Origin: Candidatus Magnetobacterium casense
GTDB lineage: Bacteria; Nitrospirota; Thermodesulfovibrionia; Thermodesulfovibrionales; Magnetobacteriaceae
Assembly: GCF_000714715.1 (NCBI RefSeq)
Contig: NZ_JMFO01000017.1
Span: forward strand, 1-64,000
Length of the DNA: 64,000 nucleotides
Direction of reading: 5' to 3'
In this document: in pieces, positions 1 to 64,000 of the stretch
Layout of the letters: every line of letters starts with the position of its first letter
Numbering within the stretch: the first letter of the stretch is position 1
Notes under the pieces: generated by a model
Database searches by the model: none
Told to the model about the DNA's origin: nothing
Seen by the model: only the letters and a program-made list of their open reading frames with translations
Position numbers and translations under genes: made by a program

Positions 1-768
1 TACCATTGTTACTCGTTGTACTTTAAATCTCTTACATACTTTTTCTATTTGACTTTTAAATGTTTTTGTATCTGATGTGTTACCTTTAAAGACTTCTATA
101 CTTACAGGTGTGCCATCTGATGATGTTAAAAGCCCTATGACTATTTGCTTTTTACCTTTTTTACCATCTCTATTATATCCATAATCACTAATTTCATTTT
201 TTTCACCTTCAAGATATGATGATGTTACATCATACAAAAACAAATCATTTTTCTCAGAATTCAAATTTTCAAAAAGAGTATTTTCTATATTTTCTTGTCT
301 TAATATAACATTGTCCATTGCTTGGTATAAATTATTTTCATCAAAATATGTATTTATATTCATTACTTCTTTAATTGGTAGTCTTTCAGCATAAACTGCC
401 GTAGATTTTTTAGAAGCAGGATGTATTACCCTTGCTATTACCATGAATAAAAATAGTGCATTGTTTAAAATTATATCTAAGCCAATTTGTTTAGCTAATT
501 GGTAAAATACATAAAGTGCACCAACTTGCCTGCTATGAGATATTTTGGCATAATGTTGGGATTGTAATGAGTCAACTGATACTATCTGTTTACCTGCTTT
601 GTGGGCTTTCAGTGCAATATTCAAAGACTGAATTTGTTCCTCTGGCAAATGAGAAATATTTAACAAGTGTGTAACGACAATCTTTTTGCCGATCCTCTTA
701 CCTTCTGCGAGATAAGCAGTCTTATAGACCTTGCCCTTAACCACCTTTCTGTATATACGCACAAACAT
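1..768 (-). CDS. IS1634-type DDE transposase, 5' part (runs off the left edge)
   Basis: The minus-strand frame is open from the ATG at 768 to the window edge (256 codons). The N-terminus (MFVRIYRKVVKGKVYKT) and the phrases DVTSSYLEG and GYNRDGKKGKKQIVIGLL match my memory of IS1634/IS4-superfamily transposases, which cut and paste DNA with a DDE catalytic triad; the DVTSS aspartate would be the first catalytic acid. The rest lies outside the window. The gene is much more AT-rich than pstS to its right, as expected for an insertion. There is no Shine-Dalgarno sequence; the start lies 8 bases past a -10 hexamer. The element interrupts the response-regulator gene at 852-1223. Family assignment is by recognition, not by search. 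Confidence 0.8.
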   Translation of the reverse strand, partial: MFVRIYRKVVKGKVYKTAYLAEGKRIGKKIVVTHLLNISHLPEEQIQSLNIALKAHKAGKQIVSVDSLQSQHYAKISHSRQVGALYVFYQLAKQIGLDIILNNALFLFMVIARVIHPASKKSTAVYAERLPIKEVMNINTYFDENNLYQAMDNVILRQENIENTLFENLNSEKNDLFLYDVTSSYLEGEKNEISDYGYNRDGKKGKKQIVIGLLTSSDGTPVSIEVFKGNTSDTKTFKSQIEKVCKRFKVQRVTMV

Positions 769-776
769 ATATTTTC

Positions 777-805
777 ATAATACCATATTATTAAATAAAT
801 GTCAA
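777..805 (-). promoter_or_regulatory. Transposase promoter, near-leaderless
   Basis: On the minus strand TTGACA (800-805) and TATTAT (777-782) are separated by 17 bases. The expected start of transcription is near 770, one or two bases before the ATG at 768, so the message would have almost no leader. Confidence 0.7.
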
Positions 806-851
806 GCATATTTTTTATGTATATTCGCACAAACAATCATGCTTGTAAATA

Positions 852-1223
852 CTATATAATCTCATGTATGGCTAATCTACAAAAAATTCCCGCATGTATT
901 TCTGGAACTTCCGTTATATAGTCGTCCGCACCCATCTCAAGACCAAGCACCTTATCGACCTCGTCACTCTTTGCCGTCAGCATTATGATTGGGATCGAGG
1001 CCGTCTGTTCTGCGCCCTTGAGCATCCTGCACAGCTCCATCCCCTGGATGCCGGGAAGCATCAGGTCTAAGATGATGAGATCAAACCTGGTGCCCTCTAT
1101 CTTTTTCAGTGCCTCCTCGCCATCATAAGAACACTCTACGTCAAACCCCTCCTTCTTTAAGTTGTAAGAGAGCAGCTCCACGATGTCCATTTCGTCATCA
1201 ACTACGATAATCTTCTTCTTCAT
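852..1223 (-). pseudogene. phoB: PhoB-like response regulator, truncated by the IS element
   Basis: This is the receiver domain of an OmpR/PhoB-type regulator: acidic pocket VVDDE near residues 7-11, phospho-acceptor Asp in LIILDLMLPG, the switch threonine in MLTAKS, then GADDYIT. At that point the family continues with a conserved Lys-Pro (KPF) and a winged-helix DNA-binding domain. Here the frame instead runs into unrelated AT-rich sequence (about 916 leftward) and stops at 852. The conserved Lys and the whole output domain are missing, so the gene is broken. It is divergent from pstS, the usual PhoB target, which supports a phosphate-response identity; a generic OmpR-family regulator is the alternative. 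The remainder may lie beyond the left edge on the far side of the IS. Confidence 0.75.
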
Positions 1224-1721
1224 AGCATTAATTATAACCGATTCCGGTTCGATTTAATACTACACGCTATATTTAATATTAAGATAATATTCTTCTATCA
1301 ATCCTTTGTTTGGCTCTTTCGTAAAGTGAATGGGTAAGATTAACCCCCCGCATCTGGGCGGTAGGGCGTGAGAAGTGGTAAGCCTTGTCGTGCTGCCCTT
1401 AATTTCTATTGTTTTCGAGAGAAAGCATATAAAATGATAAGGTTGTAGATTGTACTACCCGCTCCCGTTGGTCGCTAACCTTAAGTTGAGTAACCCACAT
1501 GAAGTAAGAAGGAACCCTTTGTTTTTACTTAAATGTGACATTATCAAGGTAAAGTACCGGGTTATAAAAAAGTGCGAAAGTATGGTTTTGTTGTAACGTA
1601 AAGATAACATACTGTACATAATCCTGTAACATTGGGGTGTTAATATAGACATAACAGTGAACGCGCACAAGAGCCATCAGGTGCGTCGCTGAAGAAAAAT
1701 CTAAGGAGGATCACAATAGTT
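1224..1721. promoter_or_regulatory. Divergent phoB-like/pstS intergenic region with Pho-box-like repeats
   Basis: No gene is convincing here. At 1591-1632 there are imperfect direct repeats roughly one helical turn apart: TTGTAAC (1591), GATAACA (about 1603), CTGTACA (1612) and CTGTAAC (1624). They resemble PhoB half-sites (CTGTCAT), though the last pair has a 12-base rather than the classical 11-base period. With pstS downstream and a PhoB-like gene divergent, a phosphate-responsive promoter is likely. A strong Shine-Dalgarno (AAGGAGG, 1703-1709) precedes pstS. Confidence 0.45.
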
Positions 1722-2732
1722 ATGAAACAAGGGTTTGCGGACAAGAAACAGAGGGGCCGGTTATTGGGAGGGGCGCTGGGATTGGCGATTCTGACGGTGA
1801 TGATTTTAACCATGGCGCTTGTACACACCGGTATAGCGGCAGACGCCAGTCTACCGCAGTACAAGAAGGTGAGCGGGGTCTCCGGCAGCATCAACAGTAT
1901 TGGCTCCGATACGATGAACAACCTCATGACCCTGTGGTGTGAGGGGTTTTCAAAGTACTACCCCAACGTTAAGTGCCAGATAGAGGGCAAGGGGTCAAGC
2001 ACTGCCCCGCCCGCTTTGATTGCTGCAACGTCGCAGATTGGCCCCATGTCCAGGGCTATGAAGAGCTCCGAGCTTGATGAGTTTGAGAAAAAGTTTGGCT
2101 ACAAACCAACCCAGATCAAGACTGCAATGGACTCACTGGCCATCTACGTCAACAAGGACAACCCCATTGAGGGGCTAACCGTCGTACAGGCCGATGCCAT
2201 CTTCTCCAAGACCAAAAAGTGTGGCGCTGTCCAAGATATCAAGGTGTGGGGAGAGCTTGGACTTACCGGTGACTGGACAAATCGTCCCATCAGCATATAC
2301 GGACGTAACAGTGCCTCCGGTACGTATGCCTTTTTCAAGGAGCACACCCTATGCAAAGGGGACTTCAGAGACGAGGTCAAGGAACAACCCGGCTCGGCCT
2401 CCGTCGTCCAGGGCGTAACGGAAGAACGCTATGCCATTGGCTACAGCGGCATCGGGTACAAGACCTCCGGGGTGCGGGCGCTGCCGTTGGCCTCCAAGAA
2501 GGGAGAGCCTTACAAAGAACCAAACTACGATAACGTTGTAGACGGTTCATATCCGCTTGCACGCTTCCTCTATGTGTATGTAAATAAGGCCCCGAACAAA
2601 CCCCTTGAGCCGCTGATCGGTGAGTTTGTACGTTACATTATGAGCGCCGAGGGACAGCAGGTAGTTATAAAGGACGGATATGACCCCCTGCCGGTAAATT
2701 TAATCAAGCCACAGTTGAAGGCAATAGAGTAA
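1722..2732 (+). CDS. pstS: Phosphate ABC transporter substrate-binding protein PstS
   Basis: A 336-residue periplasmic phosphate-binding protein that would deliver phosphate to PstCAB. The N-terminus is basic and followed by one hydrophobic segment (about residues 15-40, ending in GIAADA), a signal peptide. The mature part carries family landmarks: SINSIGSDTM near the start, GKGSSTAPPAL (the phosphate-contacting Ser/Thr loop), GRNSASGTYAFF and GYSGIGYK. The start is set by AAGGAGG 12 bases upstream. No pstC, pstA, pstB or phoU follows; the next gene is a cyclic-di-GMP signalling gene, so PstS is detached from its permease. An exported binding protein of the same family with another role is possible but less likely. 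Confidence 0.9.
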   Translation: MKQGFADKKQRGRLLGGALGLAILTVMILTMALVHTGIAADASLPQYKKVSGVSGSINSIGSDTMNNLMTLWCEGFSKYYPNVKCQIEGKGSSTAPPALIAATSQIGPMSRAMKSSELDEFEKKFGYKPTQIKTAMDSLAIYVNKDNPIEGLTVVQADAIFSKTKKCGAVQDIKVWGELGLTGDWTNRPISIYGRNSASGTYAFFKEHTLCKGDFRDEVKEQPGSASVVQGVTEERYAIGYSGIGYKTSGVRALPLASKKGEPYKEPNYDNVVDGSYPLARFLYVYVNKAPNKPLEPLIGEFVRYIMSAEGQQVVIKDGYDPLPVNLIKPQLKAIE

Positions 2733-2752
2733 GCACAAGTATAGCATAACAC

Positions 2753-2795
2753 CAGGCGTACAGGACTACATTGCATGTGCATGTCCTGTATACCT
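2753..2795 (+). terminator. Stem-loop between pstS and the EAL gene
   Basis: CAGGCGTACAGGAC (2753-2766) pairs with GTCCTGTATACCTG (2782-2795) with a few mismatches around a 15-base loop. No T-run follows, so this may be an attenuator or processing/stability hairpin rather than a full intrinsic terminator. Confidence 0.5.
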
Positions 2796-2818
2796 GATGG
2801 TTAATGAGGAGGCAATCT

Positions 2819-4668
2819 ATGCTTAATAGGGTACAGTGGACTATCAATGGCAATATAAATACCGCTTTGAAGGGTATGGCCGAGGATTATGAAATGGAAC
2901 TCGAAAAAGAGAGAATACTCGACTTAATAGACAGGGAATATCTGACTATCTTTTTTCAGCCAATATATTCCTCTGAGGATGGCAGTATCTACGGCTATGA
3001 GGCCCTCACCAGGGTGCGTGGCTCTGAATCTGCGATGAACATAGCCGAGCTATTTGAAAAGGCAATGGCAACGGGTACTATAACGCTCCTGGATTCCACG
3101 TGTCATGAAAACGCAATAATAAACGCCTCACAACAGGGATTTAAGAATACGGACGCCCATCTGTTTATCAATATATGCCCTGAGACAATAACGGATACAC
3201 CCAGGTGGTGTGAGATAACGGACCACTTTGCCGGCGTGTGGGGTATCCCAAGAAATAAGATCGTTCTTGAAGTGACAGAGGAGAGCGCGATCAAGAACTA
3301 TAAGATATTTCACACAATGATAGATGTCCTTAAGGGAAAGGGCTATAAGATAGCGATAGACGATTTTGGTGCCGGTTACGGGGGACTGAAGATGCTGTCA
3401 ATCATTGAGCCTGACTTTGTAAAGATTGACAGACACTTTATATCCAACATGGATAAGGCCTTGGTGAAGTATAACCTGGTGGACGCCATAGCAACGGCAT
3501 GTCACCGCTGGGGATAAAGGTGATAGCCGAGGGGATTGAAACCGAACATGAACTCAGATTGGTTGTTAATATGGGCATAGAGCTTCTGCAGGGGTTTTTG
3601 CTTAAGAGGCCATCTCCAAGGCTTGAACGCGATATAGCTGCTGTATGTAATGTATTCAATAAAAAAGACGCTGAAGAGGGCACGGGCAAAGATATCTTGT
3701 TTATTGGGGATATTATAAATAAATGCGATTATATATCTCCAGATGATCTCATAATGAAGGCATATACGCTCTTTTACGATACCCCTAAACTCAGGGGGAT
3801 GCCGGTTGTCAGTGACGGGAGGCTTGTGGGAATGTTAAACAGGCAGCGGTTCCTGGAGCAGCAGATGATGGGCAGATTTGGCTACGGTGTTGCCCTTAAC
3901 GCTCGCAAGACCGTCAAATACCTTATGGAGACAGATTTCCTCGTGGTAGGAGACAAGACCTCTATAGAGGATGTCGCAAGGATGATCGGTGTCAGGAGGC
4001 ATGAATCCCTTTATGATGACATATACGTGACAAAAAACGGGAAGCTCTTCGGCGTTGTAGCCATCAGTGAGCTGCTAAAGGCTATCACGGACAAATCAAT
4101 GGCGTCGGCAAGGAACGCCAATCCACTGACTGGATTGCCTGGCAATCAGTGTATCTATCGTGAGGTGAACAAAAGACTCGCCCAGAACATGCACTTTGAT
4201 ATCTGCTATTTTGACCTGGACAACTTCAAGCCCTATAATGACAACTACGGTTTCGAGAAGGGGGATAACGTCATAAGGGAATTGGCACGGATAATGGAAG
4301 GAGCCAGGGATGCCGAGGCAGACAACTTTAGTTTCGTCGGACACATAGGAGGGGATGATTTCATCCTGATAACCCGCCCAAAGTCATCGCTTGCCATGTG
4401 TAATCTGATCATTGACAGGTTCAGGAAAAACCTTTGTTCTTTTCACGGTGATGAGGATTGCAACAGTGGCTTTTATAATGCCAAAAATCGCAAAGGGGAG
4501 ATGGAACGCTTTGAGCTGTTGTCACTTTCCATCGGTATAGTCAGCACAGAGGTTCACAAGATAGAGTCATTTGTCCAACTGGCATCGCTGTCTTCGGATG
4601 TGAAAAAGGCGGCAAAGTCAAAACCAGGCTTCTCCATCGTAAGGGACAGGCGTATGGGTATGGATTAG
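2819..4668 (+). pseudogene. EAL-CBS-GGDEF signalling protein, split by a one-base frameshift
   Basis: The ATG at 2819 is preferred over 2804 because AGGAGG sits at 2807-2812. The first frame encodes an EAL domain with the EALTR motif, a glutamate-rich EVTEES segment and IDDFGAG, which normally binds magnesium and hydrolyses cyclic-di-GMP. It ends in TACHRWG-stop at 3517. The frame opening just before continues the domain exactly as expected (GIKVIAEGIET), then two CBS repeats (about 3700-4090) and a GGDEF-like domain ending near 4668. Adding one base near 3505-3512 restores a single protein of about 615 residues. The cyclase motif reads GGDDF rather than GGEEF/GGDEF, so cyclase activity is uncertain. 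The shift may be a real lesion or an assembly error; both halves are otherwise undecayed. Confidence 0.85.
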
Positions 4669-4726
4669 TAAATAATCCTTGCCCCGCTCATCCGGGGGAC
4701 AGAGTCCTCTCCCTTCTTTTCTTGCA

Positions 4727-5436
4727 CTACATCCACTCCGGTGCTGACAGACCCAGTATCCTCAGACCTTCCTTGAGGACTATACTGATGCAGGCACACA
4801 GCAGGAGTCTGGCCTCGGTGAGGATGACGTCCCCGGTGAGAATCCTGTGCTTGTTGTAGTAGGGGTGAAACATGGCCGCAAGCTCTTGCAGATAGAAGGT
4901 TATCCGGTGTGGTTCACGGTTTCTGACCGCTCCCTGAAAGGTCATCGGATAGAGTACCAGTTTCTTTATTATCTGCAACTCTTCCTCGGCAACAAGACAC
5001 GACAGGTCGATAGAGTCAACCCTGTCGGTAAACAGGCCCGACATGTCCGCCTGATGCTTTTTGAGGAGGCTGTTGATCCTTGCATAGGCGTACTGGACGT
5101 AGAAGACGGGGTTTTCCGAGGACTGCTTCTTGGCTGCCTCCAGGTCAAACTCCAGATGACTGTCCGGCCTCCTTGTCATGAATATGAACTTGGTGGTGTC
5201 GGAGCCGATTTCACCGATGACGTCACTGAGAGTGATAAACTCCCCTGCCCGCTTTGACATCTGCACGGGTTTGCCATCCCTCAGCAGGGAGACCATCTGC
5301 ACCAGGAGCACGGTTAGGTTCGATTCCTGCAACCCCTCCGCCCTCAACACCGCCTTGACCCGCGGGATGTAGCCGTGGTGGTCGGCCCCCCAGATGTTGA
5401 TCAACTCGTCGTAGCCACGCTCTATCTTCATCATAC
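4727..5436 (-). pseudogene. argS: Native arginyl-tRNA synthetase, 3' remnant
   Basis: This is the C-terminal part of ArgRS: the INIWGADHHGYIPR segment of the class I core, the KMSKS-type loop VQMSKRAGEFITLSDV, and the helical DALR anticodon-binding domain ending in ILGLSAPEWM. The upstream catalytic region, including HIGH, is absent; sequence right of about 5437 belongs to the AT-rich island. The 5' remnant lies at 9944-10438, and by comparison with full ArgRS roughly 160 central residues are missing from both pieces. An ATG pair at 5431-5434 overlaps the stop of the methyltransferase frame (ATGATGA), so this fragment could be translated by coupling, but it cannot make a full enzyme. Confidence 0.9.
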
Positions 5437-6319
5437 TTTTTCGAATGTATAAATAAAGCATCCAGGTTTTATATAATACTTTCCGTCATCTTTTTTGTAT
5501 TTTTCAATATCTTCTTTTAGTTCATCAATTATTTCCTGCACATTATTATGTCTATTAAATTCAGTTTCCATATGAAGATTCATAAATATTTCCAACGCAC
5601 TTTCCATTGAATCATACACAATAGGATCACCTTCCAAATGATTAACTGTTAAATTTTTAATTTTTTTCCGTCAAAAAAATTAAGAACCTCATCTAAAATT
5701 AGCTTAGATGGAGATTGTTTGATTTTACTCTTAAATAACGGAAAAAACTTTCTATATTGTCTCATTAATATTTTTTGTTCTTCACTCAAACTATCAAAGT
5801 GAATCAAGAAAAAACTTGCCCCAGATCTCATATTGTTTTGAATGAACTTCTTTATAATCTCTTCAATGTAAGCTGATTTTTTATGTTTATCGATTAGATG
5901 TTGATGAATTGAGTGAGAAAAACTCCAAAGACTATAAACCAAATCGTACTTTTTTTAGTCTCCTTTATATACTCTATATTATCACTTCTGTATATACAAA
6001 TTTTCTTATTTTTGTCATATTTGTTTTTAATTTGCTGTACCATATCTTCACTTAAATCTACTATGTCTAATTGTTTAAATTTCATTATCGAATCAATGAA
6101 AACATCTGTTCCCCTTCCGGCTCCAGCTCCTAGCTCAAGAACGTTTTCCATGTTTTTACAACAAGTATGCTTCAAAAAACTATTGAAATAGTCTATATCT
6201 GATTTTTTTGAAAAGTTATACTCTTTGAGAAGTCTATTATAATAATCTGGTTGAATATATTTTTCAATCGAACCAGAATATATTTTTAACCAAGGATATT
6301 TATTTTCTATGTTTTTCAT
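5431..6319 (-). pseudogene. Class I SAM-dependent methyltransferase, two homopolymer frameshifts
   Basis: Last gene of the argS island. It starts at 6319 and overlaps the preceding gene by 4 bases. Residues 59-70 contain SAM motif I (VLELGAGAGRG) and about 25 residues later the acidic motif VDLSEDM. The frame breaks in a 7-A run near 5952; restoring one A continues into KYDLVYSLWSFSHSI, the expected post-motif strand. A second break in an A-run near 5655 ends the frame at 5649; again one A restores the frame to the stop at 5431. The reconstructed protein is about 295 residues. Both lesions are -1 in poly-A, which fits either sequencing/assembly error or slippage, so the gene may be intact in the cell. 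The substrate cannot be inferred. Confidence 0.7.
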
Positions 6320-7512
6320 AGTAATTGTTTTTTTATCATATGATTAAATATTTCACGAGATATCAATATTGGCTTGGCAATAATTTCCTTATTAATAGCA
6401 ACGAAAGATGCTTCCAAACTATAACCACCGAATTCATAATTACCATTCTCAATATCTAATACTATTTTTTCATCTAAGATTATTGATTTTTTAATGGCAT
6501 AAATAAAGTCTAATTTTCCAAATACAGAAACATACATTGAATGCTTTAAATAATAAGTAGAATGAAAAAACTCAATCATATCTGCATCTTTGTTATAAAC
6601 ATTTATATAAAATATTGGAGCTAAGAATTCACCATAAGTTGCATTGTTATCCATTTCTTTAACAATAACCGTAGGGTGAATAATATTTGTTTTGAAATTT
6701 ATTTCTCCACCAAAAACTATGTCATCTTTATGTTTTGTTAAAAACTTACATATATAAAACAAATTTTCATGATCAATAACCTTCCCGATAGAGACTTTTT
6801 TATTTTTATAACTCCCCACTTTTACTTTTTTTAATGATATAATTAAATGCTTATAAAAATCTTTGGCAAAATTTTTATCTACAAATATTACATTTGGTGC
6901 AGCACAATCCTGTCCACTATTGAAAATCCTTGCTTTTATCGTTTTAGAAACAGCTATCTGAATATTTGCATCTTTTCCAACAACTATTGGATTAATACCT
7001 GATCCATTGTGTAAAAACAAAGTATCCTTGTGACATTTTTTCATAATTTCTATAGCATTTTGATACTTTCCTATAAAAACTACGACTTCAGATTTCTTTA
7101 TATATTTTTCAATAAAAGCAGCACGTTCAATATTAACAAGCTTTATCTCAGAAAAAAGTTCTTCTATTTTCAAGTGTTTAAAAATAATTTCGACTATATT
7201 TCTGGCTAAAATTGGCACTCTAACATATACAGACGTTGAAAAAAAAGATGGAATAATTGCAAATAAAATAATGGAAAACAATGGAAGATTTATAGGTAAA
7301 AAAACACTAATGTTAAACTGCTGTTCAGTTAAATATTCTTTTTGCATATCAATATTATCAAGCGTATCTGTTGCAACTTTAATTTCATTCACAGCAACGT
7401 TATATGGTTCATAATCAGTCAATATTTCTATCAATATTTTAGTATTTGCTTTAATGAATCTTGATAAAATCAAACATCTGTCTTCAAAATAATTAAATGC
7501 TGTCCCTTTCAT
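6316..7512 (-). CDS. Aldehyde-dehydrogenase-superfamily protein (possible acyl reductase)
   Basis: A 398-residue protein with the ALDH fold signature. The catalytic cysteine lies in FNSGQDCAAP (Cys203), preceded by GINPIVVGKDANIQIAV, which matches the ALDH strand-helix before the nucleophile; GEFLAPIFYI near residue 293 corresponds to the ALDH E-x-F-x-P motif. The usual general-base glutamate of ELGGK is not apparent (LHNGSG instead). CoA-acylating or acyl-reducing members also lack it, so reduction of an activated acyl group is conceivable. It is shorter than typical ALDHs (about 480), mostly at the N-terminus. It overlaps the nucleotidyltransferase gene by 20 bases and the methyltransferase by 4, so the three are co-translated. 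Strongly AT-rich, unlike the flanking genes. Confidence 0.65.
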   Translation of the reverse strand: MKGTAFNYFEDRCLILSRFIKANTKILIEILTDYEPYNVAVNEIKVATDTLDNIDMQKEYLTEQQFNISVFLPINLPLFSIILFAIIPSFFSTSVYVRVPILARNIVEIIFKHLKIEELFSEIKLVNIERAAFIEKYIKKSEVVVFIGKYQNAIEIMKKCHKDTLFLHNGSGINPIVVGKDANIQIAVSKTIKARIFNSGQDCAAPNVIFVDKNFAKDFYKHLIISLKKVKVGSYKNKKVSIGKVIDHENLFYICKFLTKHKDDIVFGGEINFKTNIIHPTVIVKEMDNNATYGEFLAPIFYINVYNKDADMIEFFHSTYYLKHSMYVSVFGKLDFIYAIKKSIILDEKIVLDIENGNYEFGGYSLEASFVAINKEIIAKPILISREIFNHMIKKQLL

Positions 7513-8047
7513 ATATAATAACTCTCCTTAAAAAACTATTTGTGTCCATAACTGATAGAAACTTTAATGTTTGTTGTTTCCACCTTTTTGTAATTTCATG
7601 TGCCCTTTTTCTAAAAGGTAAGTATTTTTTATGATCACCAATAAAGCCAATTGCTGTACTGGAAAGCATGCCTGCCAACACTATTCCAGTATATATTCTT
7701 AATGAATTTATTTTTATTGTTGGTACAGCCTTTTCAACATAAGTCAAAAATAAGTTTAGTTGATTTTGATTACATACTTCATAGTTATAAATGTGATCTG
7801 GAATATGGCCGGTTTTTTCATGTATATAAAAATACCACTTCAAAAACATCTCTTCCATTTTCATGTCTCGTTTTTTTAAACATACGAGTATATCTATATC
7901 ACTTTTGCTTGTAGATTTTCCCATAGCAAAGCTACCACATAAAAAAGCAAAAACAACGTTATTTTTAAAACTATTATTGATATTTTTTTTGAATTCATCA
8001 ACTACTATTGCTTTTTGTTTTTTATAAATATCTATATTCTGATGCAT
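7493..8047 (-). CDS. MNT-type nucleotidyltransferase
   Basis: A 184-residue protein with the minimal nucleotidyltransferase signature: Gly-Ser at 38-39 (LCGSFAMGKSTSKSDIDILV) followed by the Asp-x-Asp metal pair at about 50/52. Such enzymes transfer NMP to proteins (MNT antitoxins), antibiotics or small molecules. The C-terminal half is helical with basic residues and no domain I recognise. It begins 8 bases after the argS2 stop and overlaps the next gene by 20 bases, so it belongs to the same message. The substrate is unknown; no HEPN toxin partner is present, which argues against a simple MNT/HEPN toxin-antitoxin pair. Confidence 0.7.
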   Translation of the reverse strand: MHQNIDIYKKQKAIVVDEFKKNINNSFKNNVVFAFLCGSFAMGKSTSKSDIDILVCLKKRDMKMEEMFLKWYFYIHEKTGHIPDHIYNYEVCNQNQLNLFLTYVEKAVPTIKINSLRIYTGIVLAGMLSSTAIGFIGDHKKYLPFRKRAHEITKRWKQQTLKFLSVMDTNSFLRRVIIYERDSI

Positions 8048-8055
8048 TTATAATG

Positions 8056-9837
8056 TCACATTCTCTCAGGAATATCAATCCCCAAGAGATGTAGCACCAA
8101 GTTGATTTCACAGAGACAGAGCTTTGATAATGCAAGCCATGAAGATTGAAGGTCAGTATCTTTCTCGCTAAGTATATGACATTGCAAATAAAACCTGCTA
8201 AATATTTGAGACATATCATAAATGAAATCGCAAAGATAATGTGGAGTTCGTTCAATATATGCATTAATGATTGTGTCTGGAAGCATACAAAGACTTAGCA
8301 TTAACTCACGTTCAATAGCAAGAGTGGGTGGTAAAATAGAGCCAGGGTATATGTTCTTTTCTTCAGCTTTACACAAGATAGACTTTATTCTAACTGCAGT
8401 ATAAAGAAGGTAAGGCCCAGTTTTACCTTCAAATTTAGAGAATCTTTCAAGATCAAACACATAGTTAGATGTTCGATGATTACTTAAATCAGCAAACTTT
8501 AAAGCTGCAAGTCCAACTTTCTTAGAAATACTCTCACGTTCTGTAATATCGTACATTTTGGCTATGTCATTTTCCTCCATGCGAATAATTGCTTTTTCTT
8601 TAAGCATAGAAATGAGTTCTTTTAACTTCATAACACCGCCAGCTCTTGTTTTGAAAGGTTTTCCATCAGTTCCGCACATTGTTCCAAAAGCAATATGTTC
8701 TAATGCGACATCTCTTGCTAGTGAAATGAGACGAGCAGACCTGAAAACCTGTTCAAAGTGAAGAGATTGGCGCTTATCAACTACATATAGAATTATATCT
8801 GCATGAAAGTCCTTAACCCGTTCTTCAATTGTCGCCAAGTCTGTCGTGCTATACAAATATCCACCGTCAGACTTTACAAGAATAAGTGGGGGTATTTCCT
8901 TCTTATCTGTATGGCTATTAACAGGAATCACTAGGGCACCTTCACTCTCCTGAATGTAACCTTTTGCCTTCAACTCTGCAATCAAAGATGGTAATCGATC
9001 ATTATAATAACTTTCTCCACGCCAAAGATCGAATGTTACAGATAGATTTTCAAAATCTTTCTTCAATTCTTGCATTGAAATTCTAACAAAATGCCTCCAA
9101 AGAGCATAGTATCCAGGGCTTAGTTGTTGAAGTTCACGTGTTGCTTTTTGAGCCGCCTCCATATCAATCTTGTTATTTTTACAACGCATTGAGGCAACTG
9201 GATACATTTCCTCAAGAGTATTAATTGTAATTGATAACTCTTCAGGATAACTACCAGTGTGCGAAGTATCAAAATATGGGAGTTCTGGATTTCGTGCTTT
9301 CAACTCAGTAATGAGCATCCCCATCTGAAGGCCCCAATCTCCTAAGTGAATATCGCTTGTGACTTGATGTCCCAGGAATCTAAATAGTCGCTGTAAGCTA
9401 TCGCCAATTATCGTGGCCCGAAGATGACCAACATGCATTGGTTTTGCCACGTTAGGACCGCCAAAATCGATAATTACGTTCTTCGGTTTTGATACAAATG
9501 GACAGCATAGACGCTCATCTATAGACATTTGTATTACATGAGTTGTTAAAAAATCATCAGATAAATTGATATTAATGAAACCTGCCCCCGCAACAGACAG
9601 ACTATAAAATATATCCTTCTTTTCAAGAGTTTCTATAATCATTTGCGCTATATCACGAGGATTCTTCTTGTAAATCTTTGCCACAGACAGGGCACCATTA
9701 CATTGAAACTGACCTAAATCTGGTCTGTCTGAAATTACAACCCGGCCAAATTTAGCATCAAATCCGAGGACTTCAAATGCGTTTGAAAAGAACATTGTAA
9801 GTTGCTCTATTAATGTTAATATCGCCATATCTTTCAT
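8056..9837 (-). CDS. argS: Complete arginyl-tRNA synthetase of a divergent type (island copy)
   Basis: Charges tRNA-Arg with arginine. The 593-residue protein is full length: N-terminal tRNA D-loop-binding domain (to about 115), HIGH motif as HVGH at 135-138 (within GGPNVAKPMHVGHLR), the class I core, and a C-terminal DALR domain ending in HLLGIDIPERM. The KMSKS position reads FKTRAGG (395-401), the non-canonical form I recall from E. coli-type ArgRS, whereas the native remnant has canonical MSKR. The two genes are therefore from different lineages, not a tandem duplication. It has its own promoter and AGGAGG 10 bases before the ATG. Since the native gene is gutted, this copy presumably supplies the essential activity. 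The AT-rich composition indicates horizontal acquisition. Confidence 0.93.
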   Translation of the reverse strand: MKDMAILTLIEQLTMFFSNAFEVLGFDAKFGRVVISDRPDLGQFQCNGALSVAKIYKKNPRDIAQMIIETLEKKDIFYSLSVAGAGFININLSDDFLTTHVIQMSIDERLCCPFVSKPKNVIIDFGGPNVAKPMHVGHLRATIIGDSLQRLFRFLGHQVTSDIHLGDWGLQMGMLITELKARNPELPYFDTSHTGSYPEELSITINTLEEMYPVASMRCKNNKIDMEAAQKATRELQQLSPGYYALWRHFVRISMQELKKDFENLSVTFDLWRGESYYNDRLPSLIAELKAKGYIQESEGALVIPVNSHTDKKEIPPLILVKSDGGYLYSTTDLATIEERVKDFHADIILYVVDKRQSLHFEQVFRSARLISLARDVALEHIAFGTMCGTDGKPFKTRAGGVMKLKELISMLKEKAIIRMEENDIAKMYDITERESISKKVGLAALKFADLSNHRTSNYVFDLERFSKFEGKTGPYLLYTAVRIKSILCKAEEKNIYPGSILPPTLAIERELMLSLCMLPDTIINAYIERTPHYLCDFIYDMSQIFSRFYLQCHILSEKDTDLQSSWLALSKLCLCEINLVLHLLGIDIPERM

Positions 9838-9892
9838 ATCTGCAATCCCTCCTATAAGTCCATCGATGACAACACCCTCATTCGGTATTTAT

Positions 9893-9921
9893 AGTCTACA
9901 ACAAAATTATACTTCTGTCAA
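9893..9921 (-). promoter_or_regulatory. Promoter of the argS island operon
   Basis: Minus-strand TTGACA (9916-9921) and TAGACT (9893-9898) are spaced by 17 bases. The predicted start leaves a leader of about 50 bases with an AGGAGG ribosome site at 9848-9853. The promoter lies inside the inserted segment, so the island carries its own expression signal. Confidence 0.7.
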
Positions 9922-9943
9922 TCGCTTTTTGCAAATCTGTTGC

Positions 9944-10438
9944 TTATTCTATGTAGAACTCCCGCTCGACAACGTACCCGGCACTTTGCAGCAGGTTTGA
10001 CAGGGCATTGCCCAAGGCTGCCCCCCGACCATGTCCAACGTGCAACGGCCCCGTTGGGTTGGCGCTGACAAACTCTATCAACACCCGCCTGCCATGACCG
10101 ACATCAACCCTCAAGCGCAACTGCCGCTCCTTGTACAAGAGCCTCAGTTGTTCGTACAGGTAGTCTCTCTTAAACCTGAAGTTTATAAACCCCGGTCCTG
10201 CCACCTCTATGGAGTCAAAGGCCGCAATATCCCCCTGGGGCATCCCCCTGATGGCGGAGATGATCTCCTGCGCTATGGCCCGCGGCGCTTTACGCAAAAC
10301 ACCGGCAAGCCCCAGGGCAACCGGCGTTGATACATCCCCCTGCGACTGCACCTTTGGTATCTCCACTTCCACATAATCGGCTTCTATGCCCATGCCCGCA
10401 ACGGCCTTTAATACTATCTCTCTTATCATAAAAAACAT
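9944..10438 (-). pseudogene. argS: Native arginyl-tRNA synthetase, 5' remnant
   Basis: Encodes the N-terminal domain and the start of the catalytic core of ArgRS, including EFVSANPTGPLHVGH (HVGH at 133-136) up to YVVEREFYI, then stops after one foreign codon. A second in-frame ATG at 10429 (MIREIVLKAV) is the more typical family start; an AGAAGG motif just before 10438 sits too close to the first ATG. The composition matches the surrounding chromosome, not the island. It pairs with the remnant at 4727-5436; together they lack the central region, so the native enzyme is inactive. Confidence 0.92.
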
Positions 10439-10626
10439 TCCCTTCTAAGGACTATTCAGGTTGGAAACCATAATCTGCGCATTATGAAGTATCCATGAGG
10501 TATTGTAGCATAAGTCTCCTGCATTTTGTTTGGTGAAAGAGGTTATGGTTCAGGACAATCGCATCAGAGCAGGTTTGGCAGTACCACAATCAACAGTGGT
10601 TGCCGGGATTCAAGTCACTTTTATAC

Positions 10627-10692
10627 CTTCATAATATGGCACGTTACTGTGCCCGAACAATGTACCCACGTTTAAAATGGAGTACTACCATT
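10627..10692. repeat. Dispersed spacer repeat, copy 1
   Basis: This stretch (containing CCACGTTTAAAATGGAG) aligns, with scattered substitutions, to 16177-16236 (CCACGTTTGAATGGAA). Both lie in intergenic DNA. It is distinct from the GC-rich repeat family and too short to code. Confidence 0.5.
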
Positions 10693-10725
10693 TGTTGTAC
10701 CATCTCCTGACTCTTGAAAGACAGG

Positions 10726-10755
10726 TTGACAAAAATTCTGCTACAGTGTTATGAT
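10726..10755 (+). promoter_or_regulatory. Sigma-70-like promoter
   Basis: TTGACA (10726-10731) and TATGAT (10750-10755) with an 18-base spacer. The expected transcription start (about 10762) coincides with an ATG at 10761. Confidence 0.6.
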
Positions 10756-10760
10756 GCTGT

Positions 10761-10856
10761 ATGAATAAGTACAACAGAGAGAGCGTTATGGGGCAGTTTT
10801 CAGGGGTGTTTCCTGCGCTCACAACTCACAACTCACAACTCACAACTCACAACTAA
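10761..10856 (+). CDS. Possible 31-residue leaderless peptide
   Basis: ATG at 10761 directly follows a good promoter; the frame ends at TAA 10854-10856. The peptide begins MNKYNRESVMGQF and its C-terminal part is encoded by the 7-base tandem repeat. No similarity is recognised. Promoter-to-ATG spacing is the only support, so it could be noncoding. Confidence 0.25.
   Translation: MNKYNRESVMGQFSGVFPALTTHNSQLTTHN
10818..10852 (+). repeat. Five tandem copies of CTCACAA
   Basis: Perfect 7-base repeats at 10818, 10825, 10832, 10839 and 10846, with a partial sixth. Such arrays change copy number by slippage; each change would shift the frame of the small reading frame it lies in. Confidence 0.9.
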
Positions 10857-11099
10857 GTCTACTTCATCTAATCTGTTTTGTCAATACTGGCATTTTAGCG
10901 TGTCTTCTTTGTACCTGCGAGGGGTGCGTTGCCGTAAACAAAATGCCATGCCGGAGCACCTTTGAGTAGAGGAGGTGAATTATCATGCATCAAGTGTAAT
11001 ATAAGACATGCTTAGAGAGAGGTTACTTTTGAGTTCATGGGGTTAGCATACATGCGTATGCGGATTAAGACAGAGATTTAGGAATAAGGAGGCAACCAG

Positions 11100-14000
11100 A
11101 TGAGTAGAAGCAGAAGTATAATCAAGACGTTGTTGTTAGTATTGGCGTTGTTTCTGTGCCTATCGGGCAACGGTTACAGTAAGGCAGAGAACGATTTTAA
11201 CAGTGACAACAGGACGGACGTGCTGTGGTATAACATCGATAGCGGGGATGTTGTTACGTGGGCAATGAACGGCAAGGCGGTAAGCAAGGTATCCGTATTG
11301 GCAACGGGCCGGGAACTGATGTGGCAGATAGTTGGTACGGGTGACTTTGACAAGGACGGCGTTACCGATATCTTGTGGCAGAATACGAGCACAGGCGAGG
11401 TGTCTGTGTGGTTGAAGAACGGTTCCCAAAAGGTATCAATCGTGACCTTTGCGGGGACGAAGTGGGAGGTCAAGGCAATAGGGGACTTTGACGGTGACGG
11501 CAAGAGCGATATACTTTGGCAGGACAAAACAACAGGCGACATATGTCTATGGCTTATGAACGGCGGGACAATCAAGACAAATCAGGAGATATCGTTTAGC
11601 GCCCTTAGTGGTTGGGAGGTCAAGGCCGTAGGCGATTTTGACGGTGATGGCAATAGCGATATCTTGTGGCGCCACAGTAGTACATACGCAATAGCGATAT
11701 GGTTTATGAACGGGGTGAAGGTGAAGTCGGCAACCCCATCGGCACAGGTAGGCAGCGAGTGGTTAATCAGGGGTATTGCTGACTTTGACGGAGACGGCAA
11801 GAGCGATATCATGTGGCAGAACAGCAACACGGGTATGCTTTACACATGGTTAATGGACGGTACAAAGGTAAAGCCATCCAGCGGGATACCTGTTACCCCG
11901 GAAAAGATACAGCAGATATCGTTGACAACCTGGCGTATTCAGGACATAGGTGATTTTGACGGTAACGGTAAGAGCGATATCCTGTGGTACAACCCATCAA
12001 CTAATGAGTTTGCCGTATGGCTGATGGATGGGGTGTCCATCAAAGACTATGGTTTTACAACAAAGCTTGATAAAGGCAGTTGGAAGAGCATCCCCAGCGG
12101 CAGCAACATAATACCGTTGTTCAATACGGGTATTTCAGCAAGCAATCTAAGCCCAACGCAGGGTTATTCAGCTACCGCAGTAACAATAAAGGGGTCAGGA
12201 TTTACCAATAAGTCGCAGGTGACATTTGGGAGTTATGCGGTCAAGGACGTGAGTTTTGTCTCTGAGAATGAGCTTGTCGTTTATGTGCCGTTTGCAGTGC
12301 TTGACGGCAAGGTATCAGGGCTTCCAAAAGGGGCATATTCAGTGAGTGTAGACGGCAAGAACGTGGGTAGTTTTTCAGCATTGGCATTGCCCGATAACCC
12401 TAACCCATCAGGGGCGGTTCTAAAGGATACAGTGAGTGCAATGACCGATAACTTTGTCGCAAGTAAGGAGGCTATACAGTCAGGAATAGCAACAGTGAAG
12501 TCATCCACAACAGACGCTAACCTGATAGCGTTTCTTGATCAAATGAGCGGTGTGTTACCTGATTTGGAGACATTCTTACGCAATGGTGCATCAGATAACA
12601 TTGATGAAATAGACCCTGCAACATTGGCTGTGATTGAACAAACAATCCTTGCCAATAACAGGGCATTGAATTTCAAGGCCGCCTCTCCAGCCAAACCTCA
12701 AGGTTCTTTACCAAACAAGTCAACCGCAAGAGGTACAGGAAAAAAATGTGACGATATAGGTGGTGATAAATGGTTATTAGATCGTACAGATGTAACGACC
12801 GGGATATTTGCATATGAGACAGGTGATGCAGTTTTAACAATATGTGGCTTTGTAGCTGATCCAAGATGGGCGTGTGCATGCCAAGTAACTGAGGCAATAT
12901 CTAAGATTACTTGGGCAAGTAAATTTTTTGAGTTAGCAGAATACGGTAGTTTTAACGGTATTACTCTTGATGCTGACATTGGAAAAGTAGGAATACCTAC
13001 CCAGTCTGCTTTAACGTTAGAACTTGCACCAGATGAAACATCGCAGTTGAAGGCGTCAATCAGGACTGCCGATGATATTGATTCAGAGTTAGCTAAATTA
13101 CTATCATTGATTTCTAGTATAGACAGCCTTATATCGTCAACGTCCTGCAACCGTCCTTCACTGTTTCAAAAAATTCACATCTTAGGAGAGTTAGCCTCAA
13201 AAGTGTCTCATCCTGATTCTCAGAATGAAAAGGTTTGTCCTGTTAGTTTCTCAAAGGTTGAACGTGCGTCCCCTGAGCCAAAATTTTTATATGGCTATCT
13301 TTTGTCTGTAGAGGATAACGGTAACATTTCCTGGGCAGATAAAACTGGAAAGAGACAAAGCCGTCTCGATAGTGCAATGACGTATTTTAGGGTCAAGCCT
13401 ACTTATCTGACACTAAGAGAGAAATTACTCATAGATCATTATGCCGTAATCGTTAAGAATTATGCCAAATCCGGCCCCGTTCTTGAGGTTGATAAGGCAT
13501 CTGGTAATGTAGGCGATACGTTTAACTTTACGGGCAGGTATTTCACGAAGTCCGGTTCCGTTGAGTTTTCCATAACAGGCAGTGAAGGCAGCGATGTCGG
13601 GTATGACGTCATGACCCTTACAGCAGATGATAAAGGTCAGATATCACAACCCTACAAGCCTACCAGTGCAGGTACATATACCATGTCGGCAAAAGATTTG
13701 AAGACCGGAGCCAGGACATCTAATGTTTCCATAACAGTAGCAGGTAGCAATGGCAAGCGCTTTAAGGATAACGGAGACGGCTCAATGACGGATACATATA
13801 CCGGCCTGCAGTGGATGAAAAAAGCTGACGGGTGTAACGGCTATGTGACGTGGGATGTAGCGAATACCTGTGTGCCTTCAGGCTGGAGGTTGCCAACGAT
13901 ACAGGAGTTGTATACCCTTTGCAGGGAGGACGGGACTACAACAGGGTTAGACCTCAATGCAACCAACTGGTATTATTGTAACGGCCATGCTGTTGATCGT

Positions 14001-14177
14001 ACAACACAGCTTAGGGACGATGGTTTTGATGTGCTCACGATCCTCTACTGGTCCTCTACTACCCTCGCTAGCGATACGTCCTACGCATGGTTCGTCCACA
14101 TGGGCTACGGCCTCGTCCTCGCCAACGGCAAGTCCCACAGCTACATCTATGTATGGCCAGTTCGTTCCGGACATTGA
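11100..14177 (+). CDS. Secreted FG-GAP/VCBS-IPT protein with C-terminal DUF1566 domain
   Basis: A 1025-residue exported protein. Residues 1-27 are a signal peptide (TLLLVLALFLCLSG). Residues 30-335 hold about six FG-GAP-like repeats with calcium-type loops (GDFDGDGKSDILW), predicting a beta-propeller. An IPT/TIG domain follows (about 345-425: LSPTQGYSATAVTIKGSGF), then a long unassigned region with several cysteines. A DUF1566/Lcl C-terminal domain with C-type-lectin-like character covers about 885-1025 (DNGDGSMTDTYTGLQWMK to WPVRSGH). The last 45 codons switch abruptly to C-ending codons (CTC, GTC, TAC, TCC) around YWSSTT and YAW, the pattern of retroelement-diversified variable regions; no reverse transcriptase or template repeat is in the window. 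Start set by AAGGAGG. Probable role: surface ligand binding or adhesion. Confidence 0.85.
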   Translation: MSRSRSIIKTLLLVLALFLCLSGNGYSKAENDFNSDNRTDVLWYNIDSGDVVTWAMNGKAVSKVSVLATGRELMWQIVGTGDFDKDGVTDILWQNTSTGEVSVWLKNGSQKVSIVTFAGTKWEVKAIGDFDGDGKSDILWQDKTTGDICLWLMNGGTIKTNQEISFSALSGWEVKAVGDFDGDGNSDILWRHSSTYAIAIWFMNGVKVKSATPSAQVGSEWLIRGIADFDGDGKSDIMWQNSNTGMLYTWLMDGTKVKPSSGIPVTPEKIQQISLTTWRIQDIGDFDGNGKSDILWYNPSTNEFAVWLMDGVSIKDYGFTTKLDKGSWKSIPSGSNIIPLFNTGISASNLSPTQGYSATAVTIKGSGFTNKSQVTFGSYAVKDVSFVSENELVVYVPFAVLDGKVSGLPKGAYSVSVDGKNVGSFSALALPDNPNPSGAVLKDTVSAMTDNFVASKEAIQSGIATVKSSTTDANLIAFLDQMSGVLPDLETFLRNGASDNIDEIDPATLAVIEQTILANNRALNFKAASPAKPQGSLPNKSTARGTGKKCDDIGGDKWLLDRTDVTTGIFAYETGDAVLTICGFVADPRWACACQVTEAISKITWASKFFELAEYGSFNGITLDADIGKVGIPTQSALTLELAPDETSQLKASIRTADDIDSELAKLLSLISSIDSLISSTSCNRPSLFQKIHILGELASKVSHPDSQNEKVCPVSFSKVERASPEPKFLYGYLLSVEDNGNISWADKTGKRQSRLDSAMTYFRVKPTYLTLREKLLIDHYAVIVKNYAKSGPVLEVDKASGNVGDTFNFTGRYFTKSGSVEFSITGSEGSDVGYDVMTLTADDKGQISQPYKPTSAGTYTMSAKDLKTGARTSNVSITVAGSNGKRFKDNGDGSMTDTYTGLQWMKKADGCNGYVTWDVANTCVPSGWRLPTIQELYTLCREDGTTTGLDLNATNWYYCNGHAVDRTTQLRDDGFDVLTILYWSSTTLASDTSYAWFVHMGYGLVLANGKSHSYIYVWPVRSGH

Positions 14178-14219
14178 TTATTCGGTCATTTGGCCATTTG
14201 GTTCTTTGTTTTTTTGGGT

Positions 14220-14249
14220 GCAGGGCTTTAGCCCTGCCCAATTTTTTTT
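14220..14249 (+). terminator. Intrinsic terminator after the FG-GAP gene
   Basis: GCAGGGC-TTTA-GCCCTGC (14220-14237) forms a perfect 7-bp stem, followed by CCA and a run of eight T. Confidence 0.9.
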
Positions 14250-14300
14250 CACGAATCGGCTCGCTGCATTAACTTTACCATAACCTTGGAGTGTGTCGGA

Positions 14301-14350
14301 AATACCTCGCAGCACAGTTGCAGAATGAGTGCAGGACGTGGTATGATAGA
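14301..14350 (+). repeat. Duplicated promoter-like module, copy 1
   Basis: The segment from CCTCGCAGCACAGTTGCAG to GGTATGATA recurs with few changes at 15302-15345. In both copies a TTGCAG and a -10 hexamer (TATGAT here, 14342-14347) are 18 bases apart. Here it points toward brnT. Confidence 0.6.
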
Positions 14351-14443
14351 AGGCAGAGGGGGAAAATTATAGCGATGCATGGGTGCCTGAGAGGGCGAAC
14401 ATTAGGCAAAACGATGAAGACCACTGCTTTCCGCCATGCCGCC

Positions 14444-14472
14444 TTGACATGTATAGACAAATTGTCTACAAT
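14444..14472 (+). promoter_or_regulatory. brnT promoter overlapped by a palindromic operator
   Basis: TTGACA (14444-14449) and TACAAT (14467-14472) have a 17-base spacer. TAGACAA-A-TTGTCTA (14454-14468) is a perfect 7-bp inverted repeat filling the spacer and entering the -10. The ATG at 14478 lies at the expected transcription start, so brnT would be leaderless. The palindrome is the natural site for autorepression by the BrnA-BrnT complex. Confidence 0.7.
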
Positions 14473-14477
14473 ATGAT

Positions 14478-14744
14478 ATGTTTGAGTGGGATGAAGCAAA
14501 ACGGCAAAAAAATCTCGATAAACATCGCCTCGACTTTCGGGATGCGCGGGTGGTGTTTGACGGTCGAAAAGCGGTTCATGTGCCAGCCTTCAAAAATGCT
14601 GAGTCCCGTTTTGCTTCTGTCGCCATTGTTGGCGAGAAGTTTTACACGGTTGTGTGGACGTGGCGGGAAGATCGCCGCCGTATAATATCTTTTAGGAGGT
14701 CGCGCGATGGCGAGGAAAGAGCATATCGTCAAATACACGGATAA
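14478..14744 (+). CDS. brnT: BrnT-family ribonuclease toxin
   Basis: An 88-residue protein with the BrnT layout: FEWDEAKRQKNLDKHRLDF at the N-terminus, ARVVFDG, a central strand (VAIVGEKFYTVVWT) and the basic ending RRIISFRRSRDGEERAY. BrnT toxins have a RelE-like fold, cleave RNA and are neutralised by BrnA. The gene overlaps brnA by 38 bases, the usual toxin-first order. Promoter and start codon suggest a leaderless message. The pair lies between two DUF1566 copies, consistent with mobile behaviour. Confidence 0.9.
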   Translation: MFEWDEAKRQKNLDKHRLDFRDARVVFDGRKAVHVPAFKNAESRFASVAIVGEKFYTVVWTWREDRRRIISFRRSRDGEERAYRQIHG

Positions 14745-15045
14745 AGAATTGAGCAGGCTGGTGCAGCGGGATGGGACGCTTTCCGATTGGGATAAGGCCG
14801 CCAGCATGACACAGGCAGAGATCGAGGACTGTGTTGCCTCGGATTCTGATGAGGCTGAAATGGTCATGGATTGGGATAACGTCACTGTAGAATTGCCGCA
14901 CCCTAAAGCCGTGCTTAACATGCAAATTGACAAGGACGTGCTTGACTACTTCCGTAAGACCGGCAAAGGCTACCAATCCCTCATTAATGCCGTTTTGCGG
15001 TCATATGTTGAACGGCGAGATCAGCACCATCACCACAAGGGATAA
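14707..15045 (+). CDS. brnA: BrnA-family antitoxin
   Basis: A 112-residue protein with an acidic middle (MTQAEIEDCVASDSDEAEMV) and a C-terminal ribbon-helix-helix-like segment (VLNMQIDKDVLDYFRKTGKG followed by YQSLINAVLRSYVE), as in BrnA antitoxins that bind BrnT and repress their own promoter. The start is supported by TAGGAGG a few bases upstream. The C-terminus carries a run of four histidines (DQHHHHKG), a natural curiosity. It overlaps the 3' end of brnT. Confidence 0.9.
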   Translation: MARKEHIVKYTDKELSRLVQRDGTLSDWDKAASMTQAEIEDCVASDSDEAEMVMDWDNVTVELPHPKAVLNMQIDKDVLDYFRKTGKGYQSLINAVLRSYVERRDQHHHHKG

Positions 15046-15065
15046 AAAGCAGATGAGCCTTTGAG

Positions 15066-15290
15066 GTGACCGAACGCAAGCACCTGACCGGCACGGATAA
15101 CGGCGATGGCTCAATGACAGACACATACACCGGCCTGCAGTGGATGAAAAACGCCGACGGCTGTAACGGCTATGCAAAGTGGGATGTGGCGAATACCTGT
15201 GTGCCATCAGGTTGGCGTCTGCCGACGATAGAGGAGTTGTATACCCTTTGCAGGGAGGATGAGAAGACAACAGGGTTAGATGCAATGCTA
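15066..15290 (+). pseudogene. Partial DUF1566 duplicate
   Basis: DNA at about 15093-15275 is a close copy of 13755-13935, the first half of the DUF1566 domain of the FG-GAP protein (TDTYTGLQWMKNADGCNGY, then WRLPTIEELYTLCRED). It lacks the upstream domains and the C-terminal variable part, diverging after TTGLDAML. The frame happens to stay open into the next gene, but a promoter and ribosome site in between indicate the two are separate. A leftover of duplication or recombination. Confidence 0.7.
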
Positions 15291-15291
15291 A

Positions 15292-15350
15292 ATACGGATC
15301 ACCTCGCAGCACGGTTGCAGAATGAGTGCGGGACGTGGTATAGTAAATGT
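15292..15350 (+). promoter_or_regulatory. Duplicated promoter-like module, copy 2
   Basis: Near-identical to the module at 14301-14350. TTGCAG (15315-15320) and TATAGT (15339-15344) are 18 bases apart and point into the coiled-coil nuclease-like gene. Confidence 0.6.
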
Positions 15351-15377
15351 AGACGATATGAAGGGAGGATTACAACG

Positions 15378-16067
15378 ATGCAAATGATATTGGAAGCAAG
15401 AGTAGACCGCTTGGAGAACATCTTTGCAGAGATGATCGAGCGTCAAATGGAGCGTGATCGGAGGGATGAGGAGCAGGATCGCAAGGAGAAAGAGGCGCAA
15501 GAAGCCTTTCGTCAGGAGATGAGGGCTATGGAGGTTCGGTTCGAGGAGTGGCTTAAAAAGGATAAGGAAGAGAGGAAAGAAGAACGTAAGGCATTCGAGC
15601 GGCAGGTTAATAAAGCAATTGGTGATAGTTCTAACAAATTCGGGACTCTCGTTGAAAACTTAATAGCGCCTGGAGCAAAACCACTAATAAGACAATATTT
15701 TAAGTGTGAACCCGATGATTTTCGTGTAAGAGCCATGAAAAGGAATGGGGGTAAAAAATGTGAGGTTGACGTCTTGCTAATCTGCCAAGATAAGGCATTC
15801 ATGATAGAGGTAAAATCTAAACCTGATGACCATGATGTCGTCAAGATACTTGCTAAGGCGAAGACACTAACGACCTTCTTCAATGAGTGTGTCGGTAAGC
15901 AAATAATCCCCATGTTGGCAAGTACATTTATTGAGGAAGACATTATCAACCTTGCAACAAGCAACGGACTGCATGTTGTCGCATACAGACAGTGGGAGTA
16001 CCTCGACATCCTTAATTTCGATGCGATAAACGAAAAGAACAAAGACAAAGATACCCCTCTGACCTAA
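15378..16067 (+). CDS. Coiled-coil protein with PD-(D/E)XK nuclease-like C-terminus
   Basis: The ATG at 15378 follows GGGAGG with good spacing, giving about 229 residues. The first half is a charged helix (runs of EERKEERKAFERQ), a likely coiled coil. The second half has EVDVLLICQDKAFMIEVKS, matching the D...E-x-K core of PD-(D/E)XK folds, after NKFGTLVENLIAPG. This layout (DUF3782-like) also appears at 44634-45458 with different repeats. Such proteins are common in Nitrospirota and cyanobacteria and their role is unknown to me; DNA or RNA cleavage is plausible because the acidic and lysine residues are present. Confidence 0.7.
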   Translation: MQMILEARVDRLENIFAEMIERQMERDRRDEEQDRKEKEAQEAFRQEMRAMEVRFEEWLKKDKEERKEERKAFERQVNKAIGDSSNKFGTLVENLIAPGAKPLIRQYFKCEPDDFRVRAMKRNGGKKCEVDVLLICQDKAFMIEVKSKPDDHDVVKILAKAKTLTTFFNECVGKQIIPMLASTFIEEDIINLATSNGLHVVAYRQWEYLDILNFDAINEKNKDKDTPLT

Positions 16068-16176
16068 AACTGAAGTTGTCGTATAGACACCTGACAGCCT
16101 CTTTTTTAAAGTGAATGGGCCTCAGAGTCTTTCCTTAGTATCTACGTCTTTATCATGAAGCACACATAAATTTACC

Positions 16177-16236
16177 ATATATGGCATTGTTGTTATGCTT
16201 AAGCAATGTGTCCACGTTTGAATGGAATGCTACCAT
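16177..16236. repeat. Dispersed spacer repeat, copy 2
   Basis: Partner of 10627-10692. It lies in the spacer downstream of sbcD and downstream of the convergent gene before it. Confidence 0.5.
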
Positions 16237-16271
16237 GGGGACAAAGTCCCCCATTCTTTCTTTGCGTTGTG

Positions 16272-17507
16272 CTATTGAGACATTCTGTCGTCTTCCCTGG
16301 TGACCAGGACTGCTTCCCTGTAGGTTGCCAATAGTTCCTGACGCTGTATCGGAGGTATGTTGTGTGCCTCCAGACAACGATTAAAGATATCGCCCTCATC
16401 GAGGTCATCCATGGTCTCATCGACGCTCATACTTTTGATGATGCGCTCCATCATGCGATAGTTCTTTATGCGCAGAATTTCCAGATCGGTTTCTTCAACG
16501 GCCCTTTCCAGACGTTGTCTCAGGTCGCTGATAAGCTCATCGCCCTCGCAGACGATCTCCAGCCATGCCTTGCTGTGGTTGACCTTGAGCTGCTCAAGGC
16601 GCCTTGAGATATCGCGCCAGTTGCCACAGATGCTTTCCATGTACTGGAATTTGGGCACGGGGATCGGTATAACCTGCATGGGGCGAGGCTCCGTCTCTAT
16701 ACTCAGGACGTAGTTTTCCTGCATTGCGCTGCCAAAGCCCATGGGCAGGGGGCTGCCGCAGTAACGCCTTGTTTCGGATTTGCCCACCGTCTGTGGCACG
16801 TGCAGGTGTCCCAGGGCCAGGTAATCAATGCAGTCCGGGAAGGCCTCCCATCCCACGTGTGCCAGTGAGCCTACGTAGGTCTGTCGCACGCCATCGCCAT
16901 CGACACATCGTCCGCCGGCGGTAAACAGGTGCCCCATTGCCACAATCGGGATGTCTGCCCTGAGGTTGTCCCGTATCTGCAGCGCCCTCTGACAGACCCT
17001 GTGGTAGTGCGCAACAATGCCCTCGACGAGCTTCAATTGCTTGTCCTGAAGGCTCTCACCGGCGTCAACCCGCCTGACGTCGCGGTCCCTGAGGTATGGC
17101 ACCGCACAGACGATCAACCCTGCCCTGCCCCCGACATCAGAGAGAGTCAGTACTTCCGACTCAACCTCCTCCGATTCCCCAATGCACCCCACAACGTGTA
17201 TGTTGAGCGCCCGCAGAAGCTCCCCCGGGGCATTGAGAAACGATGCAGAGTCATGATTGCCTCCCGTTATGACCACATGGCTACAGCCCGACCTTGCCAC
17301 GCTCCACAGAAAACGATAGTACAGCTCCTGTGCCCTGTGACTTGGCGCACTGTTGTCAAAGACGTCCCCGGCAACAAGCAGCACGTCAACCCGTTCATCC
17401 TCGATAAGCCCCGCAAACCACCTGAAAAAGGCCTCAAACTCCTCATACCTCTTACGCCCATACAGGGAGTGTCCAATGTGCCAATCTGAGGTGTGTATGA
17501 TCTTCAT
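16272..17507 (-). CDS. sbcD: Exonuclease subunit SbcD (Mre11 family)
   Basis: A 411-residue metallophosphoesterase. The metal-binding motifs are in order: HTSDWHIGH (residues 5-13), GDVFD (about 47), TGGNHDS (about 82), AMGHLF and ALGHLHVPQ. SbcD pairs with the SbcC ATPase to process DNA hairpins and double-strand ends. A C-terminal capping region follows, and the length fits the family. sbcC normally lies immediately downstream; here downstream is a spacer and an opposite-strand gene, so sbcD is separated from its partner. It is divergent from the CHASE2 kinase gene. No clear Shine-Dalgarno precedes the start. Confidence 0.93.
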   Translation of the reverse strand: MKIIHTSDWHIGHSLYGRKRYEEFEAFFRWFAGLIEDERVDVLLVAGDVFDNSAPSHRAQELYYRFLWSVARSGCSHVVITGGNHDSASFLNAPGELLRALNIHVVGCIGESEEVESEVLTLSDVGGRAGLIVCAVPYLRDRDVRRVDAGESLQDKQLKLVEGIVAHYHRVCQRALQIRDNLRADIPIVAMGHLFTAGGRCVDGDGVRQTYVGSLAHVGWEAFPDCIDYLALGHLHVPQTVGKSETRRYCGSPLPMGFGSAMQENYVLSIETEPRPMQVIPIPVPKFQYMESICGNWRDISRRLEQLKVNHSKAWLEIVCEGDELISDLRQRLERAVEETDLEILRIKNYRMMERIIKSMSVDETMDDLDEGDIFNRCLEAHNIPPIQRQELLATYREAVLVTREDDRMSQ

Positions 17508-17573
17508 ACTTGATTAACATATATCTTATCATCACGGGGTAGTATTTGTCACCCGACTCAGGACAAGGGGCTA

Positions 17574-17603
17574 TTGAAAATTTGCAATGGGTTTGTATAT
17601 AAT
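17574..17603 (+). promoter_or_regulatory. Promoter of the CHASE2 kinase gene
   Basis: TTGAAA (17574-17579), 18-base spacer, TATAAT (17598-17603). The transcription start would be near 17610, after the in-frame TTG at 17603, so the ATG at 17627 is the start. Confidence 0.65.
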
Positions 17604-17626
17604 TGATTTTGAGACTGTTTGTATCG

Positions 17627-20191
17627 ATGAATAAATATCCAATAAAGATACCCAACTGGGGTGTTGGGGCTGTGATTTCGCTGCTGACGATGATTGTTTT
17701 CCTGGTGCAATGGTACCCCTTCAGATACCTGGAGTACGTCAACTACGACTTCAGAGAGGGCTTGAGACACAAAAAATCCCCAGACAACATTGCCATCGTT
17801 GCCATCAACGACGAGGGCATAGAGAAGCTGGGGCACTGGCCACCACAACGCTCTATAATGGTCGAGGCTATCAACAAGCTAAAGGCAGCCGGGGCATCTG
17901 TCATCGGTATTACCATATTCTACAAGGACGAGGGCGAAAGCGAAAAACTCTCCGCCATCAAGGACCTGCAGGCAAGACTTGAGAAACACACAACCGCTTC
18001 CACCGACAAACTCACCACGGAGTTAAGCAATATCCTGAAGGAGTTCAGCCATGGCGCCAACATGGCCAACGCTATCCAGTCTGCGGGTAACGTCGTACTG
18101 CCCGTTCATATCTCCTTTGACTCGCATCTGTCGGAGGAGAAAACTGTTGGCACTATAGGTAAACTAACGGAACCGTTACACAAAAACTCCGTTGCGTCCT
18201 TGCCTGGTGGTAGGTTTAACACTGCACGTGCCCTGCACACCCCCGAGGCCAGGCTCTCCAGCGCCGCACTGGCACTGGGCCACGACAACACAACGTCCGA
18301 CAGAGACGGCATCCTTCGCAGAGAACACCTGCTCGTTACCTACAAGGACAGACTGTTGCCATCCTTTGCCCTGCAACTGGCCTTAAGTCACAAAAAACTC
18401 ACCATCAGAGATCTCAACCCCGCAACCATAAAGGGGCACATCCAACTGGGAACCCTCAACATACCGGCAAACAACACAGGCGATATGCTCATAGATTACC
18501 GGGGCGGATATCACAGCTTTCCATACTACGATTTTCATGACCTGCTTGACAATAAAGTGCCCGAGGGCGTGTTCAAGGGTAAGCTGGTGCTCATAGGCTC
18601 CACCGTTGAGGACTCCGCATCATTTGTACAAACCCCCAAGGGTAACAACCTGCCATACGTTGAGGTGGTAGCCAACGTGGCAGATAATATCATCAACAAC
18701 AACCACATCAGTCGTCCTGCGTGGGCCTTCTACCTGGATACATTTCTCCTGCTCCTGCTGGGGGTATATCTGTCACTGCTGGAGCCACGGCTGACGTTCC
18801 GCCTCAGCGCCATTGTTGGAGGCACGTCCCTGGCAGTGATAAACATCGCCGGCTTTTACCTGTTCCATGCCCACGGCTACTGGCTTCAGACCTCCTATCC
18901 AACCCTCTTGCTGTTTATGGGGTACTGCGCCGTGGCCATACGACACTACACGCAGCAGACGTCTGAAAAGAAAGTGCAGACCTTCATCGATGAGGAAGAC
19001 ACGGAGACAAACAAGATGCTTGGACTGTCGTTTCAAGGTCAGGGGCAACTGGATATGGCCTTTGATAGATTCTGTAAGTGTTCCCCGGTCGATGACTCGG
19101 TCAAGGAGCTGTTGTACAACCTGGGGATCGATTACGAAAAAAAGAGGATGCTGGATAAGGCCCTGGCCGTGTACGAATACATACTGGGTAGTGGCCCGTA
19201 CAGGGACGTCAATGACCGTGTAAAAAAAGTCCGGATAAGCGGAGAAACGGTTATCATTAACACCTCAAAGAAGGACTCCACGGTGATAATCAACACCAAA
19301 GAGGAATCGCTGTCTGTGAACAAACTGGGCCGCTATTGGATCATCAAAGAGCTTGGACGTGGTGCCATGGGAATCGTCTACAAGGGCAGGGACCCCGAAA
19401 TCAATCGCGACGTGGCACTTAAAACGCTCGATTATGCCGAAATGGACCTGGAGGACAACGAAAAGGAAGATGTCGAAGCACGGTTTAAGCGTGAGGCCGA
19501 AGCTGCCGGCAAGCTATTTCATCCCAACATCGTTAAGATATTTGACGTTGGCACACACACGGAAAAAGGCAAGGAGATCGCCTACATCGCGATGGAGTAT
19601 CTTGACGGCACAGACCTCTCGGATTATTGCAAGAAAGACTCAAAGCTGCACCCCAGAGACGTCATCAGGATCATTACCACCGTTGCCGATGCCCTGGACT
19701 ATGCCCATAGCAAGGGGGTAGTGCATAGGGATATAAAGCCTGCCAATATCATGATGCTCAGTAATAAGGAGATCAGGGTCACGGACTTTGGCGTTGCACG
19801 CATTATTGAGTCATCCAAGACGGAAACCGGTATGGTTATGGGTACGCCAAGCTACATGTCGCCCGAACAGGTGACCGGCAATAAGGTTGATGGCAGGTCT
19901 GACCTGTTTTCGTTGGGCGTGGTGTTTTTTGAACTCCTGGTCTGCCGTAAACCCTTTGAGGGCAACAGCATTGCAGCCCTGATGCACAGCATAACAAAGA
20001 ACCCCGCCCATAACATCAAAGAGATTGACCCAAAGGTGCCCACATGTATAGCCAATATAATACTCAAGATGCTCGCCAAAGATGCCAACAACAGATACCA
20101 GACAGGCAAGGAACTCATTGAGGCCATCAACGATTGCAAGAGGCTGATTAAACAACGTGCCGCAGCACATAACGTAAATAAGCAAAAATAG
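17627..20191 (+). CDS. CHASE2 sensor - TPR - Ser/Thr protein kinase
   Basis: A transmembrane Hanks-type kinase of 854 residues. One N-terminal helix (VGAVISLLTMIVFLVQW) is followed by an extracytoplasmic CHASE2 domain (DNIAIVAINDEGIEKLGHWP to FKGKLVLIGSTVEDS), three hydrophobic helices (about 365-450), a TPR-like stretch (MLGLSFQGQGQLDMAFDRF), then the kinase: Gly loop LGRGAMGIVYKG, catalytic lysine in VALKTL, VVHRDIKPANIM, VTDFGVARI and SYMSPEQ. All catalytic residues are present, so it should be active. CHASE2 senses an unknown extracellular cue. Start chosen by promoter position. It stands alone, divergent from sbcD and convergent with hemE; no adjacent phosphatase or FHA gene. Confidence 0.92.
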   Translation: MNKYPIKIPNWGVGAVISLLTMIVFLVQWYPFRYLEYVNYDFREGLRHKKSPDNIAIVAINDEGIEKLGHWPPQRSIMVEAINKLKAAGASVIGITIFYKDEGESEKLSAIKDLQARLEKHTTASTDKLTTELSNILKEFSHGANMANAIQSAGNVVLPVHISFDSHLSEEKTVGTIGKLTEPLHKNSVASLPGGRFNTARALHTPEARLSSAALALGHDNTTSDRDGILRREHLLVTYKDRLLPSFALQLALSHKKLTIRDLNPATIKGHIQLGTLNIPANNTGDMLIDYRGGYHSFPYYDFHDLLDNKVPEGVFKGKLVLIGSTVEDSASFVQTPKGNNLPYVEVVANVADNIINNNHISRPAWAFYLDTFLLLLLGVYLSLLEPRLTFRLSAIVGGTSLAVINIAGFYLFHAHGYWLQTSYPTLLLFMGYCAVAIRHYTQQTSEKKVQTFIDEEDTETNKMLGLSFQGQGQLDMAFDRFCKCSPVDDSVKELLYNLGIDYEKKRMLDKALAVYEYILGSGPYRDVNDRVKKVRISGETVIINTSKKDSTVIINTKEESLSVNKLGRYWIIKELGRGAMGIVYKGRDPEINRDVALKTLDYAEMDLEDNEKEDVEARFKREAEAAGKLFHPNIVKIFDVGTHTEKGKEIAYIAMEYLDGTDLSDYCKKDSKLHPRDVIRIITTVADALDYAHSKGVVHRDIKPANIMMLSNKEIRVTDFGVARIIESSKTETGMVMGTPSYMSPEQVTGNKVDGRSDLFSLGVVFFELLVCRKPFEGNSIAALMHSITKNPAHNIKEIDPKVPTCIANIILKMLAKDANNRYQTGKELIEAINDCKRLIKQRAAAHNVNKQK

Positions 20192-20248
20192 TATCCTCTT
20201 AAAAAAGCGTGGCAAGATTCTTGTGAGAGATTTACACCTGCACAGGAA

Positions 20249-20338
20249 AGGGTCAAGGGGGCTGGCCCCCTTGCAGGGGGTTCTGAAGGGGGGCGGAGGG
20301 GGTGAGGCACACCTGCCACAAACCGCCCCTTTCTTTTC
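20249..20338 (+). repeat. GC-rich spacer repeat, copy A
   Basis: Consensus order in + orientation: GGGTCAAGGGG with a back-pairing CCCCTTG, then GGGGGTTCTGAAGGGG, a GGCGGAG/CCGCCCC hairpin, then TTTCTTT. This copy has a longer insert in the second hairpin. It sits between the convergent kinase and hemE genes, where it could end transcription from both sides. Confidence 0.85.
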
Positions 20339-20385
20339 TCTTGACTCGTATTATGGGCAGATACTTATGACGTTGCGGCCACCGA

Positions 20386-21408
20386 TCATCTGCGCAGGCT
20401 TACCTCATGGACGGTATCAACGAGGGCCTTGACGTTGTCTACGGGTGTTTCGGGCAGTATGCCGTGTCCGAGGTTGAAGATGTGTCCCCTGGCTTGCGAT
20501 GCCTTGAGGACTATCGACTTGGCAGCGATCTGGATGTATGGTCTGGTTGAAAAAAGCACACAGGGGTCGAGGTTGCCCTGGATTGGCATCTGCTTTGATC
20601 GGTTGATGGCGTCGTCTATGTCTATGCGCCAGTCTACGCCGATGACGTCGGCACCGGAGTCTGCGGCTATGTGCAGGATACCGGCACAGTTGTTGACAAA
20701 GTATATGATCGGTACACCGAGTGGTTTGAGGGCATTGAGTGTCTTTTTTACGTATGGGAAGACCCAGTTTTTGTAGTCCGTGGCAGAGAGCACGCCCGCC
20801 CACGTGTCAAAGAGCTGGATAGCATGGACGCCTGCCTCCACCTGGGCGCTAAGGTATGCGATCGTGCTTTGGGTTATCGTCCCCATGATGGCGTTAAAGA
20901 GGTTGGGGTTTGTGTGCATCATTTTTTTGGTGTGTATGAAGTGTTTTGAGCTACCCCCCTCGACCATGTACGTCAGGACGGTAAATGGCGCCCCGGCAAA
21001 GCCAATCAGTGGCACACCCAGGTCGGCAACGAGCAGCTTGATTGTCTCTAAGACGTATGGGACGTCTTCCTGTGGTTGTATGACCCTGAGGGCCTTGGCG
21101 TCGGCGATGTTTCTGACGGGGTTTTTAAAGACGGGGCCGCCGGTTTCGGGGAAATGCAGTTCCATGCCCATTTTTTCGGCGGGGATGAGGATGTCCGAAA
21201 ACAGGATTGCGGCATCCACGCCCAGTATGTCTACGGGTTGCCTGGTGACCGTGGCGGCCAGCTCAGGGGTCTTGCACAGGGTAAGGAAATCAACGTCGGC
21301 ACGTATCTTCTGATATTGCGGCAGATAGCGACCCGCCTGTCTCATGATCCATATTGGTGTAAAAGGGGTCCTCTCCCCTCTGCATGCCCTCAAAAACGCA
21401 TCATTCAT
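20386..21408 (-). CDS. hemE: Uroporphyrinogen decarboxylase HemE
   Basis: Removes four carboxylates from uroporphyrinogen III to give coproporphyrinogen III in heme synthesis. The 340-residue length is typical. Signature regions are present: PIWIMRQAGRYLPQY near the N-terminus (substrate-binding Arg), DAAILFSDIL with the catalytic Asp, GFAGAPFTVLTYMVEGG, FDTWAG, and FNLGHGILPETPVDNV at the C-terminus. The ATG at 21408 is preceded by GGGAG. No other heme gene is adjacent. Confidence 0.97.
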   Translation of the reverse strand: MNDAFLRACRGERTPFTPIWIMRQAGRYLPQYQKIRADVDFLTLCKTPELAATVTRQPVDILGVDAAILFSDILIPAEKMGMELHFPETGGPVFKNPVRNIADAKALRVIQPQEDVPYVLETIKLLVADLGVPLIGFAGAPFTVLTYMVEGGSSKHFIHTKKMMHTNPNLFNAIMGTITQSTIAYLSAQVEAGVHAIQLFDTWAGVLSATDYKNWVFPYVKKTLNALKPLGVPIIYFVNNCAGILHIAADSGADVIGVDWRIDIDDAINRSKQMPIQGNLDPCVLFSTRPYIQIAAKSIVLKASQARGHIFNLGHGILPETPVDNVKALVDTVHEVSLRR

Positions 21409-21527
21409 AAGTACACTCCCTACGTCATAGATATTTTAACAGGACAAACTCCTATTGTATATTGTAACATAATAAAGAAAAAAAGAAAGATTGCGATTGC
21501 CCTGACTAATAGCAGTGGCTTATTAAA

Positions 21528-22220
21528 TCAGGCGAGTTCTGTCTTGGCCCGCTCGTAGTCTTCTACAATCCCGATGTCGATGAAGTAGGCGTCAAATTCA
21601 AAGCCATAGAATCGCCGACTCTTGTAGTAGCACTCGAGAAAATCCTTTTCGATGGAGAAGCCGGCAGGCAGGTCAAGTCCGTCAAACACCCCTGTGTCTA
21701 GCACGTAAACTCCGCCGTTGATAAGCCCAAAGGTGCGAGGCATCTTCTCTTGAAACCCTATAACCCTGTGGGTCTCATCAACAATCACAACGCCATATCT
21801 GTCAAAGTCCCGCATCGGCTTCAGTGCCATTGCAAATGCGCAGTCGTTTGAGCTATACAGGTCATACAGCTCAGGGAGGTCGGCACGGAACAGTGTATCG
21901 CCGTTTAAGACAAAGACCTCTCGTGCATCCGTACATGTGAGGGCCTTTTTAATAGCCCCTCCCGTCCCCAGCGGCTCATCCTCGATGCAATAGGTAAGGT
22001 CAATGCCACCAAAATATCGGCCAAAGTATTCCATAATCGCCTCTCTCCTGTAGCCGACGCTCAATATGCAGTTGCCAATCCCCTGGCTGCGCAGATACTC
22101 CAGGAGGTATTGCAGGAACGGTCTTCCGTTGACATCTGCCATGGGTTTTGGCAGACCGCCCAGGATTGTCTTGAGTCTGGTGCCCAGGCCGCCCGCCAGG
22201 ACAATGGCCGTCTTTGTCAT
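21528..22220 (-). CDS. hddC: D-glycero-D-manno-heptose 1-phosphate guanylyltransferase-like nucleotidyltransferase
   Basis: A 230-residue sugar-phosphate nucleotidyltransferase: LAGGLGTRLKTILGGLPKPM (NTP-binding loop and lysine), VLNGDTLF (metal-binding Asp), INGGVYVL and YFIDIGIVEDY. Its 4-base overlap with gmhA points to the GDP-heptose branch, where HddC activates heptose-1-phosphate. The other steps (hddA, gmhB) are not in the window. A generic hexose-1-phosphate transferase is the alternative; the gmhA coupling makes heptose the better call. Confidence 0.8.
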   Translation of the reverse strand: MTKTAIVLAGGLGTRLKTILGGLPKPMADVNGRPFLQYLLEYLRSQGIGNCILSVGYRREAIMEYFGRYFGGIDLTYCIEDEPLGTGGAIKKALTCTDAREVFVLNGDTLFRADLPELYDLYSSNDCAFAMALKPMRDFDRYGVVIVDETHRVIGFQEKMPRTFGLINGGVYVLDTGVFDGLDLPAGFSIEKDFLECYYKSRRFYGFEFDAYFIDIGIVEDYERAKTELA

Positions 22221-22798
22221 GGGCGTTTAAACATCGACTTTTCCACCAACTCACAGACAATGTGACCAATCAGGATGTGCGCCTCCTGTATCCGTGGTGT
22301 GTCAGAGGACGGAACGTTTATCAGGAAATTGCAGATGTCCTTCATTCCTCCGCCGCTTGCACCGGTCATGGCTACGGTTGTCATTCCGATACGTGTGGCG
22401 GTCTCTATGGCCTTTATGACGTTTGACGAGTTGCCGGAGGTCGATATCCCCACCAGGATATCGCCGGGTCTGCCGTTGGCCCTGACCAGGCGCGCATATA
22501 TTTCGTCGTAGGAATAATCGTTTGCCACGGCGGTCAGATATGAGGTGTTACCGTGCAGGGCATCCGCAAAGAGCGGCTCCCTGTCGAAATAGAATCGCCC
22601 CGAAAGCTCCGCCGCTATGTGTTGTGCATCTGCGGCGCTTCCGCCGTTGCCGCACAGGAGCACCTTCTTGTCCTGCCTGAAGGCCGCTTCCATGGCCTCG
22701 GCCACCTCTGCAATCGTCTTCAGCAAGTCCGCATCGGACAGCAGCTTCTCCTTGACCGATATTGACCCCCTTATGGCATCCACTATTTGTTGATTCAT
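22217..22798 (-). CDS. gmhA: Sedoheptulose-7-phosphate isomerase GmhA
   Basis: Converts sedoheptulose-7-phosphate to heptose-7-phosphate, the first step toward LPS or S-layer heptose. SIS-domain phosphosugar isomerase with CGNGGSAADAQHIAAEL, FDREPLFADALHGNT and GDILVGISTSGNSSNV, matching GmhA over the full length of about 193 residues. The ATG at 22798 is preferred to the upstream one at 22813 because an AGGAG site lies 7 bases before it. Its stop overlaps the next start (ATGA), coupling it to hddC. Confidence 0.92.
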   Translation of the reverse strand: MNQQIVDAIRGSISVKEKLLSDADLLKTIAEVAEAMEAAFRQDKKVLLCGNGGSAADAQHIAAELSGRFYFDREPLFADALHGNTSYLTAVANDYSYDEIYARLVRANGRPGDILVGISTSGNSSNVIKAIETATRIGMTTVAMTGASGGGMKDICNFLINVPSSDTPRIQEAHILIGHIVCELVEKSMFKRP

Positions 22799-22855
22799 CG
22801 TTGTCTCCTGCATTTTAAGTCATTACGTTATTAATTCTGAGATTTTGACGCCACG

Positions 22856-24310
22856 TCACAGGGTAAGGTCATTTTTATAGTATGCCTTAATGGCCTCGGC
22901 TTCCTTAATCAGCTCGGCAATTTTATCCTGGTAGACCTTTTCAAAGAACTTAAGCACCTCCGGATACTCCTTGACGATTTCCGTAACAAGGGGCCTGTTT
23001 AGCTCGTATAGGGACGTCTCTTCAGCAGCAATAACGGTGGCAGTGTTGGGTTGTCTGGTAAAGAAGGCAATTTCCCCCAGGATTTCGCCCTCGCCAAGTA
23101 TGATGTCCCTGGACTCCACCTTATAAGGCAACGTTTCGGGTGATACAATCTTAACGGAACCTGCTTTGATTACGTATATGGAGTCAGACATATCAGCGTG
23201 GTTTATAATAGCCTGCCCCTTATTGTATTGTTGCAGGGATACCTTATCCAGTTTTCTCTTGAGCAAGTCGTTAAACAGGAGCAGGAAATTTGTGCGGTAA
23301 TCGGTTTCGTCAACCGGCTCTGGTTGGCGGGATATTTCGGGCATCATAGTCCGTATTTTTCCCAGGACATCGGAGAGCAGTTTCACGTTGTTGAGCTTAG
23401 GATTGTTTAATACCTTAAGGGTAAACATGTCAATTGTAATGTCTGTAAGCTCGCTCAGAAACAGTCGGCTGAGGGTCAGGTATAAGAGAGCCGCCTCCGG
23501 TTTTCGATTTTCAGCGTACAGGGTTTTCACTTTATCCAGACCTGTTTCTATCCTGGACTTTGGTTTAAGCGAAAACGCAGTCTGTCCCTGCAGGGTTTCA
23601 TTCATTGTTGCATCTGTCCCCAGAAGCAGAGCGTTACTTGAAAAGCCGCTTTCACCGGGCATTGCAGCCCCAATCAGGTTTTCACACACACAAGACTGGA
23701 GCATGCTCTGTTCTTTTTGCAGTGACTCAAACATGGAGTCGAGCCGGGAAACATAGAACTCCTTCAGCAGTGAGCGCAGGTCAGGTTTGATGCTCATGGC
23801 CTTTTGAAGCGTCTTATTGGTTATCACGAGGGTTTCGACATCGGTGAGGGCAGTGGCGGTGACGGGCATGGGCTTTGACGAAAACAAGGCCGATTCTCCA
23901 AAAAAATCACCGGTTGAAAGCGTTGACAGTGTCCTGGTTCCCCCCATAAGGAGGTTGTTTATCAGGTTGTTTAGCAACACCGGTGGTAACGGGAGGATAG
24001 TTCCCCGTGATTTGACTTTCTTTTGGGATACACGTACCGTGCCGCTTACTATTATGAACATGGATTCACTATGCTCTCCTTCTTTGCATATTGTTTCTTT
24101 AGCTTTGTATTTAACCAGGTCTATGTCGTTGAGCATTGTCAGTGTATTTTTGTCCAGTAACTCCGCAAAGAACCGCGGAACATCCTTACCCAGAAACACC
24201 AGGTCCAGGATTAGCAGAAACGTGTCATATGCCTCATCGATGTCTTCCGACTTTATCGCATTGTATAAATAACTTATCAGATAACTGAAATTGAAATCAC
24301 TTTTTTTCAC
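22856..24310 (-). CDS. Double cyclic-nucleotide-binding-domain protein
   Basis: Two cNMP-binding (CAP/PKA-type) domains flank a helical linker. The first (IDLVKYKAKETICKEGEHSE, LSTGDFFGESALF) and second (YNKGQAIINHADMSDSIYVI, GEGEILGEIAFFTRQPNTA) both keep the phosphate-binding-cassette outline, though the usual Arg is clear only in the second (RQPNTATV). There is no DNA-binding or membrane domain, so it may be a cytoplasmic scaffold or sensor. The GTG at 24310 is chosen because GGAGG lies 7 bases upstream; a longer frame from an ATG at 24367 lacks a comparable site. Target unknown. Confidence 0.75.
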   Translation of the reverse strand: MKKSDFNFSYLISYLYNAIKSEDIDEAYDTFLLILDLVFLGKDVPRFFAELLDKNTLTMLNDIDLVKYKAKETICKEGEHSESMFIIVSGTVRVSQKKVKSRGTILPLPPVLLNNLINNLLMGGTRTLSTLSTGDFFGESALFSSKPMPVTATALTDVETLVITNKTLQKAMSIKPDLRSLLKEFYVSRLDSMFESLQKEQSMLQSCVCENLIGAAMPGESGFSSNALLLGTDATMNETLQGQTAFSLKPKSRIETGLDKVKTLYAENRKPEAALLYLTLSRLFLSELTDITIDMFTLKVLNNPKLNNVKLLSDVLGKIRTMMPEISRQPEPVDETDYRTNFLLLFNDLLKRKLDKVSLQQYNKGQAIINHADMSDSIYVIKAGSVKIVSPETLPYKVESRDIILGEGEILGEIAFFTRQPNTATVIAAEETSLYELNRPLVTEIVKEYPEVLKFFEKVYQDKIAELIKEAEAIKAYYKNDLTL

Positions 24311-24489
24311 GGAAAATCCTCCGGTATTTTTTTTTGTTAAATCGGCAGGCACCTCTACTGCATACATATCTGCCTGATTAACATTAAGATTAACATGAAA
24401 TAAAGATTACTGTCAATAAGGGTGCATAAATTTTTGGTGGCGTCAGGCTACATCCTTATAAATGTGTGACAATATTACTCCCGAGTCTG

Positions 24490-24532
24490 CCCTTGCGCTC
24501 TCCCTCAAACAATCCCTTGCGCTCTCCCTCAA
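24490..24532. repeat. Two tandem 24-base units in a spacer
   Basis: CCCTTGCGCTCTCCCTCAA occurs at 24490 and 24514 (period 24). No function assigned. Confidence 0.85.
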
Positions 24533-24558
24533 GAAATGAATACTCTATTGCACCCCTT

Positions 24559-24999
24559 TCATCTGTCCACTACACTCTGTAGTTCATCCTCGGTTTTGGT
24601 AAACTTGGGCAGCTCTATAAAGTTGAATTCAAAGTCCACTAACTCCTGCCTGAGAGTGGCGGAGTTTAATATCAGATGTCTTGTGATGTAGCTGTCACCT
24701 TCAAATATGTCAAAGTCCACGATGCCTATGTATATCACCGGTTTTAATGCAGGATAATCGTCGCCTTTCTCCAACTGGTCAATATATGCCTTACTTGTAT
24801 AGTACAGCACACGTTTTTCAAATCCGCGCCGCCTTTGAATCTGTATCTCTATTATAAATGTTATGCCCCTTTTATATACCGCCCTTATATCCAATATCGT
24901 CTCTTTCAGTATCTTTATATTTGGTGTCTGGTACGGAGGCAGGACCGCCTCTCTGAGCGTGTTTAGTTTGTGGTGGTGTGAGAGTGAGAGAATTATCAA
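24559..24999 (-). pseudogene. PD-(D/E)XK nuclease-family transposase (Rpn-like), truncated
   Basis: Residues about 33-135 match the core of Rpn/PDDEXK_2 proteins: KETILDIRAVYKRG, FIIEIQIQRRRGFEKRVLYY (E-x-Q in place of E-x-K, common in the family), LKPVIYIGIVDFD, and HLILNSATLRQELVDFEFNF ending at LPKFTKTEDEL. Full members are about 280-300 residues; here the N-terminal domain is short and poorly matching and the C-terminal part is absent after DELQSVVDR. These act as RecA-independent recombination nucleases. Probably a decayed remnant. Confidence 0.65.
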
Positions 25000-25082
25000 G
25001 TTGTTTCAAAAATCAGACAATCACATCAGAAAATATGACAAATTGCAAATACTTGTCATCCCTTGACAAAAGTTGGTGTAAT

Positions 25083-25117
25083 CTGTCATAAAATAACTGT
25101 AATGAAACTTATGACAG
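25083..25117 (+). promoter_or_regulatory. Inverted repeat before the moeA-like/moaA operon
   Basis: CTGTCATAA (25083-25091) and TTATGACAG (25109-25117) are perfect 9-base inverted repeats separated by 17 bases, just before the AAGGAG of the moeA-like gene. Additional TGACA/TGTCA motifs lie at 25035-25070, including a TTGACA. It may be an operator or an RNA hairpin that modulates translation; it does not resemble the Moco riboswitch that I know. Confidence 0.5.
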
Positions 25118-25129
25118 CAAGGAGCTTAC

Positions 25130-26239
25130 ATGTGTGAAAACGATAATATGCTTGGGCTGGCACTGAGCGGGGGGTTGCCAACCCCTCACCCCCGTAAAGG
25201 TTTTAAGACCTTACCGGTGGAAGATGCCGTGGGCATGATGCTGGCACACGATATCACGGAGATAAGACAGGGGGAGTTTAAGGGCAGGGCGTTTAAGAAG
25301 GGACACATCATCACGGCTGATGACATTGAACACCTCAAGAGACTCGGCAAAAACAACATATACCTGCTGGAAATAGACGATGATTCCATGCACGAAAACG
25401 ATGCGGCCTTTGCGTTGGCTCGTTCGCTGGTCGGCAGTGGTGTAGAGATCGAGGGGCAACCTTCGGAGGGCAAACTAAACCTCCTGGCAGCACACAATGG
25501 TCTGCTCAAAGTAGATAAAGATGCCCTGTATAAGTTTAACCTCGTGGGCGAGGTGATGTGCGCCACGCTGCATACAAACACGGTCGTCACAAAGGGACAG
25601 ATCGTTGGCGGTGTCAGGGCCATTCCGCTGGTGGTCAAAAAGGAGGTTGTCCAGCGGGCAGTCTCTGCCGCCAAGGACGCAAACGGTTGTCTGCAGGTCA
25701 GGGAGATTCGCAAGGCCAGAGCCGGCGTGGTCATCACCGGCAGCGAGGTCTATACCGGCAAGATAGAGGACAAGTTCCTGCCAGTGGTGCAGACCAAGAT
25801 AGCACGCTTTGAGGGCGAGATCATAGGCTCCCATTTGGCTCCCGATGATGCAGCATTCATTGTACAGAGGCTCAGGGGACTCATCGAAGCAGGGGCAGAC
25901 CTACTGATAATCACCGGGGGGTTGTCGGTAGACCCCGATGACGTTACGCGCCTTGCCGTCAATATGCTTGGCGTTACGGAGATGCACTACGGGGCAGCGG
26001 TGCTTCCCGGGTCGATGTTTCTGGTTGCCTACATGGAGGGTGCAGCGGGGGCAACCATCCCCATCCTCTGTATACCGGCCTGCGGAATGTATCACGGGAT
26101 AACTATCTTTGACCTGGTGCTTCCACGTGTTCTGGCCGGAGACCACATCGGTAGAGAGGAACTGGCGGAGATGGGACACGGGGGACTGTGCATGCAGTGT
26201 AAGGAATGTCACTATCCCATCTGTCCCTTTGGAAAGTGA
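25130..26239 (+). CDS. MoeA/MogA-like molybdopterin-binding protein with a C-terminal cysteine cluster
   Basis: A 369-residue protein with a MoCF-type molybdopterin-binding domain: ARAGVVITGSEVYTGKIED and ADLLIITGGLSVDPDDVTR are the two hallmark loops. An N-terminal region resembling the MoeA lead-in (EDAVGMMLAHDITEI, FKGRAFKKGHIIT) precedes it. The end carries CMQCKECHYPIC, a C-x2-C-x2-C-x4-C cluster that could bind a metal or Fe-S centre and is not usual in MoeA. It is translationally coupled to moaA. Likely role: molybdenum cofactor assembly or delivery. A good ribosome site (AAGGAG) precedes the ATG. Confidence 0.85.
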   Translation: MCENDNMLGLALSGGLPTPHPRKGFKTLPVEDAVGMMLAHDITEIRQGEFKGRAFKKGHIITADDIEHLKRLGKNNIYLLEIDDDSMHENDAAFALARSLVGSGVEIEGQPSEGKLNLLAAHNGLLKVDKDALYKFNLVGEVMCATLHTNTVVTKGQIVGGVRAIPLVVKKEVVQRAVSAAKDANGCLQVREIRKARAGVVITGSEVYTGKIEDKFLPVVQTKIARFEGEIIGSHLAPDDAAFIVQRLRGLIEAGADLLIITGGLSVDPDDVTRLAVNMLGVTEMHYGAAVLPGSMFLVAYMEGAAGATIPILCIPACGMYHGITIFDLVLPRVLAGDHIGREELAEMGHGGLCMQCKECHYPICPFGK

Positions 26240-27219
26240 CGCCCGTGCAGTTGTGCGACACATATGGCAGGGTCATTGACTATATACGCATATCCATAAC
26301 CGACAGATGCAGTCTGAGGTGCATGTACTGCACCCCAACGAACTCCGCCTCACCCTACGACAGGGCAGAGGTGTTGACGTTTGAGGAGATATTGCGGTTT
26401 GTCCGGGCGGCCTCGGAGCTGGGGGTCAAAAAGATTCGCATCACCGGCGGAGAACCACTAATGCGTCGTGGCCTGCCGGAGCTGATTACGGAGATCAAGG
26501 CCATCGGGGGGATCGTTGACCTCAGCCTCACCACCAACGGACTAATGTTGCCGGAATACGCCCAAAAACTGGCATCTGCCGGCCTGAACAGGGTAAACAT
26601 CAGCCTCGACTCCCTGCTCCCCCAACGCTATGCGCATATAACCGGAGGGGGCAACCTCAAAAAGGTGCTGGATGGCATACAGGCAGCAAAAAATGCCAAC
26701 CTGACGCCCATTAAACTGAACATGGTGCCAATGAAAGGCATAAACGACGACGAAATCGAATCGTTTGCCCGCATGACTCTCACGCAGGATATCCACGTGC
26801 GTTTTATAGAACTCATGCCAACGGTGGTAATCGGTCGGCAGTACAAGGAGATGCTGATCAGCAGCAGTGAAATTCACCAGCGTCTGCAACAAATCTCCCC
26901 CCTGTATCCGGTCAAAATACGCCTCAATGGTCCGGCACGCTACTACAGATTTGAATCTGCCGCCGGTGTCATTGGCATCATCAGCGCCATCACGTGCCAC
27001 TTCTGCCAGGACTGCAACAGAATGAGACTGACAGCCATCGGTAAACTAAAACCGTGTCTGTTCTCAAGTAAACTCATCGACCTCAAGCCATATCTTACAG
27101 AGGACTCATCCCTTGAACAACTCAAGGAACTGATCCGCACCGCAACCGAACTAAAACCCCGTGGCCACAATATCACTGCCACAGAATCCACCCTGGCCAT
27201 GTCTCAGATCGGCGGATAG
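26236..27219 (+). CDS. moaA: GTP 3',8-cyclase MoaA
   Basis: Radical-SAM enzyme that converts GTP to 3',8-cyclo-7,8-dihydro-GTP, the first step of molybdenum cofactor synthesis. The N-terminal 4Fe-4S motif is DRCSLRCMYC; the GGEPL SAM-binding motif and TTNG follow; the C-terminal GTP-binding cluster is CHFCQDCNRMRLTAIGKLKPC. The GTG at 26236 is chosen because it forms a GTGA overlap with the stop of the preceding gene; an ATG 30 bases upstream adds residues not expected in MoaA. The C-terminus ends without the usual GG tail (SQIGG is close). moaC begins at 63853, far away. Confidence 0.95.
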   Translation: MTPVQLCDTYGRVIDYIRISITDRCSLRCMYCTPTNSASPYDRAEVLTFEEILRFVRAASELGVKKIRITGGEPLMRRGLPELITEIKAIGGIVDLSLTTNGLMLPEYAQKLASAGLNRVNISLDSLLPQRYAHITGGGNLKKVLDGIQAAKNANLTPIKLNMVPMKGINDDEIESFARMTLTQDIHVRFIELMPTVVIGRQYKEMLISSSEIHQRLQQISPLYPVKIRLNGPARYYRFESAAGVIGIISAITCHFCQDCNRMRLTAIGKLKPCLFSSKLIDLKPYLTEDSSLEQLKELIRTATELKPRGHNITATESTLAMSQIGG

Positions 27220-27310
27220 GGGAGAAATAAAGTTGCAAGGTATCCTCTTTAAAAAACATCTTGCTTTAAAAAATCCTGTGATGATTATGTATAGCACGGT
27301 TCAAAAAAAA

Positions 27311-27384
27311 AGAAAGGGGCGGCTCCGCTTCTTGGCGCTCCAGGTCGCACCCGCCCCGGCCAGAAAGAAGTCCCCTTGACCCCA
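27311..27384 (-). repeat. GC-rich spacer repeat, copy B
   Basis: Minus-orientation copy of the repeat family (AAAGGGGCGGCTCCGC through TCCCCTTGACCCC) with a variant middle (GCGCTCCAGGTCGC). Located after moaA, where the T-run side would favour termination of rightward transcription. Confidence 0.8.
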
Positions 27385-27436
27385 TAAATCTTAACCTTCT
27401 ATCATCACAGAAATATTTACAGTAACAAATAAACTG

Positions 27437-27466
27437 TTGCATATTTTGTTTATTCTGGTCTATAAT
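27437..27466 (+). promoter_or_regulatory. Promoter of the FAD oxidoreductase gene, near-leaderless
   Basis: TTGCAT (27437-27442), 18 bases, TATAAT (27461-27466). The ATG at 27476 is only nine bases beyond the -10, and there is no Shine-Dalgarno. Confidence 0.6.
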
Positions 27467-27475
27467 ACTTGCTGA

Positions 27476-28915
27476 ATGAACTCCATAAACTACGAGTGTT
27501 GCATCATAGGAGCAGGGCCGGCGGGGCTAGGGACGGCGATTGAACTGACCAGGGGCGGTGTAAAGGACATACTCATTGTAGATAAGGGCCACAAAGTGGG
27601 TGGACTCTCCAGGACGGATATCTATGGTGGAGCGAGGTTTGATATAGGTCCTCACAGGTTTTTTACAAGAAACCAGGAGATCAACGCCCTCTGGCACAAC
27701 ACCCTTGGGGCTGACTTCAGGGCAGTAGACAGGATAACCCGCATACACTACAAGGACAAGTTCTTCAACTATCCCATAAAGGCCCTCGACGTACTGACAA
27801 AACTTGGGGTCGTGGAGTCGGCAATGGCACTGGGGTCGTTTGCCGCTTCAAGGTTCAATGGCAATGAACGCCTGGAATCCTTCGAGGACTGGATAACACA
27901 GAAGTTTGGGCGAAAGTTGTATGAAACCTTCTTTAAAACCTATACGGAGAAGGTCTGGGGTATCCCGTGTGATCAGATAAGTGCGCAGTGGGCGGCACAA
28001 CGGATAAAGGGGCTAGACGTGTTTGAGATTATCAAGAGGGCATTGTCTTGGGGTTCCCGGACGTCGCCCAAGACACTTGTGGAGCGGTTTGACTATCCTA
28101 TTCTTGGTGCCGGTCAGATGTATGAGGCCATGTGTGAGGGCGTTGTTGCCCGTGGCGTGGATGTCTTGTTGTCAACCGGGGTTGTGTCGTTTAATCGTCG
28201 GCAGGACGTGGTAGACTCGATAGACATTATCACGGCAGAGGGGCAGAGGCAGCGGATTTCGGCCAGACATTTTTTCAGCTCTGCCGCCCTGACGCATTTC
28301 TTCCGCCTCCTTGACCCCAAGGATGAACACCTGGACTATGCAACGGTGGATGCCCTGTATTATCGTGACCACATAACCGTCAACATCCTGCTCGATGAGA
28401 CCGGTGTCTTTCCTGACCAGTGGGTATACATACACTCGCCTGATGTGAAGGTGGCGCGGATTGCCAACTACAACAACTTTTCACCGGAGATGGTCAGAGA
28501 CAAGGGCATGACGGCCCTCAGTGCGGAGTACTTCGTGTTTCAGCACGAGTCCCTATGGAGGTTGTCAGATGACGAAATAAGAGAGATGGCCGCAGATGAG
28601 TTGCAGCACCTGGGGCTTATCAGGAAAGAGCGGGTTGTAAACTCGTGGGTTGTGCGTGAGACCGAGGCCTATCCGACGTATTATATCAACTTTGAAGGGG
28701 CCTACGATGCCGTAAAGGCACGTACGGACACATACATCAACTTCTCTCCGATTGGGCGTGGCGGACTGTACAAGTACAACAACCAAGACCATTCGATCTT
28801 GAGCGGCATACTGGCCGCCCGCAATTACCTGAAACTGCCCGGAACGCCATACCGCATCTGGGATATTAACATAGATGCCCAGTACCATGAAGGCGGCAAA
28901 AGGGTAGTCCTGTAG
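27476..28915 (+). CDS. FAD-dependent oxidoreductase of the UDP-galactopyranose-mutase/amine-oxidase type
   Basis: A 479-residue flavoprotein. The dinucleotide-binding motif CCIIGAGPAGLGTAIEL is at the N-terminus, followed by VDKGHKVGGLSRT and FDIGPHRFFTRNQEI, which I know from sugar-modifying or protoporphyrinogen-oxidase-like FAD enzymes; the C-terminal FAD contact region is INFSPIGRGGLYKYNNQDHSI. The reaction is uncertain; members often sit in polysaccharide clusters. The final codons and the TAG stop are supplied by the left terminal repeat of a MITE starting at 28904, so the natural C-terminus may have been altered by the insertion. No Shine-Dalgarno; probably leaderless. Confidence 0.8.
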   Translation: MNSINYECCIIGAGPAGLGTAIELTRGGVKDILIVDKGHKVGGLSRTDIYGGARFDIGPHRFFTRNQEINALWHNTLGADFRAVDRITRIHYKDKFFNYPIKALDVLTKLGVVESAMALGSFAASRFNGNERLESFEDWITQKFGRKLYETFFKTYTEKVWGIPCDQISAQWAAQRIKGLDVFEIIKRALSWGSRTSPKTLVERFDYPILGAGQMYEAMCEGVVARGVDVLLSTGVVSFNRRQDVVDSIDIITAEGQRQRISARHFFSSAALTHFFRLLDPKDEHLDYATVDALYYRDHITVNILLDETGVFPDQWVYIHSPDVKVARIANYNNFSPEMVRDKGMTALSAEYFVFQHESLWRLSDDEIREMAADELQHLGLIRKERVVNSWVVRETEAYPTYYINFEGAYDAVKARTDTYINFSPIGRGGLYKYNNQDHSILSGILAARNYLKLPGTPYRIWDINIDAQYHEGGKRVVL

Positions 28916-29146
28916 AGGTAGTGATACTATCCTTTGATGGTTTTTCCTAATCAGGCATTTAATGCTGTTTTTAAAGATGGATTCCCACTTTCGTAGGAAT
29001 GACAGGGAATGGCTTTTTTAGCTCGTCTATGTCATTCCTGCGTAAGCAGGAATCCAGAAGTGCAAAGGGCAGGTGATGTTCATTTTCATGGACTATTGAA
29101 TAATGAGGGTTTAGTCTACATGCATCACTACTTGTTCAGGACTACC
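28904..29146. mobile_element. MITE copy 1 (about 240 bp)
   Basis: Begins GTAGTCCTGTAGAGG and ends with the imperfect inverse ending CAGGACTAC. Its interior is the same as 61079-61320 in the opposite orientation. It has no coding capacity. It contributes the stop codon of the upstream flavoprotein and ends 60 bases before lptD. An internal inverted repeat (ATTCCCACTTTCGTAGGAATGAC / GTCATTCCTGCGTAAGCAGGAAT region) can fold. No target duplication is visible here, suggesting an older insertion or a recombined end. Confidence 0.8.
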
Positions 29147-29205
29147 AGATTTTTAATTGCCCTCCTTCTTTTCTTGAGCACAGAAATGTTACAATTACCA
29201 CTGTA

Positions 29206-31224
29206 ATGTTAAGACAGACAATCACTTTAATACTGACGGTGGTGTGTTTTTTCGCATTTGCTGCAATAGCTGTCGGTAGCGATAACGTCGCCGGTGGCAA
29301 TCACGCCGGCAACGACAGCTCCGCACTGGCAATAAAGGCCGATTCGCTGGAGTACAACAGCAAGGAAAAGATATACTACCTCAAGGGCAACGCATCGCTG
29401 CTCAAGGGGGCATCCTTTGTCTCTGCCGACTATATAGAGTTCCACGAGGAGCAATCCATCGCCGTGGCAAAGGGCAGCGTCTACTACGACGATAACGAAA
29501 TAACCATCCGTGCTCGTTCGGCGGTGCTCAATACCGTAAAGAAGACCGGTTCGCTTATACAGGCGTCGGTGTTCGTAAAAAATGGCAACTACCACGTCAC
29601 GGGGGAGTATCTCATAAAGTTGAGCGACATGGAATACAGGATACAAAACGCAAACATCACCACCTGCGACTCGATCCCCTGGGACTGGTGCATATACGCA
29701 CAGGAGGCCGAAATCGAAGTCGATGAACAGATCAGGGCAACCGGGGTGATCGGCAAGATCGCCGACCGGTCGGTCTTATATACGCCGGTGTTTTCTGCTG
29801 CATTAAGACGCAAGACGGGGTTTCTGATCCCCGGCCTGGGATTCCACAGCGACAAGGGGACCTATGTGAGCATCCCATTTTACTGGGTACTCTCAGAAAA
29901 CCGGGACATGACGATAGTGGCCGAAAATCTCACCCGCAGGGGCCTGGCAGAGGGCGTTGAATACCGCTACGTGGAACCCGGCGGGATACAAGGCACCTGG
30001 TGGGTGTATCACCAGCACGACAAGGTCGTAGGTAAGGACTATGTCATGGTCAAGGGTACACACACGCAGGAGACAAACAACGGCATGTCCGCATTTTTCA
30101 ACGTAAACTACCTCAACGAAAGCGACTATTACAAACAGTACAGCCCACACTTCCAGTTGAGTATCCAGCGATTTCTGGAGTCAACGGCCGAGGCGTCCTA
30201 CTCCACCGACAAATACCGTGCCTACGTCCTCAGTCAGTACTTTACGGATTTGCAATACAAGACCGGCCTGACATCACAAAAGCTGCCGGAGTTGGGATTA
30301 TCCCTGCACCCCACAGACCTGTGGCAGTCGGATGTGATTCCCGGCAGGTTTTCCGTGACGTCGTCTGTGGCGAACTTCACGTCGGATGACGGAATCAAGG
30401 GACAACGCCTCTATGTCTCCCCCCGGCTCTACAGCTCCACGGGTGATACGGTCAGATTTGTGCAGAACGGTGCCATGAGGGCCGACGTGTATTCACTATC
30501 GGGGGCGTTGCCGACACCAGACAACCTCTCTGTGACCGCTCTGTCAGACAGACACGTCCAGGGTGCTGCTCTGATCTACAACGCCGAGGTCAACACCTCA
30601 CTCATAAGGCACTACCCGTCCTTTACGCACGTCCTTGAACCCGCCATCGGGTATCTATACGTCTCCGACGGCCCGCGCATGGCAGAACTGGATGCCTTTG
30701 AGGACTTCAACAAGACATCGGAACTGGGCATATCCCTCATGAACTACTTCAGGGTTGACAACGGCACGTCGCTCTACCTCAAGGTGTCAGAGCCGTACTA
30801 CACGGCAAAGTCCACCGAACAGTTTGGTCCGTTGAAGCTGCAGGCACGCCTTGAATCCGCCGTAACTCTAAAGGCAGACACCACCTACGACTTCTACAAG
30901 GACACCATAAAGACGGCTAACTCGGAGGTCGGAGTCAACATAGCCAAGACAGCCCTCTTTGTCGGCGAACGGTATAACAAGGACAAATCCACACTCTTTC
31001 TCACCGGCGGTGTCGGCTACAACATCACGGATAGTCTCAGAATAAGCACCAGAACCTGGTACGATACCAAGGGCGATGGCCTGAGAAACCTGACGCTCGA
31101 CCTCCTGTACTCAAAGCAGTGCTGGGGGATTGACGTCCTCTACAGCAAGACACACGACCGATACACCGTGTACTTCTTTATCGAACTGAAGGGGCTTGGA
31201 AAATACAAGTTCTTTGGAGTGTAA
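29206..31224 (+). CDS. lptD: LPS assembly outer-membrane protein LptD
   Basis: Inserts lipopolysaccharide into the outer leaflet of the outer membrane with LptE. The 672-residue protein starts with a signal peptide (ITLILTVVCFFAFAAIAVG). The periplasmic OstA-like jellyroll follows (IKADSLEYNSKEKIYYLKGNA), with the cysteine pair of NITTCDSIPWDWCIY matching the conserved C/W element at the jellyroll-barrel boundary, and then a long beta-barrel rich in alternating aromatics ending KYKFFGV. It is slightly short but complete. A TACAAT hexamer ten bases before the ATG and the lack of a Shine-Dalgarno suggest a short leader. Confidence 0.93.
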   Translation: MLRQTITLILTVVCFFAFAAIAVGSDNVAGGNHAGNDSSALAIKADSLEYNSKEKIYYLKGNASLLKGASFVSADYIEFHEEQSIAVAKGSVYYDDNEITIRARSAVLNTVKKTGSLIQASVFVKNGNYHVTGEYLIKLSDMEYRIQNANITTCDSIPWDWCIYAQEAEIEVDEQIRATGVIGKIADRSVLYTPVFSAALRRKTGFLIPGLGFHSDKGTYVSIPFYWVLSENRDMTIVAENLTRRGLAEGVEYRYVEPGGIQGTWWVYHQHDKVVGKDYVMVKGTHTQETNNGMSAFFNVNYLNESDYYKQYSPHFQLSIQRFLESTAEASYSTDKYRAYVLSQYFTDLQYKTGLTSQKLPELGLSLHPTDLWQSDVIPGRFSVTSSVANFTSDDGIKGQRLYVSPRLYSSTGDTVRFVQNGAMRADVYSLSGALPTPDNLSVTALSDRHVQGAALIYNAEVNTSLIRHYPSFTHVLEPAIGYLYVSDGPRMAELDAFEDFNKTSELGISLMNYFRVDNGTSLYLKVSEPYYTAKSTEQFGPLKLQARLESAVTLKADTTYDFYKDTIKTANSEVGVNIAKTALFVGERYNKDKSTLFLTGGVGYNITDSLRISTRTWYDTKGDGLRNLTLDLLYSKQCWGIDVLYSKTHDRYTVYFFIELKGLGKYKFFGV

Positions 31225-31448
31225 GCGGTTTTTGGGTAGTACTCCAGTCCGTTCCCCTTTTGAGTACATTTCTCCCCAAATGGGGAGAGCGTAACTCTCC
31301 GAGGTTGTACACATCCCTTTTACATTGAGCAGTTCTACCCTGGCAAGAAAGTTGCAATAGCCTGTATATCAATTGCAGCAACACTGCAAGAGACAAAAGC
31401 AGAAAACTCTAACGAATATAAGAAACCTAACAAAGGAGGTGACAACGA
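31225..31448. other. Spacer after lptD with two nested hairpins
   Basis: CTCCCCAAATGGGGAG (31271-31286) and the overlapping GGAGAGCGTAACTCTCC (31282-31298) can form alternative hairpins; no T-run follows. The rest leads to the AAGGAGGTG site of the next small gene. Confidence 0.5.
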
Positions 31449-31673
31449 ATGAAGAAGTTTTTAGCGTTAATGGCAGCAGTAGCACTTAGTCTTTCTCTGA
31501 GCTTGGTTGGCTTTGCAGAGGAGGCGCCAGCCCCGGCAGCTCCGGACGCACCAGCAATGGAGAAGCCTGCAAAGAAGCCTGCAAAGAAACACAAGGTAAA
31601 AAAGGCAAAGAAAGCAGCGGCAGATGCACCAGCGGCAGATGCACCAGCAGCACCAGCAGATGCACCTAAATAA
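31449..31673 (+). CDS. Small exported Ala/Pro/Lys-rich protein
   Basis: A 74-residue protein with a clear signal peptide (KKFLALMAAVALSLSLSLVGFAEE) and a low-complexity mature part of Ala, Pro and Lys (PAKKPAKKHKVKKAKKA then ADAPAADAPAAPADAPK). Preceded by the very strong ribosome site AAAGGAGGTG. The cationic mature peptide would sit in the periplasm; binding to LPS, peptidoglycan or nucleic acid is possible but not shown. It is followed by a decayed relative at 31705 and a similar gene at 31951. Confidence 0.8.
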   Translation: MKKFLALMAAVALSLSLSLVGFAEEAPAPAAPDAPAMEKPAKKPAKKHKVKKAKKAAADAPAADAPAAPADAPK

Positions 31674-31704
31674 ATTGCCCGAGCATGTGCGGAGAATATA
31701 ACTC

Positions 31705-31797
31705 ATGAGTCAGTTTTTAGCGTTAGTTGCAGCGGTGGCTTTTACTCTGACCTTGACGGTGATGGGGTTTGCATCCGTGCCCGCAACACAGAAGTGA
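31705..31797 (+). pseudogene. Decayed paralogue of the small exported protein
   Basis: Thirty codons (MSQFLALVAAVAFTLTLTVMGF...) align to the signal peptide of the gene at 31449, then end at TGA 31795. The mature part is lost. Downstream bases (GGCGAAGAAGAAGCACAAGAAA) still look like Lys-rich coding sequence out of frame. Confidence 0.55.
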
Positions 31798-31950
31798 TAG
31801 TATAAGGTTAAGCCGGTACATGCAACAGAGATATGGCGAAGAAGAAGCACAAGAAAACAGCTTCCACAGTAACCAGCGTGGAAGAAAACGGATAACTAGA
31901 GATTTTATCTCTATAGTAAACTAACCTTTGGAACAAAAAAAGGAGTGAAC

Positions 31951-32163
31951 ATGAAGAGAATATTTGCAACACTGTTAGCAGTAGTATTTGCCCTAGCACT
32001 TAACACGGCAGTATTTGCCGAGGAGAAGAAAGACGCAGCAGCACCTGCAGCACCTGCAGCAGAGCCGGCTAAGAAAGAAGAGAAGAAAGACGCAAAGAAA
32101 GACGCAAAGCACGGCGAGAAGAAAGAAGAGAAGAAAGAAGAGAAGAAAGAAGAGAAGAAATAA
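31951..32163 (+). CDS. Small exported Lys/Glu-rich protein
   Basis: About 70 residues: signal peptide KRIFATLLAVVFALALNTAVFAEE, then Ala/Pro and a Lys/Glu ladder ending in three tandem KKEE-type units. ATG at 31951 with AGGAG five bases upstream (a GTG two codons earlier is overlapped by the site). Third member of a local family, probably periplasmic. Highly charged helical repeats could bind envelope polymers; the function is unknown. Confidence 0.75.
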   Translation: MKRIFATLLAVVFALALNTAVFAEEKKDAAAPAAPAAEPAKKEEKKDAKKDAKHGEKKEEKKEEKKEEKK

Positions 32164-32308
32164 CCTGTTTCCTCTTCAAGTGCGACCAATATACTGTACG
32201 TAACGACAATGTAGTATAATACGGACATAAAGGACTCATACTCCACCCCTTAACGGATAGGGGTCAAGGGAGCCAGGCAACCTTGAAGGAGAGAGGGGGT
32301 CAATTTTC

Positions 32309-32368
32309 CACAGGGGGAAGGGCAATGCAAGGGAGAGAAATCCCTGACGCAATGCCTTTCCCTCTGTG
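32309..32368 (+). promoter_or_regulatory. Large imperfect stem-loop upstream of glnD
   Basis: CACAGGGGGAAGGGCAATGC (32309-32328) pairs with GCAATGCCTTTCCCTCTGTG (32349-32368), three mismatches in 20; the loop contains AGGGA...TCCCT, extending the stem. It reaches to within 10 bases of the glnD start, so it could control translation. A partial GC-rich repeat (GGGGTCAAGGG, 32270) lies just upstream. Confidence 0.5.
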
Positions 32369-32377
32369 CCAATTTGT

Positions 32378-34960
32378 ATGAATTTTAACGAAGAACTTAA
32401 ACATTTGCTTTTAACCGGTCATCGGGGCTGTGACATAGTCAGGTATCACAGCCGCAGGATGGATGAGTTTGTCTGCCGTACCGTAGCAGACACTAACGGT
32501 AATGCCGGCGACACTCAGTCAACCCCCTGCTTTGGAGTCTTTGCAACAGGGGGCTATGGCAGAAGTGAACTGGCCCCACATTCAGACATCGACCTCATGT
32601 TCCTGCTCAGAGACAGGGACGATACTGCACAGATCGAGGCTATCTATTATCGGCTGCTGGATAGCGGCATCCACATCAGTCACTGCGTCAGGACACCACG
32701 GGAGTGCATCGAGGAGGGTTTGAAGGACGTGCGCACCCGGACGTCGCTTTTGGATACGCGCTTCATTGCCGGTAATCCGCAGATGCAGCAGGTCTTTAGA
32801 GACAGCGTACTAACCGGACTGCTCTTCTTTGACGCTCCAGGTCGCACCTGGTTTGATGCTCCACCGGGTGGTACCTGGCTGAAAAATCAGCGGGAATTCT
32901 TTGCCCTGCGATTACAGGAGATGAGCGACAGACACAAAAAGTTCGGCGCATCGGTCTACCTGCTCCAGCCCAACGTAAAGGACTCCGCCGGCGGACTCAG
33001 GGACGTACACGAGGCCCTCTGGCTGTCAAAGATTGCACTGAACTTTAAGTCGATGGCCGATTTTGCACAGATTCTCTCACGAAGCGACTACAGAAGACTA
33101 CTGGCTGCATGGGATTTTCTGCTCAAGGTTCGGGTTGCCCTGCACCTGTCAACCCTATCCAATGGACACCTCACCCCGGCCCGCGGTGGCGACACGCTGT
33201 CTTTTAACGATCAACAATCCGTCGCAACCCTCCTTGGTATTAACGATACACAATACTTTAGCGCCTCAGAGCGCCTCCTGCGCCTATACTACATCAGGGC
33301 CTCCACTATTAAAACTATAACCGAAAAAATACGAAACATCGCAGGCTCAATGTTTGTGCGTCTGCCGCGTAGGGCAAAGACCTACCGCATAGACAACCTC
33401 TTTTCACTGTCACAAAACAAGATAATGATAAACGATGAACAGGTATTAAAAACATCCCCGCACAAGATAATCGATGCCTACATAATAAGTGCAAGGACAG
33501 GCAAGGGGTTCACCAAATATCTGACCTCGCTGATAAGAAAACACACCCACCTGATCAACAAGGAGGTCAGGACCTCACGGGCTGCCATCAGCGGGTTAAT
33601 GGAGATATTCAGGAGTCCGACCCCCTACGCCTCACTGCAGATGATGTTCAACGACGGCGTTCTGGGCAGGCTTATCCCGGAGCTGGCACCGCTTAGGTTG
33701 CTTGTCGTCTCAGAGCCTTATCACATATACACCGTCGATGCACATACCATGCTCGCCATCAAGACCCTACAGCAACTGGGCTCCCCCACTGGGGGCTATG
33801 ATAAATTTGTGTCGTTGATATATAATAACTTTAAGGACAAGGAGATACTGTACATGGCGGTTTTGTTCCACGACATAGGAAAGACAATGGGCCGGTGGCA
33901 CAGCACCCGAGGCTACATGCAGGTCAAACCCGTGCTGGACCGCCTGCAACTGGGTAAGTCACAGAGGCCAGGAGCGTCCTGGAGCGGTAAAGAAATTGAG
34001 TTCCTCGTCAAAAACCACCTGCTCCTGTCACGCAGTGCCTTTACAAAGGACATTGACGACCATGACACTATCGCAGACCTGGCGGAAGGCATCAGAGATG
34101 AACGTACATTAAACGCCCTCCTGCTTGTCACCTACGCCGACATGTCCGCAGTAAACCCCGACTTCTTCACAGGATGGCGGAAATCACTCGTCATCGCCCT
34201 GTACAACAGGCTAATGAAGCACATCAGGGGCATCGAGCAACAATCCATCGAAACATACATCGGTAACGATGACGAAATCAGGGCATTTGTCGCTACAATG
34301 CCCAGGCGCTATCTCCAAACCACTGCCCCACAAAAGATGCGCCGGGAGGTTGAACTCCTCCGGGGGGTTAACACGTGCGGGTTTGCCCTGAGCGTCGAAC
34401 ATCGGCACGGAAACACAACGGAACTTACCGTGCTGGCTAGGGACAGGGCCGGACTGCTCAGTGACATCGTTGGCGTGTTGTCGCTGCGGGCGCTCAATAT
34501 CCTTTCACTGCGCACGTTTGCAAGCACCAACGGATATGTCATAGACAGGCTCCAGGTCTCAAACTATAAGGAAATCTGGTGGGAGGGCATGGATGAACTC
34601 ATCGAGGCAGAACTGAGACAGGTGTGTGTGCCAAAAAACCCCGACACGATACCCCCCCTGATCGTAAGGAAATATCCACGCAGAGATACCAGAATCGCAC
34701 CATTTCTGGAGGTGGACAACGACCCCGCACGACACTATACGGTCTTTGAAACCATAGCGACCGACAGGATAGGACTGTTACACGACATCGTAAGTGTGTT
34801 TTCCAACAATGCCCTCGATATCATGATGGCACGCGTCAATACGGAGATGGATATAGCACATGATGTTTTCTTTGTCACAGGTGCCAAAATGATAAAGGAG
34901 CCTGTTGAGACAGAGACGCTCATGGTCTTGATGGGGCAACTATGGAACGTGTTAAACTAA
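32378..34960 (+). CDS. glnD: [Protein-PII] uridylyltransferase/uridylyl-removing enzyme GlnD
   Basis: Senses glutamine and modifies PII proteins, controlling nitrogen assimilation. Domains in order: nucleotidyltransferase with ATGGYGRSELAPHSDIDLMF, the GlnD helical domain (LQPNVKDSAGGLRDVHEALW), an HD phosphohydrolase domain (VLFHDIGKTMGRWH, near residue 500) and two C-terminal ACT domains (LTVLARDRAGLLSDIVGVLS; TDRIGLLHDIVSVFSNNALD). At about 860 residues it is complete. ATG 32378 is preferred over an upstream GTG at 32366; neither has a strong ribosome site. The end overlaps tamB by 19 bases, so they are coupled. No glnB or glnA is nearby. Confidence 0.95.
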   Translation: MNFNEELKHLLLTGHRGCDIVRYHSRRMDEFVCRTVADTNGNAGDTQSTPCFGVFATGGYGRSELAPHSDIDLMFLLRDRDDTAQIEAIYYRLLDSGIHISHCVRTPRECIEEGLKDVRTRTSLLDTRFIAGNPQMQQVFRDSVLTGLLFFDAPGRTWFDAPPGGTWLKNQREFFALRLQEMSDRHKKFGASVYLLQPNVKDSAGGLRDVHEALWLSKIALNFKSMADFAQILSRSDYRRLLAAWDFLLKVRVALHLSTLSNGHLTPARGGDTLSFNDQQSVATLLGINDTQYFSASERLLRLYYIRASTIKTITEKIRNIAGSMFVRLPRRAKTYRIDNLFSLSQNKIMINDEQVLKTSPHKIIDAYIISARTGKGFTKYLTSLIRKHTHLINKEVRTSRAAISGLMEIFRSPTPYASLQMMFNDGVLGRLIPELAPLRLLVVSEPYHIYTVDAHTMLAIKTLQQLGSPTGGYDKFVSLIYNNFKDKEILYMAVLFHDIGKTMGRWHSTRGYMQVKPVLDRLQLGKSQRPGASWSGKEIEFLVKNHLLLSRSAFTKDIDDHDTIADLAEGIRDERTLNALLLVTYADMSAVNPDFFTGWRKSLVIALYNRLMKHIRGIEQQSIETYIGNDDEIRAFVATMPRRYLQTTAPQKMRREVELLRGVNTCGFALSVEHRHGNTTELTVLARDRAGLLSDIVGVLSLRALNILSLRTFASTNGYVIDRLQVSNYKEIWWEGMDELIEAELRQVCVPKNPDTIPPLIVRKYPRRDTRIAPFLEVDNDPARHYTVFETIATDRIGLLHDIVSVFSNNALDIMMARVNTEMDIAHDVFFVTGAKMIKEPVETETLMVLMGQLWNVLN

Positions 34961-37900
34961 GACGTATCTTAACTGCCCTGACGGCAGTGGTGCTGCTGGC
35001 ATACTTGAGCACGGCAGCCTATCGTTATGCCAACGGGTTGTTTAAAGATGAGCTTACCTCGCAGTTAGAAAAATTCCTGGGCAGGGATGTGACAATTGAT
35101 GATGCGTACATTGTCCTCCTTCCGCCATCCGTGCATATCAGGGGACTGAACGTGGCCTCCGACAAGAAGGGAAAACCAATACTCCACCTTGGTTCTGCCG
35201 ATGTATATGTAAGCATCCTGCCGCTGCTGTATAACAAGCTTGTGCTGCAAAAGGTCTTTGTCGGCAAGCTCGCCGTGGATACCTCACGGGCATACGTAGA
35301 AGAAGTCATCGCAAAACAAAAGAAAAAGCCCTCGCAAAAGAAGGGGCTTTCCGTTGAACTGAGCGCCTTCAATCTCAAGGGGATGTCGGTAAAGTTCTAC
35401 GACGGCACCAAGGATGCCGATCTGTCCCTGGGGGAACTCAAGGGACAGGTGCTGCCCAATATGACAGGGCTTAGGCTAAAAATGACAGACCTGGCGTTTT
35501 ACTCAGCCACCCTGAAGCCCAAGCTCCACGAAAAAATCAACTTCAGTACCGTCGTCCTCAAACTCAAGTCCACCTCTGCCAATGGGATCGCCTACAACGT
35601 CGAGGAGGCGTCGTTGGCCTCTGAGGGGCTGAACCTCCGAATCATTGGCAAGCTCGGTGGCAAGTCCAAAGCGGGAGTGTCCCGCCGCATAAAAGAAGCA
35701 GACAGCGTTGCACTAAGAAGCAAGGTATCCGTGGAGATGGCGTATCTCAAGCGCCTCCTGGGTCTCAAGAATCCCGGGGCAGGCAATGTCTCAATCGAAG
35801 GGCCGATTAACTACGATGCGACAAACGGACTGCAACTGGCGCTCTCCGCCGGCGGCAGGCTCCATATCGAAACGCTGTTGGAGCTGATCGGCGAAAAGGA
35901 ACCGATAAGAGGCGACGTCAGCTTTAAGGGCACCTTCAATGCTGCCATAAACGGCCCAACCAAAAAGCTCAGGGGCGAGGCAAACGCCGCCCTCAAAACG
36001 GGCAGCTTCTACGGCATAGACGTTGACGCCCTCTCCTGCAAGGTCATATACGACGGCCCCAGCTTGAAATTTATCACAAAGGATGCCAGGGTCTACAACG
36101 GCAATGCCCGGGGCGAGGTCACGCTGGCAATGCCCGTTGTCGATAAATTCACCGTGGATATCAAGGCCGATAACATTGACAGTAAGCCGGTCTTTAAGCT
36201 GATCAACTGGGACCCCGGCCTTTCCCCGGGCAAGGTGCGTGGCAACGTCTACTCAAGCGGGGCCGACTTTAATCCCAGTTCCACGTTTGTCTACAAGACC
36301 ACTCCGGCTGCTGAAAAGGCCGCGAGGGTCAACAACGAAAACATCCTCAAGCGCGTAAGCGAGGTCTCAGGCAGTGTGGACATTTTTGGCGACGTCGTAA
36401 CCCTCAAGGACATTGTAGCAAAGACGGAGCACTCCCAGGGCAGGGGCAATGGCATATTAGACCTCAACTCTGACAAACTGCGCTTGAAGGTGGACGTCAA
36501 CACCGGTGATATCGTCGAGCTGACCAGCCCCTCTACTAACAGGCTAACTGGCAGCGGTACCTTTACCGGTGAAATAACGGGCACGGGGCAGTTCCCACTC
36601 ATCAGCGGCACCGTCAGCCTGGATAAGGGCAATTTCTGGGGCTTTGACTTTACCGCACTACAGGGTCAACTGCGCTACAGTCGTCAACTGCTGGAGCTGA
36701 AGGACGGCACCGCCCTGACGTATACGGGCAACACCTCTTTTGCCGGGGCAGTACATTTCAGCGATACCAAGTATATCTTCGACTTCAATCAGCCGGTGAT
36801 GGCCTTTGACGTTGCCGTAAGGGGGGCCGATGTCGGGGGGGTGTCAAAGAGGTTCTCCGGGGGCAGTGGCTTCAGTATGTCCAGCCAAAAGATGTCGGGT
36901 AAACTCAGTACGACATTCAGTGTATCGGGGCCGCTGGAGAGTTTAAAGTACGCCGGAGACTTTGACGTAGGCAAGTTCGAGGTTGCCAATCATCCCGTGG
37001 GTCTTGCACGCGGCCAGTTTGTGTACCACGATGAGGCGTTTACCATACAGCGGTTGACCCTTAAGACGGATGTCTCGGAGGTAAGCGCCGCTATTGGGGT
37101 CTCACTCAAGGGCGTCACTGGCGACGATTGGCAACCGTTGCGCTACAAGATCAACTCCGATAGCTGTATTATAAACGAAAAAGATATCCCCTATGCGAAG
37201 TTGCCGCGTACACAAAAGGGTGGCGTGCAGAGGGGTGTTATATCCACGCTCTGGGGGGACCCCGTGCTGCATTGCCGGTTCTCCGGTGAGGGCACCCTGG
37301 GGCAGCCGGCCCTTGTGATGAATGCCTGGGGCAAGGAGGCAAAGTCGCCAAACGTGGCCGAGGCAAGGCTCACCGGCGATGGCGTAAACTTCAAGGCCGG
37401 ACTGCTCGATGGCAACATAGGTGTCAAGGGCAAGGCGGGCATATTTGCCAAGGACACACCGTGGTTGCTTGACGGCACTATAAAACGCAACGACTACGCA
37501 CCGTTGGCCAGGAAGTTTGACCCTCGTCTGCCGCAGGACTTACGACTCACTACCCTGGGCAGTTTCTCTCTCTATGGCAACGCACAGACACTTAAAGGCA
37601 GGCTCCTGGTGCCAACGCTTGAGGGGTCTGCCTATGAGCAGGCATTTTCCAACACCGCCCCGATTGATATCTCCCTGGATGGCAGAGGGGTACATGTAAA
37701 CTCCTTTGTGCTGACAACGGGGCAGACCGCTATATATCTCACCGGTTCGCTGGTGGCGGGGAAGTCGTACAACCTCAACATCACCGGCAAGCCCAGGCTG
37801 AATCTGTTCAGGGGTGTATCGGACAAGATAAGTTGGCTAAACGGGGATGCCGATGTGGCTATTTCCGTTGTTGGCAACTGGCAGAGTCCTCAACTGACTG

Positions 37901-38982
37901 GCGGTATAGACATTAAGGGCGCAACGCTTGGGATCACAAACATCCGACACTACTTTAATGACATCAACGCCTACATGTACTGTGACGTCAGGAGGTGTGT
38001 CGTTCAATCTCTGAATACAAACTTTGGAGGCAGCCTCTTATCGGGCAGCGGAGTGGCCTACATTGACGGTCTCAGCATCAAGAAGTTCTACCTGGAGGGC
38101 AATCTCAAGAACATGCCGGTATACATCAGCGATGGCTTTAAGGCGTACCTCGATGGCAACCTGTACTACAGCGGAGACCTGGCAAAGCAGACCCTTTCAG
38201 GCAGCATCAAGATAGCCAAGGCCCGCTACACCAGGAATCTCTACCTCCAGGAGATGATCCTTGCCAACACCACGCCGCAGTTGTCACGGTTGACCACGCT
38301 TAAGGCACTGGAGTTGAACGTCAATCTCACCGGGGATGACAACATAGCCATAGAGAACAACGTCATAGAGTCGATGCTAAAGGTAGACCTCCTGGTGCGT
38401 GGCACGGCCTCAACCCCCGTACTATATGGCCGCATACAGACAGACCGCGGAAAGGTGCTCCTGCAAAAGAGCGAGTTCGACCTCATCAACGCCAGCGTTG
38501 ATTTCACGGGAGAGGAGGGGTTCAATCCCTTTGTCAACGTCCTGGCCGAAACCACGATCAGCGGCTACAGCATCCGCCTGGTGATGGATGGTCAACTGAC
38601 AAAGGCCAACGTAGCGTTGTCGTCTTTTCCGCCGTTGACGGAGAAGGCCATCGTCAATCTCCTCTCCGAGGCCGGAACGTCCACGCTGTTGACGACCAGG
38701 TATCAGAGTCTCGTCGAGGAGCGGCTGAAGAAGATCGGCGGCCTTAGCAGGATACAGTTGGCCCCCTCCTATGACGAGGACAAGTCTACGATCACGCCGC
38801 AGATGATAATCTCCAAGAAGTTTCTCAACGGTAAACTAAACCTGTCGTTCATAACCACCTCCACCAAGGGCGACAAGATCAAGGCCCAGTACATGCTAAG
38901 GAAGAACATCTCCCTCGTAGGCGAAAGAAACGAGCTAGGCCGCCTAGGCGCTGACGTAAACTTCAGGTACGAATTCAAGTAG
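34942..38982 (+). CDS. tamB: TamB/AsmA-like translocation and assembly module protein
   Basis: A 1346-residue inner-membrane-anchored, beta-rich protein bridging the periplasm. One N-terminal helix (LTALTAVVLLAYLSTAAY) is followed by AsmA-like repeats and the conserved C-terminal DUF490 domain (VNVLAETTISGYSIRLVMDG, LTEKAIVNLLSEAG, ending FRYEFK). TamB-family proteins move phospholipids or assist outer-membrane protein assembly. No tamA/bamA gene is adjacent; coupling to glnD by overlap is unusual but seen here. Length is typical. Confidence 0.88.
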   Translation: MERVKLRRILTALTAVVLLAYLSTAAYRYANGLFKDELTSQLEKFLGRDVTIDDAYIVLLPPSVHIRGLNVASDKKGKPILHLGSADVYVSILPLLYNKLVLQKVFVGKLAVDTSRAYVEEVIAKQKKKPSQKKGLSVELSAFNLKGMSVKFYDGTKDADLSLGELKGQVLPNMTGLRLKMTDLAFYSATLKPKLHEKINFSTVVLKLKSTSANGIAYNVEEASLASEGLNLRIIGKLGGKSKAGVSRRIKEADSVALRSKVSVEMAYLKRLLGLKNPGAGNVSIEGPINYDATNGLQLALSAGGRLHIETLLELIGEKEPIRGDVSFKGTFNAAINGPTKKLRGEANAALKTGSFYGIDVDALSCKVIYDGPSLKFITKDARVYNGNARGEVTLAMPVVDKFTVDIKADNIDSKPVFKLINWDPGLSPGKVRGNVYSSGADFNPSSTFVYKTTPAAEKAARVNNENILKRVSEVSGSVDIFGDVVTLKDIVAKTEHSQGRGNGILDLNSDKLRLKVDVNTGDIVELTSPSTNRLTGSGTFTGEITGTGQFPLISGTVSLDKGNFWGFDFTALQGQLRYSRQLLELKDGTALTYTGNTSFAGAVHFSDTKYIFDFNQPVMAFDVAVRGADVGGVSKRFSGGSGFSMSSQKMSGKLSTTFSVSGPLESLKYAGDFDVGKFEVANHPVGLARGQFVYHDEAFTIQRLTLKTDVSEVSAAIGVSLKGVTGDDWQPLRYKINSDSCIINEKDIPYAKLPRTQKGGVQRGVISTLWGDPVLHCRFSGEGTLGQPALVMNAWGKEAKSPNVAEARLTGDGVNFKAGLLDGNIGVKGKAGIFAKDTPWLLDGTIKRNDYAPLARKFDPRLPQDLRLTTLGSFSLYGNAQTLKGRLLVPTLEGSAYEQAFSNTAPIDISLDGRGVHVNSFVLTTGQTAIYLTGSLVAGKSYNLNITGKPRLNLFRGVSDKISWLNGDADVAISVVGNWQSPQLTGGIDIKGATLGITNIRHYFNDINAYMYCDVRRCVVQSLNTNFGGSLLSGSGVAYIDGLSIKKFYLEGNLKNMPVYISDGFKAYLDGNLYYSGDLAKQTLSGSIKIAKARYTRNLYLQEMILANTTPQLSRLTTLKALELNVNLTGDDNIAIENNVIESMLKVDLLVRGTASTPVLYGRIQTDRGKVLLQKSEFDLINASVDFTGEEGFNPFVNVLAETTISGYSIRLVMDGQLTKANVALSSFPPLTEKAIVNLLSEAGTSTLLTTRYQSLVEERLKKIGGLSRIQLAPSYDEDKSTITPQMIISKKFLNGKLNLSFITTSTKGDKIKAQYMLRKNISLVGERNELGRLGADVNFRYEFK

Positions 38983-39007
38983 CAGAGAATACAACTCCAA
39001 GAAAAGA

Positions 39008-39112
39008 AAGAAAGAAGGGGTCGGCTCCGCCCCCTCTTCAGAATGCTTAAGTCAACAGCATTAGGTTTGAGGGGGCCCTTTCTTTATCTTCCGGTCAAAT
39101 GCGATTGCCCTG
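39008..39112 (-). repeat. GC-rich spacer repeat, copy D (degenerate)
   Basis: The GGGGTCGGCTCCGCCCCC hairpin and CTTCAGAA portion are present, but the rest is replaced. From 39077 a segment (CTTTCTTTATCTTCCGGTCAA then ATGCGATTGCCCTG) recurs almost exactly at 63716-63752, showing that the repeat can extend beyond its usual end. Confidence 0.6.
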
Positions 39113-39130
39113 TCGTACAGTGCCATTGTA

Positions 39131-39160
39131 TTGACTATTTCCTCGGGTACATGCTACGCT
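39131..39160 (+). promoter_or_regulatory. Candidate rsmG promoter, leaderless
   Basis: TTGACT (39131-39136), 18 bases, TACGCT (39155-39160) with an extended TG. The rsmG ATG is at 39168, at the predicted transcription start. Confidence 0.4.
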
Positions 39161-39167
39161 TGTCGTA

Positions 39168-39812
39168 ATGCCAACCGACCTGTTACCGATACCGATCCTC
39201 AGAGAGGGGTTGACAGCCCTGGCGATTCCTGCTGCGGAGTGGCTGCTGGAGGCCTTTGGTGTCTATCTCAGGGAGCTTAAGAGGTGGAGTCGCATACATA
39301 ACCTAACCGCTATTACCGAGGACGTCGATATTGTCCGACGACATTTTCTTGATTCACTCCTGTACCTGAGATGCCTTCCACCCGATGCACGCAGCGTAAT
39401 CGACGTAGGTAGCGGTGCGGGTTTTCCGGGTATCCCCATGAAGTTGGTCAGACCGGAGTTGTTGCTGTGCCTGCTGGAACCAACGGGTAAAAAGGTCGCA
39501 TTTCTCAGGCACATGGTTGCCACGCTGTCCCTGCCTGACGTCACCGTGCTTCAGGGCAGGGTCGAAGACATCCCTGTCATCCCGGGGGGTACATACGACG
39601 CTGCGGTAGTGAGGTCGCTCTTTTCTGTTGACGCCTTCCTGACAAAGACCGCCGCCCTGGTAAAACCACGTGGCGTCATGATCCTCAGCAAGGGCAAAGG
39701 CTACGAAAAGGAACTCATCGGCCTCAACACAGATGCCCTGCACATTGAGCAACTCACCATACCCACCACCGATATACAGAGGTTTATAATCACGGCAACA
39801 ATGCCTGCCTGA
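39168..39812 (+). CDS. rsmG: 16S rRNA (guanine527-N7)-methyltransferase RsmG
   Basis: Methylates G527 of 16S rRNA; loss can give low-level streptomycin resistance. The 214-residue protein has LTAITEDVDIVRRHFLDSL (GidB family signature), SAM motif VIDVGSGAGFPGIPMKL (about 77-93), LLEPTGKKVAFL and YDAAVVRSLFSVDAFL. Family members more often have VTVRA in place of VVRSLF, a minor change. mnmG, the common neighbour, is not present. No Shine-Dalgarno precedes the ATG. Confidence 0.95.
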   Translation: MPTDLLPIPILREGLTALAIPAAEWLLEAFGVYLRELKRWSRIHNLTAITEDVDIVRRHFLDSLLYLRCLPPDARSVIDVGSGAGFPGIPMKLVRPELLLCLLEPTGKKVAFLRHMVATLSLPDVTVLQGRVEDIPVIPGGTYDAAVVRSLFSVDAFLTKTAALVKPRGVMILSKGKGYEKELIGLNTDALHIEQLTIPTTDIQRFIITATMPA

Positions 39813-39820
39813 TTGACTTG

Positions 39821-39882
39821 TTGACAAGCATACGGTGACAGTTGTACCATATAGCATCTAACTTATGACGGTACGTCATAAG
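39821..39882 (+). promoter_or_regulatory. Promoter and palindrome before the proline-rich gene
   Basis: TTGACA (39821-39826), 18 bases, TACCAT (39845-39850). CTTATGAC-GGTAC-GTCATAAG (39862-39882) is a perfect 8-bp inverted repeat just after the expected start, an operator or leader hairpin. Confidence 0.55.
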
Positions 39883-39917
39883 AACTGCTACCCCAAGATA
39901 AAAAGGAGGTGATTCAG

Positions 39918-40763
39918 ATTTTAAACAAAGGATATTCTATTTTGGTTGTATCGCTGATGGTGACACTTGTGTTGATGTTATTACCGGTTGATGGTGTGTT
40001 GGCCTATGAGTTGAGAGATTCGGTCATAGAGGAGAAGCTGCTGCATGCCCAGCGGGTGCTCGATGAGGCTGCCGAGGGTGGATGGCTTTCACACAAGCAG
40101 GTCAGCAACTTCCAGCGCCGGATTGACAACGTCAGGGCTGAAGCTGAAAGAAAGGAACGCTCAAAGAGGTTTCTCAGATACGAAGAACGAGAGCATCTGT
40201 CCTCAAAGCTCGATAACATAGTGCGCGACATCGAGGCACAGACAGACAGACCGCTACCCCCTGTTATACCTCCAGGGCTGCCGCCTGTGAAAGTACCGCT
40301 ACCACCGCCACCACCACCCGTTAAGGTGCCACCGCTTCCACCAGTGTTTGACCCTGACCCTGCACCACTACCCAGAGGAGAACGACCACGTCTGCCTGTC
40401 CCACCACAACCACATGAGCCACCACCACCAGGGCGTGACATATTACCACCACCCCCAGGGCGCGAACTACCGCAACCACCACCAGGAAGAACGGTAACTC
40501 CACCCCCACCGACTGTAGTGGTACCACCACCAGTGTATACGACGCCAACTCCGCCTCCGGTGCATGTAGCTCCAACTCCGCCCCCGGCAAGGCCAACTCC
40601 GCCACCCGTGGTACAAACTCCGCCACCGGCAAGACCAACTCTGCCCCCGGCAACTCCACCTCCAACGGTAAACATACCAACTCCGCCTCCGCAGTCATCA
40701 AAGCCGACACCTCCGGTTCCAAGGTTTACGCCGCCCCCGCTGACACTACCTCAGGGGCATTGA
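39918..40763 (+). CDS. Exported proline-rich protein
   Basis: Signal-peptide-like N-terminus (ILVVSLMVTLVLMLLPVDGVLA), a charged helical region (about 35-110: KLLHAQRVLDEAAEGGWLS and onwards), then about 160 residues dominated by PPP, TPPP and PPPGR repeats. Probably a periplasmic or surface spacer/adhesive. The start is unusual: a perfect anti-16S site (AAGGAGGTGAT, from 39903) overlaps the only nearby GTG (39909), while the codon at proper spacing is ATT (39918), giving MLNKGYS. Alternatives are an in-frame TTG in the signal peptide region. No homologue recognised beyond low complexity. Confidence 0.65.
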   Translation: MLNKGYSILVVSLMVTLVLMLLPVDGVLAYELRDSVIEEKLLHAQRVLDEAAEGGWLSHKQVSNFQRRIDNVRAEAERKERSKRFLRYEEREHLSSKLDNIVRDIEAQTDRPLPPVIPPGLPPVKVPLPPPPPPVKVPPLPPVFDPDPAPLPRGERPRLPVPPQPHEPPPPGRDILPPPPGRELPQPPPGRTVTPPPPTVVVPPPVYTTPTPPPVHVAPTPPPARPTPPPVVQTPPPARPTLPPATPPPTVNIPTPPPQSSKPTPPVPRFTPPPLTLPQGH

Positions 40764-40777
40764 CCGTTGACTAAAAA

Positions 40778-40801
40778 GGGCAGTTGTTCTCTAAACTGCC
40801 C
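40778..40801. terminator. Hairpin between convergent genes
   Basis: GGGCAGTT (40778-40785) pairs with AACTGCCC (40794-40801), with five A before it and a T-rich stretch (TCTTCAGTTT) after it, so it can serve both strands. Confidence 0.7.
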
Positions 40802-40863
40802 TCTTCAGTTTGCCTCAAAGTTATCTGGCCAGTGCTTTATCTGCAGATGCCACCATGTGCTGG

Positions 40864-41103
40864 TTACAAAGGTGGCGGAACCGGATGCCCTGGTGGAAGC
40901 GGATGTCCTGGCGGTACTTGTTGCCCTGGTGGAATCGGATGCCCTGGTGGTACTTGTTGCCCTGGTGGAATCGGATGCCCTGGTGGCCCTGGCACCACGA
41001 TAATACCGTCAGTCGTTACGTGTGTCGTACCATCGGGACCTACATGGGCAGTACACCCAACCAGACCCAGAATCAACATCAATGCCACGATGAATCGTTT
41101 CAT
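40864..41103 (-). CDS. Small lipoprotein with Pro-Gly repeats
   Basis: A 79-residue protein whose signal peptide ends in a lipobox (ALMLILGLVGC), so it should be lipid-anchored at Cys17. The mature part holds PPGHPIPPGQQV units encoded by a 36-base tandem repeat. AGGAGG lies seven bases before the ATG. It is convergent with the proline-rich gene, which has similar composition; the two may act on the same surface structure. Repeat number could vary by slippage in whole codons. Confidence 0.75.
   Translation of the reverse strand: MKRFIVALMLILGLVGCTAHVGPDGTTHVTTDGIIVVPGPPGHPIPPGQQVPPGHPIPPGQQVPPGHPLPPGHPVPPPL
40888..40990. repeat. 36-base tandem repeat inside the lipoprotein gene
   Basis: Unit starts at 40888, 40924 and 40960 (CCCTGGTGGAA...TACTTGTTG), nearly three copies with a few substitutions. 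The 36-base period preserves the reading frame. Confidence 0.9.
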
Positions 41104-41189
41104 CTTACCTCCTGATAAGAAGTTTATATGTGCGCCTTTTTTTTATGCACGCCTTTTGTTGTGCCGCCTGTAATTCACCTGCAATAAGT

Positions 41190-41222
41190 AACTGCTGCCC
41201 ACTGGGGTAATGAGCAGCAGTT
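41190..41222. other. Stem-loop in a divergent spacer
   Basis: AACTGCTGC (41190-41198) pairs perfectly with GCAGCAGTT (41214-41222) around 15 bases. No T-run; it lies in the leader side of the lipoprotein gene. Role unknown. Confidence 0.6.
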
Positions 41223-41331
41223 TAGGGGAGGAACGAGGTGCTTATACTTACAATCTAACATAATAAGTCCCCGTTGTCAAGCTATATTCTGTATTTAGCC
41301 ATTCACTTTAAAGAAATAGCCATAATAATTA

Positions 41332-41361
41332 TTGACAATATAATTGATATGATGGTACCAT
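41332..41361 (+). promoter_or_regulatory. Promoter of the TMTC-like gene, leaderless
   Basis: TTGACA (41332-41337), 18 bases, TACCAT (41356-41361), the same arrangement as before the proline-rich gene. The ATG at 41369 coincides with the predicted transcription start, and there is no ribosome site. Confidence 0.55.
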
Positions 41362-41368
41362 TTTAGAC

Positions 41369-43264
41369 ATGTATATGCCAAAGAATATATCGGTCATTTA
41401 TTGGATGCTGATATTGCTCACCGGTTTTTTGTCATATTCGAACAGTTTTAATGTTCCTTTTCTCTTTGATGACCATCAGATACGTACAATTGTACTGGAC
41501 TTTACTCCCATGTATGTATTTAAACCAAGAGGCATAGCCAACCTGACATTTTTTTTAAACTATAAACTACACGCTTTTAATGTTGCTGGATATCATATAT
41601 TTAATCTCATAATTCATTTGCTCAATGCCGTTTTGATATATTTGATGGTTACGGGTCTCTTCAAGGCACAAAATCAGTTGTTTCAAACACCTGATAATGC
41701 AGATACAGAAGTGAAAAACAAACTTGCGTTTTTAATAGCCCTTCTTTTTGTGAATCATCCACTACAAATGCAGGCCGTGACAATGACAATTCAAAGATAC
41801 ACATCCCTTGTGACGATGTTTTGTTTGCTTGCAATCATTGTATATCTGAAATGGCGTTTCTCAATTGCAGCAGCAGAGAACAATTCCTCTCCTGAAGAGA
41901 ATTCAAACACTAATATCCGCCGGATAAACGTCAAAGCTATCTCCTTGTATTTGCTTTCATTTATATTTGCAGTTCTTGCAGCACTTACAAAACAGACATC
42001 CGTCACCTTACCTATCATTATCACTATCATCGAGTTTATGTTTTTTACCGGACCTCGTTTAAAACGTCTCTTGCCCTGTATCCCTTTCTATCTAATCATA
42101 CCTCTTGTCACTGCCTCTTCAATTGCATATTTGGATGATACTCCAGGAGTTGGTGTTATTCAGGGGCAACATACCCTAATCCTGGACCGATGGCAATATC
42201 TTTTTACAGAATTCAGAGTAATAATAACTTACATCAGAATGTTTTTCCTGCCGGTTAATCTGACGCTAATCTATCATTACCCTCCCTCTCTGTCTCTTTG
42301 GGAACATGGTTCGTACATATATTTTATGGTACTGTGTTCAATCTTTGCCTTTGGTCTTTACCTCTGTTATCGTGCATTGAAAAATCGCGATATCAGACGC
42401 AGGGAGATACATTTTATATCGTTTGGAATACTGTGGTTTTTTGTTACTATAGCGCCTCAGTCAAGTATAATACCACTAAGTAACTGGGTAATTCTCGAAT
42501 ACAGGGTCTATATGGCAACGGTGGGATTTTTTATTGTTATAATTTCAGCATTGCTTAAACTTATTAATGTCATAGATTCAAAGAGAGCATCTATAATATT
42601 GACGGTACTTATTGTTACAATATCCATGTTGCATGGTGTTATTACATATAAGAGAAACACTTTGTGGCATTCTGCAGTGACATTGTTTGAAGATAACGTT
42701 AAAAAATATCCTGAAAGCATCCCTGCACACACTAATCTTGCAGTTGCATACATGGATGCCGGTCAGTATGACAATGCAATGGAACAATACCAATTACTGC
42801 TGAATAGACTTCCCCATAATACGGACATACTTGTAATAATAGGCGAACTTCACGCACGTAGGGGTAACGTTGTTGAGGCAATGAAGGTTTTTCAATCTGC
42901 GCAGAAAATAAATCCACTTTGTACAGGGGTACACCTAAATATGGGCAATATATATGCCGGACAAGGCAATTTTGCCCTTGCCTTGAAAGAGTACAGAGCT
43001 GAATTAAAGATATCCCCTTCAGCCGGTATCTACAATAACATGGGCTTTTGCTACGAACAACTTGGAAATCTGACCGCAGCAAAATGGCACTATGAGATGG
43101 CTATTGAACACAGCCCCGACTTTGCTGAGGCACACAACAACCTGGGTGCATTATACCAAAGTATCGGTGATAAGTATGAGGCAATTAAGGAGTATAAAAA
43201 GGCATTACAAATTCAGCCTGATTATCCTGAGGCTATGGAGAATCTACGCTCACTACAGCCCTAG
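41369..43264 (+). CDS. Multi-spanning TMTC/GT-C-like membrane protein with TPR repeats
   Basis: A 631-residue protein. The first 420 residues contain about nine hydrophobic segments with an early acidic pair in the first loop (FLFDDHQI), typical of GT-C glycosyltransferases and TMTC-type O-mannosyltransferases; VNHPLQMQAVTMTIQRYTSL is a loop I know from these bacterial TPR proteins. About six TPR units follow (IPAHTNLAVAYMDAGQYDNA, SAGIYNNMGFCYEQLGNLTA, FAEAHNNLGALYQSIGDKYE). It may add sugars to exported proteins using polyprenyl-linked donors. AT-richer than its neighbours. No recognisable partner gene; the nearest are a lipoprotein and an ABC ATPase. Confidence 0.8.
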   Translation: MYMPKNISVIYWMLILLTGFLSYSNSFNVPFLFDDHQIRTIVLDFTPMYVFKPRGIANLTFFLNYKLHAFNVAGYHIFNLIIHLLNAVLIYLMVTGLFKAQNQLFQTPDNADTEVKNKLAFLIALLFVNHPLQMQAVTMTIQRYTSLVTMFCLLAIIVYLKWRFSIAAAENNSSPEENSNTNIRRINVKAISLYLLSFIFAVLAALTKQTSVTLPIIITIIEFMFFTGPRLKRLLPCIPFYLIIPLVTASSIAYLDDTPGVGVIQGQHTLILDRWQYLFTEFRVIITYIRMFFLPVNLTLIYHYPPSLSLWEHGSYIYFMVLCSIFAFGLYLCYRALKNRDIRRREIHFISFGILWFFVTIAPQSSIIPLSNWVILEYRVYMATVGFFIVIISALLKLINVIDSKRASIILTVLIVTISMLHGVITYKRNTLWHSAVTLFEDNVKKYPESIPAHTNLAVAYMDAGQYDNAMEQYQLLLNRLPHNTDILVIIGELHARRGNVVEAMKVFQSAQKINPLCTGVHLNMGNIYAGQGNFALALKEYRAELKISPSAGIYNNMGFCYEQLGNLTAAKWHYEMAIEHSPDFAEAHNNLGALYQSIGDKYEAIKEYKKALQIQPDYPEAMENLRSLQP

Positions 43265-43313
43265 TCCCACTCCGGGTACTGCCATATAACGCGTTTCGAT
43301 TGCGTGCGCTATA

Positions 43314-43382
43314 AGAAAAGAAAGGGGCGGCTCCGCCCCCCTTCAGAACCCCCTGCAAGGGGACCAGTCCCCTTGACCCCAT
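43314..43382 (-). repeat. GC-rich spacer repeat, copy E
   Basis: A nearly consensus copy: AAAGGGGCGGCTCCGCCCCC, then CTTCAGAACCCCCTGCAAGG, then GGACCAGTCCCCTTGACCCC. Both hairpins are intact. Between convergent genes. Confidence 0.9.
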
Positions 43383-43456
43383 TATTTCACGCTCAATTAT
43401 CATGCCTGAAAAAAACTGTGTCATTTCAGTATGCACTGTTATTTCGGCGTTGTCTT

Positions 43457-44614
43457 TCATGCAACATCGAAGGAGCTGTCTATGTGGCAGAGGGAGTTGA
43501 CTACGTGGATGTTTGTCTTGAGGTAGACCTCGTGGGTTTCTATGATCAGCGGGATGTAAGCCTCTCTGTCGAGGATACCAACGCAGAATATATAGCCGGC
43601 TTCTACGAGGTTGAGGTCCCTGACTGTAATCTTGATGTGGCGTTTGTGTTCGTCAAACAAGAAGGGTCCCTGATTGTGCTGTGAGGACAAGGAGAAGGAT
43701 ATTTGCAGGCGGTCTTTTCTGAGGATTGCCCAGCCAACGTGTCCATGATATGGGAGCTTTGACTCCACGGCAAACTCTATATGCAACTCACGCTCATTTG
43801 GCTGATTAAAGTGTAGGTCACGGATAAAGAGGAAACTGCTTTCTTTTTTGGTATATATAGAGTCCGGGGTATCCGGTTTGGTGGAACCGATCCGTGTCAT
43901 CTCAAAGTCCACGTATGCGTTTACCACGTCCTGGGTTTGCCCGAACATCATCATCTTACCGTGGTGCAGCCATATGGTCTTGGCGCAAAATATCTTGATC
44001 TGGTACATGTCGTGCGAACAGAACAGGATAGTCTTTCCTCTGTCCTTGAAGTCGATCATTTTATCGAGGCATTTTTTTTGAAAGTACTGATCGCCAACCG
44101 ACAGGGCCTCGTCAATGATCAGAATATCCGGGTCTATGAGGGTTGCCACGGAGAAGGCCAATCTCACAAACATACCCGTGGAGTACGTTTTCAGTGGATA
44201 GTTGATGAAGTCACCGATCTCGGAGAAGGCTATGATATCGTCAACCTTCTTTTTTATCATTGCTCTGGCAACTCCAAGCAGGGAGGCGTAAAAATATATG
44301 TTTTCAAGTCCGGTGAGTTCCGGATGAAATCCTGAGCCCAGTTCAAGCAGCGCAGAGACCATTCCCTTGACGTCAACCGTGCCGGATGTTGGTGTCAGGG
44401 TGCGTGCCAGGATTTTTAGCAGTGTACTCTTGCCTGAACCGTTTTCGCCTATGATGCCGACTGTCTGTCCCTGTTCAACGTCGAAGGTAACTCTGTCAAG
44501 GGCAATAAAGTCTTGGTGACAGACCCTCCGAAATACCATCTCCTTCAGACGATGTATTGGCTTGTTATATATCTTGTAGGTCTTGGTTAGTTCGCATACG
44601 CTAAGGGCTTTCAC
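43457..44614 (-). CDS. wzt: Polysaccharide-export ABC transporter ATPase, Wzt-like
   Basis: ATPase of an O-antigen or capsule exporter. Walker A GIIGENGSGKST, signature YSTGMFVRLAF, Walker B ILIIDEALSVGD, and the H-loop FCSHDMYQI are in place. After residue 240 a C-terminal domain of about 140 residues (FAVESKLPYHGHVGWAILRK...) matches the Wzt carbohydrate-binding domain that recognises chain ends. The permease (wzm) is not in the window, so this is a detached subunit. It starts 20 bases after the stop of the nuclease-like gene and is likely co-transcribed with it. Confidence 0.88.
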   Translation of the reverse strand: MKALSVCELTKTYKIYNKPIHRLKEMVFRRVCHQDFIALDRVTFDVEQGQTVGIIGENGSGKSTLLKILARTLTPTSGTVDVKGMVSALLELGSGFHPELTGLENIYFYASLLGVARAMIKKKVDDIIAFSEIGDFINYPLKTYSTGMFVRLAFSVATLIDPDILIIDEALSVGDQYFQKKCLDKMIDFKDRGKTILFCSHDMYQIKIFCAKTIWLHHGKMMMFGQTQDVVNAYVDFEMTRIGSTKPDTPDSIYTKKESSFLFIRDLHFNQPNERELHIEFAVESKLPYHGHVGWAILRKDRLQISFSLSSQHNQGPFLFDEHKRHIKITVRDLNLVEAGYIFCVGILDREAYIPLIIETHEVYLKTNIHVVNSLCHIDSSFDVA

Positions 44615-44633
44615 TTATTAAAGGGCAAGTATT

Positions 44634-45458
44634 CTACCATTGTTTAGGTATAAACCCTGGTATGTTTTTTACTTCCATGAGCCAACCACCCACGCCAAGT
44701 ACCATCAGACCGTTATTTTGTGCGTGTATAAGCACACTTTTTTCCACGAACAGACTTGCTAAAATACCTACGAGTTTCAGTGCGGCATACTCGGGGAATA
44801 TATCTTTAAATCCTCTCAGGTCTTTTTTTATAAACGTCTTCACAGTCCCACTGCTTAAGGAGCTCTTTGTGCTGTTGAGAAACACATAATCTTTGGTTAC
44901 GGCAATAGCATCAAATTCCTTTATATTACCATCCGGACATTCCTTCTTTCTCCTAATCATCATATCTATTACCTTAAAACCAAAATACTCTTGTATTATT
45001 CGTGGCAGGCTTGGATGAATCAAGTCTTCTACCATAGTTCCTTGTTTTGCGGACAGCTTACCCCATTGAACATTACAGTCATTTCTAAACGCATCAATAT
45101 TTTTGCTAAGGCGATCAACTTCCTTGTTAGTAAGCGCGACTTGCTCGGCAGTAAGCAAAAGTTGCGCATCAGTACGCTTGAGTTGCTCGTCAGTACGCTT
45201 GAGTTGCTCGTCAGTACGCTTGAGTTGCTCGGCAGTAAGCAAAAGTTGTGCATCAGTACGCTTGAGCTGCTCGTCAGTACGCTCCAGCTTCATATTTAAG
45301 TTTATTGTATCGTTGCGGGTTTCCTCCCTAAACTGCCTCATCTCTTCCTTAAACTCTCGCAGTTCTGCCTCTGTCTGCGCCTGAGCCTCCCCTACAACCC
45401 TCATATACTGCACCAAGGCTTCTTCAAGTCTGTCTATACGCTCTATCACTTCAGGCAT
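44634..45458 (-). CDS. Coiled-coil protein with PD-(D/E)XK-like domain and internal repeats
   Basis: A 274-residue relative of the protein at 15378-16067. The N-terminal half is a coiled coil with tandem LKRTDEQ/LLLTAEQ heptad repeats encoded by 21-base DNA repeats (45150-45290). The C-terminal half (GTMVEDLIHPSLPRIIQEYF, KEFDAIAVTKDYVFLNSTKS) corresponds to the nuclease-like fold, but the catalytic E-x-K appears replaced by N-x-T-K, so it may be inactive. AGGAGG precedes the ATG. Role unknown. Confidence 0.7.
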   Translation of the reverse strand: MPEVIERIDRLEEALVQYMRVVGEAQAQTEAELREFKEEMRQFREETRNDTINLNMKLERTDEQLKRTDAQLLLTAEQLKRTDEQLKRTDEQLKRTDAQLLLTAEQVALTNKEVDRLSKNIDAFRNDCNVQWGKLSAKQGTMVEDLIHPSLPRIIQEYFGFKVIDMMIRRKKECPDGNIKEFDAIAVTKDYVFLNSTKSSLSSGTVKTFIKKDLRGFKDIFPEYAALKLVGILASLFVEKSVLIHAQNNGLMVLGVGGWLMEVKNIPGFIPKQW

Positions 45459-45550
45459 ATCTTGCTACCTCCTGATTTAATCTCTGTATATCTTTATCTT
45501 ACCATTATACACGGATATCTTTCAATGGTAGATTGTGACGTCAGGATGAA

Positions 45551-45590
45551 AAAAAAATGGAGGGGAAGCATTGAGCCTCCTCCTCCATTT
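45551..45590 (-). terminator. Intrinsic terminator for the small exported protein gene
   Basis: On the minus strand AAATGGAGG (45582-45590 side) pairs with CCTCCATTT (45555-45563 side), followed by a run of T (the A-run at 45549-45557). Confidence 0.8.
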
Positions 45591-45617
45591 AAGACCAAAC
45601 AGTGTATCTAAAACTGT

Positions 45618-46220
45618 TTAGTACGTATATATTGCTGTAGTTCCGCCCTTTGCTCCGGTATTGGACTGTTGACAGCTATAACCGACCAAGTTACGTTTTG
45701 GGGTTGATGTTCCCTGGAAGCAAGCCATCGGAGTGTTTTCACAGTTTAGGCTGCCAGAGGCGCCATCGGTGGTGTTTGCAGTAGCTTTTGTGATGACAAG
45801 GTAAGCACCGTAGCTACCAGATACACCGCTGATACTACCGATAACGTTGTTTGATGAGTTTGTACCATCAGATATGGTAAGGTAAATATCAGTACCGCTA
45901 TTGGTGCTGCCACCAAAGGTCAGCATGCTTGTCTGGAAGGCTTGGATTGTTTTGTTAGCAGTGGTGGATGTATTGATCTTGTCTCCGGATATTGCCGTCA
46001 GCTTGTTGGCATATGCTGTAAGGTAAACGCCAACTGTTGCATTATCAGAGGTATTGTTCGATACAACGCAATAAACCACGTTAGCTGCAGCGGTATGCAG
46101 GTACGGCAATGTATATGTTACCGTATCAGCCGCTGTTACCGTTGACACATTACCACTCCACATTGAAACACCAAACAACGCTACTAATAGCAGCATCAAA
46201 TACACTATACTTCTCTTCAT
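45618..46220 (-). CDS. Small exported Ser/Thr/Asn-rich protein of unknown function
   Basis: A 200-residue protein with a signal peptide (YLMLLLVALFGVSMWSG, cleavage likely after TAADT). The mature part is rich in Ser, Thr, Asn and Gly with short beta-prone segments (VTYTLPYLHTAAANVVYCVV, YGAYLVITKATA) and four cysteines that could form two disulfides. It resembles small secreted beta-sandwich proteins, but I do not recognise a family. AGGAGG lies close upstream, and it has its own terminator, so it is a single-gene unit that may be well expressed. Confidence 0.7.
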   Translation of the reverse strand: MKRSIVYLMLLLVALFGVSMWSGNVSTVTAADTVTYTLPYLHTAAANVVYCVVSNNTSDNATVGVYLTAYANKLTAISGDKINTSTTANKTIQAFQTSMLTFGGSTNSGTDIYLTISDGTNSSNNVIGSISGVSGSYGAYLVITKATANTTDGASGSLNCENTPMACFQGTSTPKRNLVGYSCQQSNTGAKGGTTAIYTY

Positions 46221-46772
46221 TATAATCCTCCTAAAGTTCTCCTTAAATATTTCCCTAACATGTAACTACTATACCTGCCAAGCAGGTACTATTAACTCTC
46301 TGTAACAGAAAACACCTCCTTTCCTTTTTCTTAATCGTACACATATCTATCTTAGCTCACATTCTATAGACTATTGTAACCCAACTGATTCCTATTTGTC
46401 AACACCATGCTTCGCTACCCCTGATGTACAATTACTGCTATGCACAGTTACACTACACACAGCTACCACCTTCTCTAAACCGAAGCCCACCTTCTGCGCA
46501 ACAAACAGACCAAAAAACAACCTCATAATATTGCTACATTGCCACAACAACTACCAACCATCATACGCTATCTCCTGTTTGTTTCTTGCGCCCTAAACGA
46601 CAAACCTCAGTCAATCTTTGATACATCCTGCATATGCTTGTTTAGCATCCTGCGTTTAGGCTTGGAGCCAATTTTCTAAGCCCACCTCCTTTCTGACCCA
46701 TTGCCCTTACCATATCTTGATATCATTTATCGGAAGGGCCTTCCAAAAACTTTAATAGATAAATTTTAAAAC
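46221..46772. other. 552-base spacer before the small exported protein gene
   Basis: No convincing gene. On the minus strand two perfect anti-16S-like sequences (AAAGGAGGTG) occur near 46315 and 46685 without a start codon at usable spacing. Short direct repeats (GCAGGATG) lie near 46630. The left part would carry the promoter and leader of the exported-protein gene. Confidence 0.5.
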
Positions 46773-48911
46773 TTATCTTTCTCTCTTAAATCTAAGGAAA
46801 CTGCCCTTTATCTCCTGAGTGACAGTGGATGTGTCGTCGGGATTTGACAGTATCCTGGGGGTGATGAGCACTATAAGCTCTGTCCTTCTGACCCTGTCAG
46901 AGCTGCTCTTGAAGGCATATCCCAAAATAGGGATATCGCCAAGTAAGGGTACCTTTTTCTCTGTAGAATCGACATTTTTCGATCTTATACCTCCTATTAT
47001 AACAGTCTGCCCGTTGGCGGCAACAACGGAGGTGTTGATCCGTCTTTTCAGTATCAGCGGGGAGTCTATATTAGAGGTCTGGTTGGTCTGTGCCTCGCTG
47101 ACCTCCTGGGATATCTCCATGGTGACAAATCCTTCGGCATTGATTGTGGGTTTTAGCCTCATCAGGACACCCGTACTCTTGTACTGGACGTTTCTCAGGA
47201 CGCTGGGGGTGGTTGTCGATGAACTGACGTCTGTGGAGGAGACCTCACTCGATATGATGGGGACGTCGTTGCCTATCTGGATGGTGGCCTCCGTGTTGTC
47301 CAGAACCATCAGGTGTGGCTTGGAGAGGATTTCGATCTTCTTGTCGGTTGCCAGCATGTTGATAAGTGACTCCACCTTTGAGTTGTCTGCGGTGAAGTGG
47401 TATACCATACCAGAGCTTTTATCCAGGCCAAGTTGTCCCAGCGTTGAGAGCGCGAACTTCCCATCAAGCATACGCCCAGAAAGATACCACTCAAACCCCA
47501 TGCTATTTTGGTCATCAAGGGTCATTTCGGCAATGGTGGCCTCAATGAGTACCTGCCTTGGCGGTGTGTCTATTTCCCGCAACAGTCCCAGTATGTTTCG
47601 ATATATTGAGGGGGTGGTCATCATAATTACGATGTTTCTCCTGTCATCCGAGGCAATTTTCAACCCTTGTACAAAGAGTTCGGTTACCGTCCCCTGGGGC
47701 GAAACAGGGGCAGGGGTTGCCGTAGCGGTTGTGGTTACCGCAGGGGTGGTTGACACCGGTGACCTGACCTCCGCCTTTGCCCTTACGTCTGCCTTATGCA
47801 CCACTCCGTAGAGCTTCTGGACGGATTCCACCAGCTCGGAGGCCTTACTGTAGCGCGGCACATAGGAAAACGTCTTCTCCTCAGTCCCGGCGGACTCGGC
47901 ACTGTCAAGCTTGTCCCGCCACTGCTGCACGAAGTCCATGACCTGTTGGTCGGGCGTCGATACCAGCACGCCGTTTAAGGACTTCACCTGGATTAGCATT
48001 ACCCCGGGCTCTCTGTGGTCTGCTGACACCTGTATGCCAAGCCCCTTTAGTATGGACGTCAACTGGGTAACAAACTCCTCCGGTTTCCAATAGGTCAACC
48101 TCAGAAGCGAGAGCTTCCTCTGGTGAAGATACGGAACATCCATTGTATCTATGAAGCTGATGACCGACTTCATGGCCGATGCCACCCCCATGACAATGAG
48201 TGCATTGTCCCTGGGATAGGTCTTTGTGGTCACGGTGCCCTTGTACAGCTCTGTTATGAGGGGTGCAAGGTCGGCAACACCCACGTAGCGAAGGTTGATC
48301 ACCTGAACCACCGTCATTGAACTGACCGCAGGCGTCCTGCCAACCATTACATCGGTTGGGTCTGTACCGGTTGCAGGTTTGAGTATGTACAGACTGCCCG
48401 CCTTCTCACCTACCAGCAGCCCCTTCTGCCGCAGCAGCTCTACGACAATGTCCAGGGCGCCGGCAGCGGACATCTCCTTGGTCATCCTCAGCGTTACGGG
48501 GGTCTTCATACCCTTGACCGCCTCATCTATAAAGAACGTTACCTTTAAGGCATCACCAACGGCATATATTATGAAATCCGACAGCGCCATGCCGTCAACG
48601 TTTATCATGACGGGCTTGTCTTGCATGGTCAATTTCTTGGGGTCAACGGGATGAAGCTCAAAGGCCGGCTTGTCCTTTGCCGTCTGCTCATACGATGGCA
48701 TCTGGATTGACTCTGCCATGTCACCGGAGGGCTTCTGGTGCGCAGTCTCCTCGAGTTCCTTAAAGCGATTGCCGGGGACTATCTGCGATGTTGCGTTGTC
48801 GCTGCCGGCAACTCTGCCAAATGGCTCCAGGTCCGCCTTGCGGGGTGCCGTCTTACATGCGTGCAACGATATCAGCACGACTACGCTCAATAATAAAAAA
48901 TACCTTGTCAT
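46773..48911 (-). CDS. gspD: Type II secretion secretin GspD
   Basis: Outer-membrane channel of the type II secretion or a related pilus system. 712 residues: lipobox-like signal (VVLISLHACK), N0 domain (INVDGMALSDFIIYAVGDAL), N1-N3 domains (VINLRYVGVADLAPLITELY), and the secretin core (VLIEATIAEMTLDDQNSMGFEW, VPLLGDIPILGYAFKSSS, TELIVLITPRIL). The VPLLGDIP-LG motif is diagnostic. Its start overlaps the gspC-like gene by 4 bases. The ATPase and inner-membrane genes are not in the window. Confidence 0.92.
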   Translation of the reverse strand: MTRYFLLLSVVVLISLHACKTAPRKADLEPFGRVAGSDNATSQIVPGNRFKELEETAHQKPSGDMAESIQMPSYEQTAKDKPAFELHPVDPKKLTMQDKPVMINVDGMALSDFIIYAVGDALKVTFFIDEAVKGMKTPVTLRMTKEMSAAGALDIVVELLRQKGLLVGEKAGSLYILKPATGTDPTDVMVGRTPAVSSMTVVQVINLRYVGVADLAPLITELYKGTVTTKTYPRDNALIVMGVASAMKSVISFIDTMDVPYLHQRKLSLLRLTYWKPEEFVTQLTSILKGLGIQVSADHREPGVMLIQVKSLNGVLVSTPDQQVMDFVQQWRDKLDSAESAGTEEKTFSYVPRYSKASELVESVQKLYGVVHKADVRAKAEVRSPVSTTPAVTTTATATPAPVSPQGTVTELFVQGLKIASDDRRNIVIMMTTPSIYRNILGLLREIDTPPRQVLIEATIAEMTLDDQNSMGFEWYLSGRMLDGKFALSTLGQLGLDKSSGMVYHFTADNSKVESLINMLATDKKIEILSKPHLMVLDNTEATIQIGNDVPIISSEVSSTDVSSSTTTPSVLRNVQYKSTGVLMRLKPTINAEGFVTMEISQEVSEAQTNQTSNIDSPLILKRRINTSVVAANGQTVIIGGIRSKNVDSTEKKVPLLGDIPILGYAFKSSSDRVRRTELIVLITPRILSNPDDTSTVTQEIKGSFLRFKRER

Positions 48912-49396
48912 CTCTTTACGTCAAAGACCTTTAATTCCTTTTCGCCGCTGTCGTCTTTCAAGACCACTGACAATCCCCTGATGGCCGACAACTCGCCACT
49001 ATTACCGAGCTTGTCCTTCTCCTTTAATATATAGAGGGCGTTCGTTTCATCCATCAACACGGCCCGCACTACGCCGGTGTTTAATACCCCGACAAGGCGA
49101 TAGCTCTTTGCAGGCACCGGCGCAGCAGCAACCTCCGGCGCATACTTGCCATCGGCGGAGAAGATGTTGCGCACGGAGATATGTTCGTATTGCCTGCCCT
49201 GTTGCCGGAGTAATGCCATCAACGACACCTTGTCCTCCACCGCTTGACTGGATGCAGTGACCTTGCCCTCCGTGACAGGTATCCTGCCATAGCGCGCCAC
49301 CACAACAGGCATAACCGATACAATGATTACCACAATCAAGGCATCGAACTTGTACCTCCTGAAGCTAACCAACAGGGTATGTCCCAATGCAGACAA
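48908..49396 (-). CDS. GspC-like inner-membrane protein
   Basis: A 162-residue protein with a single N-terminal helix (ALIVVIIVSVMPVVVA) and a periplasmic beta domain (YEHISVRNIFSADG, YRLVGVLNTGVVRAVLMDET) typical of the homology region of GspC, which links the inner-membrane platform to the secretin N0 domain. There is no PDZ domain, so it resembles a short GspC or PilP. Its end overlaps gspD by 4 bases. Confidence 0.7.
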   Translation of the reverse strand: MSALGHTLLVSFRRYKFDALIVVIIVSVMPVVVARYGRIPVTEGKVTASSQAVEDKVSLMALLRQQGRQYEHISVRNIFSADGKYAPEVAAAPVPAKSYRLVGVLNTGVVRAVLMDETNALYILKEKDKLGNSGELSAIRGLSVVLKDDSGEKELKVFDVKR

Positions 49397-49417
49397 GGCT
49401 ACTCCCTGGCCACACCG

Positions 49418-49933
49418 TCAGAGTCTTCTGATGTAACCCGTGACAATAAGTTTAACCGTATAGGTGTTGCCACTTCCACTAATTTCAACGTCCTTTACCG
49501 TAAGGATTGGCCTTACTTCTAATATATCCTTTAACAGCTCAATGGCTGCCCTGATCTGCCCCGAGACACGAATCAAAACCGAGGCGTCAGACAACACAGC
49601 CTCCTGCGTGTCTTCCAGCAACTGGAAGTTTAACACATTGAGCGCCCTTTTTTCAGCCAACCCCGTGACAGCCCTGACCAGGTCGGTCTGGATTTCCGTT
49701 CTGTTGGCGTCCCTGGGATACAGGAGGGTTGCAAGTTCCTGTTCGATTGCAGGGTCTGCCCCCGCATCCAACGACATGTACCGACGCATCAGTTGTTGTT
49801 TGCTGGTGTAAGTGGCCTGCAACTCCGACAACAGCCCACGCTTCTCCTCAATCTTACGGTGCATGGGTACCGCCACAAACCGGATTATACAAAGGATGAT
49901 CAAGAAAAATACGATAGACTTATTCACTTGCAT
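49418..49933 (-). CDS. GspM/PilO-like inner-membrane protein
   Basis: A 171-residue protein: N-terminal helix (SIVFFLIILCIIRFVAVP), a short coiled coil (KIEEKRGLLSELQATYTSK) and a ferredoxin-like periplasmic fold (NVLNFQLLEDTQEAVLSD, TVKDVEISGSGNTYTVKLIV), the layout of GspM/PilO assembly proteins. The ATG at 49933 is the proper start; the open frame extends upstream only because it reads through a GC-rich spacer repeat. First gene of the gspM-gspC-gspD run. Confidence 0.7.
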   Translation of the reverse strand: MQVNKSIVFFLIILCIIRFVAVPMHRKIEEKRGLLSELQATYTSKQQLMRRYMSLDAGADPAIEQELATLLYPRDANRTEIQTDLVRAVTGLAEKRALNVLNFQLLEDTQEAVLSDASVLIRVSGQIRAAIELLKDILEVRPILTVKDVEISGSGNTYTVKLIVTGYIRRL

Positions 49934-49966
49934 ATTATAAAATGACGTATACGGTAACAGTATAAA

Positions 49967-50058
49967 GGGGTCAAGGGGTCCGTGACCCCTTGCAGGGGGT
50001 TCTGAAGGGGGCCAGGAGCGTCCTGGAGCGACAAGAAGCGGAGCCGCCCCTTTCTTTC
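49967..50058 (+). repeat. GC-rich spacer repeat, copy F
   Basis: Full-length copy with the GGGCCAGGAGCGTCCTGGAGC variant insert shared with copy J (63670-63695). It lies between the GH57 gene and the secretion genes, all on the minus strand, so it separates two transcription units. Confidence 0.85.
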
Positions 50059-50082
50059 TTTTGCCTTTGCCTTTGCCTTTAA

Positions 50083-51672
50083 TCAACGTTTGCAGGCGAA
50101 GACTCTGAAGTTGAGGTCTTCGAAGATGGAGTTTTTTTGTTCCAGCCATTGCAGGAAGTTTATATCCAGACGCCTGGCTCTGAAGCCCTCCAGGAGGCGG
50201 TTGAAGTTTGCGATGTGCTCTTTGGTTCGCTTTTCGCAGTACTGAGAGGCTGTCCCCATGGTTATCAGAAATGTCCAGTCGCTGCTCTGACTCAGAAGCA
50301 GTTCCCTAAGCAACTGATTGAGCACCCTGACTGTGATCGGATGACTTTCGTGATAGTGTGCGTTGGCCAGGGTCTCCATGGTTGTAGCCATCGAAAAGAG
50401 ATGCTTGTAGACCCAGTCGTTTTTGTCGTTGAGCCAGACGTCGTAACCGCCCTTGTCACCCCAGGTGGACGGCCGTGGACTTACCACCTGGTTGTCATGG
50501 AATCTGCAAAGATACTCCAGCGGGGTGATGGCCTTGATAGCGTTGTCGTTGTGCGTTTGGCAGAAGACGTGGTACAGGAACTCCGGCCCCTCAAACCACC
50601 AATGCCCATACAGTTCGGCGTCATAGCAGGAGACGACTGCCGGGGGTCTGTCCATGCCACGGGATAGCGCCCGGATGTGGTCGTCCCGCTTGGAGCAGAA
50701 GTCCTTGGCGTGGAGAATGGCCTTGTTCAGTGCCGCTTCCGGGATGTAGGGGTGTTTGTCGTCGGCAAGACCTGTCACACGGTAGTACTTCAGCCCGGTA
50801 AAGACACGTATGCCGTCGGGGCTTATGTACGGCTTGATGTAGTCAAAGTCAAGGTCGTAGCCTATGTCCTTGTAGAAGTCGCGGTAGTCAAAGTCCCCCG
50901 GATAACCGGACTTGGAACTCCACACCTGCTGCGAGGACAACGGGTCACGGGCAAAGGCCGCAACCCCATGCGTGGTGTACACGGGGGCATATACGTTGTA
51001 CCTTGGAGACGGACTGCCCTCGGTCAACCCGTGGGTGTCAAGGAAGAAGTATTGTAGCGAATGTCTCCTGAGCACCTCATCCAGCCCCTCGTAGTAGGCG
51101 CACTCGGGCAGCCATATGCCACTTGGCGCCTTGCCAAAGTGTCGCGTGTGAGTCTGCACCGCAACACCTATCTGCACCTCAATGGCCTGCGGATTGACGC
51201 TCAACAGCGGTAAGAATCCGTGCGTCGCCCCACAGGTGATGACATCGAGCTTGCCCATATCCATAAAGCGCCCGTAGCCGCTAAGAAGATTACAGTTTAG
51301 AACGTTTACGTAAAAGGATTTGATTTCGTTAAATCTCTGATTATAAAAGAGCGCCAGTGGCAGAAAATCCCTGTCGTTATTCAGACGTTTGAGTTCCCTC
51401 TCTGATAGCTCTATGAGTTTGTCCAGGTGTTTCATGTAGCGTTGTCCGAGGTATTCATCGGCCAGCATTTCGGCAAGCGTGGGGGTCACGGACGTAGTCA
51501 GCCGGAAGCCAACACCTTCGTCAACCATCCTCTGCATGATCATCAACAGGGGGATGTAGGTTTCGGTTATGGCCTCAAACAGCCAGTGCTCCTCCAGGAA
51601 GTAGTCGTACTCCGGGTGCTTTACAAACGGAAGGTGGCTGTGCAGCACCGGTAACCAGTAGCCCTGTGTCAT
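50083..51672 (-). CDS. GH57 1,4-alpha-glucan branching enzyme
   Basis: Makes alpha-1,6 branches in glycogen-like glucans. A 529-residue GH57 (DUF1957) protein: LHSHLPFVKHPEYDYFLEE at the N-terminus, the nucleophile Glu in GIWLPECAYYEG (near residue 190), the acid/base Asp in CYDAELYGHWWFEGPEFL (near 352), and the helical C-terminal part with LLSQSSDWTFLITMGTASQY. All catalytic elements are present. It forms a minus-strand run with the genes upstream; DUF4912 and GH57 genes are often neighbours as far as I recall. Confidence 0.92.
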   Translation of the reverse strand: MTQGYWLPVLHSHLPFVKHPEYDYFLEEHWLFEAITETYIPLLMIMQRMVDEGVGFRLTTSVTPTLAEMLADEYLGQRYMKHLDKLIELSERELKRLNNDRDFLPLALFYNQRFNEIKSFYVNVLNCNLLSGYGRFMDMGKLDVITCGATHGFLPLLSVNPQAIEVQIGVAVQTHTRHFGKAPSGIWLPECAYYEGLDEVLRRHSLQYFFLDTHGLTEGSPSPRYNVYAPVYTTHGVAAFARDPLSSQQVWSSKSGYPGDFDYRDFYKDIGYDLDFDYIKPYISPDGIRVFTGLKYYRVTGLADDKHPYIPEAALNKAILHAKDFCSKRDDHIRALSRGMDRPPAVVSCYDAELYGHWWFEGPEFLYHVFCQTHNDNAIKAITPLEYLCRFHDNQVVSPRPSTWGDKGGYDVWLNDKNDWVYKHLFSMATTMETLANAHYHESHPITVRVLNQLLRELLLSQSSDWTFLITMGTASQYCEKRTKEHIANFNRLLEGFRARRLDINFLQWLEQKNSIFEDLNFRVFACKR

Positions 51673-51684
51673 AGCAAAGGCACT

Positions 51685-51915
51685 CTAAGCACCAGCCGTA
51701 ACCGGCGGTTCAGACTTCTTGTAGCGTCTGTAGTAATCATCACGTGTCAGGACAGTCCCATCAGGCATCTCAAAATACATCTTCCGATCATCGCAGTAGA
51801 CAATAGGCAGCCCTTTTTTTCTCAGTGCTTCCTGAGCCTTTTTAACCGCAACCTGCCCTATCCTCTCATGCTCTGTCAACTGATTATCCAATTCTTTCCA
51901 TGTCTTCTCATCCAT
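51685..51915 (-). CDS. Small partner protein of the Zeta-like kinase
   Basis: A 76-residue acidic-to-neutral protein (NQLTEHERIGQVAVKKAQEA, then CDDRKMYFEMPDGTVLTRDD). It begins 3 bases after the kinase stop with GGAGGG in front, so it is co-translated. Size, position and helix-plus-strand pattern fit an antitoxin-like or chaperone partner; such small proteins often accompany AAA_33/Zeta-like kinases. No named family recognised. Confidence 0.55.
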   Translation of the reverse strand: MDEKTWKELDNQLTEHERIGQVAVKKAQEALRKKGLPIVYCDDRKMYFEMPDGTVLTRDDYYRRYKKSEPPVTAGA

Positions 51916-51917
51916 GA

Positions 51918-52514
51918 CTATATGCCCTCCTTAAATAGTGCAAAGAACTGTTCGTTTTTTACGTCATAATCGTCTTGTTGGCCTTTTGCTACTTTTATAA
52001 AACTTTTCCCGCCGTTATATATAAGTTCCCAACTAAAGGCTAATTGCCTGTATACATGCCAAAAGTTTTGCATGCTCCTGTGAAACCTCCGTACCACATC
52101 ATCATCGGGGACGTGATGCCCGCCATTCTGCACCCTGCGTTGAATCCTCTCGATAGATACGTCTGAGGTGTCTACGAAGATATAAATCACGCAGACCCTG
52201 TAACCAAGTGACTTTAATTTTTCGATCTTCAGGTAATTTTTACCGGCCAGTGTCATCTCTACTATAAAGGATACGCCTTCATTTACACACCTGTCGATTT
52301 GCGCAAAAAACATCCTTGCCGCTTTAATCCTCACACTATCGACGTTGTGTGGACTTAGCGCCTTGGCTATTTCATCTGCATTGAGGTATTGCAAACCACG
52401 CTCATTCATAAATTCCGTTGCGAAGGTTGTCTTACCACTGCCGTTGGGGCCGGCTATGATATAGACCTCTATGATCGCCTCTCCACGCTTGAACCGCTGA
52501 AGGTGTACTCCCAC
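51918..52514 (-). CDS. Zeta-toxin-like P-loop kinase
   Basis: A 198-residue P-loop ATPase: EVYIIAGPNGSGKTTFATEF, then YLNADEIAKALSP (the substrate-binding Asp of Zeta-type kinases), SFIVEMTLAGKNYLKI, and RIQRRVQNGGHHVPDDDVVR, the arginine-rich lid. These proteins phosphorylate UDP-sugars or other small targets; this chromosomal subtype is often annotated as a predicted ABC-type ATPase. The annotated GTG start overlaps DUF4912 by 46 bases; a GGAGAGG site instead precedes an ATA codon at about 52470, so the true start is uncertain. It sits between DUF4912 and GH57. Confidence 0.75.
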   Translation of the reverse strand: MGVHLQRFKRGEAIIEVYIIAGPNGSGKTTFATEFMNERGLQYLNADEIAKALSPHNVDSVRIKAARMFFAQIDRCVNEGVSFIVEMTLAGKNYLKIEKLKSLGYRVCVIYIFVDTSDVSIERIQRRVQNGGHHVPDDDVVRRFHRSMQNFWHVYRQLAFSWELIYNGGKSFIKVAKGQQDDYDVKNEQFFALFKEGI

Positions 52515-53071
52515 GGTTCTGCCACCTGGTTGTCCGAATCGGGAGGCTTTGCCCCTGACCTACCATATCTGTGTCGTAGCTCGTTTATAATTTCGTCAAT
52601 GCCTTCCAGTCTGTACGGCGGATAGTATATAGTGCGTGAGATGAGCATGTCGTAAAACACACCCCCTTTGACTGCACCTACGATGGCCACAGTGGGATTA
52701 AAGTTGCCCTGGTAACTAATGTATCTCTTGCCTGAGAGCGTGGGCAGGGCAAAGGTGGTGATGTGTCTTACCCGTCCCGAGGACAACTCAAAGGCCGCCA
52801 GGATGAGGTCGGCGCCGGAGAGGTCTGATAGTTGCCTCCGCAACTGTTCCCGCCACTGGCTTAGGAAGCCCTCCGTTATCTCCCAGTAGACAAAGACAGT
52901 ACCCTTGTTCACCGGAAGCACTACCACCTCATTGAGGTCGTATCCCCGTGGTATCTCAAACTCGTCCTGTATCGGATAGCGGCTGTCCTCGGAGGCAAAA
53001 ACCTCTATCGTATGTGAAAACACCACGTCGTCTGTCGTATTGTCTTTTTGACACATCTCCATATACTGCAT
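52469..53071 (-). CDS. DUF4912 protein
   Basis: A 200-residue protein of the DUF4912 family: IPRGYDLNEVVVLPVNKGTVFVYWEITEG, and GNFNPTVAIVGAVKGGVFYDML. The fold is predicted to bind carbohydrate (Rho/SH3-like annotation varies). Near a GH57 branching enzyme it may act in glucan metabolism. First gene of a four-gene minus-strand run. The ATG at 53071 or 53062 may be used. Confidence 0.75.
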   Translation of the reverse strand: MQYMEMCQKDNTTDDVVFSHTIEVFASEDSRYPIQDEFEIPRGYDLNEVVVLPVNKGTVFVYWEITEGFLSQWREQLRRQLSDLSGADLILAAFELSSGRVRHITTFALPTLSGKRYISYQGNFNPTVAIVGAVKGGVFYDMLISRTIYYPPYRLEGIDEIINELRHRYGRSGAKPPDSDNQVAEPWEYTFSGSSVERRS

Positions 53072-53214
53072 CAGTCATCGTAACAGATAGACCAAACCAA
53101 TGTCAAATTTGGAAACACATCACACATCTTGTAACGCTCACGCACGGGAGCCAATCTCACCGGCGTCAATCTCAGTTATGCAAACCAACAATAACGGCTA
53201 TTATGTATGGCGAT

Positions 53215-53230
53215 GTGAAGTAAACTTCAC
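53215..53230 (+). promoter_or_regulatory. Palindrome before the NACHT gene
   Basis: GTGAAGT-AA-ACTTCAC is a perfect 7-bp inverted repeat. A TATAAT (53258-53263) lies downstream, so this may be an operator upstream of the promoter for the NACHT-PIN pair. Confidence 0.5.
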
Positions 53231-53316
53231 TGGATTTTTTGCCCGATGCGGGGGTAGACTATAATTATAGCGTCTGTGACGGTGCTAAATTACGTAAGAA
53301 AAAGAGGAGTGGGTTT

Positions 53317-56124
53317 ATGGCTAACGGTGGTTCGGGGATTGAGGCAATAAGACCTGAGGCAATGTCGCTTAAGGTTAATTTTAAGGATTTTTTCAAGGCG
53401 TTATCCAACGGCATTGGTAACGTGTCAACGGGAAAATGGTGGGCTGCCGGCGCCAATGCTATTGATCTGATTACAGCGATTAAGCCTAAGGAGAGTTTAG
53501 AGAATAGCGTATTTTTGTTAATCGCAAAATCACTCTTAAATGCCTTGATTGAGCTGTTGGGGCAGCACGTTGATAAGGATGATGCCACGGCTCAACTTGA
53601 GTATGACAACTTTTTTCATGTCTTGGGTGATGCCCTTGCCGAAAATGAGGTTACTATAGACAGAAGGTTTATAGATCGCCCAAAGGAATTACCGGTATTA
53701 AAAGACATCATCAAAGTTATCAGACAGTGGCTCGGCAAAAGGGAAAACCTGACGAACGATCCTCAGTCAATCGTCAATCAGTTGCCGGATTTTTTTGTCA
53801 GGGCACTCGATCGGGAGTGGCGCAAAAATGAAGAGACATACCGGCCAATCCTCGGGGCACTGGAGGGGCCGTTCAGGAAGGCCCTTGAGCGCGACATGGC
53901 ATGGATCAGGTATGCTAAAAAGCTTCAGGAAAATGCAGAGGAACAGGTCTTCGGTGAGCCTTTTGGTCTGAAACAGTTGTATGTCCCGCTTAACGCATAT
54001 TACGTTGAGGGGGACTCCAGGGAAAACCAACGCCGCATTGTTGTTACCCTTGAAGATGAGATCACACAATGGTTGCAGGGTACAAAGAAGGAAGATGCCA
54101 TACGTGTCATCAGCGGCGGACCAGGCAGCGGAAAATCGACCTTCGCCAAGATATTTGCGGCCAGGGTGACTCAGAAAGGACAGGCAAAAGTCATTTACAT
54201 ACCCTTGCATATGCTCAACGCAACCAAAGACTTCGCAGAACAGATTGGCAAGTTTGTTAAAGCCGAAGGAATACTTACACAGAATCCACTTGATCTTGAT
54301 TCTCCTGAGCCTGACCTGTTGGTGATCCTTGATGGCCTGGACGAGTTGGCAGGTCAGGGTAAGATAGCGGCTGAAGCAGCCAAGGCATTTGTACGTGAGG
54401 TCGAATTAACCGTCAAAAAATACAATCTTGCTGAGTTCCGTCTCCGGGTGCTTACAAGTGGGCGTGAACTCGTCGTGCAGGAGAACGAGACGGAGTTCAG
54501 ACGGGAACGTCAAATTATTACGCTTCTGCCATATTTTCTGTCTGATGAGGACAAGGAAAAATACAACGACTCAGGAGATATTTTGCAACACGACCTGCGC
54601 CATGACTGGTGGAAAAACTACGGTCATTTAAAAGATAAGCCATATGCAGCCATGCCGGATGAGCTTAAACGCAAAGACCTCGATGAGATCACCGCTCAAC
54701 CACTGTTGAATTACCTGTTAGCCCTGAGTTACATACGTGGAAAGATAGACTTTTCACAGGAAGTCAATCTCAATAAGATTTACAATGACCTGATGGACGC
54801 AGTGCATGGGCGCGAATGTGAAAATCGTAATTTTTGTATGGAACTCAAAGATTTTAAGCGTGTGCTTGAAGAGGTTGGACTTGCGGCGTGGCAGAGTGGT
54901 GAAGGACGCATTACAACAGTGCGGGAGATAGAGGCTCTCTGCAAGGAAAGCGGTCTTGATAAACAGCTTAAGGATTTTATGGAGGCGGCAGAGGCTGGTG
55001 TGACACGACTGCTTGCCGCGTTTTTTTTTCGCAAGTCTGGACATGATGAAGTTGGAGACAAGACGTTTGTCTTTACGCACAAGAGTTTTGGTGAGTATTT
55101 GGCGGCTTGCCGCATAGTTCTGGCTATAAAAATAATTGTCATTCAAATGCAGAGACGAAACGAAAACAGTTGGGATGGTTGGAGTGAACGTGATGCACTT
55201 GTGCATTGGGCCAAAATCTGTGGTCCTAATGCCATCTCACGATACATACATCCATTCCTCCTCAATGAGGTACGGTTACACTCACGTGCAGAAGTCGAGA
55301 GTTGGCAGGGGTGTTTCACCAAATTGTTCAACTATGCGTTGAAGAATGGTATGCCAATGGAATCAGCCAGTACCGAAAGCAGAAAAGTTGACACATTCCC
55401 CAAAATGCTCTCTCACTCGAGGAATGCAGAAGAGGCGTTGCTTGTTGCCTTAAATGCCTGTGCCCGCGTGACCGAAAAAATTAGCGATATTGAACATCCC
55501 ACACCTGAAACATTTGGAACATGGTTTAAGCGAATTCAAGGGCAGCGGATTTGGTTTGAAAACGTGTTGGCAGCAAGATGTCTATCTTTTTTGAACCTGA
55601 AAGACGCTAATTTATGTATAACCCATTTTAGCTATGCCAATCTCAGTGGAGCCGATCTCAGTGGAGCCAACCTACTTGGAGCCAACCTCATTATGGCCGA
55701 CCTCAGTGGAGCCAACCTACTTAGAACCAACCTCCGTGAAGCCAGTTTACTTAGAACCAACCTCTGTAAAGCCAACCTCTTTAAAGCCGACCTCCGTAAA
55801 GCCGGCTTATTTGGAGCCAACCTCAGTGGAGCCAACCTACTTGGAGCCAACCTCAGTGAAGCCAACCTCCGTAGAGCCGACCTCCGTGGAGTCAACCTCA
55901 CGGATGCCAAACGAAGCGGAGCTGACTTCACAGATGCCAAGTTCGACGAAACCAGTGTCGCAGATACCGACCTCAGCGTAACTTATCTCACAGATGTCAA
56001 ATTTGAAATTCCACCGCTTGATCAGGAATCCTTGGAAAGAGTAAAGAGGTTACTTTCAGTTGACAAGTTAAGTATAGATACAACCGGATGGAAATTCAGC
56101 AGAAAAGAGATATATGGTGGATGA
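53317..56124 (+). CDS. NACHT-family STAND NTPase with pentapeptide repeats
   Basis: A 935-residue protein. The ATG at 53317 is set by GAGGAG; the longer frame from 53239 has no site. The NACHT domain has Walker A VISGGPGSGKST (about 268) and Walker B LLVILDGLDELAG (about 334), a helical region with FTHKSFGEYLAA, and about 20 C-terminal pentapeptide repeats (LSGANLLGANL pattern, 768-895) forming a right-handed beta-helix. NACHT proteins act as sensors in anti-phage defence and signalling; the repeats would sense or dock. The N-terminal 230 residues are helical with no domain I recognise. Its stop overlaps the PIN nuclease gene. Confidence 0.88.
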   Translation: MANGGSGIEAIRPEAMSLKVNFKDFFKALSNGIGNVSTGKWWAAGANAIDLITAIKPKESLENSVFLLIAKSLLNALIELLGQHVDKDDATAQLEYDNFFHVLGDALAENEVTIDRRFIDRPKELPVLKDIIKVIRQWLGKRENLTNDPQSIVNQLPDFFVRALDREWRKNEETYRPILGALEGPFRKALERDMAWIRYAKKLQENAEEQVFGEPFGLKQLYVPLNAYYVEGDSRENQRRIVVTLEDEITQWLQGTKKEDAIRVISGGPGSGKSTFAKIFAARVTQKGQAKVIYIPLHMLNATKDFAEQIGKFVKAEGILTQNPLDLDSPEPDLLVILDGLDELAGQGKIAAEAAKAFVREVELTVKKYNLAEFRLRVLTSGRELVVQENETEFRRERQIITLLPYFLSDEDKEKYNDSGDILQHDLRHDWWKNYGHLKDKPYAAMPDELKRKDLDEITAQPLLNYLLALSYIRGKIDFSQEVNLNKIYNDLMDAVHGRECENRNFCMELKDFKRVLEEVGLAAWQSGEGRITTVREIEALCKESGLDKQLKDFMEAAEAGVTRLLAAFFFRKSGHDEVGDKTFVFTHKSFGEYLAACRIVLAIKIIVIQMQRRNENSWDGWSERDALVHWAKICGPNAISRYIHPFLLNEVRLHSRAEVESWQGCFTKLFNYALKNGMPMESASTESRKVDTFPKMLSHSRNAEEALLVALNACARVTEKISDIEHPTPETFGTWFKRIQGQRIWFENVLAARCLSFLNLKDANLCITHFSYANLSGADLSGANLLGANLIMADLSGANLLRTNLREASLLRTNLCKANLFKADLRKAGLFGANLSGANLLGANLSEANLRRADLRGVNLTDAKRSGADFTDAKFDETSVADTDLSVTYLTDVKFEIPPLDQESLERVKRLLSVDKLSIDTTGWKFSRKEIYGG

Positions 56125-56125
56125 C

Positions 56126-56527
56126 ATGATATTTGTAGATACTAACATATTGGTCTATGCGTTTTCTTTGGATGATAAAATCAAACAAGATATTGCTTTA
56201 ACCATTCTTAACTGTACTAACATTTCAATAAGCACGCAGGTTATTAATGAGTTCATAGACGTTATGAGAAGAAGGAAATCTTGTTTAGATTGGGATGAAC
56301 TTAGGCGTGTTCTTGATGATGTGCAAGGATTATGTAAGGTTGAAACTGTAGACATGGAGACCATCATTGATGCTACCAGCATATCGGAGCGGTTTAATTT
56401 TTCTTATTGGGACAGCTTGATACTGTCTTCAGCATTACGGCTAGATTGCCAATACCTCTATACGGAGGACTTGACTCACGGAATGTTGATTTATAACCAG
56501 TTGACTATCGTTAATCCATTCAAATGA
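56126..56527 (+). CDS. PIN-domain ribonuclease
   Basis: A 133-residue VapC-like protein: first acidic residue in FVDTNILVYAF, QVINEF (Glu), and the distal Asp pair in YWDSLILSSALRLDCQYLYTEDL. These four acids coordinate metal for RNA cleavage. The frame can also start at 56114, inside the NACHT gene. There is no VapB-type antitoxin; coupling to a NACHT gene suggests it is the effector of that sensor rather than a stand-alone toxin. Confidence 0.85.
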   Translation: MIFVDTNILVYAFSLDDKIKQDIALTILNCTNISISTQVINEFIDVMRRRKSCLDWDELRRVLDDVQGLCKVETVDMETIIDATSISERFNFSYWDSLILSSALRLDCQYLYTEDLTHGMLIYNQLTIVNPFK

Positions 56528-56553
56528 TAAATACATGGCCATAAACAGTTATA

Positions 56554-56648
56554 TGGGGTCAAGGGGACTTCTTCGTGGCCGGGGCACCTCGCCCCTCCCC
56601 TTGCAGGGGGTTCTGAAGGGGGGCGGAGCCGCTCCCCTTCTTTCCTTC
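56554..56648 (+). repeat. GC-rich spacer repeat, copy G
   Basis: GGGGTCAAGGGG, a longer middle with GGCCGGGGCACCTCGCC, GGGGGTTCTGAAGGGG and GGCGGAGCCGCTCC, ending next to the mlaF stop. It lies between convergent genes. Confidence 0.85.
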
Positions 56649-57377
56649 TTAGTAGCTGCCTGCATGGACGAACTCCCTTACCGGGGGCAACTGCGAGTTG
56701 ATGATTTCCGACGGGCTGCCATCCTGTACGATCACGCCCTCGTGGAGCATCGCAACGCGGTCGGCTACGGAAAAGATGTCCGGTATCTCGTGACTTATGA
56801 TTATACCCGTAAAACCGATGTTTGTGTGACACTGCTTTATAAGTCGGTGGATCGAGTCCTTCAGAACGGGATCAAGGCCCGTTGTTGGCTCGTCGAAAAA
56901 GACGACCTGCGGCTTCGTAACAAGCGCACGGGCAAGGGCGGCACGCTTTTTCATTCCACCGCTTAACTCGGCGGGATACTTGTTGTCCACGTCCCTGAGA
57001 CCAACCTCGCCAAGGGCGGCCGTAACACGTTCCCTGATCTCGGCCTCGTGCAGCTTGTAACGCTCGCGCAACGGAAACGCTATGTTATTATACACCGTCA
57101 TGGAATCAAACAACGCCCCGCTCTGGAACAATACCCCAAAACGCTCACGCACCTTGTTCAACTGCCGGAGATCGACACTGGTTATATCAACTCCGTCAAA
57201 GGAGATGCTGCCGCTGTCGGGTTTCTGTAACCCGATGATGTTCTTGAGCAGGACGCTCTTGCCCCCGCCACTCTTGCCAATGATGGCAATCAGTTCACCG
57301 TCGCCAATGCCGAGGTCTACCCCTCTGAGCACATGCTGACCGTCAAATGTCTTATGAACATTACGGATTGTAATCAT
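56649..57377 (-). CDS. mlaF: Lipid-transport ABC ATPase MlaF
   Basis: ATPase of the MlaFEDB phospholipid transporter that maintains outer-membrane asymmetry. Walker A GKSGGGKSV, then the MlaF-typical FGVLFQSGALFDSMTVYNNIAFPLRE, signature ELSGGMKKRAALARAL and Walker B VVFFDEPTTGLDP. Length 242 is standard. It follows mlaE but a 115-base repeat copy intervenes, which may weaken coupling. The mlaD gene is not in the window. Confidence 0.92.
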   Translation of the reverse strand: MITIRNVHKTFDGQHVLRGVDLGIGDGELIAIIGKSGGGKSVLLKNIIGLQKPDSGSISFDGVDITSVDLRQLNKVRERFGVLFQSGALFDSMTVYNNIAFPLRERYKLHEAEIRERVTAALGEVGLRDVDNKYPAELSGGMKKRAALARALVTKPQVVFFDEPTTGLDPVLKDSIHRLIKQCHTNIGFTGIIISHEIPDIFSVADRVAMLHEGVIVQDGSPSEIINSQLPPVREFVHAGSY

Positions 57378-57409
57378 AAAGTTAAGCGCCTGCCAATAAA
57401 CACGTCAAG

Positions 57410-57525
57410 AGAAAGAAAGGGGCGGTTTGTGGCAGGGGTGCCCCACCCCCTCCGCCCCCCTTCAGAACCCCCCGCAAGGGGAGGGGCGAGGCGCCCCGGC
57501 CGGAAAGAAGTCCCCTTGACCCCAT
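57410..57525 (-). repeat. GC-rich spacer repeat, copy H, between mlaE and mlaF
   Basis: Long copy with the GGTTTGTGGCAGGGGTG insert shared with copy A and the CGGCCGGAAAGAAG insert shared with copy B. It separates two genes of one operon, so its terminator-like hairpin could reduce mlaF expression relative to mlaE. Confidence 0.85.
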
Positions 57526-57579
57526 TATTCTTAATTCAATGTCTCTGATCAATTTCATGAATGTATTTATGGCCATTAT

Positions 57580-58368
57580 TTATATAAAAAACGACCCCAG
57601 TATATAGTCCCACACGAGCACCAGCACGGAAGACTGCACAACCGCATCCGTCGTGGCCCTGCTGACCGCCCTGGCCCCGTGACCGGAATTGCCATAGCCC
57701 ACGTAAAACCCCTTGTAACAACACACCCACGTCACTATAACCGCAAAGGCAAGCGACTTATAAAACCCTATCATGATGTCATCCATCCCCACGTGACTTC
57801 TCATGCCATCAAAATACTCCCCCGAACCAATCCCCAGGAGTTCAACACCCACCAGATAACCACCAAAGATACCAACGACATCAAATATGGCCGTCAAAAG
57901 CGGAAAGGCTATCAACGCCGCTATAAAGTTCGGCACCACGACGTACTTATACGGATTCAGGGCCATCACGTACAGGCAATCGATCTGCTCCGATATGCGC
58001 ATGATGCCAAGCTCCGCCGTCAACGCAGATCCCGCACGTCCGGTCACCATCAGGGCGGCAAACACCGGCCCCAACTCACGCACCAGACTCAGCGCAATCC
58101 CAGGACCAAGCAAAGACACCGCCCCAAACTTACTCAACGTGTGAAACAACTGAAGCGCCAACACCATCCCCGCAAATGCCCCCGTCATAAAAATAACAGT
58201 CAACGACTTATACCCCAAAAACCATACCTGCTGAATCACCAGCCTCCATCTGTATGGCGGCACCACACTGTAGTATGCGGCATCGGCCAAAAACACCCCC
58301 CTCCGCCCGATGTCACGCACCAAGGCCAAAAACGCACGCCCTATTGCCCTGAATATTCCGCTTACCAT
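57580..58368 (-). CDS. mlaE: Lipid-transport ABC permease MlaE
   Basis: A 262-residue permease with about six hydrophobic segments. MlaE landmarks: SLTVIFMTGAFAGMVLALQ, LVRELGPVFAALMVTGRAGSA and AELGIMRISEQIDCLYVMAL, then a final helix pair. Works with MlaF. The start overlaps none of its neighbours; the ferredoxin gene lies 36 bases upstream. Confidence 0.93.
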   Translation of the reverse strand: MVSGIFRAIGRAFLALVRDIGRRGVFLADAAYYSVVPPYRWRLVIQQVWFLGYKSLTVIFMTGAFAGMVLALQLFHTLSKFGAVSLLGPGIALSLVRELGPVFAALMVTGRAGSALTAELGIMRISEQIDCLYVMALNPYKYVVVPNFIAALIAFPLLTAIFDVVGIFGGYLVGVELLGIGSGEYFDGMRSHVGMDDIMIGFYKSLAFAVIVTWVCCYKGFYVGYGNSGHGARAVSRATTDAVVQSSVLVLVWDYILGSFFI

Positions 58369-58404
58369 CAGTCCTCCATTACCATCAGCCCTCCTTTGCC
58401 ATCA

Positions 58405-58620
58405 TCACCCCTCTTGCCGCCAGACCTCTATGGCCAACTCCGGACACATCTGCGCACACAGCGTACACCCCGTGCATCTGTCCATGTCCGTTACAACGGC
58501 AGGAAAATAACCCATCGAATTAAACCGCTCACTCAACGCAATGATCCCCTGGGGACATGCAACTATGCAAAACTCACACCCCTTACACAACTCAGGGCTG
58601 ATCTCAACCCTTCCCCTCAT
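58405..58620 (-). CDS. 2[4Fe-4S] ferredoxin
   Basis: A 71-residue ferredoxin with two C-x2-C-x2-C-x3-C-P motifs: CKGCEFCIVACP (12-23) and CTGCTLCAQMCP. This form resembles the small subunit (KorD-like) of 2-oxoacid:ferredoxin oxidoreductases, whose other subunits normally lie next to it; they do not here, where recN and mlaE flank it. It could be a free electron carrier or a detached subunit. Confidence 0.9.
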   Translation of the reverse strand: MRGRVEISPELCKGCEFCIVACPQGIIALSERFNSMGYFPAVVTDMDRCTGCTLCAQMCPELAIEVWRQEG

Positions 58621-58641
58621 GGCTCAATACGCATTGCCATA

Positions 58642-60324
58642 TTACTTACCCTTGTGTTTCTGCAACAACTGTCGTGCATGTTTGAGCGAAATATCCGTGA
58701 CGCCTCCACTGAGCATACGGGCAAGCTCCTTCTGCCTTTCGTCCTCGGAGAGCTTTTCGACCTTTATTTCGACCTTTGCATCGGCCCCGTCGCCTATAAC
58801 CTTCTTTGATACGCGTATGTGTCTGTCGGCCCTGCACGCTATCTGTGGCAGGTGCGTGATGCACAACACCTGATGTTTGCGGGAGAGGGCCTTTAACTTC
58901 TCCCCGACGGTTTCAGCCGTCTCTCCACCGATGCCGGCATCCACCTCGTCAAAGACCAGCACCGGAATGTCATCGACATCGGCCAGGCAGGCCTTGAGCG
59001 CAAGCATGAGTCGTGACAGCTCTCCGCCGGAGGCAACCTTGTTAAGCGGTCTGAGGGGTTCACCGGGATTTGCACAGAACATGAACTCGACAAGGTCTAC
59101 GCCATTGCCCATAAAACGCAGCGACTCATCCGGCGCCCTGTTTACCGTCTGGCGTATCTCAAAGGCGGCCCGGGGAAACGACAACTCCCGCAGAGAGGCG
59201 TTTATGTCCTCCTGCAACCGGACGATTGTCTCAGCACGTCTGGCGGAGATGGCAAGGGCCTGGTCGTTGAGGCTGACCTTGAGGTCGGCTATTTCGGCAT
59301 CCAGGGCGTCTAGTCTCTCATCCACCGATAGCAGGCCCTCAAGCTCATGCTGTGCATCATGTCTGTACTTGTTTATCGTATCGGCGCCTTCGCCGTACTT
59401 TTTTTCGAGCTTCTTTATCAGGTCGATCCGCTCCTCAACCTCCTCCAGGCGCTCGGGCGAGTAGTCGATGCCGTCCTTGTACCGTCGCAGGATCAACGAC
59501 AGCTCCGATACGTAGGACTGCACCTCGGTTGCCATCTTCAGCATTTCGTCGGTGCTTTCGTCGTAGCGTGTCAACTGCGTCAGATATTCGCACAGGCGTT
59601 GCACCTGGTCAACGATTGAGTCCTCCTTGGAGTTTGCCAGCATGTAGCTATCCTCGCTCAACTCCTTGATGACGTTGAGGTTGGAGAGCATACCCAGTTC
59701 ACGGGTCAGCGCATTTTTTTCGTTTTCCCTGATGTCGGCGGCCTCTATCTCCTTTATCTGAAACCGCAACAGGTCAATCCTCTGGTTGCGCTCCTTGATG
59801 TTGGTGTTGAGGTTTGCCCGTGCCTCGACCAGTTCGTTGTATCGCTTAAGGGTTTCGGCATAGCGTTTTACGTCGTCGCCGACCTTGCCAAAGGAGTCCA
59901 CGACGGCCAGTTGTCGCTCGCGCAGGAGCAGGCTCTGGTGTTCATGCTGGCTGTGGACGTCAACGAGGTACGATCCGACCTCTGCAAGGGTCTGTATGCT
60001 GACGGAGTTTTCGTTGACGTAGACACGGTTTTTGCCGGCAGTGGAGAGGTGTCTGCGCAGGATCAGACCGCTTTCGAGGGTGATACCCAGTCGTTGTGTG
60101 ACGGGGTTGTCGTCCACGTCAAATGTGGCCTCCACGGTGGTTTCCTTGGTACCGGCCTTGATGAAGCTAACCTGACCCCTCTGGCCGAGGATCAGCCCCA
60201 GCGCATCGACGATGATCGACTTCCCTGAGCCGGTCTCACCGGTCAGTACGCTCAATCCACGGCCTATCTCTATTCTGGCGCTGCGAATTATAGCGAAGTT
60301 TTTTATAAACAATCCAGTAAGCAT
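58642..60324 (-). CDS. recN: DNA repair protein RecN
   Basis: SMC-like ATPase that gathers broken ends for recombination repair. 560 residues: Walker A LTGETGSGKSIIVDAL (30-43), coiled-coil arms, signature KVASGGELSRLMLAL and Walker B VLVFDEVDAGIGG, plus THLPQIACRAD near the C-terminus. Complete. It is followed after 21 bases by the ferredoxin gene. Confidence 0.95.
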   Translation of the reverse strand: MLTGLFIKNFAIIRSARIEIGRGLSVLTGETGSGKSIIVDALGLILGQRGQVSFIKAGTKETTVEATFDVDDNPVTQRLGITLESGLILRRHLSTAGKNRVYVNENSVSIQTLAEVGSYLVDVHSQHEHQSLLLRERQLAVVDSFGKVGDDVKRYAETLKRYNELVEARANLNTNIKERNQRIDLLRFQIKEIEAADIRENEKNALTRELGMLSNLNVIKELSEDSYMLANSKEDSIVDQVQRLCEYLTQLTRYDESTDEMLKMATEVQSYVSELSLILRRYKDGIDYSPERLEEVEERIDLIKKLEKKYGEGADTINKYRHDAQHELEGLLSVDERLDALDAEIADLKVSLNDQALAISARRAETIVRLQEDINASLRELSFPRAAFEIRQTVNRAPDESLRFMGNGVDLVEFMFCANPGEPLRPLNKVASGGELSRLMLALKACLADVDDIPVLVFDEVDAGIGGETAETVGEKLKALSRKHQVLCITHLPQIACRADRHIRVSKKVIGDGADAKVEIKVEKLSEDERQKELARMLSGGVTDISLKHARQLLQKHKGK

Positions 60325-60412
60325 AAAGAACGTTAGTATTATAGCACGGCTGCCGCAGTTTTTTCAAAGGCTATCTTGATCCTCATGGCAAGGGCATTTT
60401 GAGATGGGAAAG

Positions 60413-60482
60413 AAAAAGAAGGGGAGCGGCTCCGCCCTCCCCTCAGACCCCTCCCGCAAGGGGACCAGTTCCCTTGACCCCA
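60413..60482 (-). repeat. GC-rich spacer repeat, copy I
   Basis: AAGGGGAGCGGCTCCGCC, CCCCTCAGACCCCTCCCGCAAG, GGGACCAGTTCCCTTGACCCC: a short copy with a few changes, between recN and the NACHT-FGE gene. Confidence 0.85.
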
Positions 60483-60500
60483 TTAAAGTGCTGCGTTTGG

Positions 60501-61078
60501 CTATCTGACCTGTTCGCGGACCAGGCGGATACCCTCCCACGCCGGAAGTTTGCCCTCGATCCTGGCCAAAATTAACTGGCTCCATATGTAGAGGTGTAAA
60601 GCGTATTGTTGAGCGTCTTTGTTTTTGTTTCTTTCTTTGGCTTCCATTTCATCAAAGCCGATATAGATATATTCAAAAATACGAGCCAAGTATTTTCTAT
60701 AAGCAATAATGCTTTCTTTATCAGTATTTGAAGTAACAATATGCAATATATCTTCCAATAATGCAGCACGTCTCTTAACATACTTGTCATGATCGCCTGA
60801 CAATACAGTTTTAATTTTTTCTAAAGCGATATTATAATTTTTGCTTGCAATATCATCTGCTATCTTGCTATTATCTATAAGGACACGGACAAGGTCAAGG
60901 GAACGGTCAAGGGCAAGGGTAAGGGCACGGGCACGGACAAGGGCAGGGGCAAGGGCACGGGTAAGGGCACAGATATTTATAATGTCGATATCGGGAGATA
61001 TTATAAATGGTGAGTTTAATCGCTCATGGAAACCTTTGTTTAATCCCTTTATTATCTCCTCAGTTAATCCAAAAAGTG
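60501..61078 (-). pseudogene. NACHT-FGE gene, 3' part cut off by a MITE
   Basis: Minus-strand frame from 61078 to the TAG at 60501 stays open (about 192 codons) and joins the 61317-63305 gene in frame if the MITE and one copy of its 8-base target duplication are removed. It encodes the end of the FGE-like domain, a repeat of Ala-Leu-Thr-Arg-type dipeptides (60881-60970) and a helical C-terminus ending EGIRLVREQVR. No ATG, GTG or TTG occurs in the first part, so it is unlikely to be translated alone except from an internal TTG near 60803. Confidence 0.8.
60881..60970. repeat. Hexanucleotide repeat tract
   Basis: Imperfect AAGGGC/ACGGGC units, about 14 in a row, inside the separated 3' part. 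On the minus strand they encode alternating Ala-Leu and Arg/Pro/Val-Ala-type residues. A slippage-prone tract that keeps the frame. Confidence 0.8.
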
Positions 61079-61320
61079 GTAGTCCTGTAGAGGTAGTGAT
61101 GCATGTAGACTAAACCCTCATTATTCAATAGTCCATGAAAATGAACATCACCTGCCCTTTGCACTTCTGGATTCCTGCTTACGCAGGAATGACATAGACG
61201 AGCTAAAAAAGCCATTCCCTGTCATTCCCACGAAAATGGGAATCCATCTTTAAAAACAGCATTAAATGCCTGATTAGGAAAAACCATCAAAGGATAGTAT
61301 CACTACCTCTACAGGACTAC
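61079..61320. mobile_element. MITE copy 2, inserted in the NACHT-FGE gene
   Basis: About 242 bp with perfect terminal inverted repeats of at least 22 bp (from GTAGTCCTGTAGAGG at 61079 to CAGGACTAC at 61320). It is flanked by CAAAAAGT on both sides (61070-61077 and 61322-61329), an 8-base target duplication. Same interior as 28904-29146 but inverted. No coding capacity; a full-length relative elsewhere must supply transposase. Confidence 0.9.
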
Positions 61321-63305
61321 CCAAAAAGTCTCTCATTGCCTTTTTCCCCACACCATGTGGCAATTTTATCAAACATTGTTACACAATCCATAGCCTCTTG
61401 CAACGTTGGTAGACGATACAGCATCGTTATCGTTCCACCCTGCCTCTCCGTAAGCCATTTGCAAAACTCCTCTGCATCGTTAAGTCTGACGCCAGTGATT
61501 GGTTCATTGGCACTGCCTGCTGGAAATATGTAATACAACCAATGGTCAGGTTGTAGGTTAATTCCCTTTTTCCGCTTATCATCAATAAACAACTGATATT
61601 GCGCATGCGTTACATAGTCTTTGCTTATTTGCCGTCTGTCATCTATAGGAGTGAATAATTTAAGCTGTCGGTTCATGATAACTTCCAAGTCGATTTTTCG
61701 CAGGTCTTCATCAGGAGACTCGACGTTACGTGCAAAAAATCCTCCAATGTTCTCGCGAACTTCAACATCAATCATTTGTGCCTCCTCAAGGCACTCAAGA
61801 GCCAGTGTTAAAGAAGGTATCGTTTTTACCTCAAGGCATGCCTTGATGATATCTGTTGCATCTTCAAGTGCTGCATACAATCTCAATGTCTCATGCCACC
61901 AACTGTCACTTACAAGTTTTACCCAATCACATTTGCTGCTCTTTTTGCTCAACCAACATGAAACTGTCAAAAACTCCTGAAAGGTAAGGTGGGCAAAGCT
62001 GAGTATCCCCTCTTCCCGCTCGACTAAAAGGCCGCTAGACTCTTGCAGGTTTACAAAAAAGCCTTCTTCTTCATCTTTTTTAACTCCTATACGGTGCAAG
62101 GCTTTCAAAGTGAGCTTTACTGCGTTTTTTCTTGATATTTCGCGTATCCTTTTTTCCATCATATTGCAGGCAAGTGGTTCAAGGATACTTCTCTTTTGCT
62201 TGGAGGTATATTTATCTTCTACCACTTTCACCTGACGCCAACGAGCGAGCATTACTTCGCATATCTCGCCATAAAGTTCAGCTCGACTGCCGGGCAGAGC
62301 GCTTCTATACCTATGAACCATCGCTATCATCGTCAGCAACAGAGGATTTGCGGTAAGGGCGTTTAGCGCAGGAACTGTTTGCAGACGCTGAAGGAGGTCT
62401 GTTGCTCCACGGGTGGCTCTCTCCCGCACTTTATCGTTGAGCACGTTACCTTCACTTCTTATTTCGTTTGCAAGATACCAGTTGTTAATAAAGCGTTTTA
62501 CTTGTTCGGCATTAAAGTTCTGTACCTCGAGAACATAAGCACCCTGAAGTGGGGCAGCTATATACCCAAGTGGTCGAGACGTCAGGATAAACAAACTGGC
62601 TGTATACGTTTCGATCTGCCTTTTGACCCAATCGGAGACCTTCTTTCTATACTCCAAGTTTCCAACCTCATCCAGACCATCAAGGAGAACTATACAGTCA
62701 CCCGTCTTCAACTTACCCTCAAACCACGTATTACGCGGTTTGAGATTGGGAAATAATACCTCATTGTCAAAATAAACCTTTGCAATGTCTCCAAGATTAA
62801 GATTTTTTGATTTCGATTTTGAGCATTGTACTATTTCCTTTACAACCTGCCTTATTGGGATAAAAATAGGCACATACTGACGTATATTATACTGCTCATG
62901 ACGTTTGTCCGCAAGAATGACAGCGATATTCTGAAGCAGAGTGGTCTTTCCACAGCCTGGCGGACCAATCAGGGCATAACCTTCAACCCTTTGATTTTTC
63001 CTCCGTCCTTCCTCGCTGATGCGTATGAAATCCCAAATGTGTTTTGTCTTTTCAAGTGTTTTGCTCTCTATCAGGTTTGTCAGAGGCTTATTAGGATTAC
63101 TGCTCGGGTCGATTCGTACATCTACAAAGACTTGATCAAGATCAAGCGCAAAGGAATCGATCAGGCCAAGTCCCTTCGTGTTAAACGTGTTGTGGTCAAG
63201 TATGATCCTCTTGCGGTATCGTTCTTCAAACTCTTGGGAAGGACTTACGGTGGGAGATATCGTTTCTGCTACAGCCTCATCCCATTTATGTAAAGTACCA
63301 CCCAC
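61317..63305 (-). pseudogene. NACHT NTPase with truncated FGE-sulfatase domain
   Basis: 662 residues up to a TAG supplied by the MITE end. Walker A ALIGPPGCGKTT (114-122), Walker B CIVLLDGLDEVG (about 212), helical NACHT region, LSFAHLTFQEFLT, then a formylglycine-generating-enzyme-like domain (YVTHAQYQLFIDDKRKKGIN, ITGVRLNDAEEFCKWLTERQ, YRLPTLQEAMD) cut short at GNERLFG. NACHT-FGE proteins are probable defence or sensing STAND proteins; the FGE fold can serve as a ligand-binding (CLec) module. The start is uncertain: GTG 63305 has no ribosome site, and the frame is open about 44 codons further, through a hydrophobic stretch (IATVLGAVGWISRVVWKKK), but with no standard start codon before a stop at 63438. 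Confidence 0.8.
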
Positions 63306-63437
63306 TTTTTCTTTGATTGCAATGACAGTGAGGGGTTCATTTTTATTTTCAGTAGCCTTGTCGGTTGGAGACTTACTCCTTTTCTTTTTCCATACGACTC
63401 TGGATATCCAACCAACTGCCCCAAGTACGGTTGCTAT

Positions 63438-63852
63438 TTATGGTATAATCAACACCCGTTAAACCGGATATAAACTTAGCCCATTCCATAAACGACTCCT
63501 ACACCTGCCTTTTTTATCGTTCCTCGATTAAAATACAACCCTGTATAATTGTATCACAGCGCAAATATATTTTTCAACCGCACCCAACCTGCCAACCAAC
63601 ACCATTATGGGGTCAAGGGGTCAGCGACCCCCGGCATAAAAGGGGGCTGGCCCCCTTGCAGGGGGTTCTGAAGGGGCCAGGAGCGTCCTGGAGCGAAAAA
63701 GAAGCGGAGCCGCCCCTTTCTTTATCTCTTACGGTCAAATGCGATTGCCCTGGCCGTGACCCCTTGCGGGTGGGAAAAACTTGCCTCTGATGTGGTACAA
63801 TAGGGGTATGTACACCAAGATACCGTGTTGTGTAAAAGGAGGGTTTTAAGGT
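63438..63852. other. Spacer between the NACHT-FGE gene and moaC
   Basis: Contains the GC-rich repeat copy J and, just before moaC, an AAGGAGG site. The left part is AT-rich and would hold the NACHT gene promoter. No gene seen. Confidence 0.6.
63608..63752 (+). repeat. GC-rich spacer repeat, copy J (extended)
   Basis: Has an additional GACCCCCGGCATAAAAGG insert in the first hairpin and the GCCAGGAGCGTCCTGGAGC insert of copy F. After TTTCTTT it continues into ACGGTCAAATGCGATTGCCC, shared with 39094-39112. Confidence 0.85.
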
Positions 63853-64000
63853 ATGAGCGAACTGACGCACTTTGACGACGAGGGAAGGGCCAAGATGGTA
63901 GACGTCACCGATAAGCCGATAACTGCCAGGGTGGCCATTGCAGGTGGCAAGGTTTTGATGAGGCCGGAGACGCTCAGGCTGATTAAGGACCGTGGGTTGT
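63853..64000 (+). CDS. moaC: Cyclic pyranopterin monophosphate synthase MoaC, 5' part
   Basis: The first 49 codons match Moa[20 protein letters not shown], then [20 protein letters not shown]. MoaC completes the first stage of molybdenum cofactor synthesis begun by MoaA. The ATG follows AGGAGG with about 9 bases. The gene runs off the right edge. Confidence 0.93.

Follow-up and report, generated by a model that had tools for sequence, protein, structure and literature searches.

The locus at 4727–10438 of the window, the 64,000-nucleotide stretch of Candidatus Magnetobacterium casense DNA analysed here, raises the question of how a bacterium could lose the middle of its arginyl-tRNA synthetase gene (argS), and what the foreign genes that now occupy that place encode. 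A search of the genome with the TIGR00456 profile returned three real argS matches, all at this locus (Table 1): a complete copy at 8059–9741 (438 bits), together with two parts of a single native gene, at 9950–10408 (model positions 11–158) and 4730–5440 (model positions 318–569). An arrangement in which two collinear halves of the same gene flank a complete paralogue cannot arise by chance. When the locus was compared by BLASTN with the intact argS of three same-genus genomes, the alignments broke exactly at 9950 and 5433, the 5′ remnant sharing 78–87% DNA identity with these genes up to the first breakpoint and the 3′ remnant 78–88% from the second. The intact genes hold 466 bp (465 in one of the three) between the breakpoints; here, the 466 bp is lost and a 4,516-bp island stands in its place. 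Native argS is thus reduced to its ends, as the original prediction stated, although the comparison with related genomes that it had called for corrects the missing part from about 160 to about 155 codons and sets the island edges at 5434 and 9949.

Table 1. Features of the argS locus, in window coordinates.
Feature	Coordinates	Strand	Basis
5′ remnant of native argS	9950–10438	−	N-terminal domain and HVGH part of catalytic domain; TIGR00456 positions 11–158
Island leader	9838–9949	−	Candidate promoter TTGACA-17-TAGACT or TTGCAA-17-TATAAT; AGGAGGG ribosome-binding site
Foreign island of 4,516 bp in place of 466 bp of native argS	5434–9949	−	Edges from intact same-genus argS; single copy; GC 26–37% versus 55%
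Complete foreign argS, 593 amino acids	8056–9837	−	E. coli-type ArgRS with KPFKTRAGG loop; TIGR00456 438.8 bits, nearly full length
Minimal nucleotidyltransferase	7493–8047	−	Intact GSxxxGx6SDID motif; PF18765/PF01909
ALDH-superfamily protein, proposed acyl reductase	6316–7512	−	PF00171, E 6e-24; subfamily alignment that includes proteins of Streptomyces clusters and the ArgRS–ALDH fusion
SAM-dependent methyltransferase gene, broken	5434–6319	−	PF13649, E 3e-5, just under cut-off; reading frames
3′ remnant of native argS	4727–5433	−	KMSKR loop and anticodon-binding domain; TIGR00456 positions 318–569; DALR_1

Because the remnants contain no stop codons and retain normal constraint (lineage changes N:S of 21:36, versus 20:47 for G003 in the same comparison), we take the replacement to be recent. 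The same lack of decay would also fit a strain or assembly variant, under which the replacement would not hold for the whole population: the contig might represent an uncommon path through the insertion, or the 8% of the genome missing from the assembly might contain an intact native argS. The assembly consists of 70 contigs at 92% completeness, and G002, a genome of the same genus, has two argS genes on different contigs, both of which favour such a variant. However, both junctions fall within one contig and join collinear halves, so that a chimera would require two matched false joins; the missing 466-bp segment has no match anywhere in the assembly; and the aroA locus, which bears argS in G002, carries none in this genome, excluding a second copy there. 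We therefore consider a variant of this kind improbable. The search for a second, intact native-type argS found none in the 92%-complete assembly. Since the assembly has no other complete argS, the island ArgRS must serve the cell, as predicted, barring a copy in the remaining 8%; it would be essential and would charge the host tRNA-Arg.

By profile, the island ArgRS is a bacterial ArgRS, scoring well above the TIGR00456 cut-off (438.8 versus 261.65 bits) with the N-terminal, catalytic and DALR domains (PF03485, PF00750 and PF05746) all found, and it carries MHVGH and DGKPFKTRAGG as its HIGH-type and KMSKS-equivalent signatures, like its relatives. It is of a foreign type, in a clade deeply separate from native ArgRS, and is sister to the ArgRS of one Nitrospirota genus (66–67% identity). 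Throughout a genus of the same order (G167–G170), an ArgRS of the island type is the sole argS product, and the three other island genes are lacking. This distribution suggests that such synthetases spread by replacement. It favours ordinary xenologous displacement, in which a foreign argS replaced the native gene in place and the other three genes are functionally unrelated passengers, an explanation that we regard as unlikely but to be taken seriously.

The island lies in the only gene whose loss it makes good, which might instead point to an element specialized for gene replacement and for becoming essential to its host, as the original prediction had proposed, with argS as its target. The location follows equally from survivorship, because only an insert that carries argS leaves a viable cell at this site. 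Moreover, neither the edges nor the interior of the island showed an integrase, a transposase, a terminal repeat or a target duplication. The island occurs once in the genome; among relatives, neither it nor its aldehyde dehydrogenase (ALDH)-like gene was found again, and the class yielded no close relative of that gene. In the phylum sample, other ArgRSs of the island type are either the housekeeping enzyme of one genus or far more distant. A replacement element is thus very improbable. Viral contig scans with the island ArgRS gave two distant loci, 40–43% identical.

The island genes are ordered argS, nucleotidyltransferase, ALDH and methyltransferase, and the close coupling noted earlier is borne out: an 8-nt gap separates the first two, followed by overlaps of 20 nt and 4 nt. 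This tight operon structure argues against unrelated passengers. The predicted AT-richness of the island also holds, with a GC content of 37% in island argS and 26–28% in the three downstream genes, compared with 55% in the native pieces. The lower GC of the downstream genes indicates that the operon may be composite, and together with the state of the methyltransferase gene it lends weight to displacement with passengers. That gene is not intact, which corrects the earlier account: its reading frame shifts at two places, close to A/T runs (about 5950 and 5661–5679), leaving pieces at 5894–6319, 5649–5942 and 5434 to about 5660, the last codons stopping at the junction. These frameshifts suggest that the pathway may be decaying here. 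The N-terminal methyltransferase piece had no plasmid matches, and a plasmid search and viral contig scan gave no relative of the nucleotidyltransferase. An MNT/HEPN toxin–antitoxin or other defence system was rejected for the latter, its PADLOC and MntA matches being weak and the island holding no HEPN or other partner gene. In the leader, the promoter candidates are consensus matches only, the regional total of promoter-like sequences equalling that of shuffles.

The third gene had been called ALDH-like; its place in the ALDH superfamily stands, and the assignment is refined to a distinct short subfamily. An invariant catalytic Cys203 lies in a GQDC motif, and Asn75 is present. The catalytic Glu, the residue that hydrolytic ALDHs use for deacylation, is missing: subfamily members have NGSG, FGSG or EGKH where the ELGG-type motif would be, which is not the pattern of a hydrolytic NAD-dependent ALDH. 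The protein also falls short of the LuxC acyl-CoA reductase family (PF05893, 20.1 bits versus a cut-off of 21; E 3e-4). Single-sequence structure predictions were of low confidence (mean pLDDT of 30 for the ALDH and 45 for the nucleotidyltransferase). The subfamily is rare. The other members found come only from Streptomyces biosynthetic clusters, where they occur alongside an adenylate-forming enzyme, a ThDP enzyme and ATP-grasp ligases, with no ArgRS within the stretches read, and from one pseudomonadotan fusion protein; across lineages, sequence identity is just 24–28%. None was present in 398 Bacillota and 395 Bacteroidota genomes sampled, and viral contig scans with the ALDH and its alignment gave no matches. 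Phage matches to the protein were weak and generic, and an 84-bit match in a myxococcotan genome proved to be an ordinary ALDH encoded by a long open frame of high GC content. Our literature search found no tested function for any member.

The fusion protein emerged when the subfamily alignment was searched against 398 Pseudomonadota genomes. A single strong match was obtained (172 bits), the generic ALDHs of 22 other genomes scoring at most 84 bits. The match is an ALDH fused behind an ArgRS in a 1,666-residue open frame that ends in a C-terminal GNAT domain. The island and fusion ALDHs align over 362 residues (E 3e-35), and the two ArgRSs are 34% identical (E 3e-44). The fusion genome, of which 88% of the sequence was covered, has a separate second argS of native type with a housekeeping role, which makes the fused ArgRS supernumerary. 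In both bacteria, the ALDH-linked ArgRS and the host's own fall on opposite sides of the deep division between ArgRS types. The fusion has no nucleotidyltransferase or methyltransferase as partner, the island ArgRS is nearest to a housekeeping ArgRS (66%) rather than to the fused one, and the four-gene set was seen together nowhere else. A GNAT gene beside a Streptomyces ALDH was considered as a counterpart of the fusion's GNAT end, and the comparison gave no support.

A partnership of ArgRS and ALDH, linked in two unrelated bacteria, is therefore well supported. A fusion standing beside a separate housekeeping argS is hard to explain without shared function, which weighs against displacement with passengers, and it gives independent support, from another phylum, to the earlier proposal of a biosynthetic cassette whose ArgRS provides arginine in activated form. 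That proposal had a variant, in which the island ArgRS is a self-immunity copy; the operon's product would then inhibit ArgRS of the native type, and native argS would have been lost as sensitive or redundant. Several known clusters (mupirocin, borrelidin and albomycin) use a synthetase of foreign type for resistance, and the island ArgRS is indeed of another deep type from the native one. In the fusion, however, ArgRS is part of the enzyme itself, which points to catalysis, and the host keeps a native-type argS, indicating that the native type is compatible with the ALDH; nor did our literature search find a case of ArgRS self-resistance. An immunity copy is accordingly the less likely role, and we view it as distinctly doubtful.

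These observations suggest that activated arginine is converted, by an undescribed route, into an arginine-derived aldehyde. Our preferred reading, which we hold with about even confidence, is that the island is a horizontally acquired mini-operon for making such a compound, and that it landed in native argS and took over its housekeeping role. The island ArgRS would activate arginine as Arg-tRNA, or as Arg-AMP formed with tRNA present; the ALDH cysteine would take the arginyl group, and reduction by NAD(P)H would release the aldehyde, much as glutamyl-tRNA reductase (GluTR) acts on Glu-tRNA. The nucleotidyltransferase and methyltransferase might tailor the product. Illegitimate recombination would have joined the operon into native argS, removing 466 bp, and the cell would have survived because the complete, housekeeping-type island ArgRS could charge tRNA-Arg for the whole proteome. 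More tentatively, and with somewhat less than even confidence, ArgRS and ALDH may together act as an ‘arginyl-tRNA reductase’, so that glutamyl-tRNA reductase would no longer be the sole case of an aminoacyl-tRNA being turned into an aldehyde. This second system, with an unrelated fold, would be encoded as an operon or a single fused protein, and would be caught here just after the synthetase displaced the essential housekeeping gene. An aminoacyl-tRNA reductase role for the ALDH is suggested by the linkage to ArgRS and by the fusion. If correct, the pair would have a new enzyme activity that reduces arginine, activated with tRNA or AMP, to an aldehyde, argininal-type compounds could arise without a peptide synthetase, and an ArgRS adjoining or fused with an ALDH of this subfamily would be a signature for genome mining. 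No paper on an ArgRS–ALDH link, or on argininal biosynthesis via Arg-tRNA, was found.

The closest known parallel is HemA with GltX, in which the synthetase provides the charged tRNA from which a Cys-dependent NADPH reductase releases an amino aldehyde. The proposed island reaction likewise has a synthetase feeding a Cys-dependent reductase, but with a different amino acid, an ALDH superfamily fold and its own synthetase carried along. LuxC and the CoA-acylating ALDHs are superfamily reductases that have the catalytic Cys and no hydrolytic Glu, features that the island ALDH shares together with its weak LuxC match; unlike LuxC systems, the island has no CoA or acyl-protein partner. Synthetases also occur in biosynthetic clusters as resistance copies, and the SerRS VlmL belongs to that of valanimycin. 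The island resembles these in pairing a second synthetase with a small-molecule gene set, and differs in that its copy is an ArgRS and is now the only complete one in the assembly. The livipeptin cluster, which has a homologue of the tRNA-utilizing L/F transferase, a C-minus NRPS and fusions, has been proposed as a source of peptide protease inhibitors that end in arginine and belong to the small peptide aldehydes (PMC10548850). Its tRNA-dependent step, including protein fusions, recalls the one proposed here, whereas the abstract of that paper names no ArgRS and no ALDH of the island subfamily. Finally, the locus resembles in situ xenologous gene displacement, in that a native gene was replaced at its own position by a distant homologue, and departs from the usual form in that three extra genes came too and both ends of the displaced gene persist. 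With both ends still readable, this recent displacement of an essential synthetase makes the order and constraints of such replacements testable.

Island edges were mapped against the intact argS of three same-genus genomes (G001–G003; G002 contributes two copies). These genes align to the window exactly up to 9950 and 5433 (5434 in one), and between the two points they carry 466 bp (465 in one), which fixes the junctions at 5434 and 9949 and therefore gives the island the extent listed in the table. In an argS family search of the host genome, the island copy was the single complete gene; two partial matches (model positions 11–158 and 318–569) flank the island. The original prediction that an island carrying a foreign argS has replaced the native gene thus holds in the assembly. 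The left join comes after the codons ...EFYI, and the frame then ends at a stop no more than two codons on. On the right, the join lies past the final codons of the methyltransferase frame.

Features of the window and of the fusion locus
Feature	Position	Strand	Description
Island	window 5434-9949	-	4516 bp, in place of 466 bp of native argS (comparison with intact same-genus argS)
IS1634-family transposase (NF033559)	window 1-768	-	AT-rich, 27% GC; runs off contig start
Truncated phoB-like response regulator	window 852-1223	-	adjoins the IS1634-family transposase; upstream of a pstS-like gene
ArgRS-ALDH-GNAT fusion	L167 6349-11349		single 1666-aa frame; 2.6-Mb pseudomonadotan genome

No second intact argS was found among the 70 contigs (92% completeness), and the missing 466-bp native segment has no match anywhere in the assembly. 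Behind aroA, G002 has an argS, and the host genome instead has genes reading as cmk, ispH and rpsA. A further copy may lie within the unassembled 8% of the genome. G002 itself has two argS loci (L126 and L127) on separate contigs with differing neighbours, which may reflect a true duplication or the mixing of genomes in one bin.

Both native remnants are open frames, with 86–90% protein identity to G003. Since the split from G003, the remnants have accumulated 21 nonsynonymous and 36 synonymous lineage-specific changes, versus 20 and 47 in G003, so constraint acted on the native argS until recently. Neither terminal inverted repeats, a target duplication nor a recombinase gene was found in the island or at its edges, and the earlier proposal of a self-propagating gene-replacement element is not supported. 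No targeting is needed to account for the position within argS, because an insert in this gene leaves a living cell only if it carries an argS.

The island ArgRS is full-length and of the E. coli type, with the loop KPFKTRAGG where the native enzyme has its KMSKR loop. In the tree, the two fall in different deep clades, and the island enzyme is sister (99/97) to that of one Nitrospirota genus of the same order. The sole argS of that genus is of the island type, in an ordinary context that lacks the other three island genes; this type can therefore act as a housekeeping enzyme and has displaced the native one in another part of the order. Throughout that genus (L146–L148, argS loci of G167, G169 and G170), an argS of the other deep type has taken the place of the former one. 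The main rival reading is a plain argS displacement, with the other genes as passengers.

Among the three non-argS genes, the ALDH is the informative one. The nucleotidyltransferase retains an intact active-site motif. The methyltransferase gene is broken: its frame changes twice near A/T runs, and the changes may be real or may be sequencing errors. For the ALDH, the host's class offers no close relative; proteins from Streptomyces plasmid gene clusters match 92% of its length, and these clusters also encode an adenylate-forming enzyme, a ThDP enzyme and ATP-grasp ligases. In the alignment, Cys (GQDC/GQEC) and Asn are invariant and the Glu of hydrolytic ALDHs is lost, a pattern shared by reductases acting on activated acyl groups. 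Searches with the ALDH or the subfamily alignment yielded one further member; they spanned the class of the host, three additional phyla and 22 genomes that contain ArgRS relatives.

In the pseudomonadotan fusion, the N-terminal 730 residues are ArgRS with intact signature motifs, followed by the ALDH, which aligns with the island ALDH across 362 residues, and a C-terminal GNAT domain. An unassigned stretch separates ALDH from GNAT. A separate, ordinary native-type argS is present (88% of the genome read), so the fused ArgRS is an additional copy, of the foreign type like that of the island; its long branch makes its placement inside the E. coli-type clade uncertain. A foreign-type ArgRS is thus coupled to this rare ALDH in two unrelated bacteria, through an operon in the host and through fusion in the other. 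Of the biosynthetic cassette originally offered as one option, with ArgRS supplying activated arginine, the ArgRS–ALDH pairing is well supported and the chemistry is inferred; a biosynthetic unit of ArgRS plus reductase is the best reading. ArgRS requires tRNA even for adenylation, so the activated arginine would likely be Arg-tRNA, or Arg-AMP made on the enzyme. An ALDH that depends on Cys and lacks the hydrolytic Glu could accept the arginyl group, and its reduction would then give argininal. Glutamyl-tRNA reductase is the nearest working analogy for this proposed reaction, and livipeptin is the nearest case for tRNA-dependent peptide aldehydes (PMC10548850).

Because the IS1634-family transposase adjoins the truncated phoB-like gene, it appears that 4 kb from argS another gene has been cut by a second AT-rich insertion. 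A dispersed repeat of ~55–90 bp adjoins argS in relatives and has dozens of copies at ~40 places across the host genome G000 (for example, C17:43329-43386 and C11:52497-52585). The genes at window 11100-14177 and 15066-16067 have in common a near-identical DUF1566-like segment (DNGDGSMTDTYTGLQWMK...).
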